This document shows, piece after piece, positions 1-64,000 of a DNA stretch of 64,000 nt. The position numbers were made by a program, and so were the translations under genes. The stretch comes from Acidobacteriota bacterium (GTDB lineage: Bacteria > Acidobacteriota > Blastocatellia > Chloracidobacteriales > JADJPF01). Every line of letters begins with the position of its first letter. Position 1 is the first letter of the stretch. The notes beneath the pieces were generated by a model, which saw only the letters and a program-made list of their open reading frames with translations, was not told the DNA's origin and ran no database searches. The stretch lies in the NCBI GenBank assembly GCA_016213785.1, contig JACQZQ010000023.1, forward strand, positions 1 through 64,000. The letters run 5' to 3'.

Positions 1-98
1 TGTGGGTTGCTGTCAAGGTTGCTGTCAGCTTGAAAATTTTAGAAATTAAGGCGAATAGGATTAACTGCAAGTGATTGATTTTATTAGGTAATTGAAGG

Positions 99-171
99 TG
101 GGCCCTCCAGGATTCGAACCTGGAACCAACAGATTATGAGTCTGCTGCTCTGACCATTGAGCTAAGGGCCC
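99..171 (-). tRNA. tRNA with CAU anticodon, probably tRNA-Ile2 (lysidine type)
   Basis: The minus strand folds into a complete 73-nt cloverleaf. It has a 7-bp GGGCCCT/AGGGCCC acceptor stem, a GCTC/GAGC D stem, a 5-bp anticodon stem around CTCATAA (anticodon CAU), and a CCAGG/CCTGG T stem around TTCGAAT. The discriminator is A, followed by genome-encoded CC but no final A. The body (CTTAGCTCA-TGGT-AGAGCAG) resembles bacterial tRNA-Ile2, in which C34 is modified to lysidine, more than elongator Met or initiator tRNA. That isotype choice rests on remembered similarity. Confidence 0.95.
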
Positions 172-417
172 TTAAGAGATTTTGAGGTTTTGAAAATAAC
201 TAAAAAACATCTCTTTTCGTTTGAAGGCGGCATTATTGCATAGTTAAAACCCGTCTGCAACCCTTCTAAGCAATGTTTTTTGTAAAAACTGAAAAACTCA
301 CCACCAACAATAGCATAATCTTTTGCTATCTCTTAAAATACTTTTTCCCTATACGCTTACACTTACAAAATAACATAAATAGCACTTTTGACTTTATTAA
401 CAAAAAAGGTATTAAAA

Positions 418-2244
418 ATGAGATATTTTTCTTATTTATTTTTTTTATTTTATATAGTCTTTTTTTCTGCAACTTCTAGCTTTAGCCAAACAAAAGCCGT
501 AAGTATTAATTATAATGTTAAATTAGAAAGCATTGAACAACAGCTTTTTCATGTTCGCACAGAAATTAAAAACCTTTCACAAGATAAAGTTACAGTCTCG
601 CTTCCTGTTTGGACTCCTGGTTGGTATACAATAGAAAATTATGGAAAAAATATTCTAAAGTTTAAAATTGTTAACTCAAAAGGCGATCCTGTCACTTACC
701 AAAGGACTCTTAAGCAAACTTGGGAAGTAGCAACTAAAGGACAAGAAACTATTGTTATAGATTTTGATTATCGGGCTACTATTTTAGCCCTTAATCAGGC
801 AAAAATTTCTCAGGATTTTGCTTTTTTTACTGGAACTCAGCTTTTTCTACAAGTTGGTGGTTATAGAAATAATCCTGTTACAGTACAATTTGACACTCCT
901 AATAATTGGAATATAATTTCTGCCCTAAAAGAAACCTCTGATCCTAAAGTGTTTACGGCTACTGACTATGACACTCTAGTAGACTCGCCTACGCAAATGG
1001 GTAAATTTGATCTTACTCGTTTTGAAGTTGATGGAAAACCTCATTATTTTATAGCTACACCAGCAGGAGTTTTTTCTCAGGAAAAAACGGAAATATTTGT
1101 TAATATGTTGAAAAAAATGGCTTTAGCACATAAAGAGTTTTTTAAAGACCTCCCTTATGAAAAGTATTTATACTTCTACTTTTTTACTAGAGCTGAGTCT
1201 AATGCAGGAGGAGCATTAGAACATAATAATTCCTTTGTAGCTTTTGCTCCTAATGGCTCAAGTGCCAGTCCAGATGCCTTAATTGGCACAGCATCACACG
1301 AATTCTTCCATATTTGGAATGTAAAGCGTATTCGCCCAGTGGAAATGTGGCCTTATGATTACTCTAGAGAAAATGAAAGCCCTTTGCTTTGGGTTTCAGA
1401 AGGTTTTACTAGTTATTTTGGCCCTTTAGCTCTTTATCGTTCTGGAATATATGACCAAAAAACTTTCTTAAATATTCTATCTAACTTAGTTACTAACATT
1501 GAGAATAATGAGGCTCATAGCTATATCTCCCCAGCAGAATCATCAGCATCAACTTGGCTAGGTTATGATACTAGTGTAGCTTTTGAAATTTCTTATTACA
1601 CAACAGGTGCAAACCTAGGCTCTTTATTAGATTTAGCTATTTTACACGATACAAATGGAGAAATAGGTTTAGATGAAGTAATGAGAACACTTTATAAAGA
1701 GCATTATAATAAAAATAAAGGCTTTTCAACCAATGATTTACTAGAAATTATTAATAAAATAACTAAGCACGATTACAAGGAATTTTTTCAAAAATATGTT
1801 TGGGGAACTGAAGGATTTCCTTATGAAAAATTTTATAGCTATGCTGGTTTTTCAATAAAAAGAAATCAAACTAATACACCTGTATTAGGTATAGTTCCTT
1901 TTATTAATGACAAAGGCGAAATTTCAATAAGCGAAGTTCTTCTTAATAGCCCAGCAGCAAAAGCAGGTTTACAACGTGGTGATGTTTTACTTTTAGTAGA
2001 TGATTTAGAGCCTCAACGTAGACTTGGACAAGTTTTTGAATATTTGGCAACAAAACTTGATCAAAATGTAAAAATACGTTTTCGTCGTGGCGGAGAAGAA
2101 AAAAACACAAACCTAAAGGTAGGAAGCCAAGAAGTAACTAGATATGAAATTAATGAAATACAACAACCTAGCCCAGAACAATTAAAAATTCGTGCTGCTT
2201 GGTTACAAACTATCCCTAAAGCAAATAAACAATCAGGAAACTAA
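418..2244 (+). CDS. Secreted M61-family metallopeptidase with C-terminal PDZ domain
   Basis: This encodes a 608-residue protein of the glycyl-aminopeptidase family M61. I start it at the ATG at 418, which has an AAAGGT-like ribosome site and opens directly into a hydrophobic signal peptide ending near SFSQ. A TTG 30 bases upstream would only add a polar tail. The zinc site is visible as HEFFH (H294, E295, H298), followed by the M61-typical WNVKRIRP. The third ligand is probably E328 in WVSEGFTSYF. A PDZ-like segment (LQRGDVLLLVDD) lies around residues 500-580. The family hydrolyses peptides from the N-terminus. The signal peptide suggests periplasmic or secreted action. The gene stands alone, 68 bases before the thioesterase gene. 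Confidence 0.9.
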   Translation: MRYFSYLFFLFYIVFFSATSSFSQTKAVSINYNVKLESIEQQLFHVRTEIKNLSQDKVTVSLPVWTPGWYTIENYGKNILKFKIVNSKGDPVTYQRTLKQTWEVATKGQETIVIDFDYRATILALNQAKISQDFAFFTGTQLFLQVGGYRNNPVTVQFDTPNNWNIISALKETSDPKVFTATDYDTLVDSPTQMGKFDLTRFEVDGKPHYFIATPAGVFSQEKTEIFVNMLKKMALAHKEFFKDLPYEKYLYFYFFTRAESNAGGALEHNNSFVAFAPNGSSASPDALIGTASHEFFHIWNVKRIRPVEMWPYDYSRENESPLLWVSEGFTSYFGPLALYRSGIYDQKTFLNILSNLVTNIENNEAHSYISPAESSASTWLGYDTSVAFEISYYTTGANLGSLLDLAILHDTNGEIGLDEVMRTLYKEHYNKNKGFSTNDLLEIINKITKHDYKEFFQKYVWGTEGFPYEKFYSYAGFSIKRNQTNTPVLGIVPFINDKGEISISEVLLNSPAAKAGLQRGDVLLLVDDLEPQRRLGQVFEYLATKLDQNVKIRFRRGGEEKNTNLKVGSQEVTRYEINEIQQPSPEQLKIRAAWLQTIPKANKQSGN

Positions 2245-2312
2245 TCTAAGAACTAAAAAGAAGGCAAAAAATAAGATAAAAACAAGATAAAAGCAAAGAA
2301 GAAGGTAGAAAA

Positions 2313-2747
2313 ATGGAACTATTAGAAATACTTAAGAACCACTCTGTTAAAACTGTGCATGACACTTTAGGAATTAAGATAGAAGAAATTGACCCTAAAC
2401 GAGTAGTTTTATCTATGGAAGTAACTGAACATGTTCATCAATTTACTAGAATTATGCATGGAGGGGTTTCTGTAGTTCTAGCAGAATCAGCAGCCTCTAT
2501 TGGTGCAGCCTTAAATACTGATCTATCACAATTTACACCTGTTGGTGTAGAAATAAATGCTAATCACTTACGTTCTGTTTCTAGAGGTATAGTTACTGCT
2601 ATAGCAACACCTGTACATATAGGAGCAAAATTAATGGTATGGCAAATAGAGATTCGCGATCATCGTCAGCGTTTAATATGTAGTTCTCGATGTACATTAA
2701 TGTTAAAACCTGGAAATGCTGTTAGATCAGCACGTGGTGAAGTCTAA
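2313..2747 (+). CDS. Hotdog-fold thioesterase, MenI/YdiI/EntH-like
   Basis: This encodes a 144-residue cytoplasmic hotdog thioesterase. The signature HGGVSVVLAES contains H49 and the probable catalytic E58. The following VGVEINANHLRS, VHIGAK and VWQIEI...CSSRCT blocks match the YdiI/EntH/MenI branch closely. That branch hydrolyses aromatic acyl-CoA or acyl-carrier thioesters such as DHNA-CoA in menaquinone synthesis. No menaquinone gene is nearby, so the substrate is not settled and PaaI-like housekeeping activity is possible. The start has a good GAAGAAGGT ribosome site. The gene converges with the EEP gene, 10 bases apart across a 14-bp palindrome. Confidence 0.85.
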   Translation: MELLEILKNHSVKTVHDTLGIKIEEIDPKRVVLSMEVTEHVHQFTRIMHGGVSVVLAESAASIGAALNTDLSQFTPVGVEINANHLRSVSRGIVTAIATPVHIGAKLMVWQIEIRDHRQRLICSSRCTLMLKPGNAVRSARGEV

Positions 2748-2757
2748 AATTAATCGA

Positions 2758-3993
2758 TTAATCGATAGCAAAATCACAAACTATAGGATCATGATCTGAT
2801 ATGGGTTGCTCGTTTTCTCTTAACTTACTGATAGTTATTGGGTTTAGACTTTGTACTTTTGTTGATTGGTCAATGGTTTGATTTATCTCTAAAGCGTTTA
2901 TGTTACGAGCCAAAAAATAATCTAATCTAAAAGCCAAATTATTATTATAAGGCGCAAGTCTTTTATCAATACGTGATTGTAGCCAGTGAGGGACTTTTTT
3001 AGCCTCATCCACTCCTGTAATAGTTGTGGTGCAAGTAGGAAGTTCATCATTATAAGACTTAAAATCAAAACCTTTTTTTCTAGCAATAGCAAAAAGGGGT
3101 TCATAAGCTTGTGGATGGCATAATTGATAAGCAAGTTTTTTAGGAGTATTAAAAGCAAGCCTAAGAAAGCCTGTTAATGAATAAAAAAAATTACCTCGCT
3201 TAAAAGTTCCAACATTTAAATCACCTGCAATAATCACAGGGCTGTTTTTTACTGGTAATTTATCTAGTGTTTGTAAAATAGCTTCAAATTGTTTTGCACG
3301 ACAAAGAGGGGTGTAACGAACTTCTAGATGTGTATTAACAAGCCAAATTACTTTTTTGCCTAGATCAATTTCGGCAATAAGTGCAACTCTCTCACCATAA
3401 CGTTTTTCACTAAATTTATAAGTATCAAAACAATTAGGCAGTCTTACTTGATGAATTGATAAAATAGGGTAGTGTGAAAGTATTGCATTACCGTGCAATG
3501 ATTCTTTATTTTCGCCTACAATATTTAATTCTGCTCCAATACCCTTAGTAAGCTCAATATATTCAGCAATATAATAAACATTCATCCCTAGTTTTTGCCC
3601 TAATTCAAAAGCAATATTAGAGTTTTTCGTTCGGTTCATTCCTAGGTCTACTTCATTAAGTGAAATAATATCTGAGTACTGTAAAATTGGATCGCAATTA
3701 AAGAGTTTAACTATAGCATCAAAGTTTTTTCCTCGTTCAATATTCCAATGAGTTATACGTAAGAAGTTTGTTAATTTTGGTTTAGTGTTAGCTTGTTTTT
3801 GCTGCCAAATATGATTAAGGATTAAGTCTAGTTGTTTAGAGTAATTAGCAAAAAAATCTGATTGGTAAAGTTCTTTTTTTGTATTAAACTTTCGTAAGTT
3901 TTCTAATAGTTCTTGATAATTATCAGGGATTGTGGTTTGTAAAGATGGTAAATCTTTTTTAGAAGTTTTTTGATCTTGAAAAGCAATTGTCAC
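2758..3993 (-). CDS. Endonuclease/exonuclease/phosphatase (EEP) family protein
   Basis: This encodes a 411-residue EEP-fold metal-dependent phosphoesterase. The family motifs appear in order: HWNIERG (N84), SLNEVDLG (metal-binding E114), VNTHLE, AGDLNVG, and the C-terminal SDHDP (residues 399-403, catalytic D/H). The fold is used by DNases, sphingomyelinases, inositol-phosphate phosphatases and others, and I cannot choose the substrate. No signal peptide is visible, so it is probably cytoplasmic. It is last in a minus-strand run starting with the M36 peptidase, and its ATG lies 32 bases after the KTSC gene. About 70 N-terminal residues precede the catalytic domain and look unlike the core fold. 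Confidence 0.85.
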   Translation of the reverse strand: MTIAFQDQKTSKKDLPSLQTTIPDNYQELLENLRKFNTKKELYQSDFFANYSKQLDLILNHIWQQKQANTKPKLTNFLRITHWNIERGKNFDAIVKLFNCDPILQYSDIISLNEVDLGMNRTKNSNIAFELGQKLGMNVYYIAEYIELTKGIGAELNIVGENKESLHGNAILSHYPILSIHQVRLPNCFDTYKFSEKRYGERVALIAEIDLGKKVIWLVNTHLEVRYTPLCRAKQFEAILQTLDKLPVKNSPVIIAGDLNVGTFKRGNFFYSLTGFLRLAFNTPKKLAYQLCHPQAYEPLFAIARKKGFDFKSYNDELPTCTTTITGVDEAKKVPHWLQSRIDKRLAPYNNNLAFRLDYFLARNINALEINQTIDQSTKVQSLNPITISKLRENEQPISDHDPIVCDFAID

Positions 3994-4025
3994 AAAAGTG
4001 TCCTTGTTTAAGCTAACTAGGCTAA

Positions 4026-4256
4026 TTATTTTCTTCGTTTGCCTTTAACTTGATGATAAGAATAAACATCAATTATGGCATCACGCATATAGCTTCCTTT
4101 AGAATCAGCATCCATCAATTCTTTATAAACTTTTAGAGGAACATCTTTATAGCAGTATGTTTTTCCGCTACTAAAGAGCACTTCTAGTTCTTTAGTTTTT
4201 TTGTCATAGCCTACAGCATCTATCATGCTTGAATCAACGGGTATAAGGGTTGCCAT
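4026..4256 (-). CDS. KTSC-domain protein
   Basis: This encodes a 76-residue protein that is essentially one KTSC domain. The PVDSSMIDAVGYD opening, LEVLFSSGKTYCYKDVP, VYKELMDADSKGSYM and a closing tyrosine pair all fit the family. KTSC domains occur alone or fused to other domains. They are named for a Lys-Thr-Ser-Cys-like signature in a lysyl-tRNA-synthetase-associated context, but no clear biochemical role is known. The gene starts 2 bases after the M48 peptidase stop, so the two are surely co-transcribed and perhaps translationally coupled. Confidence 0.85.
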   Translation of the reverse strand: MATLIPVDSSMIDAVGYDKKTKELEVLFSSGKTYCYKDVPLKVYKELMDADSKGSYMRDAIIDVYSYHQVKGKRRK

Positions 4257-4258
4257 AA

Positions 4259-5398
4259 TTATTGCTCTTTCTCATTGGAGTTAGACTCTATTTTTGATTC
4301 TGTTAAATCCTTTTTGTCTAGTTCTTTGTCTAGTTCTTTGTCTAGCCTAGCAAGTTCCTTTTTCATTAGGTCAAAGGCTTGACTTTCATATTTAGCATTT
4401 TTTGGTGGAAGTTTAACAAAGCCTGCTTCCCAATCTAGGGCAAAAGCACGATAGGAAGTTAAAGGGTGTGTTCCTAAAATAAATCTCTTTAGTTTTTTTA
4501 CCGTACCAATGGTTTTATTATTTTCTTCAATTCTTTTTAGGACAGCAGAAATAGCACGAGGGTTATAACCTGCTCGATAGGTTGTATAAAAAGCTTGTTG
4601 ATCAGCTTTTAGCTCATCAAATCTAGCTATTCCGCTAAGTTTTTCAAAAAAACCTACAACTTTATTTTTTTCATAAGCAAATAAAAGCTTATCTAATGCT
4701 ACATCTACTTCTTCTGGGCTATTAATCTTACGAATTTTTGCTAACCAAAAAAGTTGGCGTGATAGGGTTTTTTGCAAATGAGCATAGGTATCATGTGCTA
4801 TTTCATGTGCAAGCACTCCTGCTAATTCATCTTCTGTTTCCACAGCTTGTAATAAACCTTTTGAAATAATTATTTTCCCTCCACCAATAGAAGTTGCGTT
4901 TGGCGCTTCGTTTTGGGTAATTATAAACTCTAGATTTGTATTAGGTACAATTGTATAGGCTCCTAAAAAATCACCTAATTGATCAATATAGTTTTCTATC
5001 AGTGGGTTTTTTAAGCGGTAGGAGTCATCTATTTGAATTCGTTCAATTGAATCAGCAAGCCATTTAGAGGCTTCACCCTTAAAAATATTAATACCTTCCC
5101 AAGGAATTGGGCCAAAAGGGCCTTTGTTTTTTGCTCTTGGCCTAGGTGCTTGCCAATTTAGCTTAAGAGCTAGGACTTCTGAAGGTTTACTTTCTGTTGA
5201 TTTATCGAAGCTATGGTCTAATTCTATTTTAATTTCTTGTTTTACTTGTCCAAGTTTATCAACAGAAGTACTTTTTTCTTTAGTAGTTTGGTTTTGTGTT
5301 GTTTGAGGTTCTTGAGGTTCTTGAGGTTTTTGAGCAAATGATAAGTTTGCAATTAATAAAATTGATAAAAGAAGACTAATAAAATTTTTATATTTCAT
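4259..5398 (-). CDS. Secreted M48-family metalloprotease
   Basis: This encodes 379 residues. An N-terminal signal peptide (residues about 1-22, LLLSILLIANLSFA) is followed by a Gln/Pro/Glu-rich linker with EPQ repeats. The M48 catalytic site is HEIAH (H198, E199, H202), and the third ligand lies in DELKADQQAF. A conserved GGGKIIISKGLL strand precedes the site, as in HtpX/Oma1/BepA-type enzymes. The C-terminus ends in a charged LDKELDKELDK repeat that is visible as a DNA repeat near 4318-4345. M48 enzymes commonly police envelope proteins. It sits in the run between DUF3565 and KTSC, and is one of two M48 genes within 7 kb. Confidence 0.88.
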   Translation of the reverse strand: MKYKNFISLLLSILLIANLSFAQKPQEPQEPQTTQNQTTKEKSTSVDKLGQVKQEIKIELDHSFDKSTESKPSEVLALKLNWQAPRPRAKNKGPFGPIPWEGINIFKGEASKWLADSIERIQIDDSYRLKNPLIENYIDQLGDFLGAYTIVPNTNLEFIITQNEAPNATSIGGGKIIISKGLLQAVETEDELAGVLAHEIAHDTYAHLQKTLSRQLFWLAKIRKINSPEEVDVALDKLLFAYEKNKVVGFFEKLSGIARFDELKADQQAFYTTYRAGYNPRAISAVLKRIEENNKTIGTVKKLKRFILGTHPLTSYRAFALDWEAGFVKLPPKNAKYESQAFDLMKKELARLDKELDKELDKKDLTESKIESNSNEKEQ

Positions 5399-5446
5399 AA
5401 TTACCTCAAAATGCTGAGTTTTTAGGATTTTGTCCCTTTGCTCAAA

Positions 5447-5653
5447 TCAATCATCACTAAGAGTGATTTTTAAGTCGCATTTTAAGCAATTTAATATTGC
5501 GCCTAATTTTTCTTCTCTACCCTGTTTAGTTATTACCCAAGGTCTAGAAGTTAATGGAGGATTATGGCGAACATGTTGATTATGACTACAGTCAAGCTCT
5601 GCAACCCAATGGTTTTCTTTATCAACATGAAAGCCAGTAATTTTTCTTTTCAT
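5447..5653 (-). CDS. DUF3565-family small protein
   Basis: This encodes a 68-residue protein matching the DUF3565 family: ITGFHVDKENHWVAEL, the HVRHNPP motif, RPWVITKQGREEKLG, and two C-terminal cysteines in CLKCDL. The histidines and cysteines suggest a small metal-binding fold, but the function is unknown. It begins 11 bases after the M36 peptidase stop and is probably translated from the same mRNA. The spacing to the M48 gene downstream is 48 bases. Confidence 0.8.
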   Translation of the reverse strand: MKRKITGFHVDKENHWVAELDCSHNQHVRHNPPLTSRPWVITKQGREEKLGAILNCLKCDLKITLSDD

Positions 5654-5664
5654 AATAAGTAAAA

Positions 5665-8559
5665 CTAATTAGCACTACCACTAAGAATTTCTATATCATC
5701 AATATACCAACCATCAGCAGTAGTTCCACCATCAGAGACTAAACGAAAACGAACTCGCATCTTTTTACCATCAAATTTACTTAAGTCAACTGTTGTTTGT
5801 TGAAAATCTTTTTGTTCCCCTGTAAAAGCAGCAATAGCCTGCCAAGGTTGTTGAGGCAATTTTACTTCTACAAAACCAAAATCAAAACCTCGCTCAATTT
5901 GATATTTTTGCCAAAAAACTAAACGACTTCCTAAAAGACCTGTTAAGTCAACTTTTTTAACTTTTAGCATTGCACTTGTACGGTTTTGATAATTTCCATT
6001 TGGGCTATCTGTCCAAGAACGTGTTGGGCTATGTGAAAATAATGTTGTAATTTGCCATTTACTATCAGGAGTAAAATTAGCAGTTCCGTTTTCTAAAGAG
6101 TCATTAATTAAGCTTCTAAGCCTTAATACTTTTGCGGTTGCGGTAGTTTGAACTGATTGACCTTGATCATTACTAGCATCTTGATAAGCGATTTGGAATG
6201 TATCACCAATACTTGAGCCTAATACTCCATCGCTAGGGCTACTACTAGTTAGAGAAATTTTTATTGAGCCTAAGAATTGACCTGGAATAGAGTTATTTTT
6301 CTTAAGGGTTAGAGTTTCTCTATCACCTGTTTTTTGGCTTGTGACTAAAACATCAACAGAATTTTGGCTAATTAAATCAGCATCGCCTAGGCTAATTTCT
6401 ACTAACTCTCCATCAAAATAGGCTTGTTTATCTAGGTTAATTACTGCTGTTTTTTGGCAGTAAGGAGCATTGTCAAAAGCTTGTTTTACTTGGCTAGTAG
6501 TCCCAAGAGAAGCGGCACTAAATCCAAGACCCCGTTTAGCAAAGCCTTTCCATATCATACATTGATTTAGGCTATTATTATTTATTTGGTCTGCTAGTAG
6601 AATTGCGTCTCTACCATCAATCATTGATGGGTTAACAGGAGTAATTTTTAAGGCATCTGTAACAAGCTGTTCTATCATTTCTTTACCACGTTCAAAGCCA
6701 TAAGCCTCAATAAAATTAGCTCTTACCTCCCAAAGCGCCTGACACCAGACTTCACCAACATTGTGAATTTCTGTTGTATCTTTAGTAAACCTTGTTTGAG
6801 TTGGGTCAATATCAGCATAGGTAAGTGGGTTAACGCTCATTTCTGTGCTATAAGCAAAACGACGAATACCTTTAGTAAAATTACGTGTAACATAGCTACC
6901 ATATGGATAACTTGCTCTAGGGTCATCCTGAGGTTTACTTAAGATAGACATTGCATACCAATCTGACCAACCTTCCCCCATTCCTGCTGATTGAGTTCCT
7001 AGAAGTGAAACAACATTTTGAGGCCCGCCTACTAAACGTGTAGTAAGCCCATGAACATATTCATGAATTATTACTTCAGCATCATAAGCTGAGTCAATTT
7101 TAGGGTTAGCGGTTTTCCATAAGAAAACTTGCATACGACCAGCAAAACCATCTTCTGAAGCACCAAAACTAGCATTATTAAAACCGCTTCCATCTTGAGC
7201 TTCGGCAACTACAGGATCTCCACCCATTCCGCCACGACCAAAATTATCTAACTGAAAATTACCTGCTACTTCATCAAAGCCAAGTTTATAGAGATAATCA
7301 TGAGTAAAATTTGTCCAATAAAATAAACTTGTAACTGATGCTGATGGAAAGAGTTCTGGTTCTTGTCCAGGAGTATTTAATATTAAAGGAAAATCAAAAA
7401 TTAAGTTTGTAGCTTGAGGGCGAAAGCCATTTCCGCTATCGTTTGCTTGGCGATCTGTTTGAGCATCAGTATTATTACCTTTAGTCAAACCGCTAGAATC
7501 TAGCCATCCATTAGGCGAAGCTATTGCATCTCCGCTGGTTGTAATTAATTGACGTTCTACAAATGGTGGATTAGTAGAAACAAAGGGTAAATTTGGTTGA
7601 GGAGTATTACTAGTAAAGACTTTATAGCTAGCAGCTTTCTGATCAAAGTACCAAGTTAAATTAGCTCTAAATAAAATAGTTCCTTTTTTAGCATCAACTA
7701 AAATTAAGTAGCTTTTTGCTGTCTGGCTATCAGATATAGAAATTTGCCAAGCAGGTCTTAGCTCATATAAACCACTTGAAATGCTTCTTTGACCACAATC
7801 ACTACTCTCTTCTAATAAAGCCTGTTTAGAACAAGGGATTTTTAAGGTTCTAGCCTCATGTTCTTTAGCCATTGGAAATAGTACTAGCTTAGGTTCAGAG
7901 TTTTTACTAAACATTACGCTAGGGTTTAATCTAACATCTTGAGAAGCAAAGTTAATAGCCTCTTGGGCAGAAAGCGACAAATCCATAGTATTATTAGCTA
8001 AGTTAAAACTATCTATTAGCTCATTATTTAGCCACATAAGCTGACCATCACTCTTTAATACTGCACGAAGTTGGGCACCAAAGATTGGCAAACCTTGATA
8101 TTGTTGTTGAAAAACAATATTTTGCATTCCATTATGTTTGGTTTGATAAGTATTAACTAACTTGAGCGAATCTTGTTCCAAATTTAAGTCAAAAATTATC
8201 GGGTTATCTGCTAAAAACTTCTTAATAATTTTTTCTGGCAAGTCTAAACTTGGTGGGGTTAGACCTTGAGTATGGCTAAAAATTAGGTGTGGTAATCGTT
8301 GGTTATTGCGCCATCTTATTTGAAGGTTTTCCCTATTTCCTTTAACTAAAGAGGATAAATCTTGGCCTTTAATATTAACGTCATTTAAGTAAATGGCTGA
8401 TCTAATATCAAAATTAGAATAATTTTTTGATATAGGTAAAGTGCTTTGTTCAAAAGACTTTTGCCTATCTGAATTAGCCTGTAAAGGTTTTATAGGGCTA
8501 AAGAGCGGTAATATAAACGCTAGTAAAAACAACAGTAAGAGTAAGAGGCGTTTTCGCAT
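5665..8559 (-). CDS. Secreted M36 (fungalysin-type) metallopeptidase
   Basis: This encodes a 964-residue exported protease. A leucine-rich signal peptide (about 1-29) is followed by an FTP/PepSY-like propeptide region (about 100-320) and the M36 catalytic domain with HEYVH (H499, E500, H503). The third ligand is probably E529 in GMGEGWSDWY. The C-terminal 250 residues are beta-rich and end in GGTTADGWYIDDIEIL, a MAM/immune-inhibitor-A-like jelly-roll signature. The family degrades extracellular proteins. The start has a GGAGG site 12 bases upstream. It heads the minus-strand run with DUF3565, M48, KTSC and EEP. Confidence 0.9.
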   Translation of the reverse strand: MRKRLLLLLLFLLAFILPLFSPIKPLQANSDRQKSFEQSTLPISKNYSNFDIRSAIYLNDVNIKGQDLSSLVKGNRENLQIRWRNNQRLPHLIFSHTQGLTPPSLDLPEKIIKKFLADNPIIFDLNLEQDSLKLVNTYQTKHNGMQNIVFQQQYQGLPIFGAQLRAVLKSDGQLMWLNNELIDSFNLANNTMDLSLSAQEAINFASQDVRLNPSVMFSKNSEPKLVLFPMAKEHEARTLKIPCSKQALLEESSDCGQRSISSGLYELRPAWQISISDSQTAKSYLILVDAKKGTILFRANLTWYFDQKAASYKVFTSNTPQPNLPFVSTNPPFVERQLITTSGDAIASPNGWLDSSGLTKGNNTDAQTDRQANDSGNGFRPQATNLIFDFPLILNTPGQEPELFPSASVTSLFYWTNFTHDYLYKLGFDEVAGNFQLDNFGRGGMGGDPVVAEAQDGSGFNNASFGASEDGFAGRMQVFLWKTANPKIDSAYDAEVIIHEYVHGLTTRLVGGPQNVVSLLGTQSAGMGEGWSDWYAMSILSKPQDDPRASYPYGSYVTRNFTKGIRRFAYSTEMSVNPLTYADIDPTQTRFTKDTTEIHNVGEVWCQALWEVRANFIEAYGFERGKEMIEQLVTDALKITPVNPSMIDGRDAILLADQINNNSLNQCMIWKGFAKRGLGFSAASLGTTSQVKQAFDNAPYCQKTAVINLDKQAYFDGELVEISLGDADLISQNSVDVLVTSQKTGDRETLTLKKNNSIPGQFLGSIKISLTSSSPSDGVLGSSIGDTFQIAYQDASNDQGQSVQTTATAKVLRLRSLINDSLENGTANFTPDSKWQITTLFSHSPTRSWTDSPNGNYQNRTSAMLKVKKVDLTGLLGSRLVFWQKYQIERGFDFGFVEVKLPQQPWQAIAAFTGEQKDFQQTTVDLSKFDGKKMRVRFRLVSDGGTTADGWYIDDIEILSGSAN

Positions 8560-8771
8560 ATTTACTAATAATCCTCCAATTTTTCGCCAGATTTGCTTAT
8601 TTTAACTGAAGCCAAGGAGATTAGGCAAAAATTATAAGTTGCTAGTATCCTAACAAAAGATGCTTTTAGAGTCTTTTGGTAACTATTACAAACACTGTGG
8701 ATTAGTTGTTAATAAATAATAACTGTAGTAAACTGCAAAAATATCAGAGAACAATTTTCGGAGGAAAAAAA

Positions 8772-9500
8772 GTGAATCCAGATCTAGAAAGGCTCATTGC
8801 ATTACAAAATCTTGATTCAAAAATCCAAGAACTAAAAGCCCAAATAAATACAATCCCCGCAGAACGCGAGCGAATTGAGGCTAGATTTAATGATTTTTCT
8901 GCAACCCATACAGCAACCCGCACCCGTTTAGATAAAGCTAAAGCCGAACAACGCCAACTTAATCACGAGCTAGAAGATGTCCAAGCTCGGCATGAAAAAT
9001 ATAAAAAAGATCTAATGAAAGTACGTAATGATAAGGAATATACTGTTTGTTTACGTGAAATAGATTCTTCTAAAAAAGAAATATCTTTAATGGAAACAAA
9101 ACTTCTACAGCTAATGGAAGAGATAGAAAAGCTAGAAAAAGAAGTTGCCCAATATACTCCTGAAATAGCAGAACGTCGCCAAGTTGCTGATAAAGAATTA
9201 GCTCTATGTGATCAAGAACTTGGTGAGGCACAAAAAACAGTTGATCTTCAAACTCAAGAACGAGAAGCTTTGTTAAAAGCCATTAATAGATCTTTACTAT
9301 CTCGCTATGAAAAGCTTTCAAAACGTAGTGGCTCAGCACTCTCAGAAGCAAAAAATGGGGCTTGCTCTACTTGTAGAATGACTATTCGGCCTCAAATGCT
9401 TTCAGAAATTCGCCGAGGTGATCAGCTTATTGATTGTGAAAACTGTAGTAGAATACTTTATTATATTCCTCCTACAGAATCAGTTGCTAACGCTGAATAA
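8772..9500 (+). CDS. Coiled-coil protein with C4 zinc ribbon (zf-RING_7 type)
   Basis: This encodes 242 residues when started at GTG 8772, which has a CGGAGG site 8 bases upstream. A TTG at 8706 would add 22 residues without a ribosome site. Residues 1-190 form a long charged helical hairpin. The end holds a four-cysteine ribbon: C198, C201, C222, C225 (CSTC...CENC). The family (CT398-like) is widespread and often lies beside Nif3-like or RNA-related genes. It is thought to bind nucleic acid or act as an adaptor, but its biochemical role is not settled. It is divergent from the M36 gene across a 212-base gap. Confidence 0.82.
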   Translation: MNPDLERLIALQNLDSKIQELKAQINTIPAERERIEARFNDFSATHTATRTRLDKAKAEQRQLNHELEDVQARHEKYKKDLMKVRNDKEYTVCLREIDSSKKEISLMETKLLQLMEEIEKLEKEVAQYTPEIAERRQVADKELALCDQELGEAQKTVDLQTQEREALLKAINRSLLSRYEKLSKRSGSALSEAKNGACSTCRMTIRPQMLSEIRRGDQLIDCENCSRILYYIPPTESVANAE

Positions 9501-9767
9501 GATTAAGTTAGAAAAAACCAAATTCACATAACTTAATTAAAAGTAGCTAAGTTTTTGCCTAAAGTAGCTACAAATAGCATAAAATTTTTGCTGAAAAATG
9601 TTTAATAAAACAATCAGCAAGAATTCCTGCAAAAACTTCCTGAAAAAATCAACCTTTCTAATCTACTTCTACTCTAAGATGTAGTACAATGCTAAAGCAA
9701 TAGCGCATATTCTCAATAAATTCATAATCAAATACTTAAACAACGTTTAATCTATCTAGGAGATTTT

Positions 9768-10970
9768 ATGAGTAAGCATTACAAAATTTCTCTACTTGCT
9801 ATTATTATGATGTTTTTCCTTTGTGCAGTTCCAAGCTATGCAAATGACAAAGACAAAGATAAAAATAAATCTGATAAAAATACTACATCTAATGCTAAGG
9901 GTAAATTAGAAACAAACCAAGATCCTACTATGGTAGGAAAACGCGATATCAATAAACGCCAAATTAATTTCTATTCTGTAGAAAAAGAAATAGCAATTGG
10001 TCAAGGCTTAGCTGGAGAAGCAGAACGCCAGCTTAAGTTTATTGATGACCCTATAGTTACTGAGTATATAAACCGTATAGGGCAAAATATCGCGCTTAAT
10101 TCAGATGCTAAAGTTCCTTTTACCATTAAGGTTGTAGACTCAGAAGAAATAAATGCATTTGCCCTACCTGGTGGATTTTTCTTTGTCAATAAAGGGTTAA
10201 TTTTAGCTGCTGATAATGAATCTGAAATTGTTGGGGTAATGGCTCATGAAATCGCCCACGTAGCCGCCCGTCACGGTACAGAACAAGTTTCTAAAGGGCA
10301 GTTTGTTAACTACGCCTCTATTGGCCTAATATTCTTAGGAGGCCCAATAGGTCTTGCTGCTCGTTCTGCTGCTAATTTAGCTATTCCTCTAACCTTCTTA
10401 AAATTTAGCCGAGGTGCTGAAAACGAAGCCGATGTTCTTGGCGCTCAATATGCTTGGGCAAGCGGCTATGACCCAATGGGAATGGTATCTGTCTTTGAAA
10501 AGCTTTCAAAGAAAGAAAAGAAAGTTTCAAGCGTCTTTAGTGACCACCCTGCAACAGGTGATCGTGCTGTAACAGTACGTAATTTAATTAGTAAGTTCCC
10601 TGAAAAAGATGAGTACTTAGTTAATAGCTCTGATTTTGTTAAAGTAAAATCTCGCTTACTAGCTCTTTCAGGCCGTCCAGCAGGAGGTGGTGATCCTTTA
10701 GCTAACGCTGATGGTCGTCCAACTCTTAAACGCCGCCAAGGTGATAATAGCAGCGGTGATATAAATAGCGATAGCCAACCTTCAGATAATTCACAAGGCC
10801 GCCCAACTCTTAAACGCCGCACAGATGGCCCTGATGCACAGCCCACATCTGATACTCAGCAACAACCTCAAGGCCGTCCAACCCTTAAACGTAATGGCGG
10901 ATCTGGTAATAGTAGTTCAGATAGCGATTCTTCTAGTAGTTCTTCTAGTAATGATGATGATAACGACTAG
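9768..10970 (+). CDS. Exported M48 metalloprotease with C-terminal GRPTLKR repeats
   Basis: This encodes a 400-residue BepA/YfgC-like M48 protease. It has a signal peptide (residues 1-25, ending PSYA), a lysine/aspartate-rich linker, and a catalytic HEIAH (H160, E161, H164) preceded by PGGFFFVNKGLI. The third ligand is in SRGAENEADVLGAQYA. From about residue 310 the protein leaves the family pattern. Three GRPTLKR(R) copies are spaced 25-28 residues apart in Ser/Gln/Asp-rich linkers, followed by a serine run and an acidic end. An AGGAG site precedes the ATG. A strong hairpin terminator lies 41 bases after the stop, so it is probably monocistronic. Confidence 0.9.
   Translation: MSKHYKISLLAIIMMFFLCAVPSYANDKDKDKNKSDKNTTSNAKGKLETNQDPTMVGKRDINKRQINFYSVEKEIAIGQGLAGEAERQLKFIDDPIVTEYINRIGQNIALNSDAKVPFTIKVVDSEEINAFALPGGFFFVNKGLILAADNESEIVGVMAHEIAHVAARHGTEQVSKGQFVNYASIGLIFLGGPIGLAARSAANLAIPLTFLKFSRGAENEADVLGAQYAWASGYDPMGMVSVFEKLSKKEKKVSSVFSDHPATGDRAVTVRNLISKFPEKDEYLVNSSDFVKVKSRLLALSGRPAGGGDPLANADGRPTLKRRQGDNSSGDINSDSQPSDNSQGRPTLKRRTDGPDAQPTSDTQQQPQGRPTLKRNGGSGNSSSDSDSSSSSSSNDDDND
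10713..10890 (+). repeat. Three dispersed copies encoding GRPTLKR
   Basis: Near-identical units beginning GGYCGYCCAACYCTTAAACG occur at about 10713, 10797 and 10872, spaced 84 and 75 bases apart. All are in frame and separated by Ser/Gln/Asp-rich linkers of unrelated sequence. Confidence 0.85.
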
Positions 10971-11011
10971 GAAATATTGATTTATTAATTAAAAATCTCT
11001 TTATCAATTCA

Positions 11012-11035
11012 AGAGTGAGCTAAATGGCTCACTCT
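11012..11035 (+). terminator. Rho-independent terminator after the M48 gene
   Basis: A perfect 9-bp stem (AGAGTGAGC/GCTCACTCT) with loop TAAATG is followed by a T-rich TTCTATTTTG. It lies between the M48 stop and the rsmI start. Confidence 0.75.
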
Positions 11036-11060
11036 TTCTATTTTGTGTTTCTATTTTATT

Positions 11061-11903
11061 ATGACTGGAATTCTTTATTTAGTTGCTACTCCTATAGGTA
11101 ATTTAGAAGATATTACTTTACGTGCTTTAAGGATTCTTAAAGAAGTAAATTTGATTGCTTGTGAGGATACTCGCCAAACAATTAAGCTACTTAACCACTT
11201 TCTAATTGAAAAACCTACAATTAGCTATCACGAACATAATGAACAAGGAAGAACCGAACAACTAATTAATAGCCTACTTGAAGGTAAATCAATTGCTCTA
11301 GTTAGTGATGCTGGAACACCTATAATCTCAGACCCTGGGCTTATTTTGGTAAAAAAAGCTATTGATAGAAAAATCCCTGTTATAGCTCTACCTGGAGCAT
11401 CCGCTTTACTCCCTGCACTAATTACATCAGGACTTGAAAGCTCTGAGTTCACTTTTATTGGCTTTTTACCTGCCCGTAGTGGAGAACGCCGTAAAAAACT
11501 TCTAGAAATAAAACCCCTACCCTTTACAATTATTTGCTATGAATCTCCTTATAGAATACTAGAATCATTATCTGACGCAAAAGATATACTAGGCACTCGT
11601 CAAGCTATTATTGCTCGTGAATTAACTAAACTTTATGAAGAAACTTTACGAGGAACTCTAGCGGAGTTACTAGAGCAAGTGAAAAGCAAACCCTTAAAAG
11701 GTGAACTAGTTTTAGTAATAGAGGGGCAAAATCTAGATTCTCAAGAAACAGAATTAGTAAATACCATTCAACAAGCAGTAAAAGACAGGATGGAAAAAGA
11801 CAATCTAGATCAAATGTCTGCCTTAAAAGCCGTAGCAAAAGCTTTAGGTATTAGCAAAAGCGAAGCCTACCGACGACTACAATTAGAGTTAAAAGACTAT
11901 TAA
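11061..11903 (+). CDS. rsmI: 16S rRNA (cytidine-1402-2'-O)-methyltransferase RsmI
   Basis: This encodes a 280-residue SAM-dependent methyltransferase of the tetrapyrrole-methylase fold. It opens LYLVATPIGNLEDITLRA, followed by ACEDTR, ISYHEHNE, ALVSDAGTPIISDPG and ALPGASALLPAL, all RsmI hallmarks. RsmI 2'-O-methylates C1402 in the ribosomal P site. I start at ATG 11061 because RsmI proteins begin just before LYLVATP. An upstream TTG at 11043 would add six residues and lies against the terminator. No clear Shine-Dalgarno is visible. It converges with the ADOP gene, 6 bases apart. Confidence 0.93.
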   Translation: MTGILYLVATPIGNLEDITLRALRILKEVNLIACEDTRQTIKLLNHFLIEKPTISYHEHNEQGRTEQLINSLLEGKSIALVSDAGTPIISDPGLILVKKAIDRKIPVIALPGASALLPALITSGLESSEFTFIGFLPARSGERRKKLLEIKPLPFTIICYESPYRILESLSDAKDILGTRQAIIARELTKLYEETLRGTLAELLEQVKSKPLKGELVLVIEGQNLDSQETELVNTIQQAVKDRMEKDNLDQMSALKAVAKALGISKSEAYRRLQLELKDY

Positions 11904-11909
11904 AAGCTC

Positions 11910-14357
11910 TTAGTCTTTTTTCAAAGCTACTAGAGGGTCGATTTTTGTAGCCTTAAGAGCAGGAATATAACTAGCAATCAAAGCTACGGCCATTAGTAGA
12001 CTAGGAATAATTAAAAAAGTTATAGGGTCAGTTGGGCTAACACCATAAAGAAAATCTGACATTAAATGGCTTATTGCAAAGGCTATTGCAGTTCCTAAAC
12101 TTATTCCAATAGAAGTTAGTAACAATCCTCTACCAACAATAAGTTTTAATATATCTAGCTTTTTAGCCCCTAAGGCTATGCGTATGCCTATTTCTCTTGT
12201 TCGTTGAATAACGGAATAAAACATCACTCCATAAAGCCCTACAGATGCAATTGAAAGGGCTAGTATTCCAAAACAACCTAGTAAGATTCCTGCTATTCTT
12301 GCTGGCATTAAGGAAAAGGCTAAATGCTCTCTTAGACTGCCTACGTTAAAAACAGGTAGGTTAGCATCTAGTTTTTTTACCTCATAACGTACCATAGATA
12401 TAGTAGTTTGAGCATTTAAATCGCTACGAGTTATTAAGCTACCACTAGTACTATCAGACTGTTGTAAAGCAGAATAAATAAATGGTCTTCCAGTATCACT
12501 TAAACTAAGATACTTACCATCTTTAGCTACACCTATAATTTCAACATTAAATGGGCCATTAACGCTACTATAGCTAATTCTTTTACCAACAGCGCTTTCC
12601 TTAGGCCAATAACGCTTAGCTAGAGTTTCATTTATAATTACTACTTCTTGAGAGTTCTCATCATCTTGCCAAGTAAAATCACGACCATCAACTATAGAGA
12701 TTTCCAAAGTCTTAAAGTAATCAATACTTACTCGGCTATACATTGCAGTAGGTGCAGATTGATCGGAGGAGACTAAAACACCTTCAACATAAAAATCTGT
12801 GCTATTACGTTCAATACTAAGAGGTAAGTAGGTTGTTAAGGCAACAGATTTAATCCCTGTGGACTCTTTAAGTTTCTCCATTATATTTTTAAAAAACTGT
12901 TTGCTTTTAACCGTATCATAGCCTTGTAAACCTAAATCAAATGATAGAGTTACAACATTATCTGGGTTAAATCCTGGGTTGATTTTTTGTGCTTTTTGTA
13001 GGGCACGAATTACCAGCCCAGAGCTTATTAATAAAATTAATGAAAGGCTTATTTGAAAGACAATTAAAGCACCTCGTAGCCAAGAGCGTTTATAACCACC
13101 AATAAAAGTTTCGTCCTTTAATGAGATTATCAAATCTGATTTAGTAGCTTGTAGGGCTGGGATTAAGCCAAAAAACACCCCTGTAGCTAGAGAAACGACT
13201 AGAGTAAAAATCAGCACTCTATGATCAATTTTAAGCTCAATTAAAAAGGGTAATGCAGTAGCAGGCTTAAATAGGGTGGCTAGGTCTGTAATCCAAAAAG
13301 CTAATAGTAGCCCTAGTACACCTCCCATAAGAGAAAGCAGTAGGCTTTCAGTTAGTAGTTGTTGTATAAGTCTAGCTCTTGTAGCACCTAAGGCTAGTCT
13401 AGTAGCAATTTCACGACGGCGTTCTGTGGCTTTGGCTAAAAGTAAATTTGCTAAATTAGTACAAGCAATAAATAATACTAAAGTAACAACTATCATTAAA
13501 AAGCCTGCAAAACCTATTACAGATTCTCTTATTGAAGGGATAAAGAGTCCAGGGGGAGAAAGGCTAAATTTTTGTGGACGGTTAATAGCTGGATGTTCTT
13601 CGATTAATTTACTATAAACTCTTGAAAGGCCATCTTCGGCTTGTTTTGGGCTAACTCCTTTTTTAAGTCTGCCAATCATCAACAAGTTACCAGAATTTCT
13701 ATTTTCAATCCAATCATTATTTGGTTCAACTTGTCTAGCCATACTAGTTGTAACCCAAAACTCTGTAGCAAAGGCTACTTCAGTTCCATTAAAATCTTCT
13801 GGAGCAATACCAATAACAGTAAAATTATAATTATTTAGTTTAATGGTCTTTCCAATTAAATTAGCATCTTTGCCAAAGCGATTTTGCCAACAACGATAAC
13901 TAAGCACAACTACTGGATGAGTCCCAAAAGTTTTATCTTCTTCAGGTAAAAAAGTTCTTCCTAAAATAGCTTTAACACCAAGGCTATCAAAGTAATTACC
14001 AGAAACTAAAAAACCCCAAATTATATTATTATCCCCTTGATTACTTAAGCTCATTGAAACATAGCGATAGACAAATAAGTCCTTAAAAACATCATTACGA
14101 TCACGAAAATCTAAGTAATTTGGATAGGAAAAAGCTATTATGTCAGTAGCACTATTTTCTATTTTTCCTTCAACAAAAAATAGTTCTTCGCCTTTTTCTA
14201 CAGGCAGTGGTTTAAGTAAAACTGTATTTACTAAACTAAAAATAGCAGTATTAGCACCTATGCCTAAAGCTAATAATAAAAGAGCAAGTAAAGTAAAAGC
14301 TAAGCTCTTTCTCATCTGGCGAAAGCTATAACGTATATCTTGTAGAAGGCTATCCAT
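11910..14357 (-). CDS. ADOP-type MacB/FtsX-like ABC permease
   Basis: This encodes 815 residues with the pattern of acidobacterial duplicated orphan permeases. An N-terminal amphipathic MDSLLQDIRYSFRQMRKS leads into a first membrane helix (LLALGIGANTAIFSLVNTVLLKPLP), then a large periplasmic MacB-core domain. A group of helices follows near residues 285-405, then a second periplasmic domain and three last helices with the FtsX signature TREIGIRIALGAKK. It ends intact (PALKATKIDPLVALKKD). Such proteins usually lack an adjacent ATPase, as here. The substrate is unknown; export or envelope mechanotransmission is the general MacB role. It is a paralogue of the gene at 20.5-22.9 kb. Confidence 0.88.
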   Translation of the reverse strand: MDSLLQDIRYSFRQMRKSLAFTLLALLLLALGIGANTAIFSLVNTVLLKPLPVEKGEELFFVEGKIENSATDIIAFSYPNYLDFRDRNDVFKDLFVYRYVSMSLSNQGDNNIIWGFLVSGNYFDSLGVKAILGRTFLPEEDKTFGTHPVVVLSYRCWQNRFGKDANLIGKTIKLNNYNFTVIGIAPEDFNGTEVAFATEFWVTTSMARQVEPNNDWIENRNSGNLLMIGRLKKGVSPKQAEDGLSRVYSKLIEEHPAINRPQKFSLSPPGLFIPSIRESVIGFAGFLMIVVTLVLFIACTNLANLLLAKATERRREIATRLALGATRARLIQQLLTESLLLSLMGGVLGLLLAFWITDLATLFKPATALPFLIELKIDHRVLIFTLVVSLATGVFFGLIPALQATKSDLIISLKDETFIGGYKRSWLRGALIVFQISLSLILLISSGLVIRALQKAQKINPGFNPDNVVTLSFDLGLQGYDTVKSKQFFKNIMEKLKESTGIKSVALTTYLPLSIERNSTDFYVEGVLVSSDQSAPTAMYSRVSIDYFKTLEISIVDGRDFTWQDDENSQEVVIINETLAKRYWPKESAVGKRISYSSVNGPFNVEIIGVAKDGKYLSLSDTGRPFIYSALQQSDSTSGSLITRSDLNAQTTISMVRYEVKKLDANLPVFNVGSLREHLAFSLMPARIAGILLGCFGILALSIASVGLYGVMFYSVIQRTREIGIRIALGAKKLDILKLIVGRGLLLTSIGISLGTAIAFAISHLMSDFLYGVSPTDPITFLIIPSLLMAVALIASYIPALKATKIDPLVALKKD

Positions 14358-14592
14358 AGTTAAATCCTAATCTCGCTCTATAGTTATGTTTAAGTAAGTT
14401 AATGTAAGCTATAACAAGTTAAGTTGTTTTTAATAAACACAACTTGTGTGCCAAGAAATAGATTTAATTAAGAGGTTGTATTTTTTGGGGTTATAGGAAA
14501 GTTTTATAGAGAATATAACTATTAGGTGTTCATTTTTGGGACTCTTATGTTTCAAATTAGGAGAGTTATAGAGGAATTATTAGCAAGAAATC

Positions 14593-15252
14593 TTATTCTT
14601 TATCAAGGACTGAGCTAACTTTGTCGGTTGTATCTGTGTTTTGATTATTAGAGATATACCTAGTTAAAACACTAGTAACATATTTTTTAGTTTCTGGAAA
14701 GTCTATTTGACCAATATAGAGTTTTCTATAGCTTTTTCCAGAGATATTCTTTTTACCTTGTTCGGTGAGTTGTTGCCAACGTTGACCATTTGAAGGGCCA
14801 GCATTATAGCTTGCTAAAACAATAGGAAGAGGGTCTTTTAATTCACCATAGCGTTTCATTAAATGGTCTAAATACCAGCAACCTAGTTGCAAGTTTATTT
14901 CTGGACAAGCAAGAAGTTCTTCTTCTGTTAAATTTTTGGATCTTTCAATTGCAAGAGGAAAAGCTTTATTAAGATCATCTTGGCTAGTAATTCTAGTCCA
15001 TTCTTTTACAATAATTGGGGTAACTTGCATTAAGCCTATTGCTCCAGCACTTGAGCGAGCATCTTTCTTAAAATAAGATTCTTCGTAAATAACAGAATAT
15101 ACAAGCATTGGATCAAGATTATATCTACTTGAAACCCGAATAATCATTGAGTCATATTGATGCAGATGATGATAATAAGCAAAATAACTTACTATTGATG
15201 TAAGGCAAATAAAAGCTAAAAAAATTATTACGAGAAATTTCTTACGGCTCAT
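14593..15252 (-). CDS. Membrane-anchored lytic transglycosylase (SLT domain)
   Basis: This encodes 219 residues from ATG 15252; a TTG 12 bases upstream is the alternative. A single N-terminal membrane helix (about 6-26) is followed by a Slt/MltE-like domain. It contains the catalytic glutamate in EESYF (E58), then SSAGAIGLMQVTP, a downstream CWYLDHLMKRYG helix and VLASYNAGPSNG. This is the full motif set of goose-lysozyme-like transglycosylases, which cleave peptidoglycan between MurNAc and GlcNAc with 1,6-anhydro formation. It lies on the minus strand between the repeat protein and the ADOP gene, separated from the repeat gene by a terminator. Confidence 0.88.
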   Translation of the reverse strand: MSRKKFLVIIFLAFICLTSIVSYFAYYHHLHQYDSMIIRVSSRYNLDPMLVYSVIYEESYFKKDARSSAGAIGLMQVTPIIVKEWTRITSQDDLNKAFPLAIERSKNLTEEELLACPEINLQLGCWYLDHLMKRYGELKDPLPIVLASYNAGPSNGQRWQQLTEQGKKNISGKSYRKLYIGQIDFPETKKYVTSVLTRYISNNQNTDTTDKVSSVLDKE

Positions 15253-15564
15253 GTAATATCTCAAGAAAGTGATTGCTATTATTTATAATAATACACTTAA
15301 TAAAACAAGTACTTTTTACAATTTTCTTAAAAAAATAACAAGATAATTGACCCAATATAAAATAAGTCTAGCAAATATTTGTTTTATAGTAAGTGTAAAT
15401 TTTTAGGAATTAGGTTTGCTGGAAGGAAAAAAACTTTGCTGGAAATGATCGATTTGCAGGTTTATTGCTAACCAAATTTTTTATTCTAAAAAAATAAAAA
15501 GGGAAGATTTTATGTCTTCCCTTTTTTCTAAGCAACAGACTGATTTTTAAGGGTAATCTTTAAC
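15253..15564. other. Intergenic stretch between transglycosylase and repeat-protein genes
   Basis: This 312-base AT-rich spacer holds the repeat-gene terminator at 15496-15526 and presumably the transglycosylase promoter. A TTGCTGGAA motif occurs twice near 15416-15440. I see no short gene. Confidence 0.6.
15496..15526 (-). terminator. Terminator of the repeat-protein gene
   Basis: A perfect 12-bp stem (AAAAAGGGAAGA/TCTTCCCTTTTT) with a 7-base loop is followed on the minus strand by TATTTTTTTAG. It is 39 bases downstream of the repeat-protein stop. Confidence 0.85.
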
Positions 15565-18500
15565 TTAGTCTTCTCTTACTCCAAGCATTTCTTCTTGAGC
15601 AGGAGTTTGACTATTAACATCCTCATCTACTGAATCAAAAGTCTTTGGTGTTCTCTTAGAGTAATAATCATCAGGATTTATATTAATGATTTCTTCTCCT
15701 AGGAAAACTAAGGCTTCATTAGCAAAGGTAGACATTAGGACAGCGTTTGCTTCTATACCATTAGAGATAAGCTTAATTTGATTTGAACCAGTCTTTAGGC
15801 CAAGCTTTTTCTTATTACCTTTTACGTCAATTAAGCTAGCTGAAAGAGTTCTAATAAAGCTTGTAACATCTTTGCCGTTAACAAATACTCTTGCATCATT
15901 AGCAAAGTTTGAGCCATTGATGGTTAAGAGAGGTTTAACATAATTTGCAGATGAGATCATTGGTTTAACAGGTTCTACAATTAAAGTAGCTGAAGTTGTA
16001 CGAATAAGGTTGCCACTAATACCAGTGATTGTAACTGCATAAGTACCTATTGGAGTATTGTTGCTAGTAAGAAGTGGTAAGCTAAGGCTAGCGCCAGAGA
16101 TAGAAGTTACATTGCTGCTAGCACCTGAGGGTAAACCACTAAAGCTTAATGCTACGTTATCAGAAAACCCACCAACATTACTACGATTAAGAGTGTAATT
16201 AGCTGTTTCACCAGGTCTTATAGTTAAAGAGTTAGGTGCAAGTGATAGAGTAAAATCAGGCTGTATATTTGAATTAACTACTAAGTTGATAACATTGGAA
16301 TCAGCAATTGCAACGCCTGAAGCTTTACCTGTTATAACAAAACTATAAGTGCCTACTGGGATAGTGTTAGTTGTAGCAATGTTAAGGTTAACACTATTAC
16401 CTGTGGTTGGGTTTTGTGAGTAACCAAAAGTAAGACCAGGTATGGTTGTACCGCTTAGAGTTTTTAGACCTAATTCTACAGGCTCAGAAAAGTTAGTACG
16501 GTTAATTGATATAGGATAATTTGTTGATTGACCTTGAACTATTGTTGCAAGAGTTTGATTTGCTTGTAAAGATACTGATTTTGGAACGGGGCTAGGATCG
16601 ACTCTTAAAGTAGCTGAGGCTGTACGAGTTAACCCACCACCAACACCGCTAACGGTAATTGTATAAGTACCTACTGGGGTATCAGTACTAGTAATAATAG
16701 GTAAAGAAACTGGGAAGCTAAAGCTTGTAGGTAGACCATTAATAGAGTTTGAAGGAATACCTGTAACATTAACTGATATATTGCTAGAAAATCCATTTGA
16801 ATCAGTACGGATTATTGTAAAACTAGCTGTTTCACCAGATTTAATAGTTAAAATGCTAGGAGATAAAGATAAACTAAAATCAGGTTGTTGAACGGTTGCA
16901 GCTTTAACAACTAAGGTAAATGTGTTTGAATCTGGGATAGTAACGCCTGCTGTTCTACCTGTTAAGACAAAATTATAAGTGCCTACTGGAGTACTGCTAC
17001 TTGTTGCAAGATTTAACCCTACATTATTAGCAGTAGTTGGATTTTGTGAATAAGTAACACCAAGACCGGGAATAGAATTGTTATTTAACATTGTTAAGCC
17101 CAATGTTACAGGAGAAATAACATTAACACGGTTTATACCAACAGAATAATTAGCTATTTGACCTTGAGTTACTGTTAATGTTTGTTGGCTAATTTGTAAT
17201 CTAACTGATCTAACAACAGCAGTTTCTTGTACAATTAAATTAGCTGAGGCTGTACGGGTAAAACCACCTCTAGTACCTGTAACAGTAATATTATAAGTAC
17301 CTAAAGGAGTATTAGCATCAGTAGCAATTTGTATTGGTAGTGGGAAAATATTTCCTGTTTGGAAACTACTGGTAGCACCAGTAGGTAAACCACTAATAGT
17401 TAATGAAATATTACCATTACTTCCACCTAGGTTATTGCGATTAAGTGTAAGAATAACAGTTGCGCCTGGTTTAATGGTTGAAGAAGTAGGTGATAATGAT
17501 AGGCTAAAGTCTTGTGATGGTGAAGTTACGGCTAAAGTTATTGTATTTGAGTTAGCAATAGTAATACCTGAAGCTTTACCTGTTACTGCAAAGGTATAAG
17601 TACCTGTTGGAGTGGCTGAGGTTGTGCTAATGACTAAACTAGTACTATTAGCTGTAGTTGGATTTTGTGAAAAACCAAAGTTAAGCCCTGGTATAGAAGC
17701 ATTACTTATAGCAGCTAAACCAAGTTCTACAGGCCCAGTAAAGTTAGAGCGATTAATAGAAACAAGGTAATTTGCTGATTGGCCTTGACCTATTGATACT
17801 GTAGGTTGACTTACCTGTAAAGCTACTGTGGTAGGAATATTTTGTACTACCAAAGTAGCTGAAACCCTACGAGTAACATTTCCTGAAACACCTGTAACTG
17901 TAACTGTATAGCTACCTGCTGGAGTATTGCTACTTGTAACAATAGATAAAACTGTAGATAGTTTAATTTTATCTGAAAAACTGCTTGTAGTATTAAGAGG
18001 AAGCCCACTTACGCTTAAAGAAATGCTATCTATAGGTTTATTAGTAGAATTTACAGTAAAATTAGCAGTTGAGCCAGCGCTTACAGTTAAAGGATTTGGG
18101 GATAAAGCTAAGGAAAAATCTTGCTGATCTTGACCAACAACTAAAGTAAATCTATTAGAGTCATTTATAGTAAGATCTGATGCTTTACCTGTTGCAACAA
18201 AGCTATAAGTTCCTAATGGAGTTTGCTCGTTTGTAAAGATGTTTAGTGTAACGCTATCTTCAGTAGTAGAGCTTTTTGAATAAGCAAAACTAATACCTGG
18301 GGTTGGAGTCTCGCTTAATTGAGTTAAACCTAGCTCTACAGCACTATTAAAATTAGTGCGATCAATATTTATAGTATAACTAGCCTTTTGCCCTTTGCTA
18401 ACAGAAGTTGTGGCATTAGATACTTCTAGGACAACTGAACGCGATTCCTCAGAATTTAGTAAATTGTTTGCTTTTGTTACATTATTAGAAGCTAAAGAAA

Positions 18501-18630
18501 AGCTAGTACTTGCTTTAACATTACTAACTGTAGCAATTATAGATAGTATAATAAGTGTTATAAGTGCGAAGCCTTGAAACTTTTTATTTATGTTAAAATA
18601 CTTAAATGCTAGAAAAGGTTTTTCCTGCAT
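15565..18630 (-). CDS. Exported protein of eight alternating Ig-like repeats plus IPT/TIG-like end domain
   Basis: This encodes 1021 residues. The start has an AGGAGGT ribosome site. One hydrophobic segment (about 15-40) serves as signal peptide or anchor. The rest alternates two beta-sandwich repeat types four times each. Type A has QGQSANYxxxINRxNF...ELGL...SQNPTT...TPxGTYxFxxTGKASG. Type B has PDFSLSLSP...GETAxFTxxR...SGLP...NTPxGTYxxTVTG. Each unit is about 95-115 residues. The last 120 residues start with an IPT/TIG-like VKPLLTINGSNFANDARVFVNG and end acidic and charged. No catalytic motif is visible, so an adhesin, stalk or surface scaffold role is an inference. Its own terminator follows. 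Confidence 0.8.
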   Translation of the reverse strand: MQEKPFLAFKYFNINKKFQGFALITLIILSIIATVSNVKASTSFSLASNNVTKANNLLNSEESRSVVLEVSNATTSVSKGQKASYTINIDRTNFNSAVELGLTQLSETPTPGISFAYSKSSTTEDSVTLNIFTNEQTPLGTYSFVATGKASDLTINDSNRFTLVVGQDQQDFSLALSPNPLTVSAGSTANFTVNSTNKPIDSISLSVSGLPLNTTSSFSDKIKLSTVLSIVTSSNTPAGSYTVTVTGVSGNVTRRVSATLVVQNIPTTVALQVSQPTVSIGQGQSANYLVSINRSNFTGPVELGLAAISNASIPGLNFGFSQNPTTANSTSLVISTTSATPTGTYTFAVTGKASGITIANSNTITLAVTSPSQDFSLSLSPTSSTIKPGATVILTLNRNNLGGSNGNISLTISGLPTGATSSFQTGNIFPLPIQIATDANTPLGTYNITVTGTRGGFTRTASANLIVQETAVVRSVRLQISQQTLTVTQGQIANYSVGINRVNVISPVTLGLTMLNNNSIPGLGVTYSQNPTTANNVGLNLATSSSTPVGTYNFVLTGRTAGVTIPDSNTFTLVVKAATVQQPDFSLSLSPSILTIKSGETASFTIIRTDSNGFSSNISVNVTGIPSNSINGLPTSFSFPVSLPIITSTDTPVGTYTITVSGVGGGLTRTASATLRVDPSPVPKSVSLQANQTLATIVQGQSTNYPISINRTNFSEPVELGLKTLSGTTIPGLTFGYSQNPTTGNSVNLNIATTNTIPVGTYSFVITGKASGVAIADSNVINLVVNSNIQPDFTLSLAPNSLTIRPGETANYTLNRSNVGGFSDNVALSFSGLPSGASSNVTSISGASLSLPLLTSNNTPIGTYAVTITGISGNLIRTTSATLIVEPVKPMISSANYVKPLLTINGSNFANDARVFVNGKDVTSFIRTLSASLIDVKGNKKKLGLKTGSNQIKLISNGIEANAVLMSTFANEALVFLGEEIININPDDYYSKRTPKTFDSVDEDVNSQTPAQEEMLGVRED
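15960..18440 (-). repeat. In-gene tandem A/B repeats (four pairs)
   Basis: At the DNA level, recurrent motifs such as the complement of GGAACTTATAC (encoding P-x-GTY) and CAAAATCCAACTAC (encoding QNPTT) recur roughly every 600 bases per A+B pair. The copies have diverged at third positions, so this is an old duplication rather than a recent expansion. Confidence 0.75.
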
Positions 18631-18899
18631 ATTACCTCCTGGATTACCTCTTAAAAATCTTTTGTTATTTGGCCTTAAACCAAATATTTAATTTGTTCTT
18701 ACTAAATAAAGCGCAAGTTACTAGAAAAACCTATCATTAAATTCGGTAAAAATTTTTCAAATTTAATGGCTCAGTTTATAACTATGTGAGTTTTCAATAT
18801 TTTATCTTTTAGGAATTAATATTATATTTTCCTAGGCAATTTTATGGTTAGCTGTAAGAATTTTTAAGGATTATAGTTAGATAAGCTTAATATAATTTT

Positions 18900-20462
18900 T
18901 TAGGGATTAAGTATTTTTCTTAGCAAATTAGATATGTTATTAGTTATTTCCGTAGAAACCTCTAAACCTGTCCAGAGCTTTAATTGCTCAAATGCCTGTG
19001 TAATAAGCATTTCTAGCCCACTTAAAATAATAACTCCACGCCTTTCAGCTTCTTCTAAAAGAGGTGTTTTTACAGGGTTATATACTAGATCATAAACCAT
19101 AGCACAATTTTTTAAAACTTCTGCTTTAATAGGTACTTTAGCCTCTGACTGCCAGCCTTTCATCCCTATTGGAGTAGTATTAACTAATAAATCACATTCT
19201 AATTTATCAGACTCACGGTAATCTTTTCCTATCACCCCAAACTGATTTACTAAAGAAGAGAGTTTTTCCTTATCACGGCCATAAAGAGTTATGTGGCTAC
19301 TTTCTTTTTTTAGTCCTGCTATTAGAGCACGAGCAGCGCCGCCTGTTCCAAGAACAGCAATTTTTCTATTTTCTAAATTAATTTTTGATTTTAATGGTTT
19401 AATAGCGCCTATTACATCTGTGTTATAGCCAATCAAGCGATCTTCTCTAACAACAATAGTATTAATTGCGCCTATTTCTTTTGCAGTCTCATCAATTTCA
19501 TCTAAGAGGTTTTGAATTGTTGATTTATGAGGAATAGTCACACTTGCACCAGAAAAATTCCAATCTATTTTTCTAGTTTTAGGGTGTAGAAAGTCTTTTA
19601 CAAAATCATTAAGTTGTTCTTTTGGAACAGATATAGGTAGATAAACAGCATTTTCTCCCAAAAAACGTAAAGCATTGTTATGAATATGAGGGGAAAGAGA
19701 ATGTCCAACCGGATACCCAAGTAGACAAAATATTTTTGTATCTTGGTTAATTGAATTAACCTTGTATAAAGAAAGCATTTCGTCTAATGTAAATTGTCCA
19801 GGTGCAGATTCTTGGCCTTTTTCTATTGCAGCAAAGGTAAGAAAGCTACCCCAACTTGGAGCTAAAATTCGGCTAACTTGCCCTAATTCCCCCATAGCTA
19901 AAGCAATAAGATTAACTTTTTCTTCTTTAGCTGTTTTTAGTAAAGAATAAATTGTTAATTGGTCTCTAAGATTATTTGCTTTAGCGGCAATTTTTATTAC
20001 TTCAGGGTTTAAGGTAGCTAAGCGGTTATAAATAAGAGAAAGCTCTTGCTCATCACATTTTTCAAAATCATGATGAGAAAGAATTATTTTTGCAGATTTA
20101 TTAAAAATTCGCTGATAGGTCAAATAAAGATGAAAAGCTGTAGTGTTATTTAAGGATAAATCAAAATCAAAATAATCTACACTTAGCTCTTTTGACCTAT
20201 TAGAGAGCATTCGGCTAAGAGTTTGTATACTACGATTTGGAATAGCCTCTTTTTTTTGACTACGATAAGTAAAAATTAAAGGCTTTTGACTAAGTTTAGT
20301 TGTACTTTTTAAGATCTCTTCGCTATCTTGGTGTAAATCCTTATCTTGTAAATAATCAAGACGTAGCTCTATAAAATCAGCTAAGGGATTTGCACCAAGA
20401 ATTTTACTTAAAACCTCTTCTAAAGTACTAGCTGTAATAGATACAGCAATTCTCTTTGTCAT
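18900..20462 (-). CDS. aroDE: Bifunctional 3-dehydroquinate dehydratase / shikimate dehydrogenase (AroD-AroE fusion)
   Basis: This encodes 520 residues carrying two successive shikimate-pathway enzymes. Residues 1-235 form a type I dehydroquinate dehydratase: IELRLDYL, LIFTYRS, the catalytic SHHDF (H131) and the Schiff-base lysine K157 in VIKIAAKAN. Residues 243-520 form shikimate dehydrogenase: GYPVGHSLSPHIHN, VTIPHKS (K313), GYNTDV (D349) and the NADP-binding LGTGGAARA (371-379). The product converts dehydroquinate to shikimate in one chain. Both active sites look intact. The ATG overlaps the former tail of the upstream ADOP gene, and AAAGGA serves as ribosome site. Confidence 0.93.
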   Translation of the reverse strand: MTKRIAVSITASTLEEVLSKILGANPLADFIELRLDYLQDKDLHQDSEEILKSTTKLSQKPLIFTYRSQKKEAIPNRSIQTLSRMLSNRSKELSVDYFDFDLSLNNTTAFHLYLTYQRIFNKSAKIILSHHDFEKCDEQELSLIYNRLATLNPEVIKIAAKANNLRDQLTIYSLLKTAKEEKVNLIALAMGELGQVSRILAPSWGSFLTFAAIEKGQESAPGQFTLDEMLSLYKVNSINQDTKIFCLLGYPVGHSLSPHIHNNALRFLGENAVYLPISVPKEQLNDFVKDFLHPKTRKIDWNFSGASVTIPHKSTIQNLLDEIDETAKEIGAINTIVVREDRLIGYNTDVIGAIKPLKSKINLENRKIAVLGTGGAARALIAGLKKESSHITLYGRDKEKLSSLVNQFGVIGKDYRESDKLECDLLVNTTPIGMKGWQSEAKVPIKAEVLKNCAMVYDLVYNPVKTPLLEEAERRGVIILSGLEMLITQAFEQLKLWTGLEVSTEITNNISNLLRKILNP

Positions 20463-20468
20463 AGTCCT

Positions 20469-22895
20469 TTATTCATACCTTAGCGCAATTAATGGGTCAA
20501 CCTTTGTTGCCTTGCGTGCAGGTAAATAACAGGCTGTTAAAGAAACTAGAGAAAGAAAAACTGCTGATTAAATAAAAATTGTTGGATCTGTAGTGCTTAC
20601 TTCATAAAGTAAACTAGTCATAACGCGAGTAAGTAGAAATGCTCCTAATAAACCTATACCTATACCTATTAATGCTAATGTCATACCTTGTTTAACTATC
20701 ATCATTACTACTTGCTCGCTTTGAGCGCCTAACGCCATTCTTATTCCTATTTCATGAGTTCGTTGTGAAACAGAGTAAGATATAACTCCATAAACACCTA
20801 CTGATGCTAAAATTAATGCTACTGAAGCAAATATGCCTAATAGAACTAGTAATAATTTTTCTGGAGCAATTGAATTTTCAACTAATTGAGAAAAAGTCTT
20901 AACATCATAAATAGGCAATTCTTTATCTAGACTCAACACTTCCTTACGTAAAATACCTGTATAAGATAAAGTATCTCCTGTAACTTTAATAGCTAAATTA
21001 ATTCGGCTAGAAGGGCTTTGATAATAAGGGCGATACATTTGTACTAAATTATCACCTTCAGAAAGCTCATCATAGCGAATACTAGCAACTACACCTACAA
21101 CTTCCATCCAGGGGTCATCAGAGTCTTTATCACCGCCTTTTATTTTTTTCCCTATAGGATTTTGATTAGGCCAATATTTCTTAGCAAACTTTTCATCAAT
21201 AATAACAACTGGCAAAGAATCCTTTCTATCCTGCTCAGTAAAAACTCTACCTGAAAGTAGTTTTATACTTAAAGTTTTAAAATAGCTAGGTGGAACTACA
21301 GTATATTCTGTTGATGGTAAAATTTTTATATCTTGAGGGAAATCTTCTAGAAAAAAGCTTGTTTGATTGCCTGCATTTTGTAAAGGTAAGCGATTACTAG
21401 AAGCAACAGATTCTACTCCAGGTATTGTAGCTAAACGAGTTAGTAACTCTTGATAAAATGCTACTTTTTGCTCGGGTTCAGGATATTTTGTTTTTGGTAG
21501 GCTTAGGGTTGCTATTAAAATATTATCTGACTTAAAACCTGCATCTACTTGTTGTAGCTTAACAAAACTTTTAATAAATAGCCCTGAACTAATAAGTAAA
21601 ATTAAAGTAAAAGTGATTTCAGCTACAATTAATATACTACGTAGTTTATTTTGACCACAGCTACCTGTAGTAGCGCGATTACTTTCTTTAAGTGACTCAT
21701 TAAGGTCTAGTTTAGTAGATTGAAGGGCAGGAACTAAGCCAAAAATTACCCCTGTAGCACAAGATAAAATTAGTGTAAAAATAAGAACTTGACCATCAAC
21801 CTTAACATCTATCATACGTGGGACAGAATCTAGACCTGGAAAGCTGATTATTGCACTAACTCCCCAGGTAGCTAGCAATAGTCCTAGAGTTCCGCCTACT
21901 AAGGCTAATATCAGGCTTTCAGTTAAAAGCTGTCTAATAATTCTCATACGATTAGCGCCTAAAACAGAACGAATAGCAATTTCCTTATTTCTAGTAACAG
22001 ATTTTGCTAAAAGTAAATTAGCGACATTAGCACAAGCAATTAATAAAACTGCTCCAACAGAGGCCAAAAGTAAAAATAGTGGTGTGCGAATTTGCCCTAC
22101 AATCCGTTCATAGGCAGATTTTATTGCAACTTTATTATCAGGGTTGCTTTTAGGATATTGTTTTTCTAATTGAGCGGCAATAATAGACATTTCAGCTTGA
22201 GCTTGTAAGAGATTTACACCTGATTTTAATCTAGCAATAGCATAAAGACCTGGATGGTTTTCTCTTATCCAATTAGGGTCATTTTCATTTAAGCCAACAG
22301 GAACCCAAAGTTGAGTTTTATTAGTTGGAAATTGAAAGCTCTTAGGCATAATTCCAATAATTGTATAGTTTTGCCCATTAAGTGTTAATTTCTCTCCTAA
22401 AACACTTTCTCTAGCAGCAAAATTTTGTTGCCAAAACCCATAACTTAATAAAACTACAGGATTTGCACCGGGTTTATCTTCTTCCACTAGAAAGTTTCGC
22501 CCAATTAAAGGATTTACTTTAAGAGCTAAAAATAAGTCTAGAGAAGCCATTACCCCTGCTACTTGCTCAGCTTCTCCACTGCTATTAATAAGGCTATAGC
22601 TTTGATTACGAAAAACCCCTATACGTTCAAATACTTTATTTTGTGCACGCCAGTCTAAAAAATTAGGATAGGCAACAGACATATTATCTATTTGTGCACT
22701 TTTTTCTGAGATAAATACTAGATCCTCAGATTTTTCATAAGGCAGAGGTTTAAGTAGCACAGTGTTTACAATACTAAATATTGCACTATTAGCGCCTATA
22801 CCTAAGGCTAGAGTTATAATTGCTATTACTGATACAATTTTGTATTTCCATAGCATACGAAAGCCATATTTGATATCTGTAAGTAGGTTTTGCAT
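20469..22895 (-). pseudogene. ADOP-type permease interrupted by an in-frame TAA near its C-terminus
   Basis: The open frame runs 775 residues, from MQNLLTDIKYGFRMLWKYK to DPTIFI, and stops at TAA 20570-20568. It shows the ADOP layout: first helix, periplasmic MacB core, mid helices, second periplasmic domain, and the FtsX block THEIGIRMALGAQ. Reading on in the same frame gives 32 more residues ending [18 protein letters not shown] and a natural stop at 20469. These align without gaps to the tail of the 11.9-14.4 kb paralogue, and the TAA falls opposite an isoleucine. The lost part is the last membrane helix and its conserved end. It has an AGGAGGT ribosome site and may still make a truncated protein. 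Confidence 0.85.
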
Positions 22896-22990
22896 CTGGA
22901 GAACCTCCTAGGAGGGTTAAAGAGGTAGCGATTTTATAGGTCTTAAGCATTTCTAAAACCCCAGTTTTGAGACTTGGGATAGAGAAATGC

Positions 22991-23008
22991 AATTGCCGAA
23001 AGGCAATT
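22991..23008. other. Short GNRA-loop hairpin
   Basis: A 7-bp stem (AATTGCC/GGCAATT) with a GAAA loop (plus-strand reading) lies in the leader of the second ADOP gene. A second nested inverted repeat (GCATTTCT/AGAAATGC, 22947-22954 with 22983-22990) sits beside it. Confidence 0.5.
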
Positions 23009-23074
23009 AAAAAGGTTGACCTAAGTAAAACTAAAGAATAATATAAACAAACCTAAACAAAAAAGTTTAAGTAC

Positions 23075-23345
23075 TTTGCAAGTGGGTGTCACTTGCTGGC
23101 GGATGGGCTGGCCGTCATTGCGCCTGGAGGCTTGGCATTAGTCAGGTCTGCGAAGGGTGAACCTGAGAATCCTCTTTCTAAAAGAACGTAGGTCGCTCAC
23201 CCCTTGGGCTAGCAACGGCTACTTGGTTGCCACCTTTAGGGACTCTCCTCAATTCATTGTGGAGAGGATGTCAAGAAGATAGATGTTGGGAACTGGTTAA
23301 ATATTTAGATAACGCATTACACTCCGCCAATCCCTAGTTCCCAAC
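23075..23345 (-). mobile_element. Probable IS200/IS605-type right-end relic with omega-RNA-like structured segment
   Basis: This GC-richer block stands out from its AT-rich surroundings and has no coding frame. Read on the minus strand it holds a series of hairpins: GTTGGGAACT/AGTTCCCAAC (23336-23345 with 23285-23294), CTTGACATCCTCTCC...GGAGAG, GCAAC/GTTGC, an extended GGGTGA-ACCT/AGGT-TCACCC stem, and a terminal GCAAGTG/CACTTGC hairpin (23078-23096). The TTGACATCCTCTCC hairpin followed by structured GC-rich sequence and a terminal palindrome recalls the 3' ends of TnpB-carrying IS605/IS1341 elements. There the segment acts as transposase-end DNA and omega RNA. No tnpB is next to it. An unrelated structured ncRNA is the alternative. 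Confidence 0.42.
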
Positions 23346-23472
23346 CCGCGTTTTCTTTAATACCAAGTTTCGTGCCAAAACTATCAGATCTTTCAACACA
23401 AAGAAAATAAAGCAGTTAGGTTGTTGTTAATTATTTAGTAATTAGTATCTAAGCTAAACTAGTGACCGCTTT

Positions 23473-23490
23473 TGGGACAGCTACGTCCCA
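23473..23490. other. Small hairpin near the tRNA-Leu gene
   Basis: This is a 6-bp TGGGAC/GTCCCA stem with loop AGCTAC in AT-rich spacer, without a T-tract. Its role is unknown. Confidence 0.4.
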
Positions 23491-23564
23491 GATCGACTCA
23501 ATTTAATAATTAATTATATTGGGTTAAGTGTATTAAGAAAGCGAATTATAGAGAAGTTAGTTAA

Positions 23565-23647
23565 TGCGGATGAGAGGACTTGAACCTCCACCAACCGAAG
23601 TTGACAGCGTTCTGAGCGCTGCGCGTCTGCCATTCCGCCACACCCGC
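23565..23647 (-). tRNA. tRNA-Leu (CAG)
   Basis: This is an 83-nt class II tRNA on the minus strand. The acceptor GCGGGTG pairs with CATCCGC. The leucine-type GTGGCGGAATGGCAGACGC D region is present. The anticodon stem is CAGCG/CGCTG around CTCAGAA (anticodon CAG), followed by a variable arm and the T arm GAGGTTCAAGTCCTC. The discriminator is A, and CCA is not encoded. Confidence 0.96.
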
Positions 23648-23858
23648 AAAATTCACTCGACTATAAAAGATTTTGCTACCACCTGCAAGCTTGAATTACT
23701 GTAAGTCTTGCTTTGAAAGTAACTAAACCTAGTAATGGTTCAGGGGTATCAAGCAGTGATAGAAAGATTAGAGTTAGAATGAGCTAAAGAAATGTCAGGT
23801 AAAAGGGTGTAATGGTTCATTCGGAAATGGAGGTAAGTAATTGGAGTTATTCTGCTTT

Positions 23859-24572
23859 TTAGCTAAATAATTGATAGGGTTTGTGTTCTTTTTGATCTAA
23901 CTGAGCTAAATAGTTGACAAGTTTATATTCGTTAATGATTAAAAAGTGTTCTTTAGTAGTTTCAATAAGGCCAAGCTTATGAAATCTTTGCATAAATAGG
24001 CTAATACGAGGACGTGTTGTACCTATCATTGCAGAGAATTCCTCATGTGAAATTTTCAGGGGAATAAGTATGCTGTGAAGATCTTGCTTACCTAGAGATT
24101 GGGCTAAGTATAACAATGTTTTTCCTAGCCGTTGTTCGCTGTTAACAGTTACTAAATTAGAAATAACTTGTTGTTGGCTGGCAATTCGTGTTGCTAAGTA
24201 TTTTACAAACCCTTCTAATAATGAGTTGTTGCTTAAATGCATAAGAAATTTACTAGAAGGAATCTGTCTTAAGCATGTTTCTTGCATAGTAATTGCTGCT
24301 TCTATTCGTTCACCTGAGTCTGACACACATAACTCGCCAAAGATATCTCCTTTATGATGAATTACAAGAATACATTCTTTACCTTCAAGAGAAGCTACTA
24401 CAAGCTTAACTTGGCCGCTTTCAATAAAGTAAACCTTACCATCTTTGTCTCCACAGTTATAGACATTGGTGTGCCTGGCAAGTTTGATGTTAGGATAATC
24501 TAAACTTTCTTTCAGTAGCAAATCCTGCAACTGGCTTTTGAATAAGGCTATACTGGGAAGATCTTGAATCAT
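23859..24572 (-). CDS. Crp/Fnr-family transcriptional regulator
   Basis: This encodes 237 residues. A cyclic-nucleotide-binding-like beta-roll (about 25-140; GKVYFIESGQVKLVV, GDIFGELC) is followed by a long dimer helix and a C-terminal winged helix-turn-helix. The recognition region is ISHEEFSAMIGTTRPRISLFMQRF. Fnr-type iron-sulphur cysteines are not evident at the N-terminus, and the cAMP-binding RxxS pattern is not clearly kept, so the signal is unknown. It is a lone minus-strand gene beyond tRNA-Leu, with a 379-base upstream spacer. Confidence 0.88.
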   Translation of the reverse strand: MIQDLPSIALFKSQLQDLLLKESLDYPNIKLARHTNVYNCGDKDGKVYFIESGQVKLVVASLEGKECILVIHHKGDIFGELCVSDSGERIEAAITMQETCLRQIPSSKFLMHLSNNSLLEGFVKYLATRIASQQQVISNLVTVNSEQRLGKTLLYLAQSLGKQDLHSILIPLKISHEEFSAMIGTTRPRISLFMQRFHKLGLIETTKEHFLIINEYKLVNYLAQLDQKEHKPYQLFS

Positions 24573-24951
24573 ACTTTCAACCTCTGTCTAATTTGAGTAA
24601 GTAATGCTCATAGCAAACTAAAAATATTATTATCGTTTGTCATAAAATATAAAGTACAAGTTGGTTTTGCAAAATTAGTAGCTTTAGCTGGAAGTTATAA
24701 TAGAAACAGATCTATAAGAAAATAAGAAGAGAATGCGCTAAACTTAAATTGAGTTTGCTCTATAAACAAAGTCTACTCTATAATTTAGCAAGTAGATAGT
24801 CAAACTAGTTTAGTTTTTCCTGGGTATTCTAAGCATAGAGCTTTATACTAAACTTTTAAGCTTCTACTTATTAGGTATGATTAGGTATGATTGGTACTAA
24901 GTAGCAATATAAATGATCTGAATTTAAAAATTAAAAATAGATTAAAAAAAG
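24573..24951. other. Intergenic stretch upstream of the Crp/Fnr gene
   Basis: This is 379 bases of AT-rich DNA. It carries a short tandem TTAGGTATGA near 24870-24890 and presumably the regulator's promoter. I see no gene or strong hairpin. Confidence 0.5.
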
Positions 24952-25263
24952 TTAATCAGGGAAAGATACTGTGTATCCATGATCTTCAAGGTAGGTAGCA
25001 ATTACTTCTAAACTGTACTTATCAAACTCATCGTCTACATCTATAGAACTAGTTTGATCTGTAAGGCTATTTTTTGCTTCGTAAGAGTTGCAATTAACAT
25101 GGTTTGAAATGAACCTAGCTAGCCAAGCAGCCGTCAAAGTATTAATTTTGACGTAATTAGGTCCCGCGACTGTAAAATATTTTGAACTAACACCTTCGCC
25201 TACTTGCTCCCAATTTACAGATAGAAGGGCATCGTTTATTTTATCCTCTAACCAAATGCTCAT
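24952..25263 (-). CDS. Unassigned 103-residue protein
   Basis: I do not recognise this family. The protein is soluble and acidic (SSIDVDDEFDKYSLEVIATY near the end), with no signal peptide or membrane segment, and starts MSIWLEDKINDALLSVNW. A purine-rich GGAAAGAAG upstream of the ATG suggests genuine translation. It stands alone between the Crp/Fnr gene and the nuoB region, on the same strand as the regulator but 379 bases away. An immunity-like or adaptor role cannot be told from sequence. Confidence 0.55.
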   Translation of the reverse strand: MSIWLEDKINDALLSVNWEQVGEGVSSKYFTVAGPNYVKINTLTAAWLARFISNHVNCNSYEAKNSLTDQTSSIDVDDEFDKYSLEVIATYLEDHGYTVSFPD

Positions 25264-25654
25264 TTCTTTCTTCTTTCCAAGATATTTTTATAGCAGTTAG
25301 TAGTTATAGAAATTGATAACTATCTTATTGATTTTGACTATATTTATCGCTAGAAAGCACGTCTCAAATATCTTGGACTAAATTATATCTCTATTGCAAA
25401 CAAACGCCTGTTCAATATTGAACACAAAGGAAAAGAGTCTGTAAAATATAGTCGATTTTTCCAGCTTTTATCACGGCCCCGATTAAGTGGAGTGCTACCA
25501 AATCCATATGTGGTGAGTTATTTTTTCAGAGCTATACTGCTGCTCAACAATAACTTATCAATCCTTGTCCAATATGTCTAAGAATGAACAGAAACTTATA
25601 GTAAATGGGTATATTATCTAACGGTGCTCCTTAAAAGCAGAAAGCGTGAAGATT
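25264..25654. other. Intergenic stretch with a perfect 16-bp palindrome
   Basis: This 391-base spacer contains the palindrome at 25409-25424. It also contains a stop-free plus-strand stretch, 25354-25581, without a usable start codon, possibly the remnant of a lost gene. Nothing else is supported. Confidence 0.5.
25409..25424. promoter_or_regulatory. 16-bp perfect palindrome, candidate operator
   Basis: TGTTCAATATTGAACA is a perfect dyad in the spacer between divergent genes, a position where a regulator could bind. It does not match the Crp or Fnr consensus closely. The binding protein is unknown. Confidence 0.35.
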
Positions 25655-25801
25655 ATGTACCAAAAGATTTGCATCCTTCTTTTTTTTCTATGGTTTATAG
25701 GTCTTACAACTCAAATCGGTGATTCTATTCATATATTATTTATTACTGCCTTAATAGTACTACTATTAGGGCTATTTATCCGTTCTCCTAAACTAAACTA
25801 A
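25655..25801 (+). CDS. Tiny membrane protein, lmo0937/DUF5670-like
   Basis: This encodes 48 residues beginning MYQKICILLFFLWFIGL. Two hydrophobic segments (about 4-18 and 25-43) flank GDSIHIL, a pattern shared with the lmo0937/DUF5670 family of two-helix peptides, whose function is unknown. A GTG three codons upstream (25646) is an alternative start with an AGAAAG site. The stop lies 9 bases before nuoB, whose ribosome site abuts it, so the two probably share an mRNA. The match rests on pattern and size only. Confidence 0.6.
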   Translation: MYQKICILLFFLWFIGLTTQIGDSIHILFITALIVLLLGLFIRSPKLN

Positions 25802-25810
25802 GGAAATATT

Positions 25811-26365
25811 ATGGGAATAGAAAATATGTTTATGGATGTATTGCCAGAAGTCTTAACAACAAGGGTTGATGATCTGATAAACTGGGCACGTAAATCAAGT
25901 TTATGGCCGGCTACTTTTGGATTGGCTTGCTGTGCAATTGAAATGATGGCTGTAACAAGTGCTAGATTTGATATAGCTAGATTTGGAGCAGAGGTTTTTC
26001 GTGCTAGTCCTAGGCAAGCTGATCTAATGATTGTTTCAGGTCGAGTGTCACGTAAGATGGCACCCGTATTGCGTCGAGTCTATGATCAAATGCCAGAACC
26101 AAAGTGGGTAATTGCAATGGGTGCTTGTGCAACTGCGGGAGGAATATTTGATACCTATGCAATTGTACAAGGTGTTCATCAGGTTGTTCCTGTTGATATT
26201 TTTGTTCCAGGTTGTCCGCCTCGGCCTGAAACTCTTATCTATGCAATAATGAAATTACAGCAAAAAATCCAAACAGAACACCTTTCTATGCGTAGAGATA
26301 CCGTTCCTATAAAAGAGCAATTATGGGAAACAGAAGAACATCCGCCTCTCTTATACATTCCATAA
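25811..26365 (+). CDS. nuoB: NADH-quinone oxidoreductase subunit B (NuoB)
   Basis: This encodes 184 residues. NuoB carries cluster N2, the last iron-sulphur centre before quinone in complex I. All four ligands are present: adjacent C40-C41 in [10 protein letters not shown]106 in GACATAGG and C135 in PGCPPRPE. The frame is full length with an AAGGAAA ribosome site. No other nuo gene is in the window, whereas nuoB normally lies between nuoA and nuoC. This may be a split nuo set or an extra copy. A hydrogenase small-subunit relative is less likely given the NuoB-specific [20 protein letters not shown] block. Confidence 0.92.
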
Positions 26366-26437
26366 TCTTCATAACTATTCTAACAGTGCCAAAAAAGATT
26401 ACAAGTATAGGCTAATTCAAAGCTAAGGTTAATAATT

Positions 26438-26800
26438 ATGTATAAACAATTTGAAACGGATAGATTTGACCTTGTAAAAACAGATAAAGTGCGTATAGAA
26501 AACTATCTACTGTCTGGGCATAGCCAACGTGGTGAACTTAATGTGTGGATTGATGTTAGCGATAAAGGCAACCGGTTTTTATACCAAAGTACTTTTCAAG
26601 GAAATAAAAATTATCTGCATACAGGCGTTTACACAAAGAAATGTCATATTTTGAGTGAAAAACTAACTGGTCATTATTATTTTCTTGATATTAATGACTG
26701 TGGTATTTGGCTTTTTAATGATACATTCTCTGGCTCGGAAAATTATGATCTAGATCAATCTATCAAAATCCAGCAATGGTTAGACAGTTCACCCCAATAA
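26438..26800 (+). CDS. Unassigned 120-residue protein
   Basis: I do not recognise this family. It is soluble, without signal or membrane segments, and rich in aromatic residues and beta-type pattern (GHYYFLDINDCGIWLF). It starts 72 bases after nuoB on the same strand with an AAGG site, so it could be co-transcribed. It lacks cysteine or histidine motifs expected of a redox subunit. Nothing ties it to complex I beyond position. Confidence 0.5.
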   Translation: MYKQFETDRFDLVKTDKVRIENYLLSGHSQRGELNVWIDVSDKGNRFLYQSTFQGNKNYLHTGVYTKKCHILSEKLTGHYYFLDINDCGIWLFNDTFSGSENYDLDQSIKIQQWLDSSPQ

Positions 26801-27291
26801 AACTAAAAAACCTAAATATCGACAGGAAACACTAGTAAGGTTTTGGTTCGGGTGGTTATAAGAATCAAGAAGAATGGCAATCCTAGGATCTAACAAAACA
26901 ATGATGTTTTGCCAGAAAGACCCTATTATTTAGCGAGCATCCGAGAAATTAATATGCTGATAAACCCAATGAAGGTTAGCGCTAAGATAAAAATCACTAA
27001 AATAGTATGCCAAAAAGAAAATTTTGTTTCTTCTTGTCCTTCAGTTAGTTGATCAGGTAAGTGTAGCTTACCAATAATATATTAAGAAATTAGGTTGTTT
27101 TTTCATCCTTGTTCAGTATTAGACAGAAATTAACTATTTAGACGTTTATTATATTGCTTTAAAAGGATGAATAGCTTACAAGACTAGCTATTCATTATGG
27201 TTTGGTTGTAATAGTAACGCTTGTAAGAATCTAAAACTTGCTAATTCTAATCAAAAATTATTCAACAAACCAAACTTTGAAAGGAACGTTT
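26801..27291. other. Intergenic stretch holding a broken small membrane ORF
   Basis: This is 491 bases. The only gene-like content is the minus-strand small ORF at 26926-27106. The radical SAM gene's promoter and AAAGGAA site lie at the right end. Confidence 0.5.
26926..27106 (-). pseudogene. Frame-broken small single-helix membrane protein
   Basis: An ATG at 27106 begins MKKQPNFL and soon stops. The next frame, from 27081, runs 51 residues (starting YIIGKLHLPDQLTEG) into a clear membrane helix (FWHTILVIFILALTFIGFIS) and a basic end at a stop at 26926. That frame has no start codon of its own. Removing one base near 27080-27088 would give a 59-residue protein. This may be a decayed gene, a sequencing error, or a frame change in the AT-rich TTAATATATTATT. 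The family is not recognised. Confidence 0.4.
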
Positions 27292-28782
27292 ATGAAAGTA
27301 TTATTGGTTTATCCAGAATTCCCTGATACTTACTGGAGTTTTCGTTATGCTCTTTCATTTGAGAAAAAACGTTCAGCTTTTCCACCATTGGGACTACTGA
27401 CTATTTCATCGTTGCTACCTGATTCTTGGCAACGGCGCTTGGTTGATGTTAACGTAGAAGCTCTAAATATAGCTGATATTAAATGGGCTGATATTGTATT
27501 TCTTAGTGCCATGCTTGTTCAAAAAGAATCATTGCAAGAAATTGTCGAGCTATGCAAAATCTTAGGTAAACGTGTGGTAGTAGGAGGCCCTTATATAACA
27601 ACTAACACTGATGCCTTACCATTAGCTGATCATTTTGTGCTTGGTGAGGCTGAAAATGTTTTATCTGAGTTAATAGCCGACCTTGAACAAGGAAAAGCAA
27701 AGCGTTTCTATAAAGCTAGTGAACGGCCTTCGCTCACTATAAGCCCTATTCCTGATTTTAAGCTTGTCAAACTTCAGCACTATAGTGCAATGTCAATTCA
27801 ATACTCACGAGGATGCCCTTTTCAATGTGAATTTTGCGATATTATTGAGATTTATGGTCGTGTTCCACGCACCAAAACCAATGAACAAGTATTAGCTGAA
27901 CTTGATGTACTCTTAAAAATTGGTTGGCAAGGCTCTGTTTTTATTGTAGATGACAATTTTATTGGAAATAAACGTAATGTTAAGCTTATGCTTCCAAAAT
28001 TAATTGAGTGGCAAAAGCTTCATAATTACCCATTTACCCTGATTACTGAAGCAAGTGTTAATCTGGCTGAAGACGATAAGCTTCTAGAAGCTATGCAACA
28101 AGCTGGATTTCATCACGTTTTTCTTGGGATTGAAACCCCTGTTGAAGCAAGCTTAAAGGAAGCTCAAAAACCTCAAAACCTACGAGCAAGCTTACTTGAC
28201 TCAATAAAAAAGATTCAAAGCTATGGTATGGAAGTAATGGCAGGCTTTATAGTTGGATTTGATAATGACCCAGAAGATATTTTTGAACGCCAAATAGAAT
28301 TTATTCAAGATAGTGCTATTCCACTTGCAATGGTTGGTTTGCTAAACGCACTCCCAGAAACGCAGTTATGGCGACGATTACAACGCGAAGGAAGATTGTT
28401 AATGGAAAGCACAGGAGATAATACAAATTGCTCACTTAATTTCATTCCTAAAATGGATCCAACAAAACTTATTGAAGGCTACAAAACCATTATGCGCACT
28501 ATTTACACCTCTAAAGAATACTATAAGCGTGTACTTGAGTGCTTGAAACGACTACCACAAGATAAAGTGACAACATCTAGTAGCGAAAGCAAGTTTGCTG
28601 ATAATCTCATTGCACTTGTGCGGGTTATAGTTAAGCTTGGGCTACAAGACCGGGATCGGAAAAATTTCTGGAATTATCTCTATAGTGTTTTTCTTTATCA
28701 CCGCAACCAATTCTCTCAGGCTATTAGATTAGCTGCTATGGGTTATCATTTTCGTAGTCTCACAGATATTTATTTTAAATAA
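27292..28782 (+). CDS. B12-binding radical SAM protein (DUF4070-type)
   Basis: This encodes 496 residues from ATG 27292 with an AAAGGAA site. A TTG 54 bases upstream is less likely. Residues 1-150 form a cobalamin-binding-like Rossmann domain opening [20 protein letters not shown]. The radical SAM core has CxxxCxxC at C175, C179, C182 ([13 protein letters not shown]). A C-terminal helical region of the DUF4070 kind follows. The family transfers methyl or other carbon groups to unactivated carbons; hopanoid 2-methylase HpnP is one distant relative. No pathway partner adjoins it, so the substrate is unknown. Confidence 0.85.
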
Positions 28783-28877
28783 TAAGGTTACTTTATTGTT
28801 TCTTTTATCTGTTGGTTCTTAGCTTGATAGCCATATGATTATCAAAATTATGGGTAGTGGCATAAAAAAGTAGAAAT

Positions 28878-28907
28878 GATAACCCATATTAAAGATAATG
28901 GGTTATC
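28878..28907 (-). terminator. Terminator downstream of rpoZ
   Basis: A perfect 10-bp stem (GATAACCCAT/ATGGGTTATC) with a 10-base loop is followed on the minus strand by ATTTCTACTTTTTT. It is 69 bases after the rpoZ stop. Confidence 0.6.
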
Positions 28908-28975
28908 TGCGTTATCCTAGGATGTTTAATAAATATAAAGCCAAAGAATTGCTTTAATATATTAGGTTTAGACCT

Positions 28976-29230
28976 TTATGAAGCCGCTAAGGATATTTCG
29001 GGTGCTTCAACTAAAATTCCTTCTGCTACAATCAGAGGCTTTTTCTTAATAGGAGGCAAATCTTCAAAACGAACTACTCCTGCTTTAACTTCTTCTAAAG
29101 CTATTCGGGCTGTATTTTTAGAAGCCACAAATATTCTAGGTAATTGTCCACTACGCAATTCACGGCAGCGTTTTGCTGCAATAGTTACAAGTTTAAATTT
29201 GGTATCTACAAGTTCTTCATATTTTTTCAT
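28976..29230 (-). CDS. rpoZ: RNA polymerase omega subunit (RpoZ)
   Basis: This encodes 84 residues. The omega core is visible: FKLVTIAAKRCRELRSG, then ARIALEEVKAGVVRFEDLP. Omega helps assemble and stabilise the beta-prime subunit of RNA polymerase. The C-terminal extension (KKKPLIVAEGILVEAPE) is typical of acidobacterial and related omega proteins in length. An AAGG site precedes the ATG. It is not next to gmk or spoT, its usual partners, and stands alone with a terminator behind it and a 474-base spacer ahead. Confidence 0.85.
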   Translation of the reverse strand: MKKYEELVDTKFKLVTIAAKRCRELRSGQLPRIFVASKNTARIALEEVKAGVVRFEDLPPIKKKPLIVAEGILVEAPEISLAAS

Positions 29231-29704
29231 AATTAAGCCTTAATAAAATTAATTCCACTATTTATATAATGCTGAAAACAAGACACATAGTCCTTAGTCT
29301 TGTACTTCAACAGGTCTTTCCCTTAATCTTGTTTGTTATTAAAGGTGTGGAAAGGTTTGGGTTTGAGACATTTATCAATTGTTGTTGGAGAGCGTTATTT
29401 GTAATTCTATAGCTTATTTGTTTATTAATATTATTATTTTCAGCACTTAAAACTCCTTTCTATAATATAATCAATTCAATTGCTGAATTATATAGTTAAT
29501 TAGTAAATATTGTTGTCTAATATAGAACGTTGAAAAGAATTAATCTTAAACCTTATCTCACAATTCGCTGATCTTAAAATGAGATTTAGAGAAATATAAA
29601 AATAGGCGAGAATAGCGCTCAGAAGGAAAATCAAATAACTACAAAATAAGTTCTTGAGCATTTGATGCCAATAATGAACCGCAAAGGGTCATTGCCATAA
29701 AAGG
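29231..29704. other. Intergenic stretch upstream of rpoZ
   Basis: This is 474 bases of AT-rich DNA that must contain the rpoZ promoter. I find no convincing hairpin, tRNA or gene. A 47-codon plus-strand frame near 29268 lacks a ribosome site and looks incidental. Confidence 0.5.
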
Positions 29705-31201
29705 TTAGTCCATTCCATCCCAATCAAGGTATTGCCAATCAATTACACCAAATTGCCAAGGGCTAGCTACATGATATTTTAAGTAAAAATCTAGGGTAAA
29801 TTGCTCGTTTTTATCTTTTGCTGTTTGCTCAAAAATCTCTCTTGCCTCTGTCATGGTTTTTTCTGATAAACTCATTCCACAAGGAGGTGCTACAAGCTCA
29901 ATATATTCATCTTTTGTCTCAATTGTTAAAATAAGTGAAAGTATTCTGCCACTTACATCTTTATAATCTCTTTTTATATCTCGGATCTTTTCTTGATAAG
30001 CTGTATTACGTTTTTTACCAGTAGTATATTTAGTAACCACTCGTTCAGAAATGGTTATATCTTCTATTGCTAAAGCATCAAAGTCCTTTGGTGCAATAGT
30101 AGCAGTTATAGTTAATTTATCGCCTTCTATTGGAGTGTAGCCACATAGGGAAATAAATCTATAAAGAGATTCTTGATAATATTTTTTGAATTTATCAGGC
30201 AGTTCATTAGGAAAAATAATTTTTACTGCTAGTTTCCCATTCTCAGCTAATGGATCGGCAAACATAATAAAATTTTCTCTTTTTTCTAAGATATTTGACA
30301 TGGCAGAAAAATAATTGTAGTTGGCATAGTGATGTTCTTTAGAGGTTATTTTAGCCCAATGTTGGAGTAGAACGGATTTTTGCTCTTGGGAAAGAAGCCC
30401 AAAGTGACGACCTAAAATGTAGATAAAAGCAAAGATTTCTTCTTTAGATAATTTTTCTCTTTCTTTAAATAAAATTTGTGCTAACTCGTTAGTTTCCTGA
30501 AAGTTAATTAAACCTAGATTAAAATTTTTCTCTGGAGAAAGTTTTAAGTCTTTTTTTAACCAATCAACCTTTGTCCACCAATCTGGGAGATTAAGTTCAG
30601 CTACTAAAAGCCCTAAGATTATTTCTTTACCTTTGGGATGTTCTAAAATATTTTTACTGGAAAGCCCTTGAAATTTTAGTCCTAAATAGCAAAGCAGATA
30701 ATCACTATGATAAGTTAAAATTCTACCCTCACTCCAATAATTTTGGCTTGATGTAGTCCTAATTTTATTTTCTACTAATTCTTTATCATACAATAAGATA
30801 GAGCCAAGCTCTGGATTAAAGAAATTACTAGGTTTAGCTAGATCTAGTCCTCCTGTATATTTATTTATACTATATTCCCAGTAATGATCTTTTAGGGTTA
30901 AAGACTTTCTTACTAAGGGTAGAAATGAAAGTAATACTACTAGTATAAATAAGGCTATTAGTGAATTTATTACTTTTTTAGTCCAAATCCAAAAAAGGTT
31001 TTGCTTAGAAATTTCTGATTTACTAGCAAATTTGCTAATAAGTAGTAAGAAAAGACCTATGATTGCTATAGGAAAAGCAATCCAAGCTCTATAGCCTAGG
31101 GTTAATTCTACTGGACGTTGAGGAACTATTAATATAAGTAAGACTATTATATTTAGTACTATAGCTAATCGTGCTAAATAAATGCCTGCTTTTTCACTCA
31201 T
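29705..31201 (-). CDS. Unassigned membrane protein, three N-terminal helices and large soluble part
   Basis: This encodes 498 residues from ATG 31201; a TTG 18 bases upstream is the alternative. Three hydrophobic helices occupy about residues 10-30, 37-56 and 78-100. About 390 residues then follow that look extracytoplasmic or cytoplasmic, without a known motif, ending in QFGVIDWQYLDWDGMD. It begins 40 bases after the pilT stop, so the two likely share a transcript. A link with type IV pilus function is only positional. Confidence 0.6.
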   Translation of the reverse strand: MSEKAGIYLARLAIVLNIIVLLILIVPQRPVELTLGYRAWIAFPIAIIGLFLLLISKFASKSEISKQNLFWIWTKKVINSLIALFILVVLLSFLPLVRKSLTLKDHYWEYSINKYTGGLDLAKPSNFFNPELGSILLYDKELVENKIRTTSSQNYWSEGRILTYHSDYLLCYLGLKFQGLSSKNILEHPKGKEIILGLLVAELNLPDWWTKVDWLKKDLKLSPEKNFNLGLINFQETNELAQILFKEREKLSKEEIFAFIYILGRHFGLLSQEQKSVLLQHWAKITSKEHHYANYNYFSAMSNILEKRENFIMFADPLAENGKLAVKIIFPNELPDKFKKYYQESLYRFISLCGYTPIEGDKLTITATIAPKDFDALAIEDITISERVVTKYTTGKKRNTAYQEKIRDIKRDYKDVSGRILSLILTIETKDEYIELVAPPCGMSLSEKTMTEAREIFEQTAKDKNEQFTLDFYLKYHVASPWQFGVIDWQYLDWDGMD

Positions 31202-31241
31202 ATCATTTACCCTAAGCAAATTTTGCCTAGTATTAGAGATA

Positions 31242-32393
31242 TTAAAACCTATTTAATGGATCATCTGAACGAAAAGTTGAGGCTCTTGATAATTCTTCAC
31301 GTGCTTGATCTGCTGAAGTTTGTACTCCACGAATTCTTAAGATAAATTCATCACGGTTTGATGCACCTGCAAGTGCTTCTTCAAAACCAATATAACCTTT
31401 AGTATAGAGTTCATGGAGAGATTGATCAAAGGTTTGCATACCATATTGAGAAGTACCTTGAGCAATAGCATCACGTACTAAACCTGTTTTTTCTTGGTTA
31501 CAAATACAGTCACGAATATAAGGTGTTGAAATTAGGACTTCTGCGGCAGGAACACGTGTCATCATATCAACAGAACGAATTAAGCGCATTGAAATAACCG
31601 CTTTTAGCACAGATGCAAGTTGCAGGCGAATAGCTTTTTGTTGATGTGGTGGAAAGATTGAAACAATACGAGTAATGGTTTCTGTAGCGTCTAAAGTATG
31701 TAAAGTAGATAGTACTAAATAACCTGTTTCTGCGGCAGTAAGTGCAGTTTCAATGGTTTCAAAATCACGCATTTCGCCCACTAGAATTACATCAGGATCT
31801 TGGCGTAAAGCGCCTCTTAAAGCCTCTGAAAAGCTACGAGTATCAACATCAACTTCTCTTTGATTAATAAAGCTTTTTTTATCACGATGAAGAAATTCTA
31901 TAGGATCTTCTACAGTAATAATATGATTAGTCCTAGTAGAATTAATATAATCAATCATTGCTGCAAGAGTAGTAGATTTACCAGACCCAGTAGTTCCTGT
32001 TACTAGAATTAACCCCCGTCTTTCTTCTGCAACACTTTCTACAACTCTAGGTAAACGCAGTTCATCAACCGTTTGAACGGCTGTAGGGATAACACGAAGC
32101 ACCATGCCTACTGTGCCGCGTTGTTGAAAGATATTACATCGAAAGCGCCCTAAGCCTGAGACACCATAAGCAATATCAACCTCATAATGTTCCTTAAAGC
32201 GTTGTTTTTGGCGATTAGACATCATAGAAAATGCCATTGCCAGAGTATCTTCTTGGGTCAAGCGTTGGGATTCAAGGATTGGTTGTAACTCGCCAGTTAC
32301 ACGAATAAAGGGATAACTGCCAGCTTTAATATGAAGATCTGATGCACCTTTAGAACATGCTAATGTTAACAACTCATCTATTTGAACAGACAT
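31242..32393 (-). CDS. pilT: Type IV pilus retraction ATPase PilT
   Basis: This encodes 383 residues with the whole PilT pattern: an N-terminal domain (SDLHIKAGSYPFIRVTGEL), Walker A GTTGSGKST (133-141), the Asp box ITVEDPIEF, Walker B DPDVILVGEMRD, the His box STLHTLDA, and the C-terminal AIRLQLASVLKAVISMRL. PilT hexamers power pilus retraction, twitching and DNA uptake at the inner membrane. PilU or a second PilT paralogue is possible, as no other pil gene is here. The start has an AGGAGA site, and a 30-residue tail after the PilT core is variable. Confidence 0.92.
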   Translation of the reverse strand: MSVQIDELLTLACSKGASDLHIKAGSYPFIRVTGELQPILESQRLTQEDTLAMAFSMMSNRQKQRFKEHYEVDIAYGVSGLGRFRCNIFQQRGTVGMVLRVIPTAVQTVDELRLPRVVESVAEERRGLILVTGTTGSGKSTTLAAMIDYINSTRTNHIITVEDPIEFLHRDKKSFINQREVDVDTRSFSEALRGALRQDPDVILVGEMRDFETIETALTAAETGYLVLSTLHTLDATETITRIVSIFPPHQQKAIRLQLASVLKAVISMRLIRSVDMMTRVPAAEVLISTPYIRDCICNQEKTGLVRDAIAQGTSQYGMQTFDQSLHELYTKGYIGFEEALAGASNRDEFILRIRGVQTSADQAREELSRASTFRSDDPLNRF

Positions 32394-32552
32394 ATTTTCT
32401 CCTAATAAGTAGAAATTTTAAGCTTGGCAAATTAATGTTTTTTGAATCCCTTAGAGGGTTGGCGACTTTACAAAGAAATTTGCTCAAATCATACTAATTC
32501 ATATTCCGGCTGTCAAATAAGCATTTGAATAGAATTTTAGTTAAGGTAAATC

Positions 32553-33068
32553 ATGGATTTAGAGATTAAAAAAGCTAGCACTTATGAAGCTGAAATCATT
32601 TATAAAATATTATTTTTATGTGGTGAACATATGCGCGATCATTTTGGGTTTAACCACTGGTCGCCACCCTACCCTATTGAGTCTATAAAAAATAATATTA
32701 TAGAAAGAGATGTTTATTTAGTTTTTAGAGAAAATGAGCCTATAGCTACTTTTACATTGGGTTTAAGTCCACTTGTAGCATATGATGAGAGTCGTTGGGA
32801 GGTTAAAGCAGATCAGGCAATGTACTTAAACCGCTTAGCTATTCTACCCTCTCTCCAAGGCCAAAATTTAGGATCCTGGTGTATGGAAAAAATTGAGTCT
32901 CTAGCCCGTAAAGCTAATTGTCAAGCACTTAGGTTTGATGCTGTTGCTAAACATAATAAACTACTTAATTTTTATAGCAGGCTTAAGTATAATAATTTAG
33001 GGCTTTGGCAGTTACAAGATACTCGTGGAGTACTTTGGGATGTTGTACTTTTTGAAAAAGAGCTTTGA
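32553..33068 (+). CDS. GNAT-family N-acetyltransferase
   Basis: This encodes 171 residues of the GNAT fold. The acetyl-CoA-binding motif appears as LNRLAILPSLQGQNLGSWCMEKIE, followed by CQALRFDAVAKHNKLLNFYSRLKY. The N-terminal half (GEHMRDHFGFNHWSPPYP) resembles the subgroup acting on amino acids or small molecules, but the substrate is unknown. It is divergent from pilT with a 159-base gap and converges 2 bases from the DUF4034-like gene. Confidence 0.85.
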   Translation: MDLEIKKASTYEAEIIYKILFLCGEHMRDHFGFNHWSPPYPIESIKNNIIERDVYLVFRENEPIATFTLGLSPLVAYDESRWEVKADQAMYLNRLAILPSLQGQNLGSWCMEKIESLARKANCQALRFDAVAKHNKLLNFYSRLKYNNLGLWQLQDTRGVLWDVVLFEKEL

Positions 33069-33070
33069 TT

Positions 33071-34072
33071 TTATTTTGTAGAATCTTCTTGGCACTGCTC
33101 ACGTGCACTAGTAAATTCTCTTAAAGGATCGCCTAGATAAGACCAAGGCCATTCTGTTAAATTACGGCCTATAGACTGAAATTCTTTTCTAGCCATAGTT
33201 TTATTACCAGATTGTGAAAAGCAAAAAGCAAAAGTATTTTGGAAAAAAGGAGTAAGTTTACTTTTGCGATAGCTCATAGATTGAATAGATCTAAGAGAGG
33301 CTTTAGTAATTTCACGAAAGTTTTCTGGCTTACGAAAATAGTTTTGTGCCTCAGTCTTTTCTCCTTCGGCTAAATGAAAAAGCCATCGCTCAATATGAGC
33401 ATCAGCAATTAGGACTTGTAAGCTACTGCCTTCTTTAGCTTGTGAAACTATGTTACGAGCAAAATCAAACATTATGACATGAAGTCCTCCCCATTTTTCA
33501 GAAACTGCTTGTAGCATAAAGGCATGAGCAAAATGATGTTCAGGATCGCGTTGACAAGCCTGCTTAAAACGGTTTTCTATTTCTTTTGCACCTACATAAA
33601 GCCCTAAGCCGCTTTTTATTAAATAAGCCCAAGGCGTAGGATCGCTTGGATCAATCCAAGCAGCCATTTGCAAATCTTGCTCGGCTCTTTGCAATTTTTG
33701 TTGAAAAGCAGCTTTTTCATTCTGAGTTACAGTAAAAACCTTATCGCCTTTTGATTGTAGTTCCCAAGCACGTTCAATAGCCTGTGCTCCACGAATTAGC
33801 CAAGGAATTGAGGAATTACGCATTTCTTTTTCTACCCAATTATCCATCCAACGAGGGTTTCCAGGCCAATTTGAAAGGGTATAGATATAAAACCAACGTT
33901 CATCAAAACTACGACATTCTTCTAGAAATTTTTGTACATTACGATAATCACCAAAAGCTAGCTCGGCTCTGAATTTTGCAGCTACTGCATCACCTAAACT
34001 AGGGTCTAGCTTTAATGGCTCTTCCTTAGGTTTACTCTTAAAAACTGATAATATGTTATTAATTATTGACAT
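33071..34072 (-). CDS. DUF4034-like helical protein, partner of the upstream kinase
   Basis: This encodes 333 residues, mostly alpha-helical and TPR-like. Recurrent patterns include RWFYIYTLSNWPGNPRW, AWIDPSDPTPWAYLIKSGLG and an aromatic-rich C-terminal part. They recall DUF4034-type proteins, a weakly defined group. No signal peptide or catalytic motif is visible. It starts 22 bases after the kinase stop on the same strand, suggesting co-expression and perhaps a role as scaffold or substrate. Confidence 0.55.
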   Translation of the reverse strand: MSIINNILSVFKSKPKEEPLKLDPSLGDAVAAKFRAELAFGDYRNVQKFLEECRSFDERWFYIYTLSNWPGNPRWMDNWVEKEMRNSSIPWLIRGAQAIERAWELQSKGDKVFTVTQNEKAAFQQKLQRAEQDLQMAAWIDPSDPTPWAYLIKSGLGLYVGAKEIENRFKQACQRDPEHHFAHAFMLQAVSEKWGGLHVIMFDFARNIVSQAKEGSSLQVLIADAHIERWLFHLAEGEKTEAQNYFRKPENFREITKASLRSIQSMSYRKSKLTPFFQNTFAFCFSQSGNKTMARKEFQSIGRNLTEWPWSYLGDPLREFTSAREQCQEDSTK

Positions 34073-34094
34073 TTATATTACCTAATATAATTAT

Positions 34095-37000
34095 CTATGA
34101 TTTTTCCCAATTTCCAGGTAAAAGCATTTGAGCAAAACTTTTTATATTTTGTATTCCCTGTTTTCTCATTTTCTCTTCTGCTTCATTAATAAGCTTAAGC
34201 CCTTCTTCTCCACTAATTAACATACCCTTAGCACGACGCGTTACAATAGAATGTATTTGCATATTAGCCGATATAAATTTTGATTCTGCCGCAGAAAGTT
34301 GAGTTATAGCAAAATCATAAGACTTAGAAAACAAAGCTAGCATAGCTCGACTTAAAGCAGCATAAGCATCTGCATATACTTTATTTTCTTTATCTAATCT
34401 CTTAGCAATACGTTCTGCAATATTTATTAAAGGTTTTGTATTATTTGTTTGTATGGCTAAACACATTGCAGAGCGTGAAGCTAGGTAGAGTGCTTCTATA
34501 AGTAAAAATTGAACCCTAAAAAACATTGCTCGTTTCATTTTAGGCCAACTTTCTTTAACTAATTTCCAAGCAATATCACCTTGATTATTGTAAAGAGCAA
34601 TATCACCTCTAGCAATAAAAGCATAATAATGCTGGGCATGAAAGCCTGTTTGTGACCATTTTTCTATTGCAATATCTATTTCATTACTAGCAAGTTTAAC
34701 TTGATCTTGAATTAAGTAATACATATAGGCAATACGAGTTCTTAAGCTAGTTTCCGCATATAAGTCGCCTCGTTCTTGAGCATCATTTAGGATTTTAATT
34801 ACTCTTTCAGAAATTGTTAAAAGATCTCCTAAAAAGAAAAGTGCTCTCATTAAAAAGACTTCGCTAGTGTAGATTTCCCAACCAACCCCTGAACATTGTT
34901 CGCGTAATATTTTAGCTGCTTGTTTACATAGTTGATAAGCTTCTAGCCAGGAGCCTTGTAAAAAGCTTGACATTCCTGACATTAAAAGAAAATGAGCTTC
35001 GGCTTGAGGATTATCTAGTTTATCAACCAAGGCTTTAGCCATTTGAGTAAATTTTTTTGATCGCTCAACACCACGACTACCAAAAGTAGCAGAAAAGGTA
35101 ATTTCCCAAGAAAAAGCTCTTGATAATCGGTAAGGATCGCCTGCTTTTAATGCATAAAGTAGATGTCTTACTTGAAAATCTGACCCTTTTAGAGTATCTA
35201 CCATTGCAAGACCTGTAGCAACCGCCCAACATATATCTATTTTTACTAACTCCTGTTGGCTTATAGTATGGGGATCTCTTTCTTTAACTTCTAAGCCTTG
35301 TAGCCAAAGGCGAAAGCGCCCAAACAAAAATAAAATCAATGAATGCCAAGGGCTTTTAGGTAGTGACATTCCTAAAGCTGATAAAACATCTCCTAAAACC
35401 GATAAGCCTTCATCTAAATGTCCCCCACGTAGAAGTTGTTCAGCAGCAACTTGTTTAAGAGTTAAAACCGTTATTGAGTCTTCTTCTTCTGCTGCTGCAA
35501 GCAGATAGGCTTGTGCAGCCTCAATTGTACGCCCTGCATTTGTTAGAGCAACGCCTAGTTTTTTCTCTAACCCTCCAATTCTAATTTCTGGTTGTAAATC
35601 TATAGCAAGACGATAAAAATTTGCTGCTTGGTCAAAAGCTAAAGTCTCCATAGCTTTATCTGCGGCTTTAGCAGCATATTCAGCAGCTTTTTTATAATTA
35701 CCCGCTCCTTGAAAATGTACTAGTAAAATTTCTGGGTCTATATCAGCAACCGACTCAAGTATTAAAGCTAGCTTGCTATGGTGAGATTTCAAATCTTCAG
35801 CAGAAAGCTTCTTTATTATAGTCTCACGAATACGATCATGATAAAGCTCTACTTTATCAGACTCTTCAAGTCCACGAACTCTAATTAAGTTATTAGTTTT
35901 AAGTAAAGCAATAGCGGCTTGTTCTTCTTTTCCAAGCTCTGCGGCACGTTTTATAGTAAGTCTTTCAATAGGGCGGCCTGCAACAGCCATTAGGTCTATA
36001 AGCAGGCGGGCTGCTAGAGGGAGCTGAGCAATTCGACTATAAATAACATCTTCTAGTCTCATAACAGACATAGAAATATCATCTACTAATTGTTCTGGAG
36101 AAAAATTTGAGAAAATAAGCTCTCTTTTATAAGTCCCGCTAGTCATATTTTCTTTAGCATAATGAACTAATTCATTGATAAAGTAAGGGTTTCCAGCAGA
36201 TTCTTCAATAATTGTTTCTATTCGATTATTGGAGATTACTTCTTTATCAAAAAGCAGTGAAACTAAACGTTTAGCATCTTCTTTTGATAAAACATCTACA
36301 ATGATTTTTTGAGAATTAACTAGATTAATTATGGGAGAAGCAAATAGGCTTTTTAGAAAAGGGCTAGTTTCAATTTCATCACTACGATAGCTAAAGATCA
36401 TCAATAGTGAAGGAGCTTTTGGAGGTCTTAATAATTCGTTAAGTAAGAAAATGCTATCTAGATCTCCCCACTGTAAATCATCTATATGAATAATAACTGG
36501 GTATTTTGAACTAAGCTCAGTAAATAGCTGTCTTAATGAAGCAAAAGCACGTCGTCTAAGTTCTTGGGAGTCAGGGATATTTAAATTTTTTTTTGCTACT
36601 GCAATTCCTTCTACTTGACGAAGTACAGGAAATAGCTTTGCTAGAGCTAAAGAGTTACTAGGAATTAGAGTAACTAATTCTTCTGGAAGTAAAGTATTTA
36701 AGTATTGGGCTAGGTTATCAATAACACTATCAAAAGCTTTATAAGGAACTGATTCTTGTTCATAACATCTACCATTTAAGATAACTACCCTAGGGCTTTC
36801 TTCAGTAACTTCATTAAGGAAAGAATTAATTAAGACACTCTTTCCCATTCCAGATAGACCTTCTACATAAGCAATTGTTGCATTTGATTGTGATTGAAAA
36901 GAATTTTTTAATTTAGCTAAATGCTCTTCTCTACCTATTAAAAAAGCGTTTTGACGAGGTGAGCTAATTAAAGTTTTAGGTTGAATTGAGCTAGAAAATG

Positions 37001-37814
37001 CACCTAAGCGTCCTAGAATTTCTTCACCTTTTGGTCTTCGTTTAGGCTTACGTTGTAGGAGTTCTTGGCAAAGAGAATCTAGTTCTGGGTCAAGATCAGG
37101 AACAATAAAAGATGGTGGTGGTGAGTCATAGATTTGTTTATCTCTAAGCACATCGCCAAACATGCTATCAAAAGGAAGTTCACCAGTTAAAGCTTCATAA
37201 AACATTACCCCTAAACTATACCAATCGCTTGCTTCACTAGGAGCAAGCCCTGCTACAACTTCAGGAGCTATATATTCTGGCGTACCATAGCTTAAGGTAG
37301 CCTCTCCTATAGTTTTACGTTTTAATTCTGTAACTAGGCCAAAATCTAAGATTGTTACTCTGCCTTCTTCTGTAACAAGGACATTGGAAGGTTTAAGGTC
37401 ACAATGTAATTTGCCTGCTTTATGTAGGGCATAGATTCCTTCTGCTAGTTGAACTACAGCTAGACGGATTCGTTCAATATTTACTTGAGAAGACAAGTAT
37501 TTATCTTTATTTATATATTGAAGAAAATCTACACCTTTTACTAATTCCATAGTAAAGAACCATTCTTCACCATCAGAAAGTAATTCATATAGGGTAACTA
37601 AGTTAGGGTGAACAATTCCAGAAATTGCACGAAATTCTTGCTTAAACTGATAAAGTGCACTTGCTTCAGTATTACGAAGTGTTTTTAGAGCAACAATAGT
37701 TTCTCGTTCTTTATCATAGACTTGGTAGACTTCACCAAAACCACCTGCTCCAAGTAGTTGTTGTAGTTCAAACCTTTTTGTCCCTTTGAAATGTCTGCGG
37801 GTGGAATCGTTCAT
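34095..37814 (-). CDS. Ser/Thr kinase fused to AAA ATPase and helical-repeat sensor
   Basis: This encodes 1239 residues in three parts. The kinase (15-275) has a glycine loop GAGGFGEV (22-29), K44, HCDLKPSN with D139, and DFG D157. The usual HRD arginine is a cysteine, so activation-loop control may differ. The NTPase (290-650) has Walker A GLSGMGKS (319-326) and Walker B IIHIDDLQWGD. The rest (about 690-1239) is TPR-like helical repeats. The layout resembles PknK/STHK and MalT-like signalling proteins, but it has no visible DNA-binding end. It is followed by the DUF4034-like gene. Confidence 0.88.
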   Translation of the reverse strand: MNDSTRRHFKGTKRFELQQLLGAGGFGEVYQVYDKERETIVALKTLRNTEASALYQFKQEFRAISGIVHPNLVTLYELLSDGEEWFFTMELVKGVDFLQYINKDKYLSSQVNIERIRLAVVQLAEGIYALHKAGKLHCDLKPSNVLVTEEGRVTILDFGLVTELKRKTIGEATLSYGTPEYIAPEVVAGLAPSEASDWYSLGVMFYEALTGELPFDSMFGDVLRDKQIYDSPPPSFIVPDLDPELDSLCQELLQRKPKRRPKGEEILGRLGAFSSSIQPKTLISSPRQNAFLIGREEHLAKLKNSFQSQSNATIAYVEGLSGMGKSVLINSFLNEVTEESPRVVILNGRCYEQESVPYKAFDSVIDNLAQYLNTLLPEELVTLIPSNSLALAKLFPVLRQVEGIAVAKKNLNIPDSQELRRRAFASLRQLFTELSSKYPVIIHIDDLQWGDLDSIFLLNELLRPPKAPSLLMIFSYRSDEIETSPFLKSLFASPIINLVNSQKIIVDVLSKEDAKRLVSLLFDKEVISNNRIETIIEESAGNPYFINELVHYAKENMTSGTYKRELIFSNFSPEQLVDDISMSVMRLEDVIYSRIAQLPLAARLLIDLMAVAGRPIERLTIKRAAELGKEEQAAIALLKTNNLIRVRGLEESDKVELYHDRIRETIIKKLSAEDLKSHHSKLALILESVADIDPEILLVHFQGAGNYKKAAEYAAKAADKAMETLAFDQAANFYRLAIDLQPEIRIGGLEKKLGVALTNAGRTIEAAQAYLLAAAEEEDSITVLTLKQVAAEQLLRGGHLDEGLSVLGDVLSALGMSLPKSPWHSLILFLFGRFRLWLQGLEVKERDPHTISQQELVKIDICWAVATGLAMVDTLKGSDFQVRHLLYALKAGDPYRLSRAFSWEITFSATFGSRGVERSKKFTQMAKALVDKLDNPQAEAHFLLMSGMSSFLQGSWLEAYQLCKQAAKILREQCSGVGWEIYTSEVFLMRALFFLGDLLTISERVIKILNDAQERGDLYAETSLRTRIAYMYYLIQDQVKLASNEIDIAIEKWSQTGFHAQHYYAFIARGDIALYNNQGDIAWKLVKESWPKMKRAMFFRVQFLLIEALYLASRSAMCLAIQTNNTKPLINIAERIAKRLDKENKVYADAYAALSRAMLALFSKSYDFAITQLSAAESKFISANMQIHSIVTRRAKGMLISGEEGLKLINEAEEKMRKQGIQNIKSFAQMLLPGNWEKS

Positions 37815-38258
37815 TGAATAAATTTTGATTCTATTAACTGAATTTTTGAAATTTTGGCTACTTAATCTTTCCTAAAATATACAATAATTTCCTAAAAAAA
37901 TACTAATAACCTAAGAGTAAGAATAAAGCTAAATTTAATTTGCTTTTGATAAATACTAAAACTAAATAGAATTATTTCGCCTAGATCTGAAAAATACTTC
38001 TTGTATTACTTTAGTAAAAATCTTTTAACTAGTTCAAATAATAAAAGTTAAGCTGATTTTTAGGATAAAAGATCTACCCCAAAATAAAAAAACTTGCTAG
38101 ATTAGATTTCGCTTCTTCTAAAAAATTTTGTTTTAATATTAAGACATCTGCTAAGGAAAAGTCAGCATCTGACTTTTTAATCCATAGTAGACCATAGTAG
38201 AGCTATTGTCCTCTAAAAGCCTAAACCATAAAAATTTATTTTACTGAGGGTTATCATA
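37815..38258. other. Divergent intergenic stretch
   Basis: This is 444 bases between the kinase and transglycosylase-like genes, very AT-rich, with a CCATAGTAGA tandem near 38180-38200. It must hold both promoters. I see no RNA gene. Confidence 0.5.
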
Positions 38259-39674
38259 ATGTTACCTAAGATACTTTCTAGATTGCCATTAAATCTATCA
38301 AGTAGATCAAAAATATTTGCTCTAAGCGCAATGTTAATTACTAACAGCTTTATTCCTGCCTTTGGACAAACTACTAATCAAAAAGATCCTCTTACTGAGA
38401 GTCAAACCAATTTACCTAAAACTGTAAATGAAACTCTTGAAGCCGCTAATTTAGAAAAGGAAGTATCTTATCCACAATATCTTTTAAGTAAACTAGCAGA
38501 GGCACAAAAAATCTTGGCTAAAGATTGTGATTTAGATGATTATACTGTTGGTATTTCATTACTAGAAAAACGTAATGGTAAAATCCATTTTGTAAAGCTA
38601 TTAAAAACTAATTTTATTACTCGTGGATATGAAGAGAGTTTTACACTTGAAGAAGATAAAAATATCAAGTTAAGAATTGATCATCCTAATTTTATCAATA
38701 CTAAAGTTGCTATAGATAGTAGTGAGATATTTATCCCTTTAATGGTTAAATATCCAATAATTAGACAGGGTAAATTTAAGGAGATGGGTTATTACACACC
38801 TGCCCATCGCGGTTTGCAAATAGAAGAATTTGCTAAAGCTGGGGATGAATATATAGAAAAAGTACTATCTAAAGCTAATAAAGAATTAAAGCGTAATAAA
38901 TTAGATGTACCAGAAAATGTATTTAGCCTAGCAAAATTACTATGCATTGTTGAGCATATCGATCATGGCCGTTATCGTAATGAGGATAAACAGGCTTTAT
39001 TTAACGAAGTACGTACTCTTTTTGCACTTAATCGAGCCAATACTTATAGGTATGCTGTAAGTAGTGCTGGTGCTGGTGGAATGGTTCAGATGATTTCTAG
39101 CACTTATAGAGAGATTAAAAATTCTTTTCCACAAGTTGATTGGATAGCTAACTTTGAAGACGCTATGATGTCGCATGATAACGCATCTAAAGCAATGCTA
39201 CTTTACTTAAATCGCTACTATAATTTCTTTAGTGATAATCAGTCAGTAAATGAAGCCTGGGAAAATGGCATAGCAACAAAAGAAGAAATAATGGCAGCAG
39301 GTTATAACTCTAATCCTACTAAAGTGCCTAGAACCCTTTCACAAGGCGAGTATTGGAAACGAGGACTACCTCAAGAAACTCAAATTTACCTAGATATTCT
39401 ACGCTCTTTAGAGAGTTCTGTTACAACAGCACCTCCACCCTTTTATCAAGCACCTGAAAGAGTAACTAAAGTAGTTTACCGACCAAGCCGTAGTAAACAA
39501 AAGCAAATTCGTAATGTAAAGTTTAAGTCTCGCTATAAAGCATCTTCTCGTTATTCTGCAAAATATAAAAATCTTGGCAGTAAATCTGTAAAAGCTTCTA
39601 AAAATAGTCGTTATAGCTCTCAAAAAAGCGCTAAAGCTAAAACTCAAGTTAAAACACAGCAAAGAAAACATTAA
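38259..39674 (+). CDS. Exported transglycosylase-like protein with basic tail
   Basis: This encodes 471 residues. A signal peptide (about 16-37) is followed by an unassigned domain (75-180). A region resembling the SLT fold comes next: a probable catalytic E232 in CIVEH, then SSAGAGGMVQM (268-278) and a Tyr-rich helix KAMLLYLNRYYNF. The order matches lytic transglycosylases, but the usual closing motif is unclear. The last 90 residues are Ser/Lys/Arg-rich and could bind the cell wall or nucleic acid. A GAGG site precedes the ATG. An 11-bp hairpin terminator follows. Confidence 0.65.
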   Translation: MLPKILSRLPLNLSSRSKIFALSAMLITNSFIPAFGQTTNQKDPLTESQTNLPKTVNETLEAANLEKEVSYPQYLLSKLAEAQKILAKDCDLDDYTVGISLLEKRNGKIHFVKLLKTNFITRGYEESFTLEEDKNIKLRIDHPNFINTKVAIDSSEIFIPLMVKYPIIRQGKFKEMGYYTPAHRGLQIEEFAKAGDEYIEKVLSKANKELKRNKLDVPENVFSLAKLLCIVEHIDHGRYRNEDKQALFNEVRTLFALNRANTYRYAVSSAGAGGMVQMISSTYREIKNSFPQVDWIANFEDAMMSHDNASKAMLLYLNRYYNFFSDNQSVNEAWENGIATKEEIMAAGYNSNPTKVPRTLSQGEYWKRGLPQETQIYLDILRSLESSVTTAPPPFYQAPERVTKVVYRPSRSKQKQIRNVKFKSRYKASSRYSAKYKNLGSKSVKASKNSRYSSQKSAKAKTQVKTQQRKH

Positions 39675-39732
39675 GTATTTCTTATAGGTTAAATTGTTTT
39701 TTTGATCTCAAGGTTTTAGTCAACAAAAAATT

Positions 39733-39762
39733 TAGAGCAGAGAGTTTAGATTCTCTGCTCTA
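39733..39762. terminator. Bidirectional terminator between convergent genes
   Basis: A perfect 11-bp stem (TAGAGCAGAGA/TCTCTGCTCTA) with an 8-base loop is followed on the minus strand by AATTTTTTG and on the plus strand by ATTATTTG. It separates the convergent genes ending at 39674 and 39794. Confidence 0.8.
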
Positions 39763-39793
39763 ATTATTTGAACTATTTGAAGACTAATTTTAC

Positions 39794-41719
39794 TTACTCG
39801 GCTATACTAAATTTTTCAATTACCTCTTCCTGTCCACTGGCTAAATCCAATTTAACTAGCCCTTTAGAAGTAACACGGTAAATCTTCTTGGATTGATTGT
39901 CTTTCATACTAATCCAAGGGCTAACCTCTAGGTTTTTAAGGTTTTCTGCTTTAACAACTATAGCTTTTGTTTTTAAGTTTACTGATAAAACACTATATTT
40001 AGTATTAACAGGTTGATATGTTTGGTAGAGGTTTACTATTAGTTCGTCGTCGCTTAGTTGACCAGAAATATAAGCGCTATATGCTTTTCCTAGAGAAATT
40101 TCTTGTTCTTCTACATTATCTTTAGAAAAAACTTTTAGTGTAACTTCATCTGTGTCTGAATCTATTACAACAAACCTATCATTATTAATAAATTGGATTT
40201 TTCTGGCATCAGTATTACCAATAATTTGAGGTTTTTTCTCTAAGTTAGCAAGTTCTTCTCCTGTTTTTGCATTAAAAACAATGTTATTTACAGTTAACTT
40301 TTCTCCATTTTCGCTAATTGTGAAGTAATAACCATATTGGGATAATGAGAATTGACCAACTTGTGTAAGTTTTTTGTCCTTTATTTGAAGTTCAAAAATT
40401 TGAACTGGGGTTACACGATCAACTTCTTCGCCTCTATAGTAAAGACGAATTACATCAGAATTTAGGAAAAATACTTTAGCAGGCCATTTAGAGAAACTAG
40501 GAATATGTACTGTAACTAATTCCTTATCACCATTATTAAGGTCAAAAATAGTAACTAGTTTTTCTCTTGTTACTAGTGCCAATGAACCATCATTAGAAAG
40601 TTGACAAGAAACATAACCAGGAAAGCTAATGTTGGTGTAAATAGGCTTAGCATTTTCATCTTTTAAGTTAATTTTTACTAATTGTTGTTCTCCTGTTAAA
40701 TATCCTTTTCGTTCTATCCAAACAACTCTACTACCATCTTTAGAAATATTAACCTCAGCTTCTTGAGGGATACGAATATAAGAATCATTTTTAAAGTTTA
40801 GTAAAAATACAGGTATATGGCTTCCACGCCCCCAAGCTTTACCAGAAACAAATAACCAATTATCTCCTGTTATAACATTTCCACTATAGATTCGTGTTAT
40901 GTCTTTTGGAGAAGCAGAAACTATCCATTGAGAAAAAGTAAAACCACTTAGAACAAGAGCCATCATTAAACCCCATAAACCTGTTGATAGGGCACGATGA
41001 ACTTTTTTAATATCTGTACGTCCAAATGCTAGACCAATACCACTACTAGCAATCATTATTACACCTACAAAAGCAATGATTAGGGCAAAAGGATCAAAGT
41101 TTCTTGTAAGGCCAATTTGTTCTAAAAAGTAGCTACCTTGGTAAGCAATAATAATTCTTATAAATGCTAACCCGCCTAAAACTAGTGCTACGGGAATTAA
41201 AGCTAAGTCTAGACCAAGTATATAAGACTTAGAACGGAATATAATACCTGCTACTATTCCTAAGCCTAAGAAAAATATACTGATAACACCATACACTGTC
41301 ATATGCTCGAGTGTAAGGAATTGTTTGGTACTATTGCCAAAAAATATAAAGCTTGGCAATAATGTAATAACTCCACTTCCAAAAACCAAAGTAAAAGCAC
41401 CTAATAATTTACCTAAAAAAACATTTACGGTAGACAAAGGGCGAACAAAATAAAAACTCATTCTACGATTAGTTAAATCAGTACCAAGTAGTGATGAGCC
41501 TGCTAGTACAGAAAAACCTATACCACAGCATAAAAGTATTGCATAAGCAATAATTCCAACATCAGCATAATCAGAAGTTAAGCCTAGCATTTTTCCTAGA
41601 GCTGGGAAAATGATAGGGAAAACTGCTATTACGGCTGATGCGCCTAATAAAGAGGATCTACTCTTTAATTCATTAGTTGCAATAGTTAATATATTCAATA
41701 TATTTTTAATATCTTTCAT
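39794..41719 (-). CDS. ABC-2-type permease fused to a beta-propeller-like domain
   Basis: This encodes 641 residues. The N-terminal ~275 hold about six membrane helices with the ABC-2 pattern (LLGTDLTNRRMSFYFVRPLS, VFLGKLLGAF). After a last helix near 250-270, about 360 residues follow with repeating beta-strand units (ISKDGSRVVWIE, LSNDGSLALVTREK, ISENGEKLTVNN) like TolB/WD-type propellers. ABC-2 permeases seldom carry such a domain, which would lie outside the membrane and might sense or bind substrate. Its start is 2 bases after the ATPase stop, so the pair forms one exporter. Confidence 0.8.
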   Translation of the reverse strand: MKDIKNILNILTIATNELKSRSSLLGASAVIAVFPIIFPALGKMLGLTSDYADVGIIAYAILLCCGIGFSVLAGSSLLGTDLTNRRMSFYFVRPLSTVNVFLGKLLGAFTLVFGSGVITLLPSFIFFGNSTKQFLTLEHMTVYGVISIFFLGLGIVAGIIFRSKSYILGLDLALIPVALVLGGLAFIRIIIAYQGSYFLEQIGLTRNFDPFALIIAFVGVIMIASSGIGLAFGRTDIKKVHRALSTGLWGLMMALVLSGFTFSQWIVSASPKDITRIYSGNVITGDNWLFVSGKAWGRGSHIPVFLLNFKNDSYIRIPQEAEVNISKDGSRVVWIERKGYLTGEQQLVKINLKDENAKPIYTNISFPGYVSCQLSNDGSLALVTREKLVTIFDLNNGDKELVTVHIPSFSKWPAKVFFLNSDVIRLYYRGEEVDRVTPVQIFELQIKDKKLTQVGQFSLSQYGYYFTISENGEKLTVNNIVFNAKTGEELANLEKKPQIIGNTDARKIQFINNDRFVVIDSDTDEVTLKVFSKDNVEEQEISLGKAYSAYISGQLSDDELIVNLYQTYQPVNTKYSVLSVNLKTKAIVVKAENLKNLEVSPWISMKDNQSKKIYRVTSKGLVKLDLASGQEEVIEKFSIAE

Positions 41720-41721
41720 GG

Positions 41722-42639
41722 CTATTCTCCTTTTTCCCCTACAATTGCAGTAAAAATATCTTCTAAAGACATTGCAGAAACTTCTGCATCTATTATTCCA
41801 CCTAAATTTCTAAATTTATTAAAAGAAAGTTCATCATAATTTGATACAACTGCTTCTACTCCCCAACCAGAAACTTTAACTTGTACGGTATTTAAATGGT
41901 CTAGAGCATTTCCATAAGCGCTTTCTATTCCTTTATTTGGGTATCGAATACGACGGAATTTTGATTTAAGAGTTTCAATTTCCTCATCTACTACTAGTTT
42001 ATTATCCTTAATAATTCCTATGCGATCAGCAATTCTTTCAATTCCTGTTAAATCGTGTGAGGTAATAATTACTGTCATTCCACGATCAGCTAATTCACCT
42101 ACTAATTCTTCAAAGAAGTTTTTTCTTGCTACTACATCTAGCCCTAATGTTGGGTCATCTAGTACAAGTAGATCAGGAGAAGATCCTAAGGCAAGCGATA
42201 GAGCGACTTGACCTTTTTGACCTTTAGAGAGGCTAGCAAAAGCTACATTCATTGGTACTTTAAATCTGGTTAGACGGTCACTAACGCTTCTATTATCCCA
42301 AGTTGGATAAAGACTAGAACAAAAATTAACAATCTGTTTAACATTCATATCAGAAGGAGCATCTGGTTCTTCTGGAATTACTCCAACTTTTTCCATTAAT
42401 TTAGCGCGATTTGTCCAAACATCTTTACCAAATAAAGTTATGCGACCAGCAGTAGGTTTTTGTTGTCCAAGTAAACAACGTACTGCTGAAGATTTCCCTG
42501 CTCCATTACGTCCAAGCAGTGCATAAACTGACCCTGCTGGAACTCGGAAAGAAATATTATCTAATACGGTTTTTTTACCATAACGAACTGTTAAGCCTTC
42601 AAAACCTATAACTGAACCATCTGATAAACTTGGAATCAT
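41722..42639 (-). CDS. ABC transporter ATP-binding protein (YtrB-like)
   Basis: This encodes 305 residues from ATG 42639, which has a GGAGAAAG site 2 bases upstream. An ATG 30 bases earlier lacks one. The Walker A GRNGAGKS (43-50), the signature SLSKGQ (137-142) and the H-loop ITSHDL are intact. Walker B reads LLVLDDPTLGLD, so the catalytic glutamate is aspartate, a variant seen in this subfamily. It pairs with the propeller-bearing permease downstream and lies behind two GntR genes, the usual YtrA-type exporter layout. The substrate may be an antibiotic, peptide or lipid. Confidence 0.88.
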   Translation of the reverse strand: MIPSLSDGSVIGFEGLTVRYGKKTVLDNISFRVPAGSVYALLGRNGAGKSSAVRCLLGQQKPTAGRITLFGKDVWTNRAKLMEKVGVIPEEPDAPSDMNVKQIVNFCSSLYPTWDNRSVSDRLTRFKVPMNVAFASLSKGQKGQVALSLALGSSPDLLVLDDPTLGLDVVARKNFFEELVGELADRGMTVIITSHDLTGIERIADRIGIIKDNKLVVDEEIETLKSKFRRIRYPNKGIESAYGNALDHLNTVQVKVSGWGVEAVVSNYDELSFNKFRNLGGIIDAEVSAMSLEDIFTAIVGEKGE

Positions 42640-42724
42640 TTCTTTCTCCAATCTTTTATGCCAAAGCATACGCTTAAGCTATTTTTTTAAAGCCGTTTTG
42701 GGAATTATAAAATTTTAATATTAT

Positions 42725-43162
42725 TTATTTACCTAACTGAGTTAGTTTTACTAAAAGCTTTAGCTTTCCTTGTTTGGGTTTTAAGCTTTGAAAAGCTAGT
42801 CTTAACTCACTAATAGCTTCTTCTTTACTAATACCTAATTTCCTAGCTGTTAATGCATAATTTAATGCTTCTTCTTTTAATAAAATTTTTTGCTCACTAC
42901 TACTAAAAATTAATTGTCTACCTGCTATAAATAAACCTTCCCAACGATTATCAATTAAAACTCCGCTATCAATAAGCCTTTGGTAAGCTTTTGCTACAAT
43001 GGTTGGGTTAATTTTAAGCTCTTGGGCTAATTCACGAACTGAAATAATTAAACTACCCGGAGAAAGTATGCCTGAGGTTATTAAACGCCTTAAACCTTCT
43101 TCAACTTGTTGCCAAAGAGGTTTCTCATTGCTTGGGTCAACTTTTATTTTATGTGCTAGCAT
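42725..43162 (-). CDS. YtrA-type GntR transcriptional repressor (second copy)
   Basis: This encodes 145 residues. The winged helix (10-85: WQQVEEGLRRLITSGILSPG, VRELAQELKINPTIVAKAYQRL) is followed by a short YtrA-type dimer helix pair, without the FadR/HutC effector domain. It is a clear paralogue of the preceding gene. In the wing, RGEGTF of the first copy is RWEGLF here, and further changes near IISVRE suggest altered DNA recognition. A GGGGGAGAAA site is present. It lies 57 bases after the first copy and 85 bases before the ATPase start. Confidence 0.88.
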   Translation of the reverse strand: MLAHKIKVDPSNEKPLWQQVEEGLRRLITSGILSPGSLIISVRELAQELKINPTIVAKAYQRLIDSGVLIDNRWEGLFIAGRQLIFSSSEQKILLKEEALNYALTARKLGISKEEAISELRLAFQSLKPKQGKLKLLVKLTQLGK

Positions 43163-43219
43163 TTTCTCCCCCTTATTTTAAGTAAAAACCAATCTACTTT
43201 CTTAAGATTAAACTCTTAA

Positions 43220-43627
43220 TTAATACTCTGGCTCAAGAGCGCTATCACTTATTTGAGCTATGGCTTCTCTTAGTTCTTCTACTGCCTCTTCAGCACCAGC
43301 CCCTATTGTAATAACCGTAGTCGCATAACGAATAGCACCTTCTCTAAGTAATTGTTTACGTTCCATTAAACCCATTATAGGTCTATTTTCTGCAACAAAA
43401 GTACCTTCACCTCTCTTTACCATTAATACACCAGCATCAACAAGACGTTGATAAGCTTTTGCTACAGTAGCAGGATTAACACTTAATTCTTTTGCTAAGT
43501 CTCGAACTGAAGGAACAGCTTCCCCAGCTATAAGAGTTCCTGAAGCAACTAGTCGTCGCAAACCTTCTTCGATTTGTCGCCAAATTGGAGCAGCATCTGT
43601 TGGATCTATTCGCAACGATCTATTCAT
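43220..43627 (-). CDS. YtrA-type GntR transcriptional repressor (first copy)
   Basis: This encodes 135 residues. A GntR winged helix (WRQIEEGLRRLVASGTLIAG, VPSVRDLAKELSVNPATVAKAY, RGEGTFV) is followed by the short helical YtrA C-terminus (LLREGAIRYATTVITIGA). Such repressors bind an inverted repeat in front of their own exporter operon and release it under cell-envelope stress. Here the 16-bp inverted repeat at 43668-43703 lies 41 bases upstream of the ATG. The start has a strong GGGAGGAAAG site. It heads the GntR-GntR-ATPase-permease run. Confidence 0.9.
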   Translation of the reverse strand: MNRSLRIDPTDAAPIWRQIEEGLRRLVASGTLIAGEAVPSVRDLAKELSVNPATVAKAYQRLVDAGVLMVKRGEGTFVAENRPIMGLMERKQLLREGAIRYATTVITIGAGAEEAVEELREAIAQISDSALEPEY

Positions 43628-43667
43628 CTTTCCTCCCTTTTAATCTCACTAATTATTTGTATATCGC

Positions 43668-43703
43668 TGTATTAGTGTATTAGGAGTCTAATACACTAAT
43701 ACA
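43668..43703. promoter_or_regulatory. Inverted-repeat operator upstream of the GntR-ABC run
   Basis: Arms TGTATTAGTGTATTAG and CTAATACACTAATACA pair perfectly over 16 bp around GAGT. Each arm is itself a tandem TGTATTAG, so two nested or side-by-side repressor sites are possible. It lies just upstream of the first GntR start, as expected for autoregulation. Confidence 0.7.
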
Positions 43704-44038
43704 CTTTAAGTCAAGAAAAAATTTCCAAAAAATTTTTTTATTTTATAATTTTATAACTAAATAGGTTGATTTTAGTTATAAGGGTAGCAACCTATTAAAC
43801 TCAGGTAATAAAATAACCCTATATATTTATTCTTAAGTTGATATAGAGTAAGAATAAATAGCCACAGATGGCTTGTTTAGCGATAAATCAAGGCATAAAA
43901 TATAAAAGTTTATTAAAACAGATTAGGTGGAATAATTTCTAGTTTTGGGAATTTTTGGGGATTAATGATATAAATTAGGTTTTGTACTTAATTTACAAAC
44001 ATAATAATTGAGTTTGTCCCAAAACAGATTTTAACTAT
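43704..44038. other. Intergenic stretch before the AAA-receiver gene
   Basis: This is 335 bases of AT-rich DNA between the divergent GntR and AAA-receiver genes. Apart from the operator at its left edge I see no motif. Confidence 0.5.
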
Positions 44039-47000
44039 ATGAGTTCACAACAAATTAAAACCTTTGTTTCTCTACGCCAATTTGATCAAATTACCCAGTT
44101 TGACTTAGTAAATGATGAGCAAGTTGTAAAAGCCTATCAGTTTACAGAAGACCTACAAAATTTGGGAGCAAAACTATTAACTAATGCTGTAGCAGGTATT
44201 GGTACACAGGCTATTGTTGCTGAACGCGGTATGGGCAAAAGTCATTTACTAAATTTAGTACGTAGCATTGCTAGTGTGCCTAAATTAGTAAACCTATTAG
44301 AGGATTTGAATGCAATAGCTATTTTTCAAAAAGTAGCTTTACCTAAAATACCTGTTGACGGGTTTCCTACTCTAACCTTGGGTTTTGACCCAGAAAAAGG
44401 CTTAAACTTAGTAAAAGCTTATCCAAAAGTTCCTGGGATGGAAAATCTTCCTCCAGCTAATTTAATTGCTTATGTTGATGAAATAATTGAGCAAAAAATT
44501 AATACAGGTGTACAAATAGCACTCTTTATTGATGGAATTTCACAATTTCTTATAGACCAACAACAAGGAGAACCACTACTTCAGTGGTTGCAAGAATTAG
44601 CTAAAGAAGCTGTTAATGGTAAGTTTAGTTTAATGATAACCTTAGATCAAAATGTAGCTGAAGGGCCATTAAAAAAGACTCTTGCTTCAGTATTTAAGTA
44701 TGAATATATCCCAAGTAATACTATAGCTAGTATTATTGATCAAAAAATATTTTATAAAACATCTACACAAAGACGACAAATAGAAAATCTATTTTGGGAT
44801 TTACGTAAGCGAATGCCTCATTTTTCAGAAGCCTCTAATAAATTTATTCAACACTACCCACTGCATCCAATAATATTAAACCTAGTTCCAGCAATGCGTT
44901 TTTATGCCCGTTCATTTTCTTTATTTGGGTTTATTACTGCGGTTTCCTCTCGGGCATTACTTCGTAGGGTATTTAATTTAATTTGTGCAGATGAATTATT
45001 TGATAGCTTTGAATTTGACTTACGTAAGCACCCAAATCTAACAGAAGCTTTTGGAAGTTATGATTACCTTTTTAACTATATTCCTACATTACAACAACCC
45101 CATTCCTTATATGCCAAAATGATGTTAAAAGGGTTACTTTTATTTTCTTTATTAGGTAAATTTGTCACAGCAAAAGACTTAGCTAATTCTGTAATGCTTT
45201 ATGACGAACGTGAACCATTAGCATTTGCTGAAACACTTAACTCTATTATGGCACGTCTAGCGGCTACTAGTAGCGGATTACTTGTAAATGCTGATGGCCC
45301 AGAATTAAGCTATAAATTCTATATTCCAGAGACAAACCCTATTGCTATGTTTTCTAGTAATGCTAAAACATCTGAGCTTTCAAAAGCCTTACTTGATAGC
45401 CAAGCTAGAACTATTACTAAAACTGTAGCTAAAGAAAACCCTCAAACTCAAGTAGCTAAAGACATTGAGGAAATAAGCCCTATAAATGAAATAACTATCC
45501 CACCTCCACCACAAGTTAAATTGCCTATACAACAATCAGGGCAATCTCGTTTTACTACTAAGGAAAATGTTGAGCTTAAAGAAAAAAACCTAGAAAAAGA
45601 TCCTTTGCTACAACCCCAGCAACCTTTAATTAGCCCAGTTCAAAATGAGAGTACAAATAAGCCTTCTCTACCTAAACGTGAGACAAGTGAATTACCCAAA
45701 CCAACTACAACTAGGCTTTTCCCAACTGTGCCTCCACCTCCAATACTACAACAGCAAACTGTTATGGTTTCACCTAGTAGCTCAACTCCTTTACCTATAC
45801 CAGCTAAACCTATCTCTGATACTCAAAGCTCTAGTTCTACTCATTTATCCTTAGATAAATTAACATTTGCTGTAAGTAAAATTTCTGATGATGATATTAG
45901 ATTAGACCAAATATTAATTTCAGGAGGAAAAAAATTCTTTAAAGATTGGCCTTTTACCTTTGAAGATAATAAATTCCGTGATCGTGTAGAAATTAACCTT
46001 AAATGGCGAGGTTCTCTTAGAAAAGGGATACTAAAGTTTGGAGGTGAAACAGAAATCTATAAAGATTTAGACTCTCAAGCTCCTCCTTGTGACTATGATT
46101 GGCAAATTACTGTTTTTAGGGCTTATGCTCCAATGGTTCTACCTCCTCCAGCAGAAGCACCTATTACTCTTTTGCACTGGCAGCCCATATCTCTTAGTAC
46201 ATCTGAGAGGCTTGTACTAAAACAATTACTAATAGTCAATGAAGCAGACTTAGACTTAGGTGATGAAAAAGAAGTAGCTATTTTTAAGAACCAATTAGAA
46301 GATCAAGTAAGTGCTTTGTTTCAAAAAATTTACCTAAAAAGCAGACTTTTAACTAACCAGCATATAGATTTGACTTTACCTAATGAAGGAACTTTTCTTA
46401 GCAATAATTTAACTAAACTATTAGATAAATTATTTGCTAAACGTTACCCTAAACATCCTAATTTTGAAGATTTACTTACATTAGAAACAGTTACAGACCT
46501 GCTCCCTTGGTTATTTCACTCAAAAACTTCACCTAATCTAGACCAAGAAGCAGCATTAGAACAATTTGCTCTTCCATTAAATTTAGTATCTTTTCAAGAA
46601 AATTCTTCTTACAAAATATCAAGTCCTGAAAAAAATGTCCCTCTTGACTCTCCAGTTGGACAGTTTTGGCAAACTATTGAGCAAAATCAAAACATTACTA
46701 AACTTCATGCTTTTAAGTTAGTTCATAAAGAACCTTTTGGACTACAACGGCCTGCCTTACTTTTAATTCTTGCTGCTTTAGCAGGTAGCGGGCAAATTGT
46801 TCTACTAGATGAGCTTAATGAACCAATCCATGATAGTGATGGGCTACGACCAGATGTTGAGTTAGCAGATTTTAGCTCTATACGCTTGCTTAAAGGTGAT
46901 ATTAAACAAGTTAGCTGGAAAGCTGTTAAAAAATCTATCCAAGATCCAGAAGATCTGCAAGATTTTACACTACTTGTTGTAGATGATGATGCAACTATTC

Positions 47001-48241
47001 ATATGGTGCTAAAAATAGCAGCACAGAAGCTTAAATGTAAGATAGAAACGGCAACTGATGGAGTTACAGCCTTAGAAAAATTAAATAACCTATCTGTAGA
47101 CTTGCTTATATCTGATTTACGTATGCCTAATATGACAGGTATAGAGCTTTATCAAAGAATACAAAATAACCCTAGCCTTAAAGGAGTCCCTTTTGTAGTC
47201 CTTTCCTCTATTGACGACGATGAAGAAGTAGCCGCAGCACTTGAACAAGGAGTAGAAGATTATTGGATTAAACCATTAAGAGTAAATGAAATCCAAGCAA
47301 GAATTAAACGCTTGCTAACACGCCGTTATAAAGATGCTGTAGAAATACCTAATACTAAATCAAATGCTAAGGTAGTTTCTAATGAAATTATTAAGGCAAA
47401 TAAAGTTATTCAAACACCAATTACACCAATTGCTAATAATAGTGCTCCTGATAGCCTTAAAACTACACATCTAGATAACCAAAAACTCTTAGATATTTTT
47501 CAACAACAGGCTGAAAAAGAAATTACAATCCTACCAGGTAAACTTGATCTTGATTTGATTAAATCAAATATTTTAAGTAGTTCTAGTAAAGCTAATAAAC
47601 CTGTAAGTAAAGAATCTAGCGAATTAAATTTTAAGGAAAATGAAAAAAAGCCTAGATTGCCTAATATAGAACACCCCCCCATTCCTCATCCACCTATTCC
47701 TAAGCAAACAGACCTACAAGCTAGTATTAGTGTAGTAGAAAAAGTTGAGGAAAAACCTTCAGCTACCAAAGATAAAAAACCTAGTAAAAGCCTTCAAAGA
47801 CCTAGTAAGTCATTAGAGAGACCTAGCGAAGATGGTTTAGCAATTCCTACTAGAACCGATGAAATACCTTCTCTTAGCCAACTCCCAAGTTTTGAAATTA
47901 AAACTGAAAATAAAAAACCTAATCAAGAGGTTACTTCAGAATCATCACCAATATTTTTTAATGTGAATTTGTCAAACTCTGAAGGAATGTTAATGGAAAT
48001 AATGCAGCTTTATAATCATTTTTGGGATACTTGTCGTAAGGTAGGCAACCCTAAATCAATCCCTGAGTATCAAGAATTTAAAGAGTTAGTAATAGCCAAA
48101 GCTACTAAACTAAAAAAACAATTCCATTGGGATGAAGTAACTTTTATTATTGCAATAGAAAATGAGCAAGCTCATATAGATTGTCAAATAAATAGAACAA
48201 GTAATTTTCTAAAAACACCTCCAAAATTTAGAGTCTTATAG
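44039..48241 (+). CDS. Large signalling protein: AAA-type ATPase, response-regulator receiver and MXAN_5187-like C-terminus
   Basis: This encodes 1400 residues. An N-terminal P-loop ATPase has AERGMGKSHLL (Walker A about 61-71) and a Walker B-like ALFIDGISQFL. Residues 470-640 are a Pro/Ser/Thr-rich linker. A middle region (640-960) is unassigned. A complete receiver follows at about 975-1095, with the D982-D984 acidic pocket, phospho-acceptor D1026 in ISDLRMPNMTG and K1078 in WIKP. A second Pro-rich linker precedes a C-terminal ~75-residue domain resembling the MXAN_5187 C-terminus. No signal peptide is visible. The ribosome site is weak. A hairpin terminator follows 19 bases after the stop. 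Confidence 0.75.
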   Translation: MSSQQIKTFVSLRQFDQITQFDLVNDEQVVKAYQFTEDLQNLGAKLLTNAVAGIGTQAIVAERGMGKSHLLNLVRSIASVPKLVNLLEDLNAIAIFQKVALPKIPVDGFPTLTLGFDPEKGLNLVKAYPKVPGMENLPPANLIAYVDEIIEQKINTGVQIALFIDGISQFLIDQQQGEPLLQWLQELAKEAVNGKFSLMITLDQNVAEGPLKKTLASVFKYEYIPSNTIASIIDQKIFYKTSTQRRQIENLFWDLRKRMPHFSEASNKFIQHYPLHPIILNLVPAMRFYARSFSLFGFITAVSSRALLRRVFNLICADELFDSFEFDLRKHPNLTEAFGSYDYLFNYIPTLQQPHSLYAKMMLKGLLLFSLLGKFVTAKDLANSVMLYDEREPLAFAETLNSIMARLAATSSGLLVNADGPELSYKFYIPETNPIAMFSSNAKTSELSKALLDSQARTITKTVAKENPQTQVAKDIEEISPINEITIPPPPQVKLPIQQSGQSRFTTKENVELKEKNLEKDPLLQPQQPLISPVQNESTNKPSLPKRETSELPKPTTTRLFPTVPPPPILQQQTVMVSPSSSTPLPIPAKPISDTQSSSSTHLSLDKLTFAVSKISDDDIRLDQILISGGKKFFKDWPFTFEDNKFRDRVEINLKWRGSLRKGILKFGGETEIYKDLDSQAPPCDYDWQITVFRAYAPMVLPPPAEAPITLLHWQPISLSTSERLVLKQLLIVNEADLDLGDEKEVAIFKNQLEDQVSALFQKIYLKSRLLTNQHIDLTLPNEGTFLSNNLTKLLDKLFAKRYPKHPNFEDLLTLETVTDLLPWLFHSKTSPNLDQEAALEQFALPLNLVSFQENSSYKISSPEKNVPLDSPVGQFWQTIEQNQNITKLHAFKLVHKEPFGLQRPALLLILAALAGSGQIVLLDELNEPIHDSDGLRPDVELADFSSIRLLKGDIKQVSWKAVKKSIQDPEDLQDFTLLVVDDDATIHMVLKIAAQKLKCKIETATDGVTALEKLNNLSVDLLISDLRMPNMTGIELYQRIQNNPSLKGVPFVVLSSIDDDEEVAAALEQGVEDYWIKPLRVNEIQARIKRLLTRRYKDAVEIPNTKSNAKVVSNEIIKANKVIQTPITPIANNSAPDSLKTTHLDNQKLLDIFQQQAEKEITILPGKLDLDLIKSNILSSSSKANKPVSKESSELNFKENEKKPRLPNIEHPPIPHPPIPKQTDLQASISVVEKVEEKPSATKDKKPSKSLQRPSKSLERPSEDGLAIPTRTDEIPSLSQLPSFEIKTENKKPNQEVTSESSPIFFNVNLSNSEGMLMEIMQLYNHFWDTCRKVGNPKSIPEYQEFKELVIAKATKLKKQFHWDEVTFIIAIENEQAHIDCQINRTSNFLKTPPKFRVL

Positions 48242-48757
48242 GCAGACTTATTAAAGTTATTTAACAAAATTTGTCAAAACACTACTGACAACTTTTGTTA
48301 AAACTATTTATTTAATTTTTTAGAAAAAACTCCTGATCTGTTATTTTAAGTATATTTGAATTTTTAAGATCACTTGCCTTTTATCTCAACTAATAGCCTC
48401 TAGTTTACTACTTAAGCAAAACCAAGTTAATTAGCTTATAGTTATATTACTAATCTAACTTTTTCCTAAACTAGCATTTTTAATTAGTTACAAAATTTTC
48501 TAAATATGACTGGCACACTGTTTGCTGAATTTTAGCAAAATCTATTAACATTCTTATAATTAAAGCTTATTTTATTTAAAATTATTCATTAATATTTCAT
48601 TTGCAAAATAACTATTATCCTAGATATACTACTATACTTACTTATTCAAATTAGTTTACTTATTTAATAATACTAGCTCTAGGTTAAGATTAAGTAAAAT
48701 CAATAGATATTGTGTTTTTTAGTTTAGTCCCAAGATGTCATAAAAACGAGGATCTTT
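48242..48757. other. Intergenic stretch between the two large signalling genes
   Basis: This is 516 bases, extremely AT-rich. It holds the terminator at 48260-48302 and presumably the promoter of the PATAN gene. No gene is seen. Confidence 0.6.
48260..48302 (+). terminator. Terminator of the AAA-receiver gene
   Basis: A 17-bp inverted repeat with one mismatch (TTTAACAAAATTTGTCA/TGACAACTTTTGTTAAA) has loop AAACACTAC and is followed by CTATTTATTTAATTTTTT. Confidence 0.75.
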
Positions 48758-51667
48758 ATGTCCGAAATGAAGGAAAGTTTTGTCCCTAAAATATTGGCAG
48801 ACTACCATCAAAATAATCGTACTGGCATCCTTACGCTTAAGCAAAAATCTATTCATAAAACTATACATGTTGAAAATGGTAATGTTGTTTTTGCTACTAC
48901 TAATGTAGAGGCTGAGCAACTAGGTTCACGACTACTTGAATGGGAATTATTAACACCCGAACAACTTATAGAAACAGATAAACTAGCTAAAGAAAATCGC
49001 CGTTTTGGAAAAAGCCTGGTAGACCTAGGTTTTTTTCAACCCTATGAACTACCTGAACTCTTTTATAGACAAACTAATAGAATTATTTTCTCTACTTTTG
49101 GTTGGAAAAATTTTGATTTTCGCTTTACCAGATGTGCACTACCAGAATATGAGGCTAAAAACTTTATTCCTATCCCTGAAATCCTATTAGAAGGAATGCG
49201 CTACTTAGAGGATATAAATTTAATCACTGAATGCTTAGGTAACTTGACCAGATCATTTAAGCTTAATATGCCTTTAGATTCTATTTACCAAAGTCTTAAA
49301 CCAAACTCTTATGAAACAGAGCTTTTGGCTGGTTTAGAAAATACTGTTTTTACACCAAAAAACCTATTAGACCTACCAAATATAGAAGCAGAAACCGTAA
49401 TTAAAACCTTATGCGTTCTAAATTTACTGGAAATGCTAGTAGAAACTAATACTTCATCTATAACCCCTTTAGCACCTCTAGTAGATGACCTTTCTCTACA
49501 AATGAATAGCCTATTAGTTAGCACTAAAGCACCTGACCAGGAAATTGAAAAGCCTAAAACCTCTTCACAAAATACTCTTTCTGCTTTTCCAAGCATTCCT
49601 AATGTTGTTCCTATAAATCAGTCTAATAATGTTTCTAGGTCTGTATATAATGATTCTAACGCAGCTACAGCAGTTACTAATAGTAGCGCTTCTTTAGAAC
49701 ATAGAAGCGTTATGGAATTTTGTTATGAAATAGAAAATAAAGTTAGTGCAATTAATAGAGGAGCATCTCTTTATGAAGTATTAGAAGTAGATTCTCATGC
49801 AAGTTTAGACCAAATAAAAACCGCTTATGAGAAATTAACTAAGCATTTTCATCCAAATCGTCAAAAAGAGCTATCTGTTTATAATACTGATCTTAGTACA
49901 AACCTAAATTATATAACTACAGCTATTAAACAAGCTTACCAGATATTAATAGCTAAAGCACCTCAGCCTAGACCAGTTCAAAATACTCCATCTTCAATTA
50001 GTATTAGACCTAATGCAAATACTCTTCCTTCTATGACTAATAGTGGGGTTAGTAGAATTTCTCAAGCACCAAATCAAGCTCAACAAGTAAAACCTCTTTC
50101 TCCTCAAATCACTCCAACTACTCCTAAACTTTTAAGTCAACAAGAGGTTATGGAGTTTTGCTATTTGATAGAAAATAAACTAAATATGATTAAAGGAGAA
50201 TCTACTCACTACCAAGTATTAGAAATAGAAAGAAATGCAAGTTATGAAGCTATAGACCAAGCATATCAACAGCTAATGTTACTCTTTGATGTAAAAAAAC
50301 AAGAAAACCTTTCTGCCTATGGTCTTAATATGAACACTCAGCTAGAAGAGATTTCTAAAGCTATTCGTTTGGCGGCTGAAGTACTTAGGGATACACAAAA
50401 GAGGCAAATTTATGATGATCGCATAGGAAAATCTCTTAGAAGAAATGCAGGACAATATTCCACAACTAGCCAAGCAGATCTTAGAAATCCTACTCCTTCT
50501 TCAATTGTTCGGCCAGAAATAAAATATCCAAATCCCCCTTTACAATCTTCACAGCCTTCACAGCCTTCACAATTTTCACAGCCCCAACAATCTTCACAGC
50601 CTTCACAGCCTTCACAATTAGACTCTAAATATAGCGTTGCTCAAAATAAACCTGTGTCTAGCCCAATGCCTCCTTTAATGTCTGACTCAAGACTACGTAG
50701 CCAACAAGGAGGAAATATCGCTAACAATCCATCACAAAGTAGTGCTAGTTATTCAACTCCTTCATCACTTTATAATTCCTCTGCTGGGCAAAGAATTCCT
50801 AGTGAAAACCTACCAGCCCCAAGTAACCAAAGAGCTTTTAGTGAAGACCTTAACAGGTCTTCAGCAGGTACTAAAATACCGCCTATTACTAACCCTACAG
50901 GATTCCCAGCCCTTAATAGAAATTCAGGAAATGTTGACTTAAATCGTTCTAATCCTGGAAGTAAACCGTCTATTACTATAGACCCTAGCCGCAATTCTTT
51001 ACCTACTTTTACTCCTATTACAGCATCAAAGGCTGCTAATCCTAGCCAAGCTCAACCTGCTCAGCCTGCTCAGCCTGCTCAGCCTGCTCAACCTGTTCAA
51101 CCTGCTCAGCCTGCTCAAGCTATAAAACCTAGCCAAGCTCAGCCAGCAACTAATCCTTCTAATCCACCTGTAGCTAAAACTCCTTCTAATCCATCTAACG
51201 AACTACCTCAAGGGACTAAATCAATACCTGGTGGAAAAGGAAAAACATTTACTGCTACTGAATATTACTTAAGGTCTATTGAATTATGTGATAAAGAAAA
51301 ATACACTGAAGCAATAGAATCTCTTTTAATGGCATTAAAACTTTCTCCTAAGGATGGAGAATATTGGGCGCAACTAGCACGTGCTTATAGCAACATACCT
51401 GGCTATGAAAAAGATACTTTAGCAGCCTACCAAAAAGCTAATGAATATGCACCTAAGGAAATTGGTTATTTATTAGAATTAGGTGATTTTTTACGTAAAC
51501 ATGGTTTTAAGCAAAAAGCAGCAGAAGTTTACAATGGTGTATTAAATATTCGTCCTCAAAATATAAAAGCACAAACAGCGCTTGCTGAACTTGTCCAAGA
51601 ATCTAGAGAAGAGGAATCTGATACTAAAACTAGAGGTTTTTGGTCAAAATGGCTAAAAAATAGCTAA
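48758..51667 (+). CDS. PATAN (DUF4388) protein with two degenerate J domains, low-complexity linker and TPR
   Basis: This encodes 969 residues. Residues 1-140 fit PATAN/DUF4388 (RTGILTLKQ...VENGNVVFATT, LVDLGFF), a scaffold domain of bacterial signalling. Two J-like domains follow, at about 325-405 and 465-560. The first has HPN (H365, P366, N367) in place of HPD, and the second has LFDVKK at that spot, so Hsp70 stimulation is doubtful. Residues 560-830 are Ser/Gln/Pro-rich with QPS and AQP repeats. TPR helices (about 835-955) close the protein. A GAGG site precedes the ATG. It follows the AAA-receiver gene on the same strand. Confidence 0.78.
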   Translation: MSEMKESFVPKILADYHQNNRTGILTLKQKSIHKTIHVENGNVVFATTNVEAEQLGSRLLEWELLTPEQLIETDKLAKENRRFGKSLVDLGFFQPYELPELFYRQTNRIIFSTFGWKNFDFRFTRCALPEYEAKNFIPIPEILLEGMRYLEDINLITECLGNLTRSFKLNMPLDSIYQSLKPNSYETELLAGLENTVFTPKNLLDLPNIEAETVIKTLCVLNLLEMLVETNTSSITPLAPLVDDLSLQMNSLLVSTKAPDQEIEKPKTSSQNTLSAFPSIPNVVPINQSNNVSRSVYNDSNAATAVTNSSASLEHRSVMEFCYEIENKVSAINRGASLYEVLEVDSHASLDQIKTAYEKLTKHFHPNRQKELSVYNTDLSTNLNYITTAIKQAYQILIAKAPQPRPVQNTPSSISIRPNANTLPSMTNSGVSRISQAPNQAQQVKPLSPQITPTTPKLLSQQEVMEFCYLIENKLNMIKGESTHYQVLEIERNASYEAIDQAYQQLMLLFDVKKQENLSAYGLNMNTQLEEISKAIRLAAEVLRDTQKRQIYDDRIGKSLRRNAGQYSTTSQADLRNPTPSSIVRPEIKYPNPPLQSSQPSQPSQFSQPQQSSQPSQPSQLDSKYSVAQNKPVSSPMPPLMSDSRLRSQQGGNIANNPSQSSASYSTPSSLYNSSAGQRIPSENLPAPSNQRAFSEDLNRSSAGTKIPPITNPTGFPALNRNSGNVDLNRSNPGSKPSITIDPSRNSLPTFTPITASKAANPSQAQPAQPAQPAQPAQPVQPAQPAQAIKPSQAQPATNPSNPPVAKTPSNPSNELPQGTKSIPGGKGKTFTATEYYLRSIELCDKEKYTEAIESLLMALKLSPKDGEYWAQLARAYSNIPGYEKDTLAAYQKANEYAPKEIGYLLELGDFLRKHGFKQKAAEVYNGVLNIRPQNIKAQTALAELVQESREEESDTKTRGFWSKWLKNS
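50540..50622 (+). repeat. In-gene TTCACAGCC tandem repeats (QPS)
   Basis: TTCACAGCC-type 9-mers recur in several near-exact copies, encoding a Ser-Gln-Pro tract within the PATAN protein linker. Confidence 0.8.
51040..51130 (+). repeat. In-gene CAGCCTGCT tandem repeats (AQP)
   Basis: About seven near-exact CARCCTGCT 9-mers encode an Ala-Gln-Pro tract in the same linker. Single-base variants among the copies suggest a repeat array prone to length change. Confidence 0.85.
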
Positions 51668-51805
51668 CCATTATTTTAGATTCCAGCATTTTATCAATAA
51701 AAGCCTTTATATTTGGCATAGTAAGCTTGCTGTTTAGCCACTGTTTATTTATAATAGCCGAGTTTTTTACCAATCCAATACAAACATAGTTATTTTGATA
51801 ATCTT

Positions 51806-51892
51806 GGAAAGGTGGCTGAGTGGTTTAAAGCAACGGTCTTGAAAACCGTCGTAGGTTTACGCCTACCGTGAGTTCGAATCTCACCCTTTCCG
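51806..51892 (+). tRNA. tRNA-Ser (UGA)
   Basis: This is an 87-nt class II tRNA. The acceptor is GGAAAGG/CCTTTCC, with the serine-type GTGGCTGAGTGG D region. The anticodon stem is ACGGT/ACCGT around CTTGAAA (anticodon UGA). A long variable arm GTAGG...CCTAC and the T arm GTGAG/CTCAC around TTCGAAT follow. The discriminator is G, and CCA is not encoded. Confidence 0.97.
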
Positions 51893-51943
51893 TCAATCAA
51901 CCCAATCATCTAACTCACACAAAATAAATATCCTACATCTAAA

Positions 51944-52522
51944 TTAAGTCTTAGATAAATCTAAAAGTTTTAGTTCTGGTGCTTGATAGTTTTCAAATTG
52001 CTCTAATAGCTTTTCTGGTTCACTATCTGTTAAGACGAGTACTCTACACTCTGGTTTAACAAACTTTTCTTTAACACTATGATCAATAAACTCAATCAGC
52101 TTATCATAATAGTTACAAATATTTAGTAAACCGCAAGGCTTAGTATGTATACTAAGCTGACCCCAAGTTAAAACCTCAAAAAATTCTTCAAAAGTCCCAA
52201 AACCGCCTGGAAGCGCAATAAAGCCATCTGAAAGCTCAGCCATTAAAGCTTTTCTTTCATGCATTGAGTTAACTATTTTTAGTTCAGATAAACCTGGGTG
52301 AGCAAGCTCTTTTTCAACCATAAAGCTAGGAATAACACCTATTACATTTCCACCTTCTTTAAGCACAGCACTTGCAACTTCTCCCATTATTCCAACACTT
52401 GCACCACCATAAACTAGCCCAATATTTTTTTTTGCCATTAAATAACCTAGTTCTTGTGCAGCCTTAACATATCTAGGGTTTGCACCTACGCTTGAACCAC
52501 AAAAAACACAAATTCGTTTCAT
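51944..52522 (-). CDS. LOG-family phosphoribohydrolase (TIGR00730-type)
   Basis: This encodes 192 residues from ATG 52522; a GTG 15 bases upstream is possible. It is a Rossmann-like LOG protein: ICVFCGSSVGANPRY, YGGASVGIMG, and the signature PGGFGTFEEFFEVLTW, with an ERKALM substrate block. The family cleaves nucleoside 5'-monophosphates to base and ribose 5-phosphate, including cytokinin precursors. In bacteria it may recycle modified nucleotides. It starts within about 20 bases of the Eis-like stop on the same strand, so they are probably co-transcribed. Confidence 0.88.
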   Translation of the reverse strand: MKRICVFCGSSVGANPRYVKAAQELGYLMAKKNIGLVYGGASVGIMGEVASAVLKEGGNVIGVIPSFMVEKELAHPGLSELKIVNSMHERKALMAELSDGFIALPGGFGTFEEFFEVLTWGQLSIHTKPCGLLNICNYYDKLIEFIDHSVKEKFVKPECRVLVLTDSEPEKLLEQFENYQAPELKLLDLSKT

Positions 52523-52541
52523 ATTTTTATTTTCCACTCTA

Positions 52542-53777
52542 CTAAAAATATTCTTGTAAAAAGGGTTTAGGCTGTTCTAAAGCCTTATCTAACCAATCAA
52601 CTACTGATAAATCATTAACAGTAATTAACCCTAGAAAATAAGCTTTCTTTACACTTAAAGTCCCTGCATAAATTTGAGAAAAAACATCTATAGAAAGACT
52701 AATACAGGCTTTCTTTAAGGAATCTACAGGTTTTACATCTATTTTCCCATCAAGTAAAGTAATTTGGAAAAACCCATTATTTTCAGCTATTTGTTCATCT
52801 TTAATTGATAGAGTTGCTGTTGCAGTTACGTTATTATAATTAATCCGCGCTTTAAGAGCTTTTTCTACATCCAAAACCCGTAACATATAGCTAAATCCAT
52901 AATTTCCTGTCTTAGAAACTAGCCCGTCTAGTATTGGTCTTTCTATATCACGAGGATCTTTTAAGATATAGTGAAATCCTTCATCAACCTGCGCCCAATA
53001 CCTTATGGTAGAAACTTGATCAGATAAACTACCAATAAACCCTAGCAAGCCCTGATAACTATAGTGGTCATCATAAATTAGCTCATCTATAACTATCTCT
53101 TGATTAAATATAGTTTCTTTAACCTTAAATTCAAAAAATATATAACCTGTTATTTTGCCTTCTGTTTTATAGACAAATAAAAGTGTTTCTTTATTTTGAA
53201 CACTTTTTAATTTACTTTCCCACACTTTAATTGAGCGCTCAGCTAAACAATTATTTTTTTCTACAAATCGTTGATAGCACTCTGTTAGTTCTCTTAAGTC
53301 GCTTTCTTGAAAACGACTAACATTTTTACGTGTCTCATAATTAGGTATGCTACTAGAGCTAACTCTATACTCAATTAGCTCACCTATTGCTCCCCAACCA
53401 AGTTTTCTATAAAAATCATAGCGAAATGGGTAAAGTATTGACACTACATAACCTTGTTCTCGCCCTCGTCTAATAGCTTCAATACATAGCTTTGAAGCAT
53501 AACCACGACGACGAGAATCTAGACCATTTGCAACACCAGCAATTCCTAACATTGAAAGTTCTATACCGCCTAACCAAATTTTATAAGGAATTGCACTAAG
53601 TACTGCAACTATTTTGCTATCATCTTCTCCAATCAAAACATCTTCTTCAAGTTTACGCCTAGGGTGTTCTAAATAAAGTCTTTTCCTTTCTTCATAAGGA
53701 AAACCCGATGGAAAAGACTCACATCCCATTCGAGTAATTATATCTATATCTTCTTTTGTTGCTGTTCTAACTTTCAT
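52542..53777 (-). CDS. Eis-like N-acetyltransferase
   Basis: This encodes 411 residues with the Eis-like three-part layout. An N-terminal GNAT domain (VRTATKEDIDIITRMG, the acetyl-CoA loop RRRGYASKLCIEA, SILYPFRYDFYRKLGW) is followed by a second GNAT-like domain and a sterol-carrier-like C-terminal domain ending in DKALEQPKPFLQEYF. Mycobacterial Eis acetylates aminoglycosides and other amines. In most bacteria the substrate is unknown. An AGGAAAAG site precedes the ATG. No drug-resistance context is present, so a general amine acetyltransferase is the safe call. Confidence 0.85.
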   Translation of the reverse strand: MKVRTATKEDIDIITRMGCESFPSGFPYEERKRLYLEHPRRKLEEDVLIGEDDSKIVAVLSAIPYKIWLGGIELSMLGIAGVANGLDSRRRGYASKLCIEAIRRGREQGYVVSILYPFRYDFYRKLGWGAIGELIEYRVSSSSIPNYETRKNVSRFQESDLRELTECYQRFVEKNNCLAERSIKVWESKLKSVQNKETLLFVYKTEGKITGYIFFEFKVKETIFNQEIVIDELIYDDHYSYQGLLGFIGSLSDQVSTIRYWAQVDEGFHYILKDPRDIERPILDGLVSKTGNYGFSYMLRVLDVEKALKARINYNNVTATATLSIKDEQIAENNGFFQITLLDGKIDVKPVDSLKKACISLSIDVFSQIYAGTLSVKKAYFLGLITVNDLSVVDWLDKALEQPKPFLQEYF

Positions 53778-53821
53778 TTTACTTTTCCTAATATTTTTCC
53801 TAGAGTTTTTGTATTATTTAT

Positions 53822-56674
53822 TTAAACTTTTTGTAATGCGTTTTGCAAATGTTCACGCAAAAATTCCCCTGTATAAGAATCTTCTCTTTCCATAATTTCT
53901 TCAGGCCGTCCTTTTGCAACTATATAACCACCTTGATCGCCTCCCTCAGGCCCTAAATCAATTATCCAATCTGCTGTTTTAATTACATCTAAGTTATGCT
54001 CAATAATTACAATTGTTGCACCTGCATCAATCAGCCTACGAAAACATACTAGTAATTTGTTAATATCATCAAAATGTAGTCCTGTAGTTGGTTCATCAAA
54101 AATAAATAAAGTACGCTCACTAGTACGCTTTGCCAAATAAGAAGCTAATTTGACTCTTTGGGCTTCTCCTCCTGAAAGTGTAGTAGCTGATTGACCTAGG
54201 CGTAAATATCCTAGTCCAACATCATCAAGCACTCTAAGCTTGTTAGAAATTCGAGGGACACTGGAGAAAAAGCTCATTGCTTCTCTAACAGTTAGCTGTA
54301 AAACTTCATGGATATTACGGTTACGATATTTTATTTCTAATAAACTAGACTTAAACCTAGTTCCTTTACATTCCTCACAAACTAGCTCAACATCAGCTAA
54401 AAACTGCATCTCAACCGTTATAGTTCCATCTCCTTGACAAGTCTCACAACGCCCTCCAGGAACATTAAAACTAAAATGACTAGCATCATAGCCATGCGAT
54501 TTTGCTTCTTTTGTAGAAGCAAATACTTCTCTAATTACATCATAAACCTTAATATAAGTTACTGGATTAGAGCGAGGAGTTCGACCTATAGGGGATTGAT
54601 CTACTAAGATAGCTTCTGATAGAAATTTCCCTCCCTCAATTTTTTTACAAGCCCCTGCTTTTTCTTGCCATTCGCCACGCTCTTTTTTAAGACCTGCATA
54701 AATTACATTATGAACAAGCGTTGATTTTCCAGACCCAGAAACACCTGTAATACAAGTCATTACACCTAAGGGAATTTCTACGTCAATATTTTTTAAGTTA
54801 TGTTCATTTGCCCCAAGTATTAAAAGCTTTTTATCACCTATAGGTCGGCGTAACTTAGGAATCTTAACTTCTAGTTCACTACGAAGATATTTTGCAGTTA
54901 AAGAATTTTCCTGCTTAAGCATTTTTGCTAGTGAGCCTTCAAAAACTATTTCTCCTCCAAATTCACCAGCACCTAAACCCACATCAATCACATAATCAGC
55001 AGCTTTTATCATTGCTACTTCATGTTCAACCACTAAAACAGTGTTACCTATGTCTCGCAAGTTCTTTAATATATTAATTAAGCGCTCATTATCACGTGGA
55101 TGTAACCCTATACTAGGTTCATCTAAAACATAAAGTGCCCCAACTAGACTTGAGCCTAAGTTTGTAGCAAGTTGAATACGTTGTGCTTCGCCCCCTGAAA
55201 GAGTACTAGCAAGTCGGTCTAAAGTAAGATACTCTAACCCTACATCAAGTAAAAATCGTAACCGTCTCCTAATCTCTAAAAGTAGCCTCTCGGCAATAGT
55301 TAATTCCATTTCAGTAAGTAAAAGCTTATCAAAAAACTCTGCTGCTTTACTAACGCTAAGTGAAAGTACTTCTGTAATAGCTTTATTATCAACTTTTACA
55401 TTACGAGCCTCTTGGCGAAGCCGTCCACCACCACAGTCAATACAAGTGCTATAACCCCTATATTTACTTAATAAAACCCTAATATGTAGCTTATATTTTT
55501 TAGTTTCAAGCCATTCAAAAAAGCCTCTAACACCCATCCATTTAGCTTTTTTATTTCCTTGAATAATTAAATTTTGTTGTTCTTGGGTTAATAAATGAAA
55601 TGGAACATTTAAGGGAATATTTGACGCTTTACAAAACTCTTTTAATTCCTCTAAAGCCCAATCATATTGAGCTTTAGACCAAGGTTCTATAGCATTATCA
55701 GCTAGGCTTAAATGTTTATTAGGAATAACTAAATCTAGGTCTACTCCAACCGTGTTTCCAAAACCTTGACAAGTAGGACAAGCACCATAAGGATTATTAA
55801 AAGAAAATAATCTTGGTTCAGGTATTGGATAAACTACGCTACACGACTTACATTCAAATTGATCGCTAAAATAAAATTCCTTTGTGGCTAAAGCGTCTGT
55901 TGCTAAAGTACAAATAAGCACTTGACCATTACTAGCTTGATAACAGGTTTCTATAGAATCAATTAGGCGTTGTCTAATATCATTTTTTATAGCTAAACGA
56001 TCTACTAAAACATAAACACCAATCAAGGTTTCGCCTAAAAAACTTTCTGGTGTTTGCAATTCAATAACGTTGCCATTTTGATAAAGTCTTGTAAAACCCC
56101 TTTGCATCAGACTCATTAAATGAGCTTGAACACTTTTAAGTTGATCTTTTTTTCCCTTAGTAGTCTTACTAGTTTCTGATTCAATTAATGCAGGAAAGAC
56201 GACATAAAACCTTGTTCCAGAAGGCAGTTTTAATATTTGATCGGCTATACTCTCAGGAGTATCTCGTTTAACTATTTGCTCACAACGTGGGCAATAGGTT
56301 TTTCCAATACGTGCATAGAATAGACGCAAATAATCAAAAATCTCTGTTTGTGTTGCTACAGTCGAGCGAGGGTTACGTGAGCTATTTTTTTGGCTAATTG
56401 CAATAGCTGGACAAATCCCTATTACCTCATCAACATCAGGTTTGTCCATTCTTTCTAAAAACTGACGCGCATAGGCTGAAAGTGATTCTACATAACGGCG
56501 CTGCCCTTCAGCATATATAGTATCAAAAGCTAAGGAAGTCTTCCCAGATCCTGATACTCCTGTTACTACAGTTAATTTATTTAAATAAATATCCACACTG
56601 ATATTCTTAAGGTTATGTACTTTTGCCCCTCTGACAATTATACGTTCTGCCAAATTTTGTGTCTTGTTATTCAT
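53822..56674 (-). CDS. uvrA: Excinuclease ABC subunit A (UvrA)
   Basis: This encodes 950 residues, the normal UvrA length. Two ABC ATPase modules are visible: Walker A GVSGSGKTSL near the start and GVSGSGKSTLVHN midway. Signature motifs LSGGEAQRIQLA and LSGGEAQRVKLA are followed by LDEPSIGLHP and FDEPTTGLHF. Zinc-binding cysteine pairs appear as CPRCEQ, CKSC, CPTCQG, CETCQG and CEECKG. UvrA finds bulky DNA lesions and loads UvrB in nucleotide excision repair. uvrB is not in the window. The gene shows no break. Confidence 0.97.
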   Translation of the reverse strand: MNNKTQNLAERIIVRGAKVHNLKNISVDIYLNKLTVVTGVSGSGKTSLAFDTIYAEGQRRYVESLSAYARQFLERMDKPDVDEVIGICPAIAISQKNSSRNPRSTVATQTEIFDYLRLFYARIGKTYCPRCEQIVKRDTPESIADQILKLPSGTRFYVVFPALIESETSKTTKGKKDQLKSVQAHLMSLMQRGFTRLYQNGNVIELQTPESFLGETLIGVYVLVDRLAIKNDIRQRLIDSIETCYQASNGQVLICTLATDALATKEFYFSDQFECKSCSVVYPIPEPRLFSFNNPYGACPTCQGFGNTVGVDLDLVIPNKHLSLADNAIEPWSKAQYDWALEELKEFCKASNIPLNVPFHLLTQEQQNLIIQGNKKAKWMGVRGFFEWLETKKYKLHIRVLLSKYRGYSTCIDCGGGRLRQEARNVKVDNKAITEVLSLSVSKAAEFFDKLLLTEMELTIAERLLLEIRRRLRFLLDVGLEYLTLDRLASTLSGGEAQRIQLATNLGSSLVGALYVLDEPSIGLHPRDNERLINILKNLRDIGNTVLVVEHEVAMIKAADYVIDVGLGAGEFGGEIVFEGSLAKMLKQENSLTAKYLRSELEVKIPKLRRPIGDKKLLILGANEHNLKNIDVEIPLGVMTCITGVSGSGKSTLVHNVIYAGLKKERGEWQEKAGACKKIEGGKFLSEAILVDQSPIGRTPRSNPVTYIKVYDVIREVFASTKEAKSHGYDASHFSFNVPGGRCETCQGDGTITVEMQFLADVELVCEECKGTRFKSSLLEIKYRNRNIHEVLQLTVREAMSFFSSVPRISNKLRVLDDVGLGYLRLGQSATTLSGGEAQRVKLASYLAKRTSERTLFIFDEPTTGLHFDDINKLLVCFRRLIDAGATIVIIEHNLDVIKTADWIIDLGPEGGDQGGYIVAKGRPEEIMEREDSYTGEFLREHLQNALQKV

Positions 56675-57084
56675 CTTAATAATAGTCTGATTGTATTAAA
56701 TTTTCTTAAGTAAGCCAAATTATAAGCATAACACAGCCTAAAAAAAGTGTAATTCCTAATTAGCGCAATTTGTCCGAAACTCGATTAATACAAGCTTTAT
56801 CAGTAGCTATAAACTTATTTTTCTTATTATTTAAGTTCTTAAACTAACCTTAAAACTCAAAACATCACTTAAGAAAAATTTTAATTAAAGGCTAAATTTA
56901 TAATTAGATTATTTTTATTTGTTTTTTGTTAATAGCAGCTATGACTATCTTGTTTTTTGCAAACAAGCTAAAATGGCAAATCATAAATCAATCCTATTAA
57001 AATTTTACATAAATCTGACTAATAACTTGTCTCGTACTTGTTTAGTAAAAAGACGAGTGCTTTAATGTTTTTCAGGAGGAAAAA
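56675..57084. other. Divergent intergenic stretch between uvrA and the diiron gene
   Basis: This is 410 bases of AT-rich DNA containing both promoters. No SOS-box-like palindrome or RNA gene is evident to me. Confidence 0.5.
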
Positions 57085-57933
57085 ATGAACCCGAATTTAG
57101 ATCTAGATAAGTTCATTGAAAAGTCCGGCCCACTTGATCTAAGCGGTATTGATTGGTCAAAAGCTAAAGAGCAACCTCTTTCTGAATCTGAATTACGTTG
57201 TATCCATTACATGCTTGATATAGAAACTTATACTATCGCATATTTAAGAGATTTAGTTAACAGCAAAGCTATTGACCAAGATTCTGATATGGCTGAATTT
57301 ATTGCCTGTTGGGCATATGAAGAAGCTTTTCATAGCCGCGCCTTAGAACGATTTTTAAGAGAAGCTGGTGTAGAATTAGATCCTAATCGTAAACCTAGCT
57401 ATCAACGTCCTGAACGGCTATCTGAAACTCTTAGAGATATTGGGGCAACATTGCTTTCTCGCATTTTTCCAGATTTTACTACAGTGTATCTAACCTGGGG
57501 AGCAATCCAAGAATTAACAACCTTAAATGGTTATAACAATGTTGCTCGTAAAAGTAAAAACACAGTTTTAGTAGAAGTTTTACGTAGGATAATGCGTGAT
57601 GAAGCAAGACATTTTGGTTTTTATTATAATAAAGCTATGCGTAGGCTTTCAGATTCACCTAAAGCTCAACGCTTAACTTCATTAATGGTAAAAACCTTTT
57701 GGAGACCTGTAGGTTCTGGTATTAAAACTGACGAAGATGTAGCATTTATCATTGCCTATGCTTTTGGCGATGAACAAGGACAAAAGGCTGTACGCCAGAT
57801 AGATAGTACTATATCTAAACTACCTGGGTTGGAATGGTTTAATCGTATGCAGTTACATGCAAAACAAAGCTGTGAACTCTTTATGGAGCAAGCACCTTGG
57901 AAAATAAATGGGACTATGGAACAAATGTCTTAA
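57085..57933 (+). CDS. Ferritin-like diiron protein, acyl-ACP-desaturase type
   Basis: This encodes 282 residues. Four helices carry a full diiron set: E47, then E80 and H83 (EAFH), E143, then E173 and H176 (EARH), which is the E-ExxH-E-ExxH order of soluble acyl-ACP desaturases. A WGAIQELTTLNGY block and a downstream WRPVGSGI segment fit that family. It would insert a cis double bond in acyl chains, though related diiron oxygenases are possible. No electron-donor gene adjoins it. A strong AGGAGG site precedes the ATG, and a small unassigned gene follows 30 bases later. Confidence 0.82.
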   Translation: MNPNLDLDKFIEKSGPLDLSGIDWSKAKEQPLSESELRCIHYMLDIETYTIAYLRDLVNSKAIDQDSDMAEFIACWAYEEAFHSRALERFLREAGVELDPNRKPSYQRPERLSETLRDIGATLLSRIFPDFTTVYLTWGAIQELTTLNGYNNVARKSKNTVLVEVLRRIMRDEARHFGFYYNKAMRRLSDSPKAQRLTSLMVKTFWRPVGSGIKTDEDVAFIIAYAFGDEQGQKAVRQIDSTISKLPGLEWFNRMQLHAKQSCELFMEQAPWKINGTMEQMS

Positions 57934-57963
57934 AGTTTTATTTGTCCTTAGTTTCTTAACACT

Positions 57964-58200
57964 ATGAAATATTCTCCTCTTGAGCCTAAAAAAACGGCTG
58001 CTTATGCTACAGATGTGCAAACCCCTGTAGATGTAGGGGATGTCATTAGATTAGAACATAGTGATGGAATATTTTTTGCTGAAATAATAGGGATTGAAAC
58101 AGGAGATGCAGGCGAAACATTATTTTTTCAATATATTAACCCTCAAACAGAATTTGAATCAGCCCCTGTTTTTTTAGTAAAGCGCCCTTTTTACGATTAA
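57964..58200 (+). CDS. Unassigned 78-residue protein downstream of the diiron gene
   Basis: I do not recognise this family. It is a soluble, acidic single small domain (DVGDVIRLEHSDGIFFAEII) with no signal. It begins 30 bases after the diiron protein stop and is followed by a terminator, so the two form one transcript. A role tied to the diiron enzyme is possible but not shown. Confidence 0.6.
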   Translation: MKYSPLEPKKTAAYATDVQTPVDVGDVIRLEHSDGIFFAEIIGIETGDAGETLFFQYINPQTEFESAPVFLVKRPFYD

Positions 58201-58204
58201 GTAA

Positions 58205-58231
58205 TAAGCCCAGAACATTGCTCTGGGCTTA
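58205..58231 (+). terminator. Terminator after the diiron operon
   Basis: A perfect 10-bp stem (TAAGCCCAGA/TCTGGGCTTA) with a 7-base loop is followed by GCTTTTTAC. It lies 4 bases after the stop of the 78-residue gene and ends just short of the convergent gene at 58237. Confidence 0.85.
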
Positions 58232-58236
58232 GCTTT

Positions 58237-59832
58237 TTACTCTTCTACATTTATACCGTCACTAAATACATTTATATCTTCACTAAACATCTCTTTTACC
58301 CAATAAAGCTCATTAGTAGCATCTCTTACAACAATATGCTTTAACTCTATATTTGCTTTGCCTTTTCCAATCGTTTCAAAATAAACCAAGGCTAATTGCC
58401 CTTGAGCACTTACAGCAGAGGCTTTTTCAGAACGAGTTATTGTAACTTTAGCACCCATAGCATTCACACTATATTTAAGTTGAGCTTGTTGTCCTCCAAG
58501 ACTCATCATTCCTCCATCTGTTATAGTTTTGATTTTAACAACATTAGTATCAAAATAAATGTCAAAGCTAGCCTCCTTCAAAAACACATTATTACTGTCA
58601 AAAATAACCCCCACTAACCCTATTTGGCCTGTTTGTAAATTCGGGTTAAGGACTTTTGATACAACTGTAATAGGTAAAATTTCTAAATCCTGTTTCCCTA
58701 CATCAAAAGCTATAGCATTATTTCTTGTTGTATTTGTACCACTAGAATCATTAAAAACGCTAAAGCTAGCACTTGAATTATTTATACTAATTGAACTATC
58801 TGCATTAGTTGAACTATCTAAAACACCGAAAATAACACTTGGTACAGTATTTGAAGATGCTTCGCTTCCAAAATAAAAACTTGATGAACTTGTTATGGGT
58901 TCTTCATCGTCATCATCTTCATCGTAATCGTCATCGTCATAAAGAGTTTTATCATTAATTTTTACGATTCCAGATAAAGTACCAGAGCTAACTGGTTTAG
59001 CTTCAGGTGCTGCCATCACAGAACCTTTAATAAGTTTGCCTGAAACATCTTCTATATCTTTAGCTAAAGCAAAATTCCTTACAGTAGAAATCTTATCTTT
59101 ATTTGATATCCCTTTATCTTCCATCTCGTCTTTTCTTAAAAAACTATTGTTTAATATATTAGTTTGGCTAAGAAAAGGTTTTTGAGCAGCTATTTCTAAA
59201 GAGTTTTTGACAAAATGACTATTAGAATTAATCTTTGATTTTTGCTTTTTACTAAGAGTATCTTTGCTAGTATACTCAGGCAACCATTTAGGTGAAAGAT
59301 TTGTAACAGGATTTATATAAGTGATTGTGTATTCATCAGCTTCAGCCTTTGAAGAATAACTATATTGGTCATCAGCAAACCAACTTATCCCATACATTCC
59401 ATAACTTGCTAAAGAAATAAAACTACATAGCCAAATAGCTGTTGAAACCCTCCAGCTTTTATTCCAATAAGGTCTATCTTCTGTTTGCCAAAATTCTCTT
59501 ATTACCTCTAAAATAAAGGCTTTAGGGTTAACAATAAAATCTTTGGCTGCTAAATTAACCTCATCAAAACATTTAGCCAAGGTTGGCCTACTGTCTAAGA
59601 GAGTAAAATTATAGTCATTTCTTTGAGATATTTTAATTTGGTAAATAGCTAATCTTATTTTCTGCCATTCTAAACCAGCTTGGTTTCTTATTTTTTCAGG
59701 GTGCTTATCTAGTAAAGCTTTGCAATCTTTACGGCAATATTCACAATTTTCTAGGTGAGGTACTAGGTTGATATTCTGAGAGTTTTTAAATAAGTAGAAT
59801 TGGAAGTTTTCTACTACAGTTTCACATCGCAT
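58237..59832 (-). CDS. Anti-sigma-type zinc-finger, transmembrane, cohesin-like protein
   Basis: This encodes 531 residues. The N-terminus carries an HxxxCxxC zinc motif (H26, C30, C33) like zinc-binding anti-sigma factors, and then a helical cytoplasmic part. A membrane helix follows at about 129-151 (TAIWLCSFISLASYGMYG). The external part begins with a Ser/Lys-rich stretch, has an acidic run (LYDDDDYDEDDDDEEP, near 290-305), and ends in a beta-rich cohesin-like domain (about 385-525, EASFDIYFDTNVVKI). No sigma factor is adjacent. The order suggests an outside-to-inside sensor, an inference. The start has an AGGAAAA site. Confidence 0.72.
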   Translation of the reverse strand: MRCETVVENFQFYLFKNSQNINLVPHLENCEYCRKDCKALLDKHPEKIRNQAGLEWQKIRLAIYQIKISQRNDYNFTLLDSRPTLAKCFDEVNLAAKDFIVNPKAFILEVIREFWQTEDRPYWNKSWRVSTAIWLCSFISLASYGMYGISWFADDQYSYSSKAEADEYTITYINPVTNLSPKWLPEYTSKDTLSKKQKSKINSNSHFVKNSLEIAAQKPFLSQTNILNNSFLRKDEMEDKGISNKDKISTVRNFALAKDIEDVSGKLIKGSVMAAPEAKPVSSGTLSGIVKINDKTLYDDDDYDEDDDDEEPITSSSSFYFGSEASSNTVPSVIFGVLDSSTNADSSISINNSSASFSVFNDSSGTNTTRNNAIAFDVGKQDLEILPITVVSKVLNPNLQTGQIGLVGVIFDSNNVFLKEASFDIYFDTNVVKIKTITDGGMMSLGGQQAQLKYSVNAMGAKVTITRSEKASAVSAQGQLALVYFETIGKGKANIELKHIVVRDATNELYWVKEMFSEDINVFSDGINVEE

Positions 59833-59963
59833 AGATTTTCCTGCTTAAAATAGAAATGTGGGCTTAATGACTAAACACTGGGAAAGAGAAAAAGTTCAAA
59901 AATATTTTCTTAAAAATACTTAGGTTTATAGTAAAGAATGCTTGAGTTATTTAGATTTAGAAT

Positions 59964-60347
59964 TTAACCTTTTTTAGTTGTTTTTCTAGCTGCTTTTTTT
60001 TCTTCTTTTTTAACTAATTTGCGAATATAAGGCACAAGTGCTTGTATTTGTTCTTTTTCCAAGATTTCACCATAAGCAGGCATTCTAGGGTCTTTTCCAT
60101 TTGTAATACTTTTTATAAGTTCTTCATCTGTATGACTATTTTGAAATTTAGGATCAGTAAAATCAGGTACATCAGGTATTGTTGGCACTCCATCCGTTCC
60201 ATGACAACCAGCACAACGCTTGATAAAAATAGTGTCTATTTCTTCCTCTGTTTGTAAAATACTGCCTTTAATAGAAATAATAGCTGTAGCTATAAAAGCA
60301 AAAATAACTATCAAGCCTATAGGGATTATTTTCCAGTATTTACTCAT
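59964..60347 (-). CDS. Membrane-anchored mono-haem cytochrome c
   Basis: This encodes 127 residues. An N-terminal membrane helix (about 6-27) anchors a class I cytochrome c with CAGCH (C45, C48, H49) and the probable methionine ligand M89 in DPRMPAYG. PDFTDPKF and LVPYIRKL complete the cytochrome c6/CccA-like fold. The C-terminus is lysine-rich. It would carry electrons on the outer face of the membrane. It has an AAGGAAA site and lies 131 bases upstream of the cohesin gene on the same strand, with no oxidase nearby. Confidence 0.88.
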   Translation of the reverse strand: MSKYWKIIPIGLIVIFAFIATAIISIKGSILQTEEEIDTIFIKRCAGCHGTDGVPTIPDVPDFTDPKFQNSHTDEELIKSITNGKDPRMPAYGEILEKEQIQALVPYIRKLVKKEEKKAARKTTKKG

Positions 60348-60570
60348 ACAATATTTTCCTTATCTAAAGTTTAGCAATTTTTCAGTCTGAATTCTTTAGC
60401 CTATTATTTTGAAGAACAATTTTTTGATTATAAAAATTTTTAGGAAAAAACTTAAAAATTTTAAGACTAAATTCCCCCTTTGAAAAGTCTAATAAACTGA
60501 AACCGTCAAAAATCAATAATAATAGCTAATAAAGCTAATAAAATCTTATAGTTAATGGTGGGAAAAATTT

Positions 60571-62442
60571 ATGAATAAGTATTTTTATAATCAACTCTCT
60601 AAAGTATTTCTTGTAATACTTATTGCTACTGCGCTTATTACCAACCCTTTACCAAGTTACTCCATAGAAAAAAAATCTTTTTCTAATCATAATAATAGCC
60701 TTTCTCAAGATGAAAAAATATTACATGTACTTAATCGTTTAGGATATGGTGCACGCCCTGGAGATGTAGAAAAAGTTCGCCGCTTGGGAATAGAAAAATA
60801 TATAGAATTACAATTAAACCCTGAAAAAATAGATGATCAAGCCGTAGAAGCCCGCTTAAAAAGCTTAAATACCCTATCTATGGATAGCCAAGAACTAGCC
60901 CGTGTCTATCCCCAACCTAAACTTGTAAATGATGGAAAAAAAGCAAAACTTGATAATTTAGACCCAAATTCAATTGATAAAAATGATAAAAAACTTGAAA
61001 AACTTGAAAAACTTGAAAAAAAACGTGACCGCTTAGGTATTAATGAAGATGAAATAATGGGTAGACCTGGTGAAATTCTTATACAACTCTCCCAGCAACA
61101 AATCCTACGCTCAGTTTATAGTGACCGCCAACTTTATGAGGTGATGGTAGACTTTTGGACTAATCATTTTAATGTCTTCTGGGCAAAACAATTTAATAAA
61201 TATTTATTAACAGAATATATCCAAGATACTATCCGGCCTAATGCAATGGGTAATTTTGGAGAATTACTTAAGGCTACAGCACATAGCCCAGCTATGTTAG
61301 TTTATCTAGATAATTGGCTAAGTGTAGATCCTAATGCCAGTCAAAAATTACAAGAGCAAAGACAACAACTTAAAGAACGTATTCAAGAACTACGCGAACG
61401 TAGAGCAAGCCAAGGTGCGCTTAATAACAAATCTAAGCGTCAAGTAGCAGAGCCTCGCCTAGGAAATCGACGTAATCAAAACCCAATGCTTAATTCAAAT
61501 AATTTACCTAATACCCAAATGCCAAGCCCATTACCTGAAGAAAACCCTAAGATAGCAAATCAAGGAAAAAATAAAAATCGTGGATTAAATGAAAACTATG
61601 CACGCGAGCTAATGGAACTTCATACTTTAGGCGTTGATGGTGGTTATACCCAAAAAGATGTTACCGAAGTGGCTCGCTGTCTTACTGGATGGACAATTAA
61701 GCGCAAAGGTGATGAGAGTGCAGAATTTTCCTTTAATGAAAGAATGCATGACAATGGAGAAAAAACTGTACTTGGGCAAAAAATTTCTGTTGGTGGTCAA
61801 CAAGATGGTGAAAAAGTCCTAGATCTCTTACTAAAACATCCTTCTACAGCTAGATTTATTGCTACAAAACTTACTCGTCGTTTTGTATCTGACAATCCAC
61901 CTAAGGCTTTGGTTGAAAAAGTTGCAGCTAGTTTTACTAAAACAGGTGGTGATATTAAATCAATGTTACGCATAATTTTTACTTCTTCAGAATTTTTTGA
62001 TAAAGAAAATTACCAAAACAAAGTTAAAAGCCCTTTAGGTCTTGTAGTTAGCGCTCTTCGCACAGTAGACGCAGAAACAAACGCAGGTCTACAAATTATC
62101 GGAGCATTAAATAAAATGGGTCAACCTTTATTTCTTTGCCAACCACCAACGGGTTATGGTGATACTGCTGATAAATGGGTTAATACTGCATCTCTAGTTG
62201 AACGATTAAACTTTGGGATTGCTCTTTCTGAAGGTAAAATTATTGGTACAACTTCTAATATCTTACGTAATAATTCTGTAAATTCTGTTGATCAATTAAT
62301 TGAACTTGTAATTCGTGGAAAAGTTGAAGATCCAACCCGCCGTGCTCTAGAACAAGAACTTAATGGACAAAGTCTTACTTCGGATAAAAGCAGCAAATTG
62401 ATGGGCTTATTACTTGGCTCACCAGAATTCCAAAAAATGTAA
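60571..62442 (+). CDS. DUF1800-family exported protein
   Basis: This encodes 623 residues. A signal peptide (about 10-33) is followed by the DUF1800 pattern: HVLNRLGYGARPGDVEKV, the VDFWTNHFNVFWAK block, LNENYARELMELHTLGV, DVTEVARCLTGWTI and the C-terminal GLVVSALRTVDAE. Two inserts stand out: a KLEKLEKLEK tract near 143-155 and a Gln/Arg/Asn-rich segment near 265-330. The family nearly always pairs with DUF1501 and is thought to act with it at the cell envelope, but the chemistry is unknown. It has a GGTGGG site, and the DUF1501 gene follows 54 bases later. Confidence 0.85.
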   Translation: MNKYFYNQLSKVFLVILIATALITNPLPSYSIEKKSFSNHNNSLSQDEKILHVLNRLGYGARPGDVEKVRRLGIEKYIELQLNPEKIDDQAVEARLKSLNTLSMDSQELARVYPQPKLVNDGKKAKLDNLDPNSIDKNDKKLEKLEKLEKKRDRLGINEDEIMGRPGEILIQLSQQQILRSVYSDRQLYEVMVDFWTNHFNVFWAKQFNKYLLTEYIQDTIRPNAMGNFGELLKATAHSPAMLVYLDNWLSVDPNASQKLQEQRQQLKERIQELRERRASQGALNNKSKRQVAEPRLGNRRNQNPMLNSNNLPNTQMPSPLPEENPKIANQGKNKNRGLNENYARELMELHTLGVDGGYTQKDVTEVARCLTGWTIKRKGDESAEFSFNERMHDNGEKTVLGQKISVGGQQDGEKVLDLLLKHPSTARFIATKLTRRFVSDNPPKALVEKVAASFTKTGGDIKSMLRIIFTSSEFFDKENYQNKVKSPLGLVVSALRTVDAETNAGLQIIGALNKMGQPLFLCQPPTGYGDTADKWVNTASLVERLNFGIALSEGKIIGTTSNILRNNSVNSVDQLIELVIRGKVEDPTRRALEQELNGQSLTSDKSSKLMGLLLGSPEFQKM

Positions 62443-62496
62443 TTAGAAAATTTCTTGGAAATTACATAACCTATAATAAATCAAGGAGCTAACAGT

Positions 62497-63741
62497 ATGA
62501 TTACACGAAGATTCTTTCTTAAATCTGGTGCGTTAGCAATTGCTGGTCTAGGTGCAAGTTTAGCTATCCCTTCTTTTCTAGAACAAACAGCTTTGGCAGC
62601 TAACCAAAATAGCAAAAAAATAATGATTGTAATTTTTCAGCGGGGTGCTGCTGATGGATTAAACATAGTCGTACCTTTTGGTGATGCAGCCTATTATAAA
62701 GCCCGACCAACACTTGCCATTGCTAAACCAAGCCCTAGCGATGAACAATCTGCCATTGATCTAGATGGATTTTTTGGCCTGCACCCAGCATTAAAGCCAT
62801 TTAAGCCAATTTATGAGGCTAAAGAACTTGCAATTATACATGCAGCAGGTTCTCCTGATTCCACACGTTCACATTTTGATGCTCAAGATTATATGGAAAT
62901 AGGAACTCCTGGAATAAAAACTACTGCTGATGGTTGGTTAAATCGTTATCTACAAGTACATAAAGATGTTAATAAAGATCAGCTTGCAGCATTAAGAGGC
63001 ATAGCAATTGGTAATAAACAGCCTAGAGTCTTAGCTGGAACTACTCCAAGCTTAACTGTTGCAAGCTTAAATTCTTTTGAAGTTCGTGGTGGAACTAAAA
63101 CTAGTAGCGCATTTGAGACAATGTATGGCAAGAGCTTAGACGATATTATTGCACCTGCTGGAGTTGAGGCACTAGAAGCAATGCGAACTATTAGAAAAAT
63201 TCGCTCAAGCATTTATTTGCCTTCTAATAATGCTATTTATCCTAATGGACAATTTGGCAATAGCCTAAAACAAATAGCCCAACTAATTAAGGCCAATATT
63301 GGCTTAGAAATAGCATTTACCGATATAGGAGGTTGGGACACTCATACAGGACAAAAACCTAGGCTAAATCAATTATTAAAAGAATTTAGCTCAGGATTAG
63401 CTGTCTTATATCAAGACTTAGGGAATAAAATGCAAGAGGTAGTAATTGTCACAATGTCAGAATTTGGTCGTACAGTACGCGAAAATGGTACAGCAGGAAC
63501 CGATCATGGTCATGCTAATTGTATGTTTGTAATGGGTGGTGGAGTTAAAGGAGGACAAGTTTATGGTAAGTGGCCTGGACTTGAGCGTGAACAGCTTTAT
63601 GAAGCTAGAGATTTAGCCCTTACAACAGATTTTCGTACAGTTTACAGCGAAGTGATTTCTAAACATTGTGGCGCAAAAGACTTAACAAAAATATTTCCAA
63701 ATTTCCAGGCTAAAACTAGTCTATCGATTTTAGATACTTAG
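62497..63741 (+). CDS. DUF1501-family Tat-exported protein
   Basis: This encodes 414 residues. A twin-arginine signal (TRRFFLKSGALAIAGLG) is followed by the DUF1501 (sulfatase-like fold) core: FQRGAADGLNIVVPFGD, PDSTRSHFDAQDYME, ITMSEFGRT-like VTMSEFGRTVRENGT, and DHGHANCMFVMGGGVKGG. The metal-binding DxH and HGH patterns suggest a phosphatase/sulfatase-related active site, function unproven. It pairs with the DUF1800 gene 54 bases upstream and has an AAGGAG site. Tat export implies folding, perhaps with cofactor, in the cytoplasm. Confidence 0.88.
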   Translation: MITRRFFLKSGALAIAGLGASLAIPSFLEQTALAANQNSKKIMIVIFQRGAADGLNIVVPFGDAAYYKARPTLAIAKPSPSDEQSAIDLDGFFGLHPALKPFKPIYEAKELAIIHAAGSPDSTRSHFDAQDYMEIGTPGIKTTADGWLNRYLQVHKDVNKDQLAALRGIAIGNKQPRVLAGTTPSLTVASLNSFEVRGGTKTSSAFETMYGKSLDDIIAPAGVEALEAMRTIRKIRSSIYLPSNNAIYPNGQFGNSLKQIAQLIKANIGLEIAFTDIGGWDTHTGQKPRLNQLLKEFSSGLAVLYQDLGNKMQEVVIVTMSEFGRTVRENGTAGTDHGHANCMFVMGGGVKGGQVYGKWPGLEREQLYEARDLALTTDFRTVYSEVISKHCGAKDLTKIFPNFQAKTSLSILDT

Positions 63742-63849
63742 AGAGACTGAAAATCCAGCAAGAATTGGGCTATTAGTAGCTACTAAATGGCTATGAAAAT
63801 TTTGTTTTCTCCAAATTCTTAACCCTAAGCCCAAAAAATTAGTGAAAAT

Positions 63850-63873
63850 AGCCCTAGGATTTATCCTAGGGCT
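63850..63873. terminator. Possible terminator-like hairpin after DUF1501
   Basis: AGCCCTAGG...CCTAGGGCT pairs over at least 9 bp around a short loop, 109 bases after the stop, but without a clear T-tract on the plus strand. A weaker copy of the same motif (AAAATAGCTCTAAAATTTATCC) follows at about 63885. Confidence 0.45.
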
Positions 63874-64000
63874 TAAAAAACTTAAAATAGCTCTAAAATT
63901 TATCCTCAAAACCTAAACACCCTTTTAACTAACATATCTTAAGTCTATTATTTTCTTATAATTATCTTTTATTATTTTCTACTAGCCTAATTAAGCCAAA

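Follow-up and report, generated by a model that had tools for sequence, protein, structure and literature searches.

The window analysed in this study is a stretch of 64,000 nt from Acidobacteriota bacterium GCA_016213785.1 (contig JACQZQ010000023.1, positions 1-64,000 of the forward strand). Two genes, here called A and B, lie side by side in it, and the original prediction had described their products as very long proteins with unusual domain orders. In the ORF listing of the window both genes were found to be intact plus-strand ORFs with ends exactly as predicted, and their domains follow one another in the order that had been claimed. The features of the locus are as follows.

44039 to 48241, + strand: gene A (branch A1, see below), 1400 aa; BrxC/DUF6079-like AAA+, linker, middle domain, receiver, linker, MXAN_5187_C-like domain
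44039 to 45328, + strand: N-terminal AAA+ region of A, aa 1-430, DUF6079/BrxC-like (PF19557, PADLOC BrxC and alignment with the full-length canonical paralogue)
44219 to 44242, + strand: Walker A, AERGMGKS, aa 61-68; the first Gly of GxxGxGKS is Ala
44516 to 44539, + strand: Walker B, IALFIDGI, aa 160-167; Gly in place of the usual catalytic Glu (IDG)
45329 to 45838, + strand: Pro/Ser/Gln-rich linker of A, aa 431-600 (composition and comparison of two species)
45845 to 46888, + strand: middle domain of A, aa 603-950; the canonical BrxC-like paralogue has a collinear middle region
46970 to 47308, + strand: receiver domain of A, aa 978-1090 (PF00072 match at aa 979-1090, 83.3 bits)
47999 to 48172, + strand: MXAN_5187_C-like domain of A (NF041621)
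48601 to 48630, + strand: promoter-like site before B, TTGCAA-18-TATACT, inside a block conserved in the sister species
48758 to 51667, + strand: gene B, PATAN-J-J-TPR, 969 aa
48782 to 49213, + strand: PATAN/DUF4388 domain of B, aa 9-152 (PF14332, 58.3 bits, cut-off 25)
49001 to 49072, + strand: MshEN-type 24-residue motif RFGKSLVDLGFFQPYELPELFYRQ, aa 82-105 of B, a strict pattern match in the helical insertion of PATAN
49769 to 49948, + strand: J domain 1 of B, aa 338-397, HPN (H365-P366-N367) instead of HPD
50207 to 50461, + strand: J domain 2 of B, aa 484-568, DVK (D511-V512-K513) instead of HPD
50537 to 51130, + strand: linker of B, P/Q/S/A repeats of low complexity with 9-base periods
51257 to 51607, + strand: C-terminal TPR region of B, aa 834-950 (profile match)

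Upstream of A the window also holds a PilT-like ATPase gene (31242-32393), a gene for a Ser/Thr kinase-AAA_16 protein (34095-37814) and, ahead of an ABC transporter, tandem genes for GntR-type regulators that are apparently a duplicated pair (42725-43627). The genome of the window is referred to as G000, one other species of the genus as G001, and two more genomes of the same family as G002 and G003; this family, f1, comprises G000-G003, and f2 is its sister family. When G000 and G001 were compared, the named domains of A and B were 69-89% identical in these two species whereas the linkers were 23-58% identical, which indicates that the domains are real and under constraint. The long Pro/Ser-rich linkers that had been predicted for both proteins are present, with 17% P and 11% S in aa 451-600 of A and 18% P and 18% S in aa 566-815 of B.

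The predicted make-up of A, namely a P-loop ATPase coupled to a receiver and an MXAN_5187-like end, was also borne out, although for the last domain the NF041621 score in A is 22.3-23.9 bits, which is below the cut-off of 30 that is just passed by the G001 orthologue (30.3 bits). What the original prediction had missed is that A is a relative of BrxC/DUF6079 and that the PATAN domain of B carries a MshEN-like motif. A scored 40 bits with the DUF6079 profile PF19557 against a curated cut-off of 23, and PADLOC gave weak BrxC/PglY matches, one of them to BrxC at the N-terminus (E = 1.2e-6) and one to BrxC within the middle domain (aa 782-856, 8.5e-5). The Walker-B Glu is missing not only from the window protein but from the A-family members of f1 and from most others; nearly all members have DG, DT or DD, and DE is rare. 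The key residues of the receiver are all intact (acidic pocket D982-D984, acceptor D1026, S1056 and K1078), and in the window no kinase gene adjoins A. The C-terminal coiled-coil or dimerisation arm of BrxC is absent from A, and the receiver and the MXAN_5187_C-like domain stand in its place. A PDB profile search with the A family matched nothing meaningful, and the structure predicted for the N-terminus of A from two sequences only had a mean pLDDT of 39, a quality insufficient for fold searching.

The A family occurs in most of the Blastocatellia genomes examined and its tree is largely vertical. Its canonical member, A0, is in G000 a protein of 1233 aa (L072) that matches DUF6079 over almost its full length (82.7 bits, in stretches that include aa 669-1214), matches the BrxC models too, and still matches the DUF6079 model in the part where the arm of A has been swapped. 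The branch of the window gene, A1, ends in a receiver and MXAN_5187_C, and the sister branch, A2, ends in an MXAN_5187_C-like domain and has no receiver; both branches are found in f1. In the tree, A1 and A2 form one clade that is confined to f1 (support 100/100; A1 99/99; A2 100/100), and the receiver-bearing form was found in the four f1 genomes only. Judged by these sequences, A is a DUF6079/BrxC-type AAA+ protein that probably arose in f1 by duplication of a class-wide chromosomal BrxC homologue. A probable course of events is that A0 was duplicated in f1 and that its C-terminal arm then gave way to an MXAN_5187_C-like domain or, in A1, to a receiver together with MXAN_5187_C. The A2 gene of G000 (L071:8098-14259), whose product of 2053 aa contains a very long insertion, lies between genes for an M50 peptidase-TPR protein and a Ser/Thr kinase.

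Whether A and B form a unit, as had been proposed, is a separate question, and the survey of gene neighbourhoods gave a divided answer. G001 retains the A1-B pair, and when contigs were scanned for close relatives the pair of this sister species alone was found. Beyond the genus the adjacency does not hold: the gene after A1 in G003 is pyrF, and apparently the adjacency does not hold in G002 either, where a queC-like gene lies 3' of A1 on a short contig that lacks the 5' side (both gene names were read from the protein sequences). Since these neighbours differ, there is no conserved gene unit across the family or the Acidobacteriota. Within the window the gap between A and B is 516 bp and contains no known RNA family, and an A-B operon was rejected on account of the size of this gap and the promoter-like site before B that is conserved in G001; A1-B is thus neither an obvious nor a conserved operon. 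It is a substantial possibility, although we rate it below even, that A and B come from two expanded families, are unrelated, became neighbours by chance in one genus and form no functional unit. Such a reading is in keeping with the confinement of the adjacency to the genus, with the gap and its promoter-like site, with the different neighbours of A1 in G003 and G002, and with the large local expansion of PATAN, as there are 45 DUF4388 matches in G000, B included. With so many PATAN genes the chance that some A gene adjoins some PATAN gene is about 5% in G003 and such genomes, and hence the linkage of A to PATAN is no more than suggestive.

Two observations count against chance alone. In G003, at a separate locus, A2 is divergent, with a spacing of 72 bp, to a PATAN-TPR gene, which is followed by B's best homologue in this genome (hence an A2-PATAN-TPR/PATAN-J-J-TPR cluster) and then by a gene for a REC-PAS-kinase-REC hybrid histidine kinase. 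In f2, REC, PATAN, TPR and MXAN_5187_C are fused in one protein of the order TPR-REC-PATAN-MXAN_5187_C (L146:7223-9505 and L148:7030-9309). Together with the pairing in G001, the A2-PATAN-kinase cluster and the f2 fusion make a functional link between A and B plausible at the level of gene and domain arrangement. By tree distance the receivers nearest to that of A1 are those of the f2 fusions, in a tree whose backbone is poorly resolved. The fusion gene at L146 sits between genes for a SpoIIE-phosphatase/GAF protein and a REC-zinc-ribbon protein.

In B, the predicted combination of PATAN, two broken J domains and TPR was recovered in full. The insertion in its PATAN domain resembles MshEN, whose c-di-GMP motif is given in PMC5013675 as a tandem 24-residue RLGxx...LxxxLxxQ. 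Measured against two full motifs B falls short, as motif II is a full match and the preceding half, motif I, is degenerate (R to Q, G to E and Q to A). The MshEN profile NF053729 gave 23.7 bits with B and 23.7-36 bits, with E down to 4e-9, with the PATAN proteins studied here, against a cut-off of 38, and of 22 proteins checked 7 had the strict second motif at the same place, B and its orthologue among them. A PATAN insertion with an MshEN-like motif was also seen at L079:717-2582 and L102:7264-8943. Binding of c-di-GMP by B is possible on this motif evidence, and about ten GGDEF matches are present in G000. The predicted structure of the PATAN region of B, made from two sequences only, reached a mean pLDDT of 55, which was likewise insufficient for searching by fold. 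The supplement of the MshEN paper aside, the resemblance between PATAN and MshEN is not described in the searched literature, in which DUF4388 appeared in one unrelated paper. If it holds, it would provide a testable explanation for the presence of PATAN proteins in c-di-GMP and pilus circuits.

These circuits bear on the suggestion in the original prediction that the pair serves a surface or pilus function. In Synechocystis, PATAN regulators have PilB1 as a binding partner (PMC7690835, PMC9090330), and one could suppose that A-B is a type IV pilus regulatory module that works like the cyanobacterial PATAN-REC regulators binding PilB. G000 does have pilus ATPases along with its GGDEF matches, and short PATAN genes do occur within the pilB-pilT cluster of f1 members, namely a PATAN-only gene in three genera (G000, G002 and G003; L135:6927-7688, L136:7368-8099 and L137:13337-14071). 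However, neither A nor B is in the pilB-pilT cluster, the nearest T2SSE/PilT-type gene being 11.6 kb upstream of A, and REC and PATAN are here split over separate proteins, so that we consider a pilus module of this kind unlikely. As B does not adjoin pilus genes, a surface or pilus role of A and B stays a guess.

The homology of A to DUF6079/BrxC also invites the reading that A serves in defence, as a BREX-like ATPase, stray or minimal, that acts against phages and is triggered through the receiver. PglZ is the defining hallmark partner of BREX. No PglZ was found in G000 or in 54 of the 58 genomes searched, from which it follows that A0 is a BREX-free BrxC homologue, and no BREX genes were found in the neighbourhood of A in the window. 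A defence role is for these reasons unlikely; considering besides that the family occurs widely in the class and has a tree that is vertical for the most part, that the genes show genus synteny and not an island pattern, and that the C-terminus of A has been swapped, we regard it as very improbable. Full-length BREX-free BrxC/DUF6079 homologues (e.g., L072:9205-12906, L077:2657-6340 and L085:9251-12799) often lie beside genes for DUF2520 and M48 peptidase proteins, and a DUF2520 gene adjoins A0 at 8 loci. The receiver-fused, BREX-free BrxC-like ATPase, as recognised from its sequence, is the strongest novel point of this analysis; in the literature search no paper named MXAN_5187 and none linked BrxC with a receiver domain.

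The J domains of B matched the DnaJ profile PF00226 with 58.4 bits in total against a cut-off of 27.8. The HPD motif is needed for stimulating the ATPase of Hsp70, and it is lost from both J domains of B and of its G001 orthologue. PATAN-J-TPR modules stand alone or behind Ser/Thr kinases, and most single-J relatives of B keep HPD; in the double-J proteins J2 lacked HPD in every case seen, and J1 has HPD in two and HPN, HPS or NPS in the others. The J domains of B are 69-80% identical between G000 and G001, and J2, though devoid of HPD, is 80% identical, which suggests that it is retained for something other than activation of Hsp70, probably binding. That B is an active Hsp40-like co-chaperone which feeds clients, perhaps A, to DnaK is therefore hardly credible with HPD gone from both domains in two species, notwithstanding the Pfam DnaJ matches and the HPD of most single-J relatives. 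At L073 (G000:C31:136000-155900) PATAN-J(-J)-TPR genes are interleaved with genes for a Ser/Thr kinase-PATAN-J fusion, a likely histidine kinase and an NtrC-like regulator. No literature joining the PATAN domain, DnaJ and TPR was found by search.

The reading that we prefer, tentatively and at a little under an even chance, is that A acts as an output protein of two-component signalling and has a domesticated, BREX-free AAA+ scaffold of the BrxC type, that B is a scaffold or adaptor, and that A and B or their paralogues probably belong to one signalling network. It has been shown that BrxC binds ATP at the AAA+ dimer interface, that its last 80 residues dimerise it, and that ATP-dependent dimers become more stable when the Walker-B E is changed to Q (PMC13326643). 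In A, a histidine kinase would phosphorylate D1026, and the receiver and C-terminal domain, being at the site of the dimerising arm of BrxC, would alter the self-association of the protein; phosphorylation-controlled self-association of A, inferred from this arrangement, is the simplest model. As the Walker-B Glu is missing in A1, hydrolysis is probably weak, and the AAA+ part would then probably bind ATP as an assembly switch and not act as a motor. The PATAN domain of B may bind a partner and possibly sense a nucleotide through the MshEN-like insertion, and the two J-like domains, no longer activating Hsp70, may serve alongside TPR as protein-protein modules. A and B, or paralogues of them, would share a signalling network, perhaps related to the surface or the type IV pilus, without a fixed operon. 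A bolder version, which we put forward as a speculation and think unlikely as a whole, is that a class-wide, BREX-free BrxC-type AAA+ scaffold was recruited to two-component signalling by the swap of its arm for a receiver and acts with PATAN-J-J-TPR adaptors in a kinase-controlled assembly. A would then be a response-regulator ATPase of a new class, and the BrxC fold would have a role outside defence.

Several known systems resemble parts of this arrangement. The closest to A is BrxC/PglY (DUF6079) of BREX, which shares the N-terminal ORC/Cdc6-type AAA+ and the middle region and with which the canonical paralogue A0 is collinear over nearly the whole model; A differs in having no PglZ or other BREX genes, in the replaced Walker-B Glu, and in the receiver and MXAN_5187_C-like domain that stand where the arm was. 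NtrC-type receiver-AAA+ proteins, in which a phospho-receiver controls an AAA+ domain, are comparable to A in how they work only, since A belongs to another AAA+ clade, matched no sigma-54 activator domain, and has its receiver towards the C-terminus. For B, the Ser/Thr kinase-PATAN-J-TPR proteins (e.g., L094) have the same PATAN-J-TPR module, but with a kinase in front and one J domain, in which HPD is intact in most copies. The cyanobacterial PATAN-REC proteins PixG, PixE and LsiR use PATAN in two-component output as may be the case here, but in the present pair B carries PATAN along with J and TPR, and A carries the receiver. The f2 protein TPR-REC-PATAN-MXAN_5187_C (L146 and L148) unites in one chain domain types that are split over A and B, but without an ATPase or J domains. 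BrxC is the central scaffold of a phage-defence complex, and a class-wide BREX-free homologue with a receiver-wired branch suggests housekeeping or signalling uses of this scaffold, an idea that is directly testable with A0 against the receiver version A1. Finally, PorX is a receiver-PglZ response regulator, that is, a BREX-type core domain in two-component signalling (cited in PMC12839542). Both PorX and A couple a BREX-type core to a receiver, PorX carrying PglZ and A the BrxC-type ATPase, and with PorX, A would make two core BREX parts that are also used in two-component signalling.
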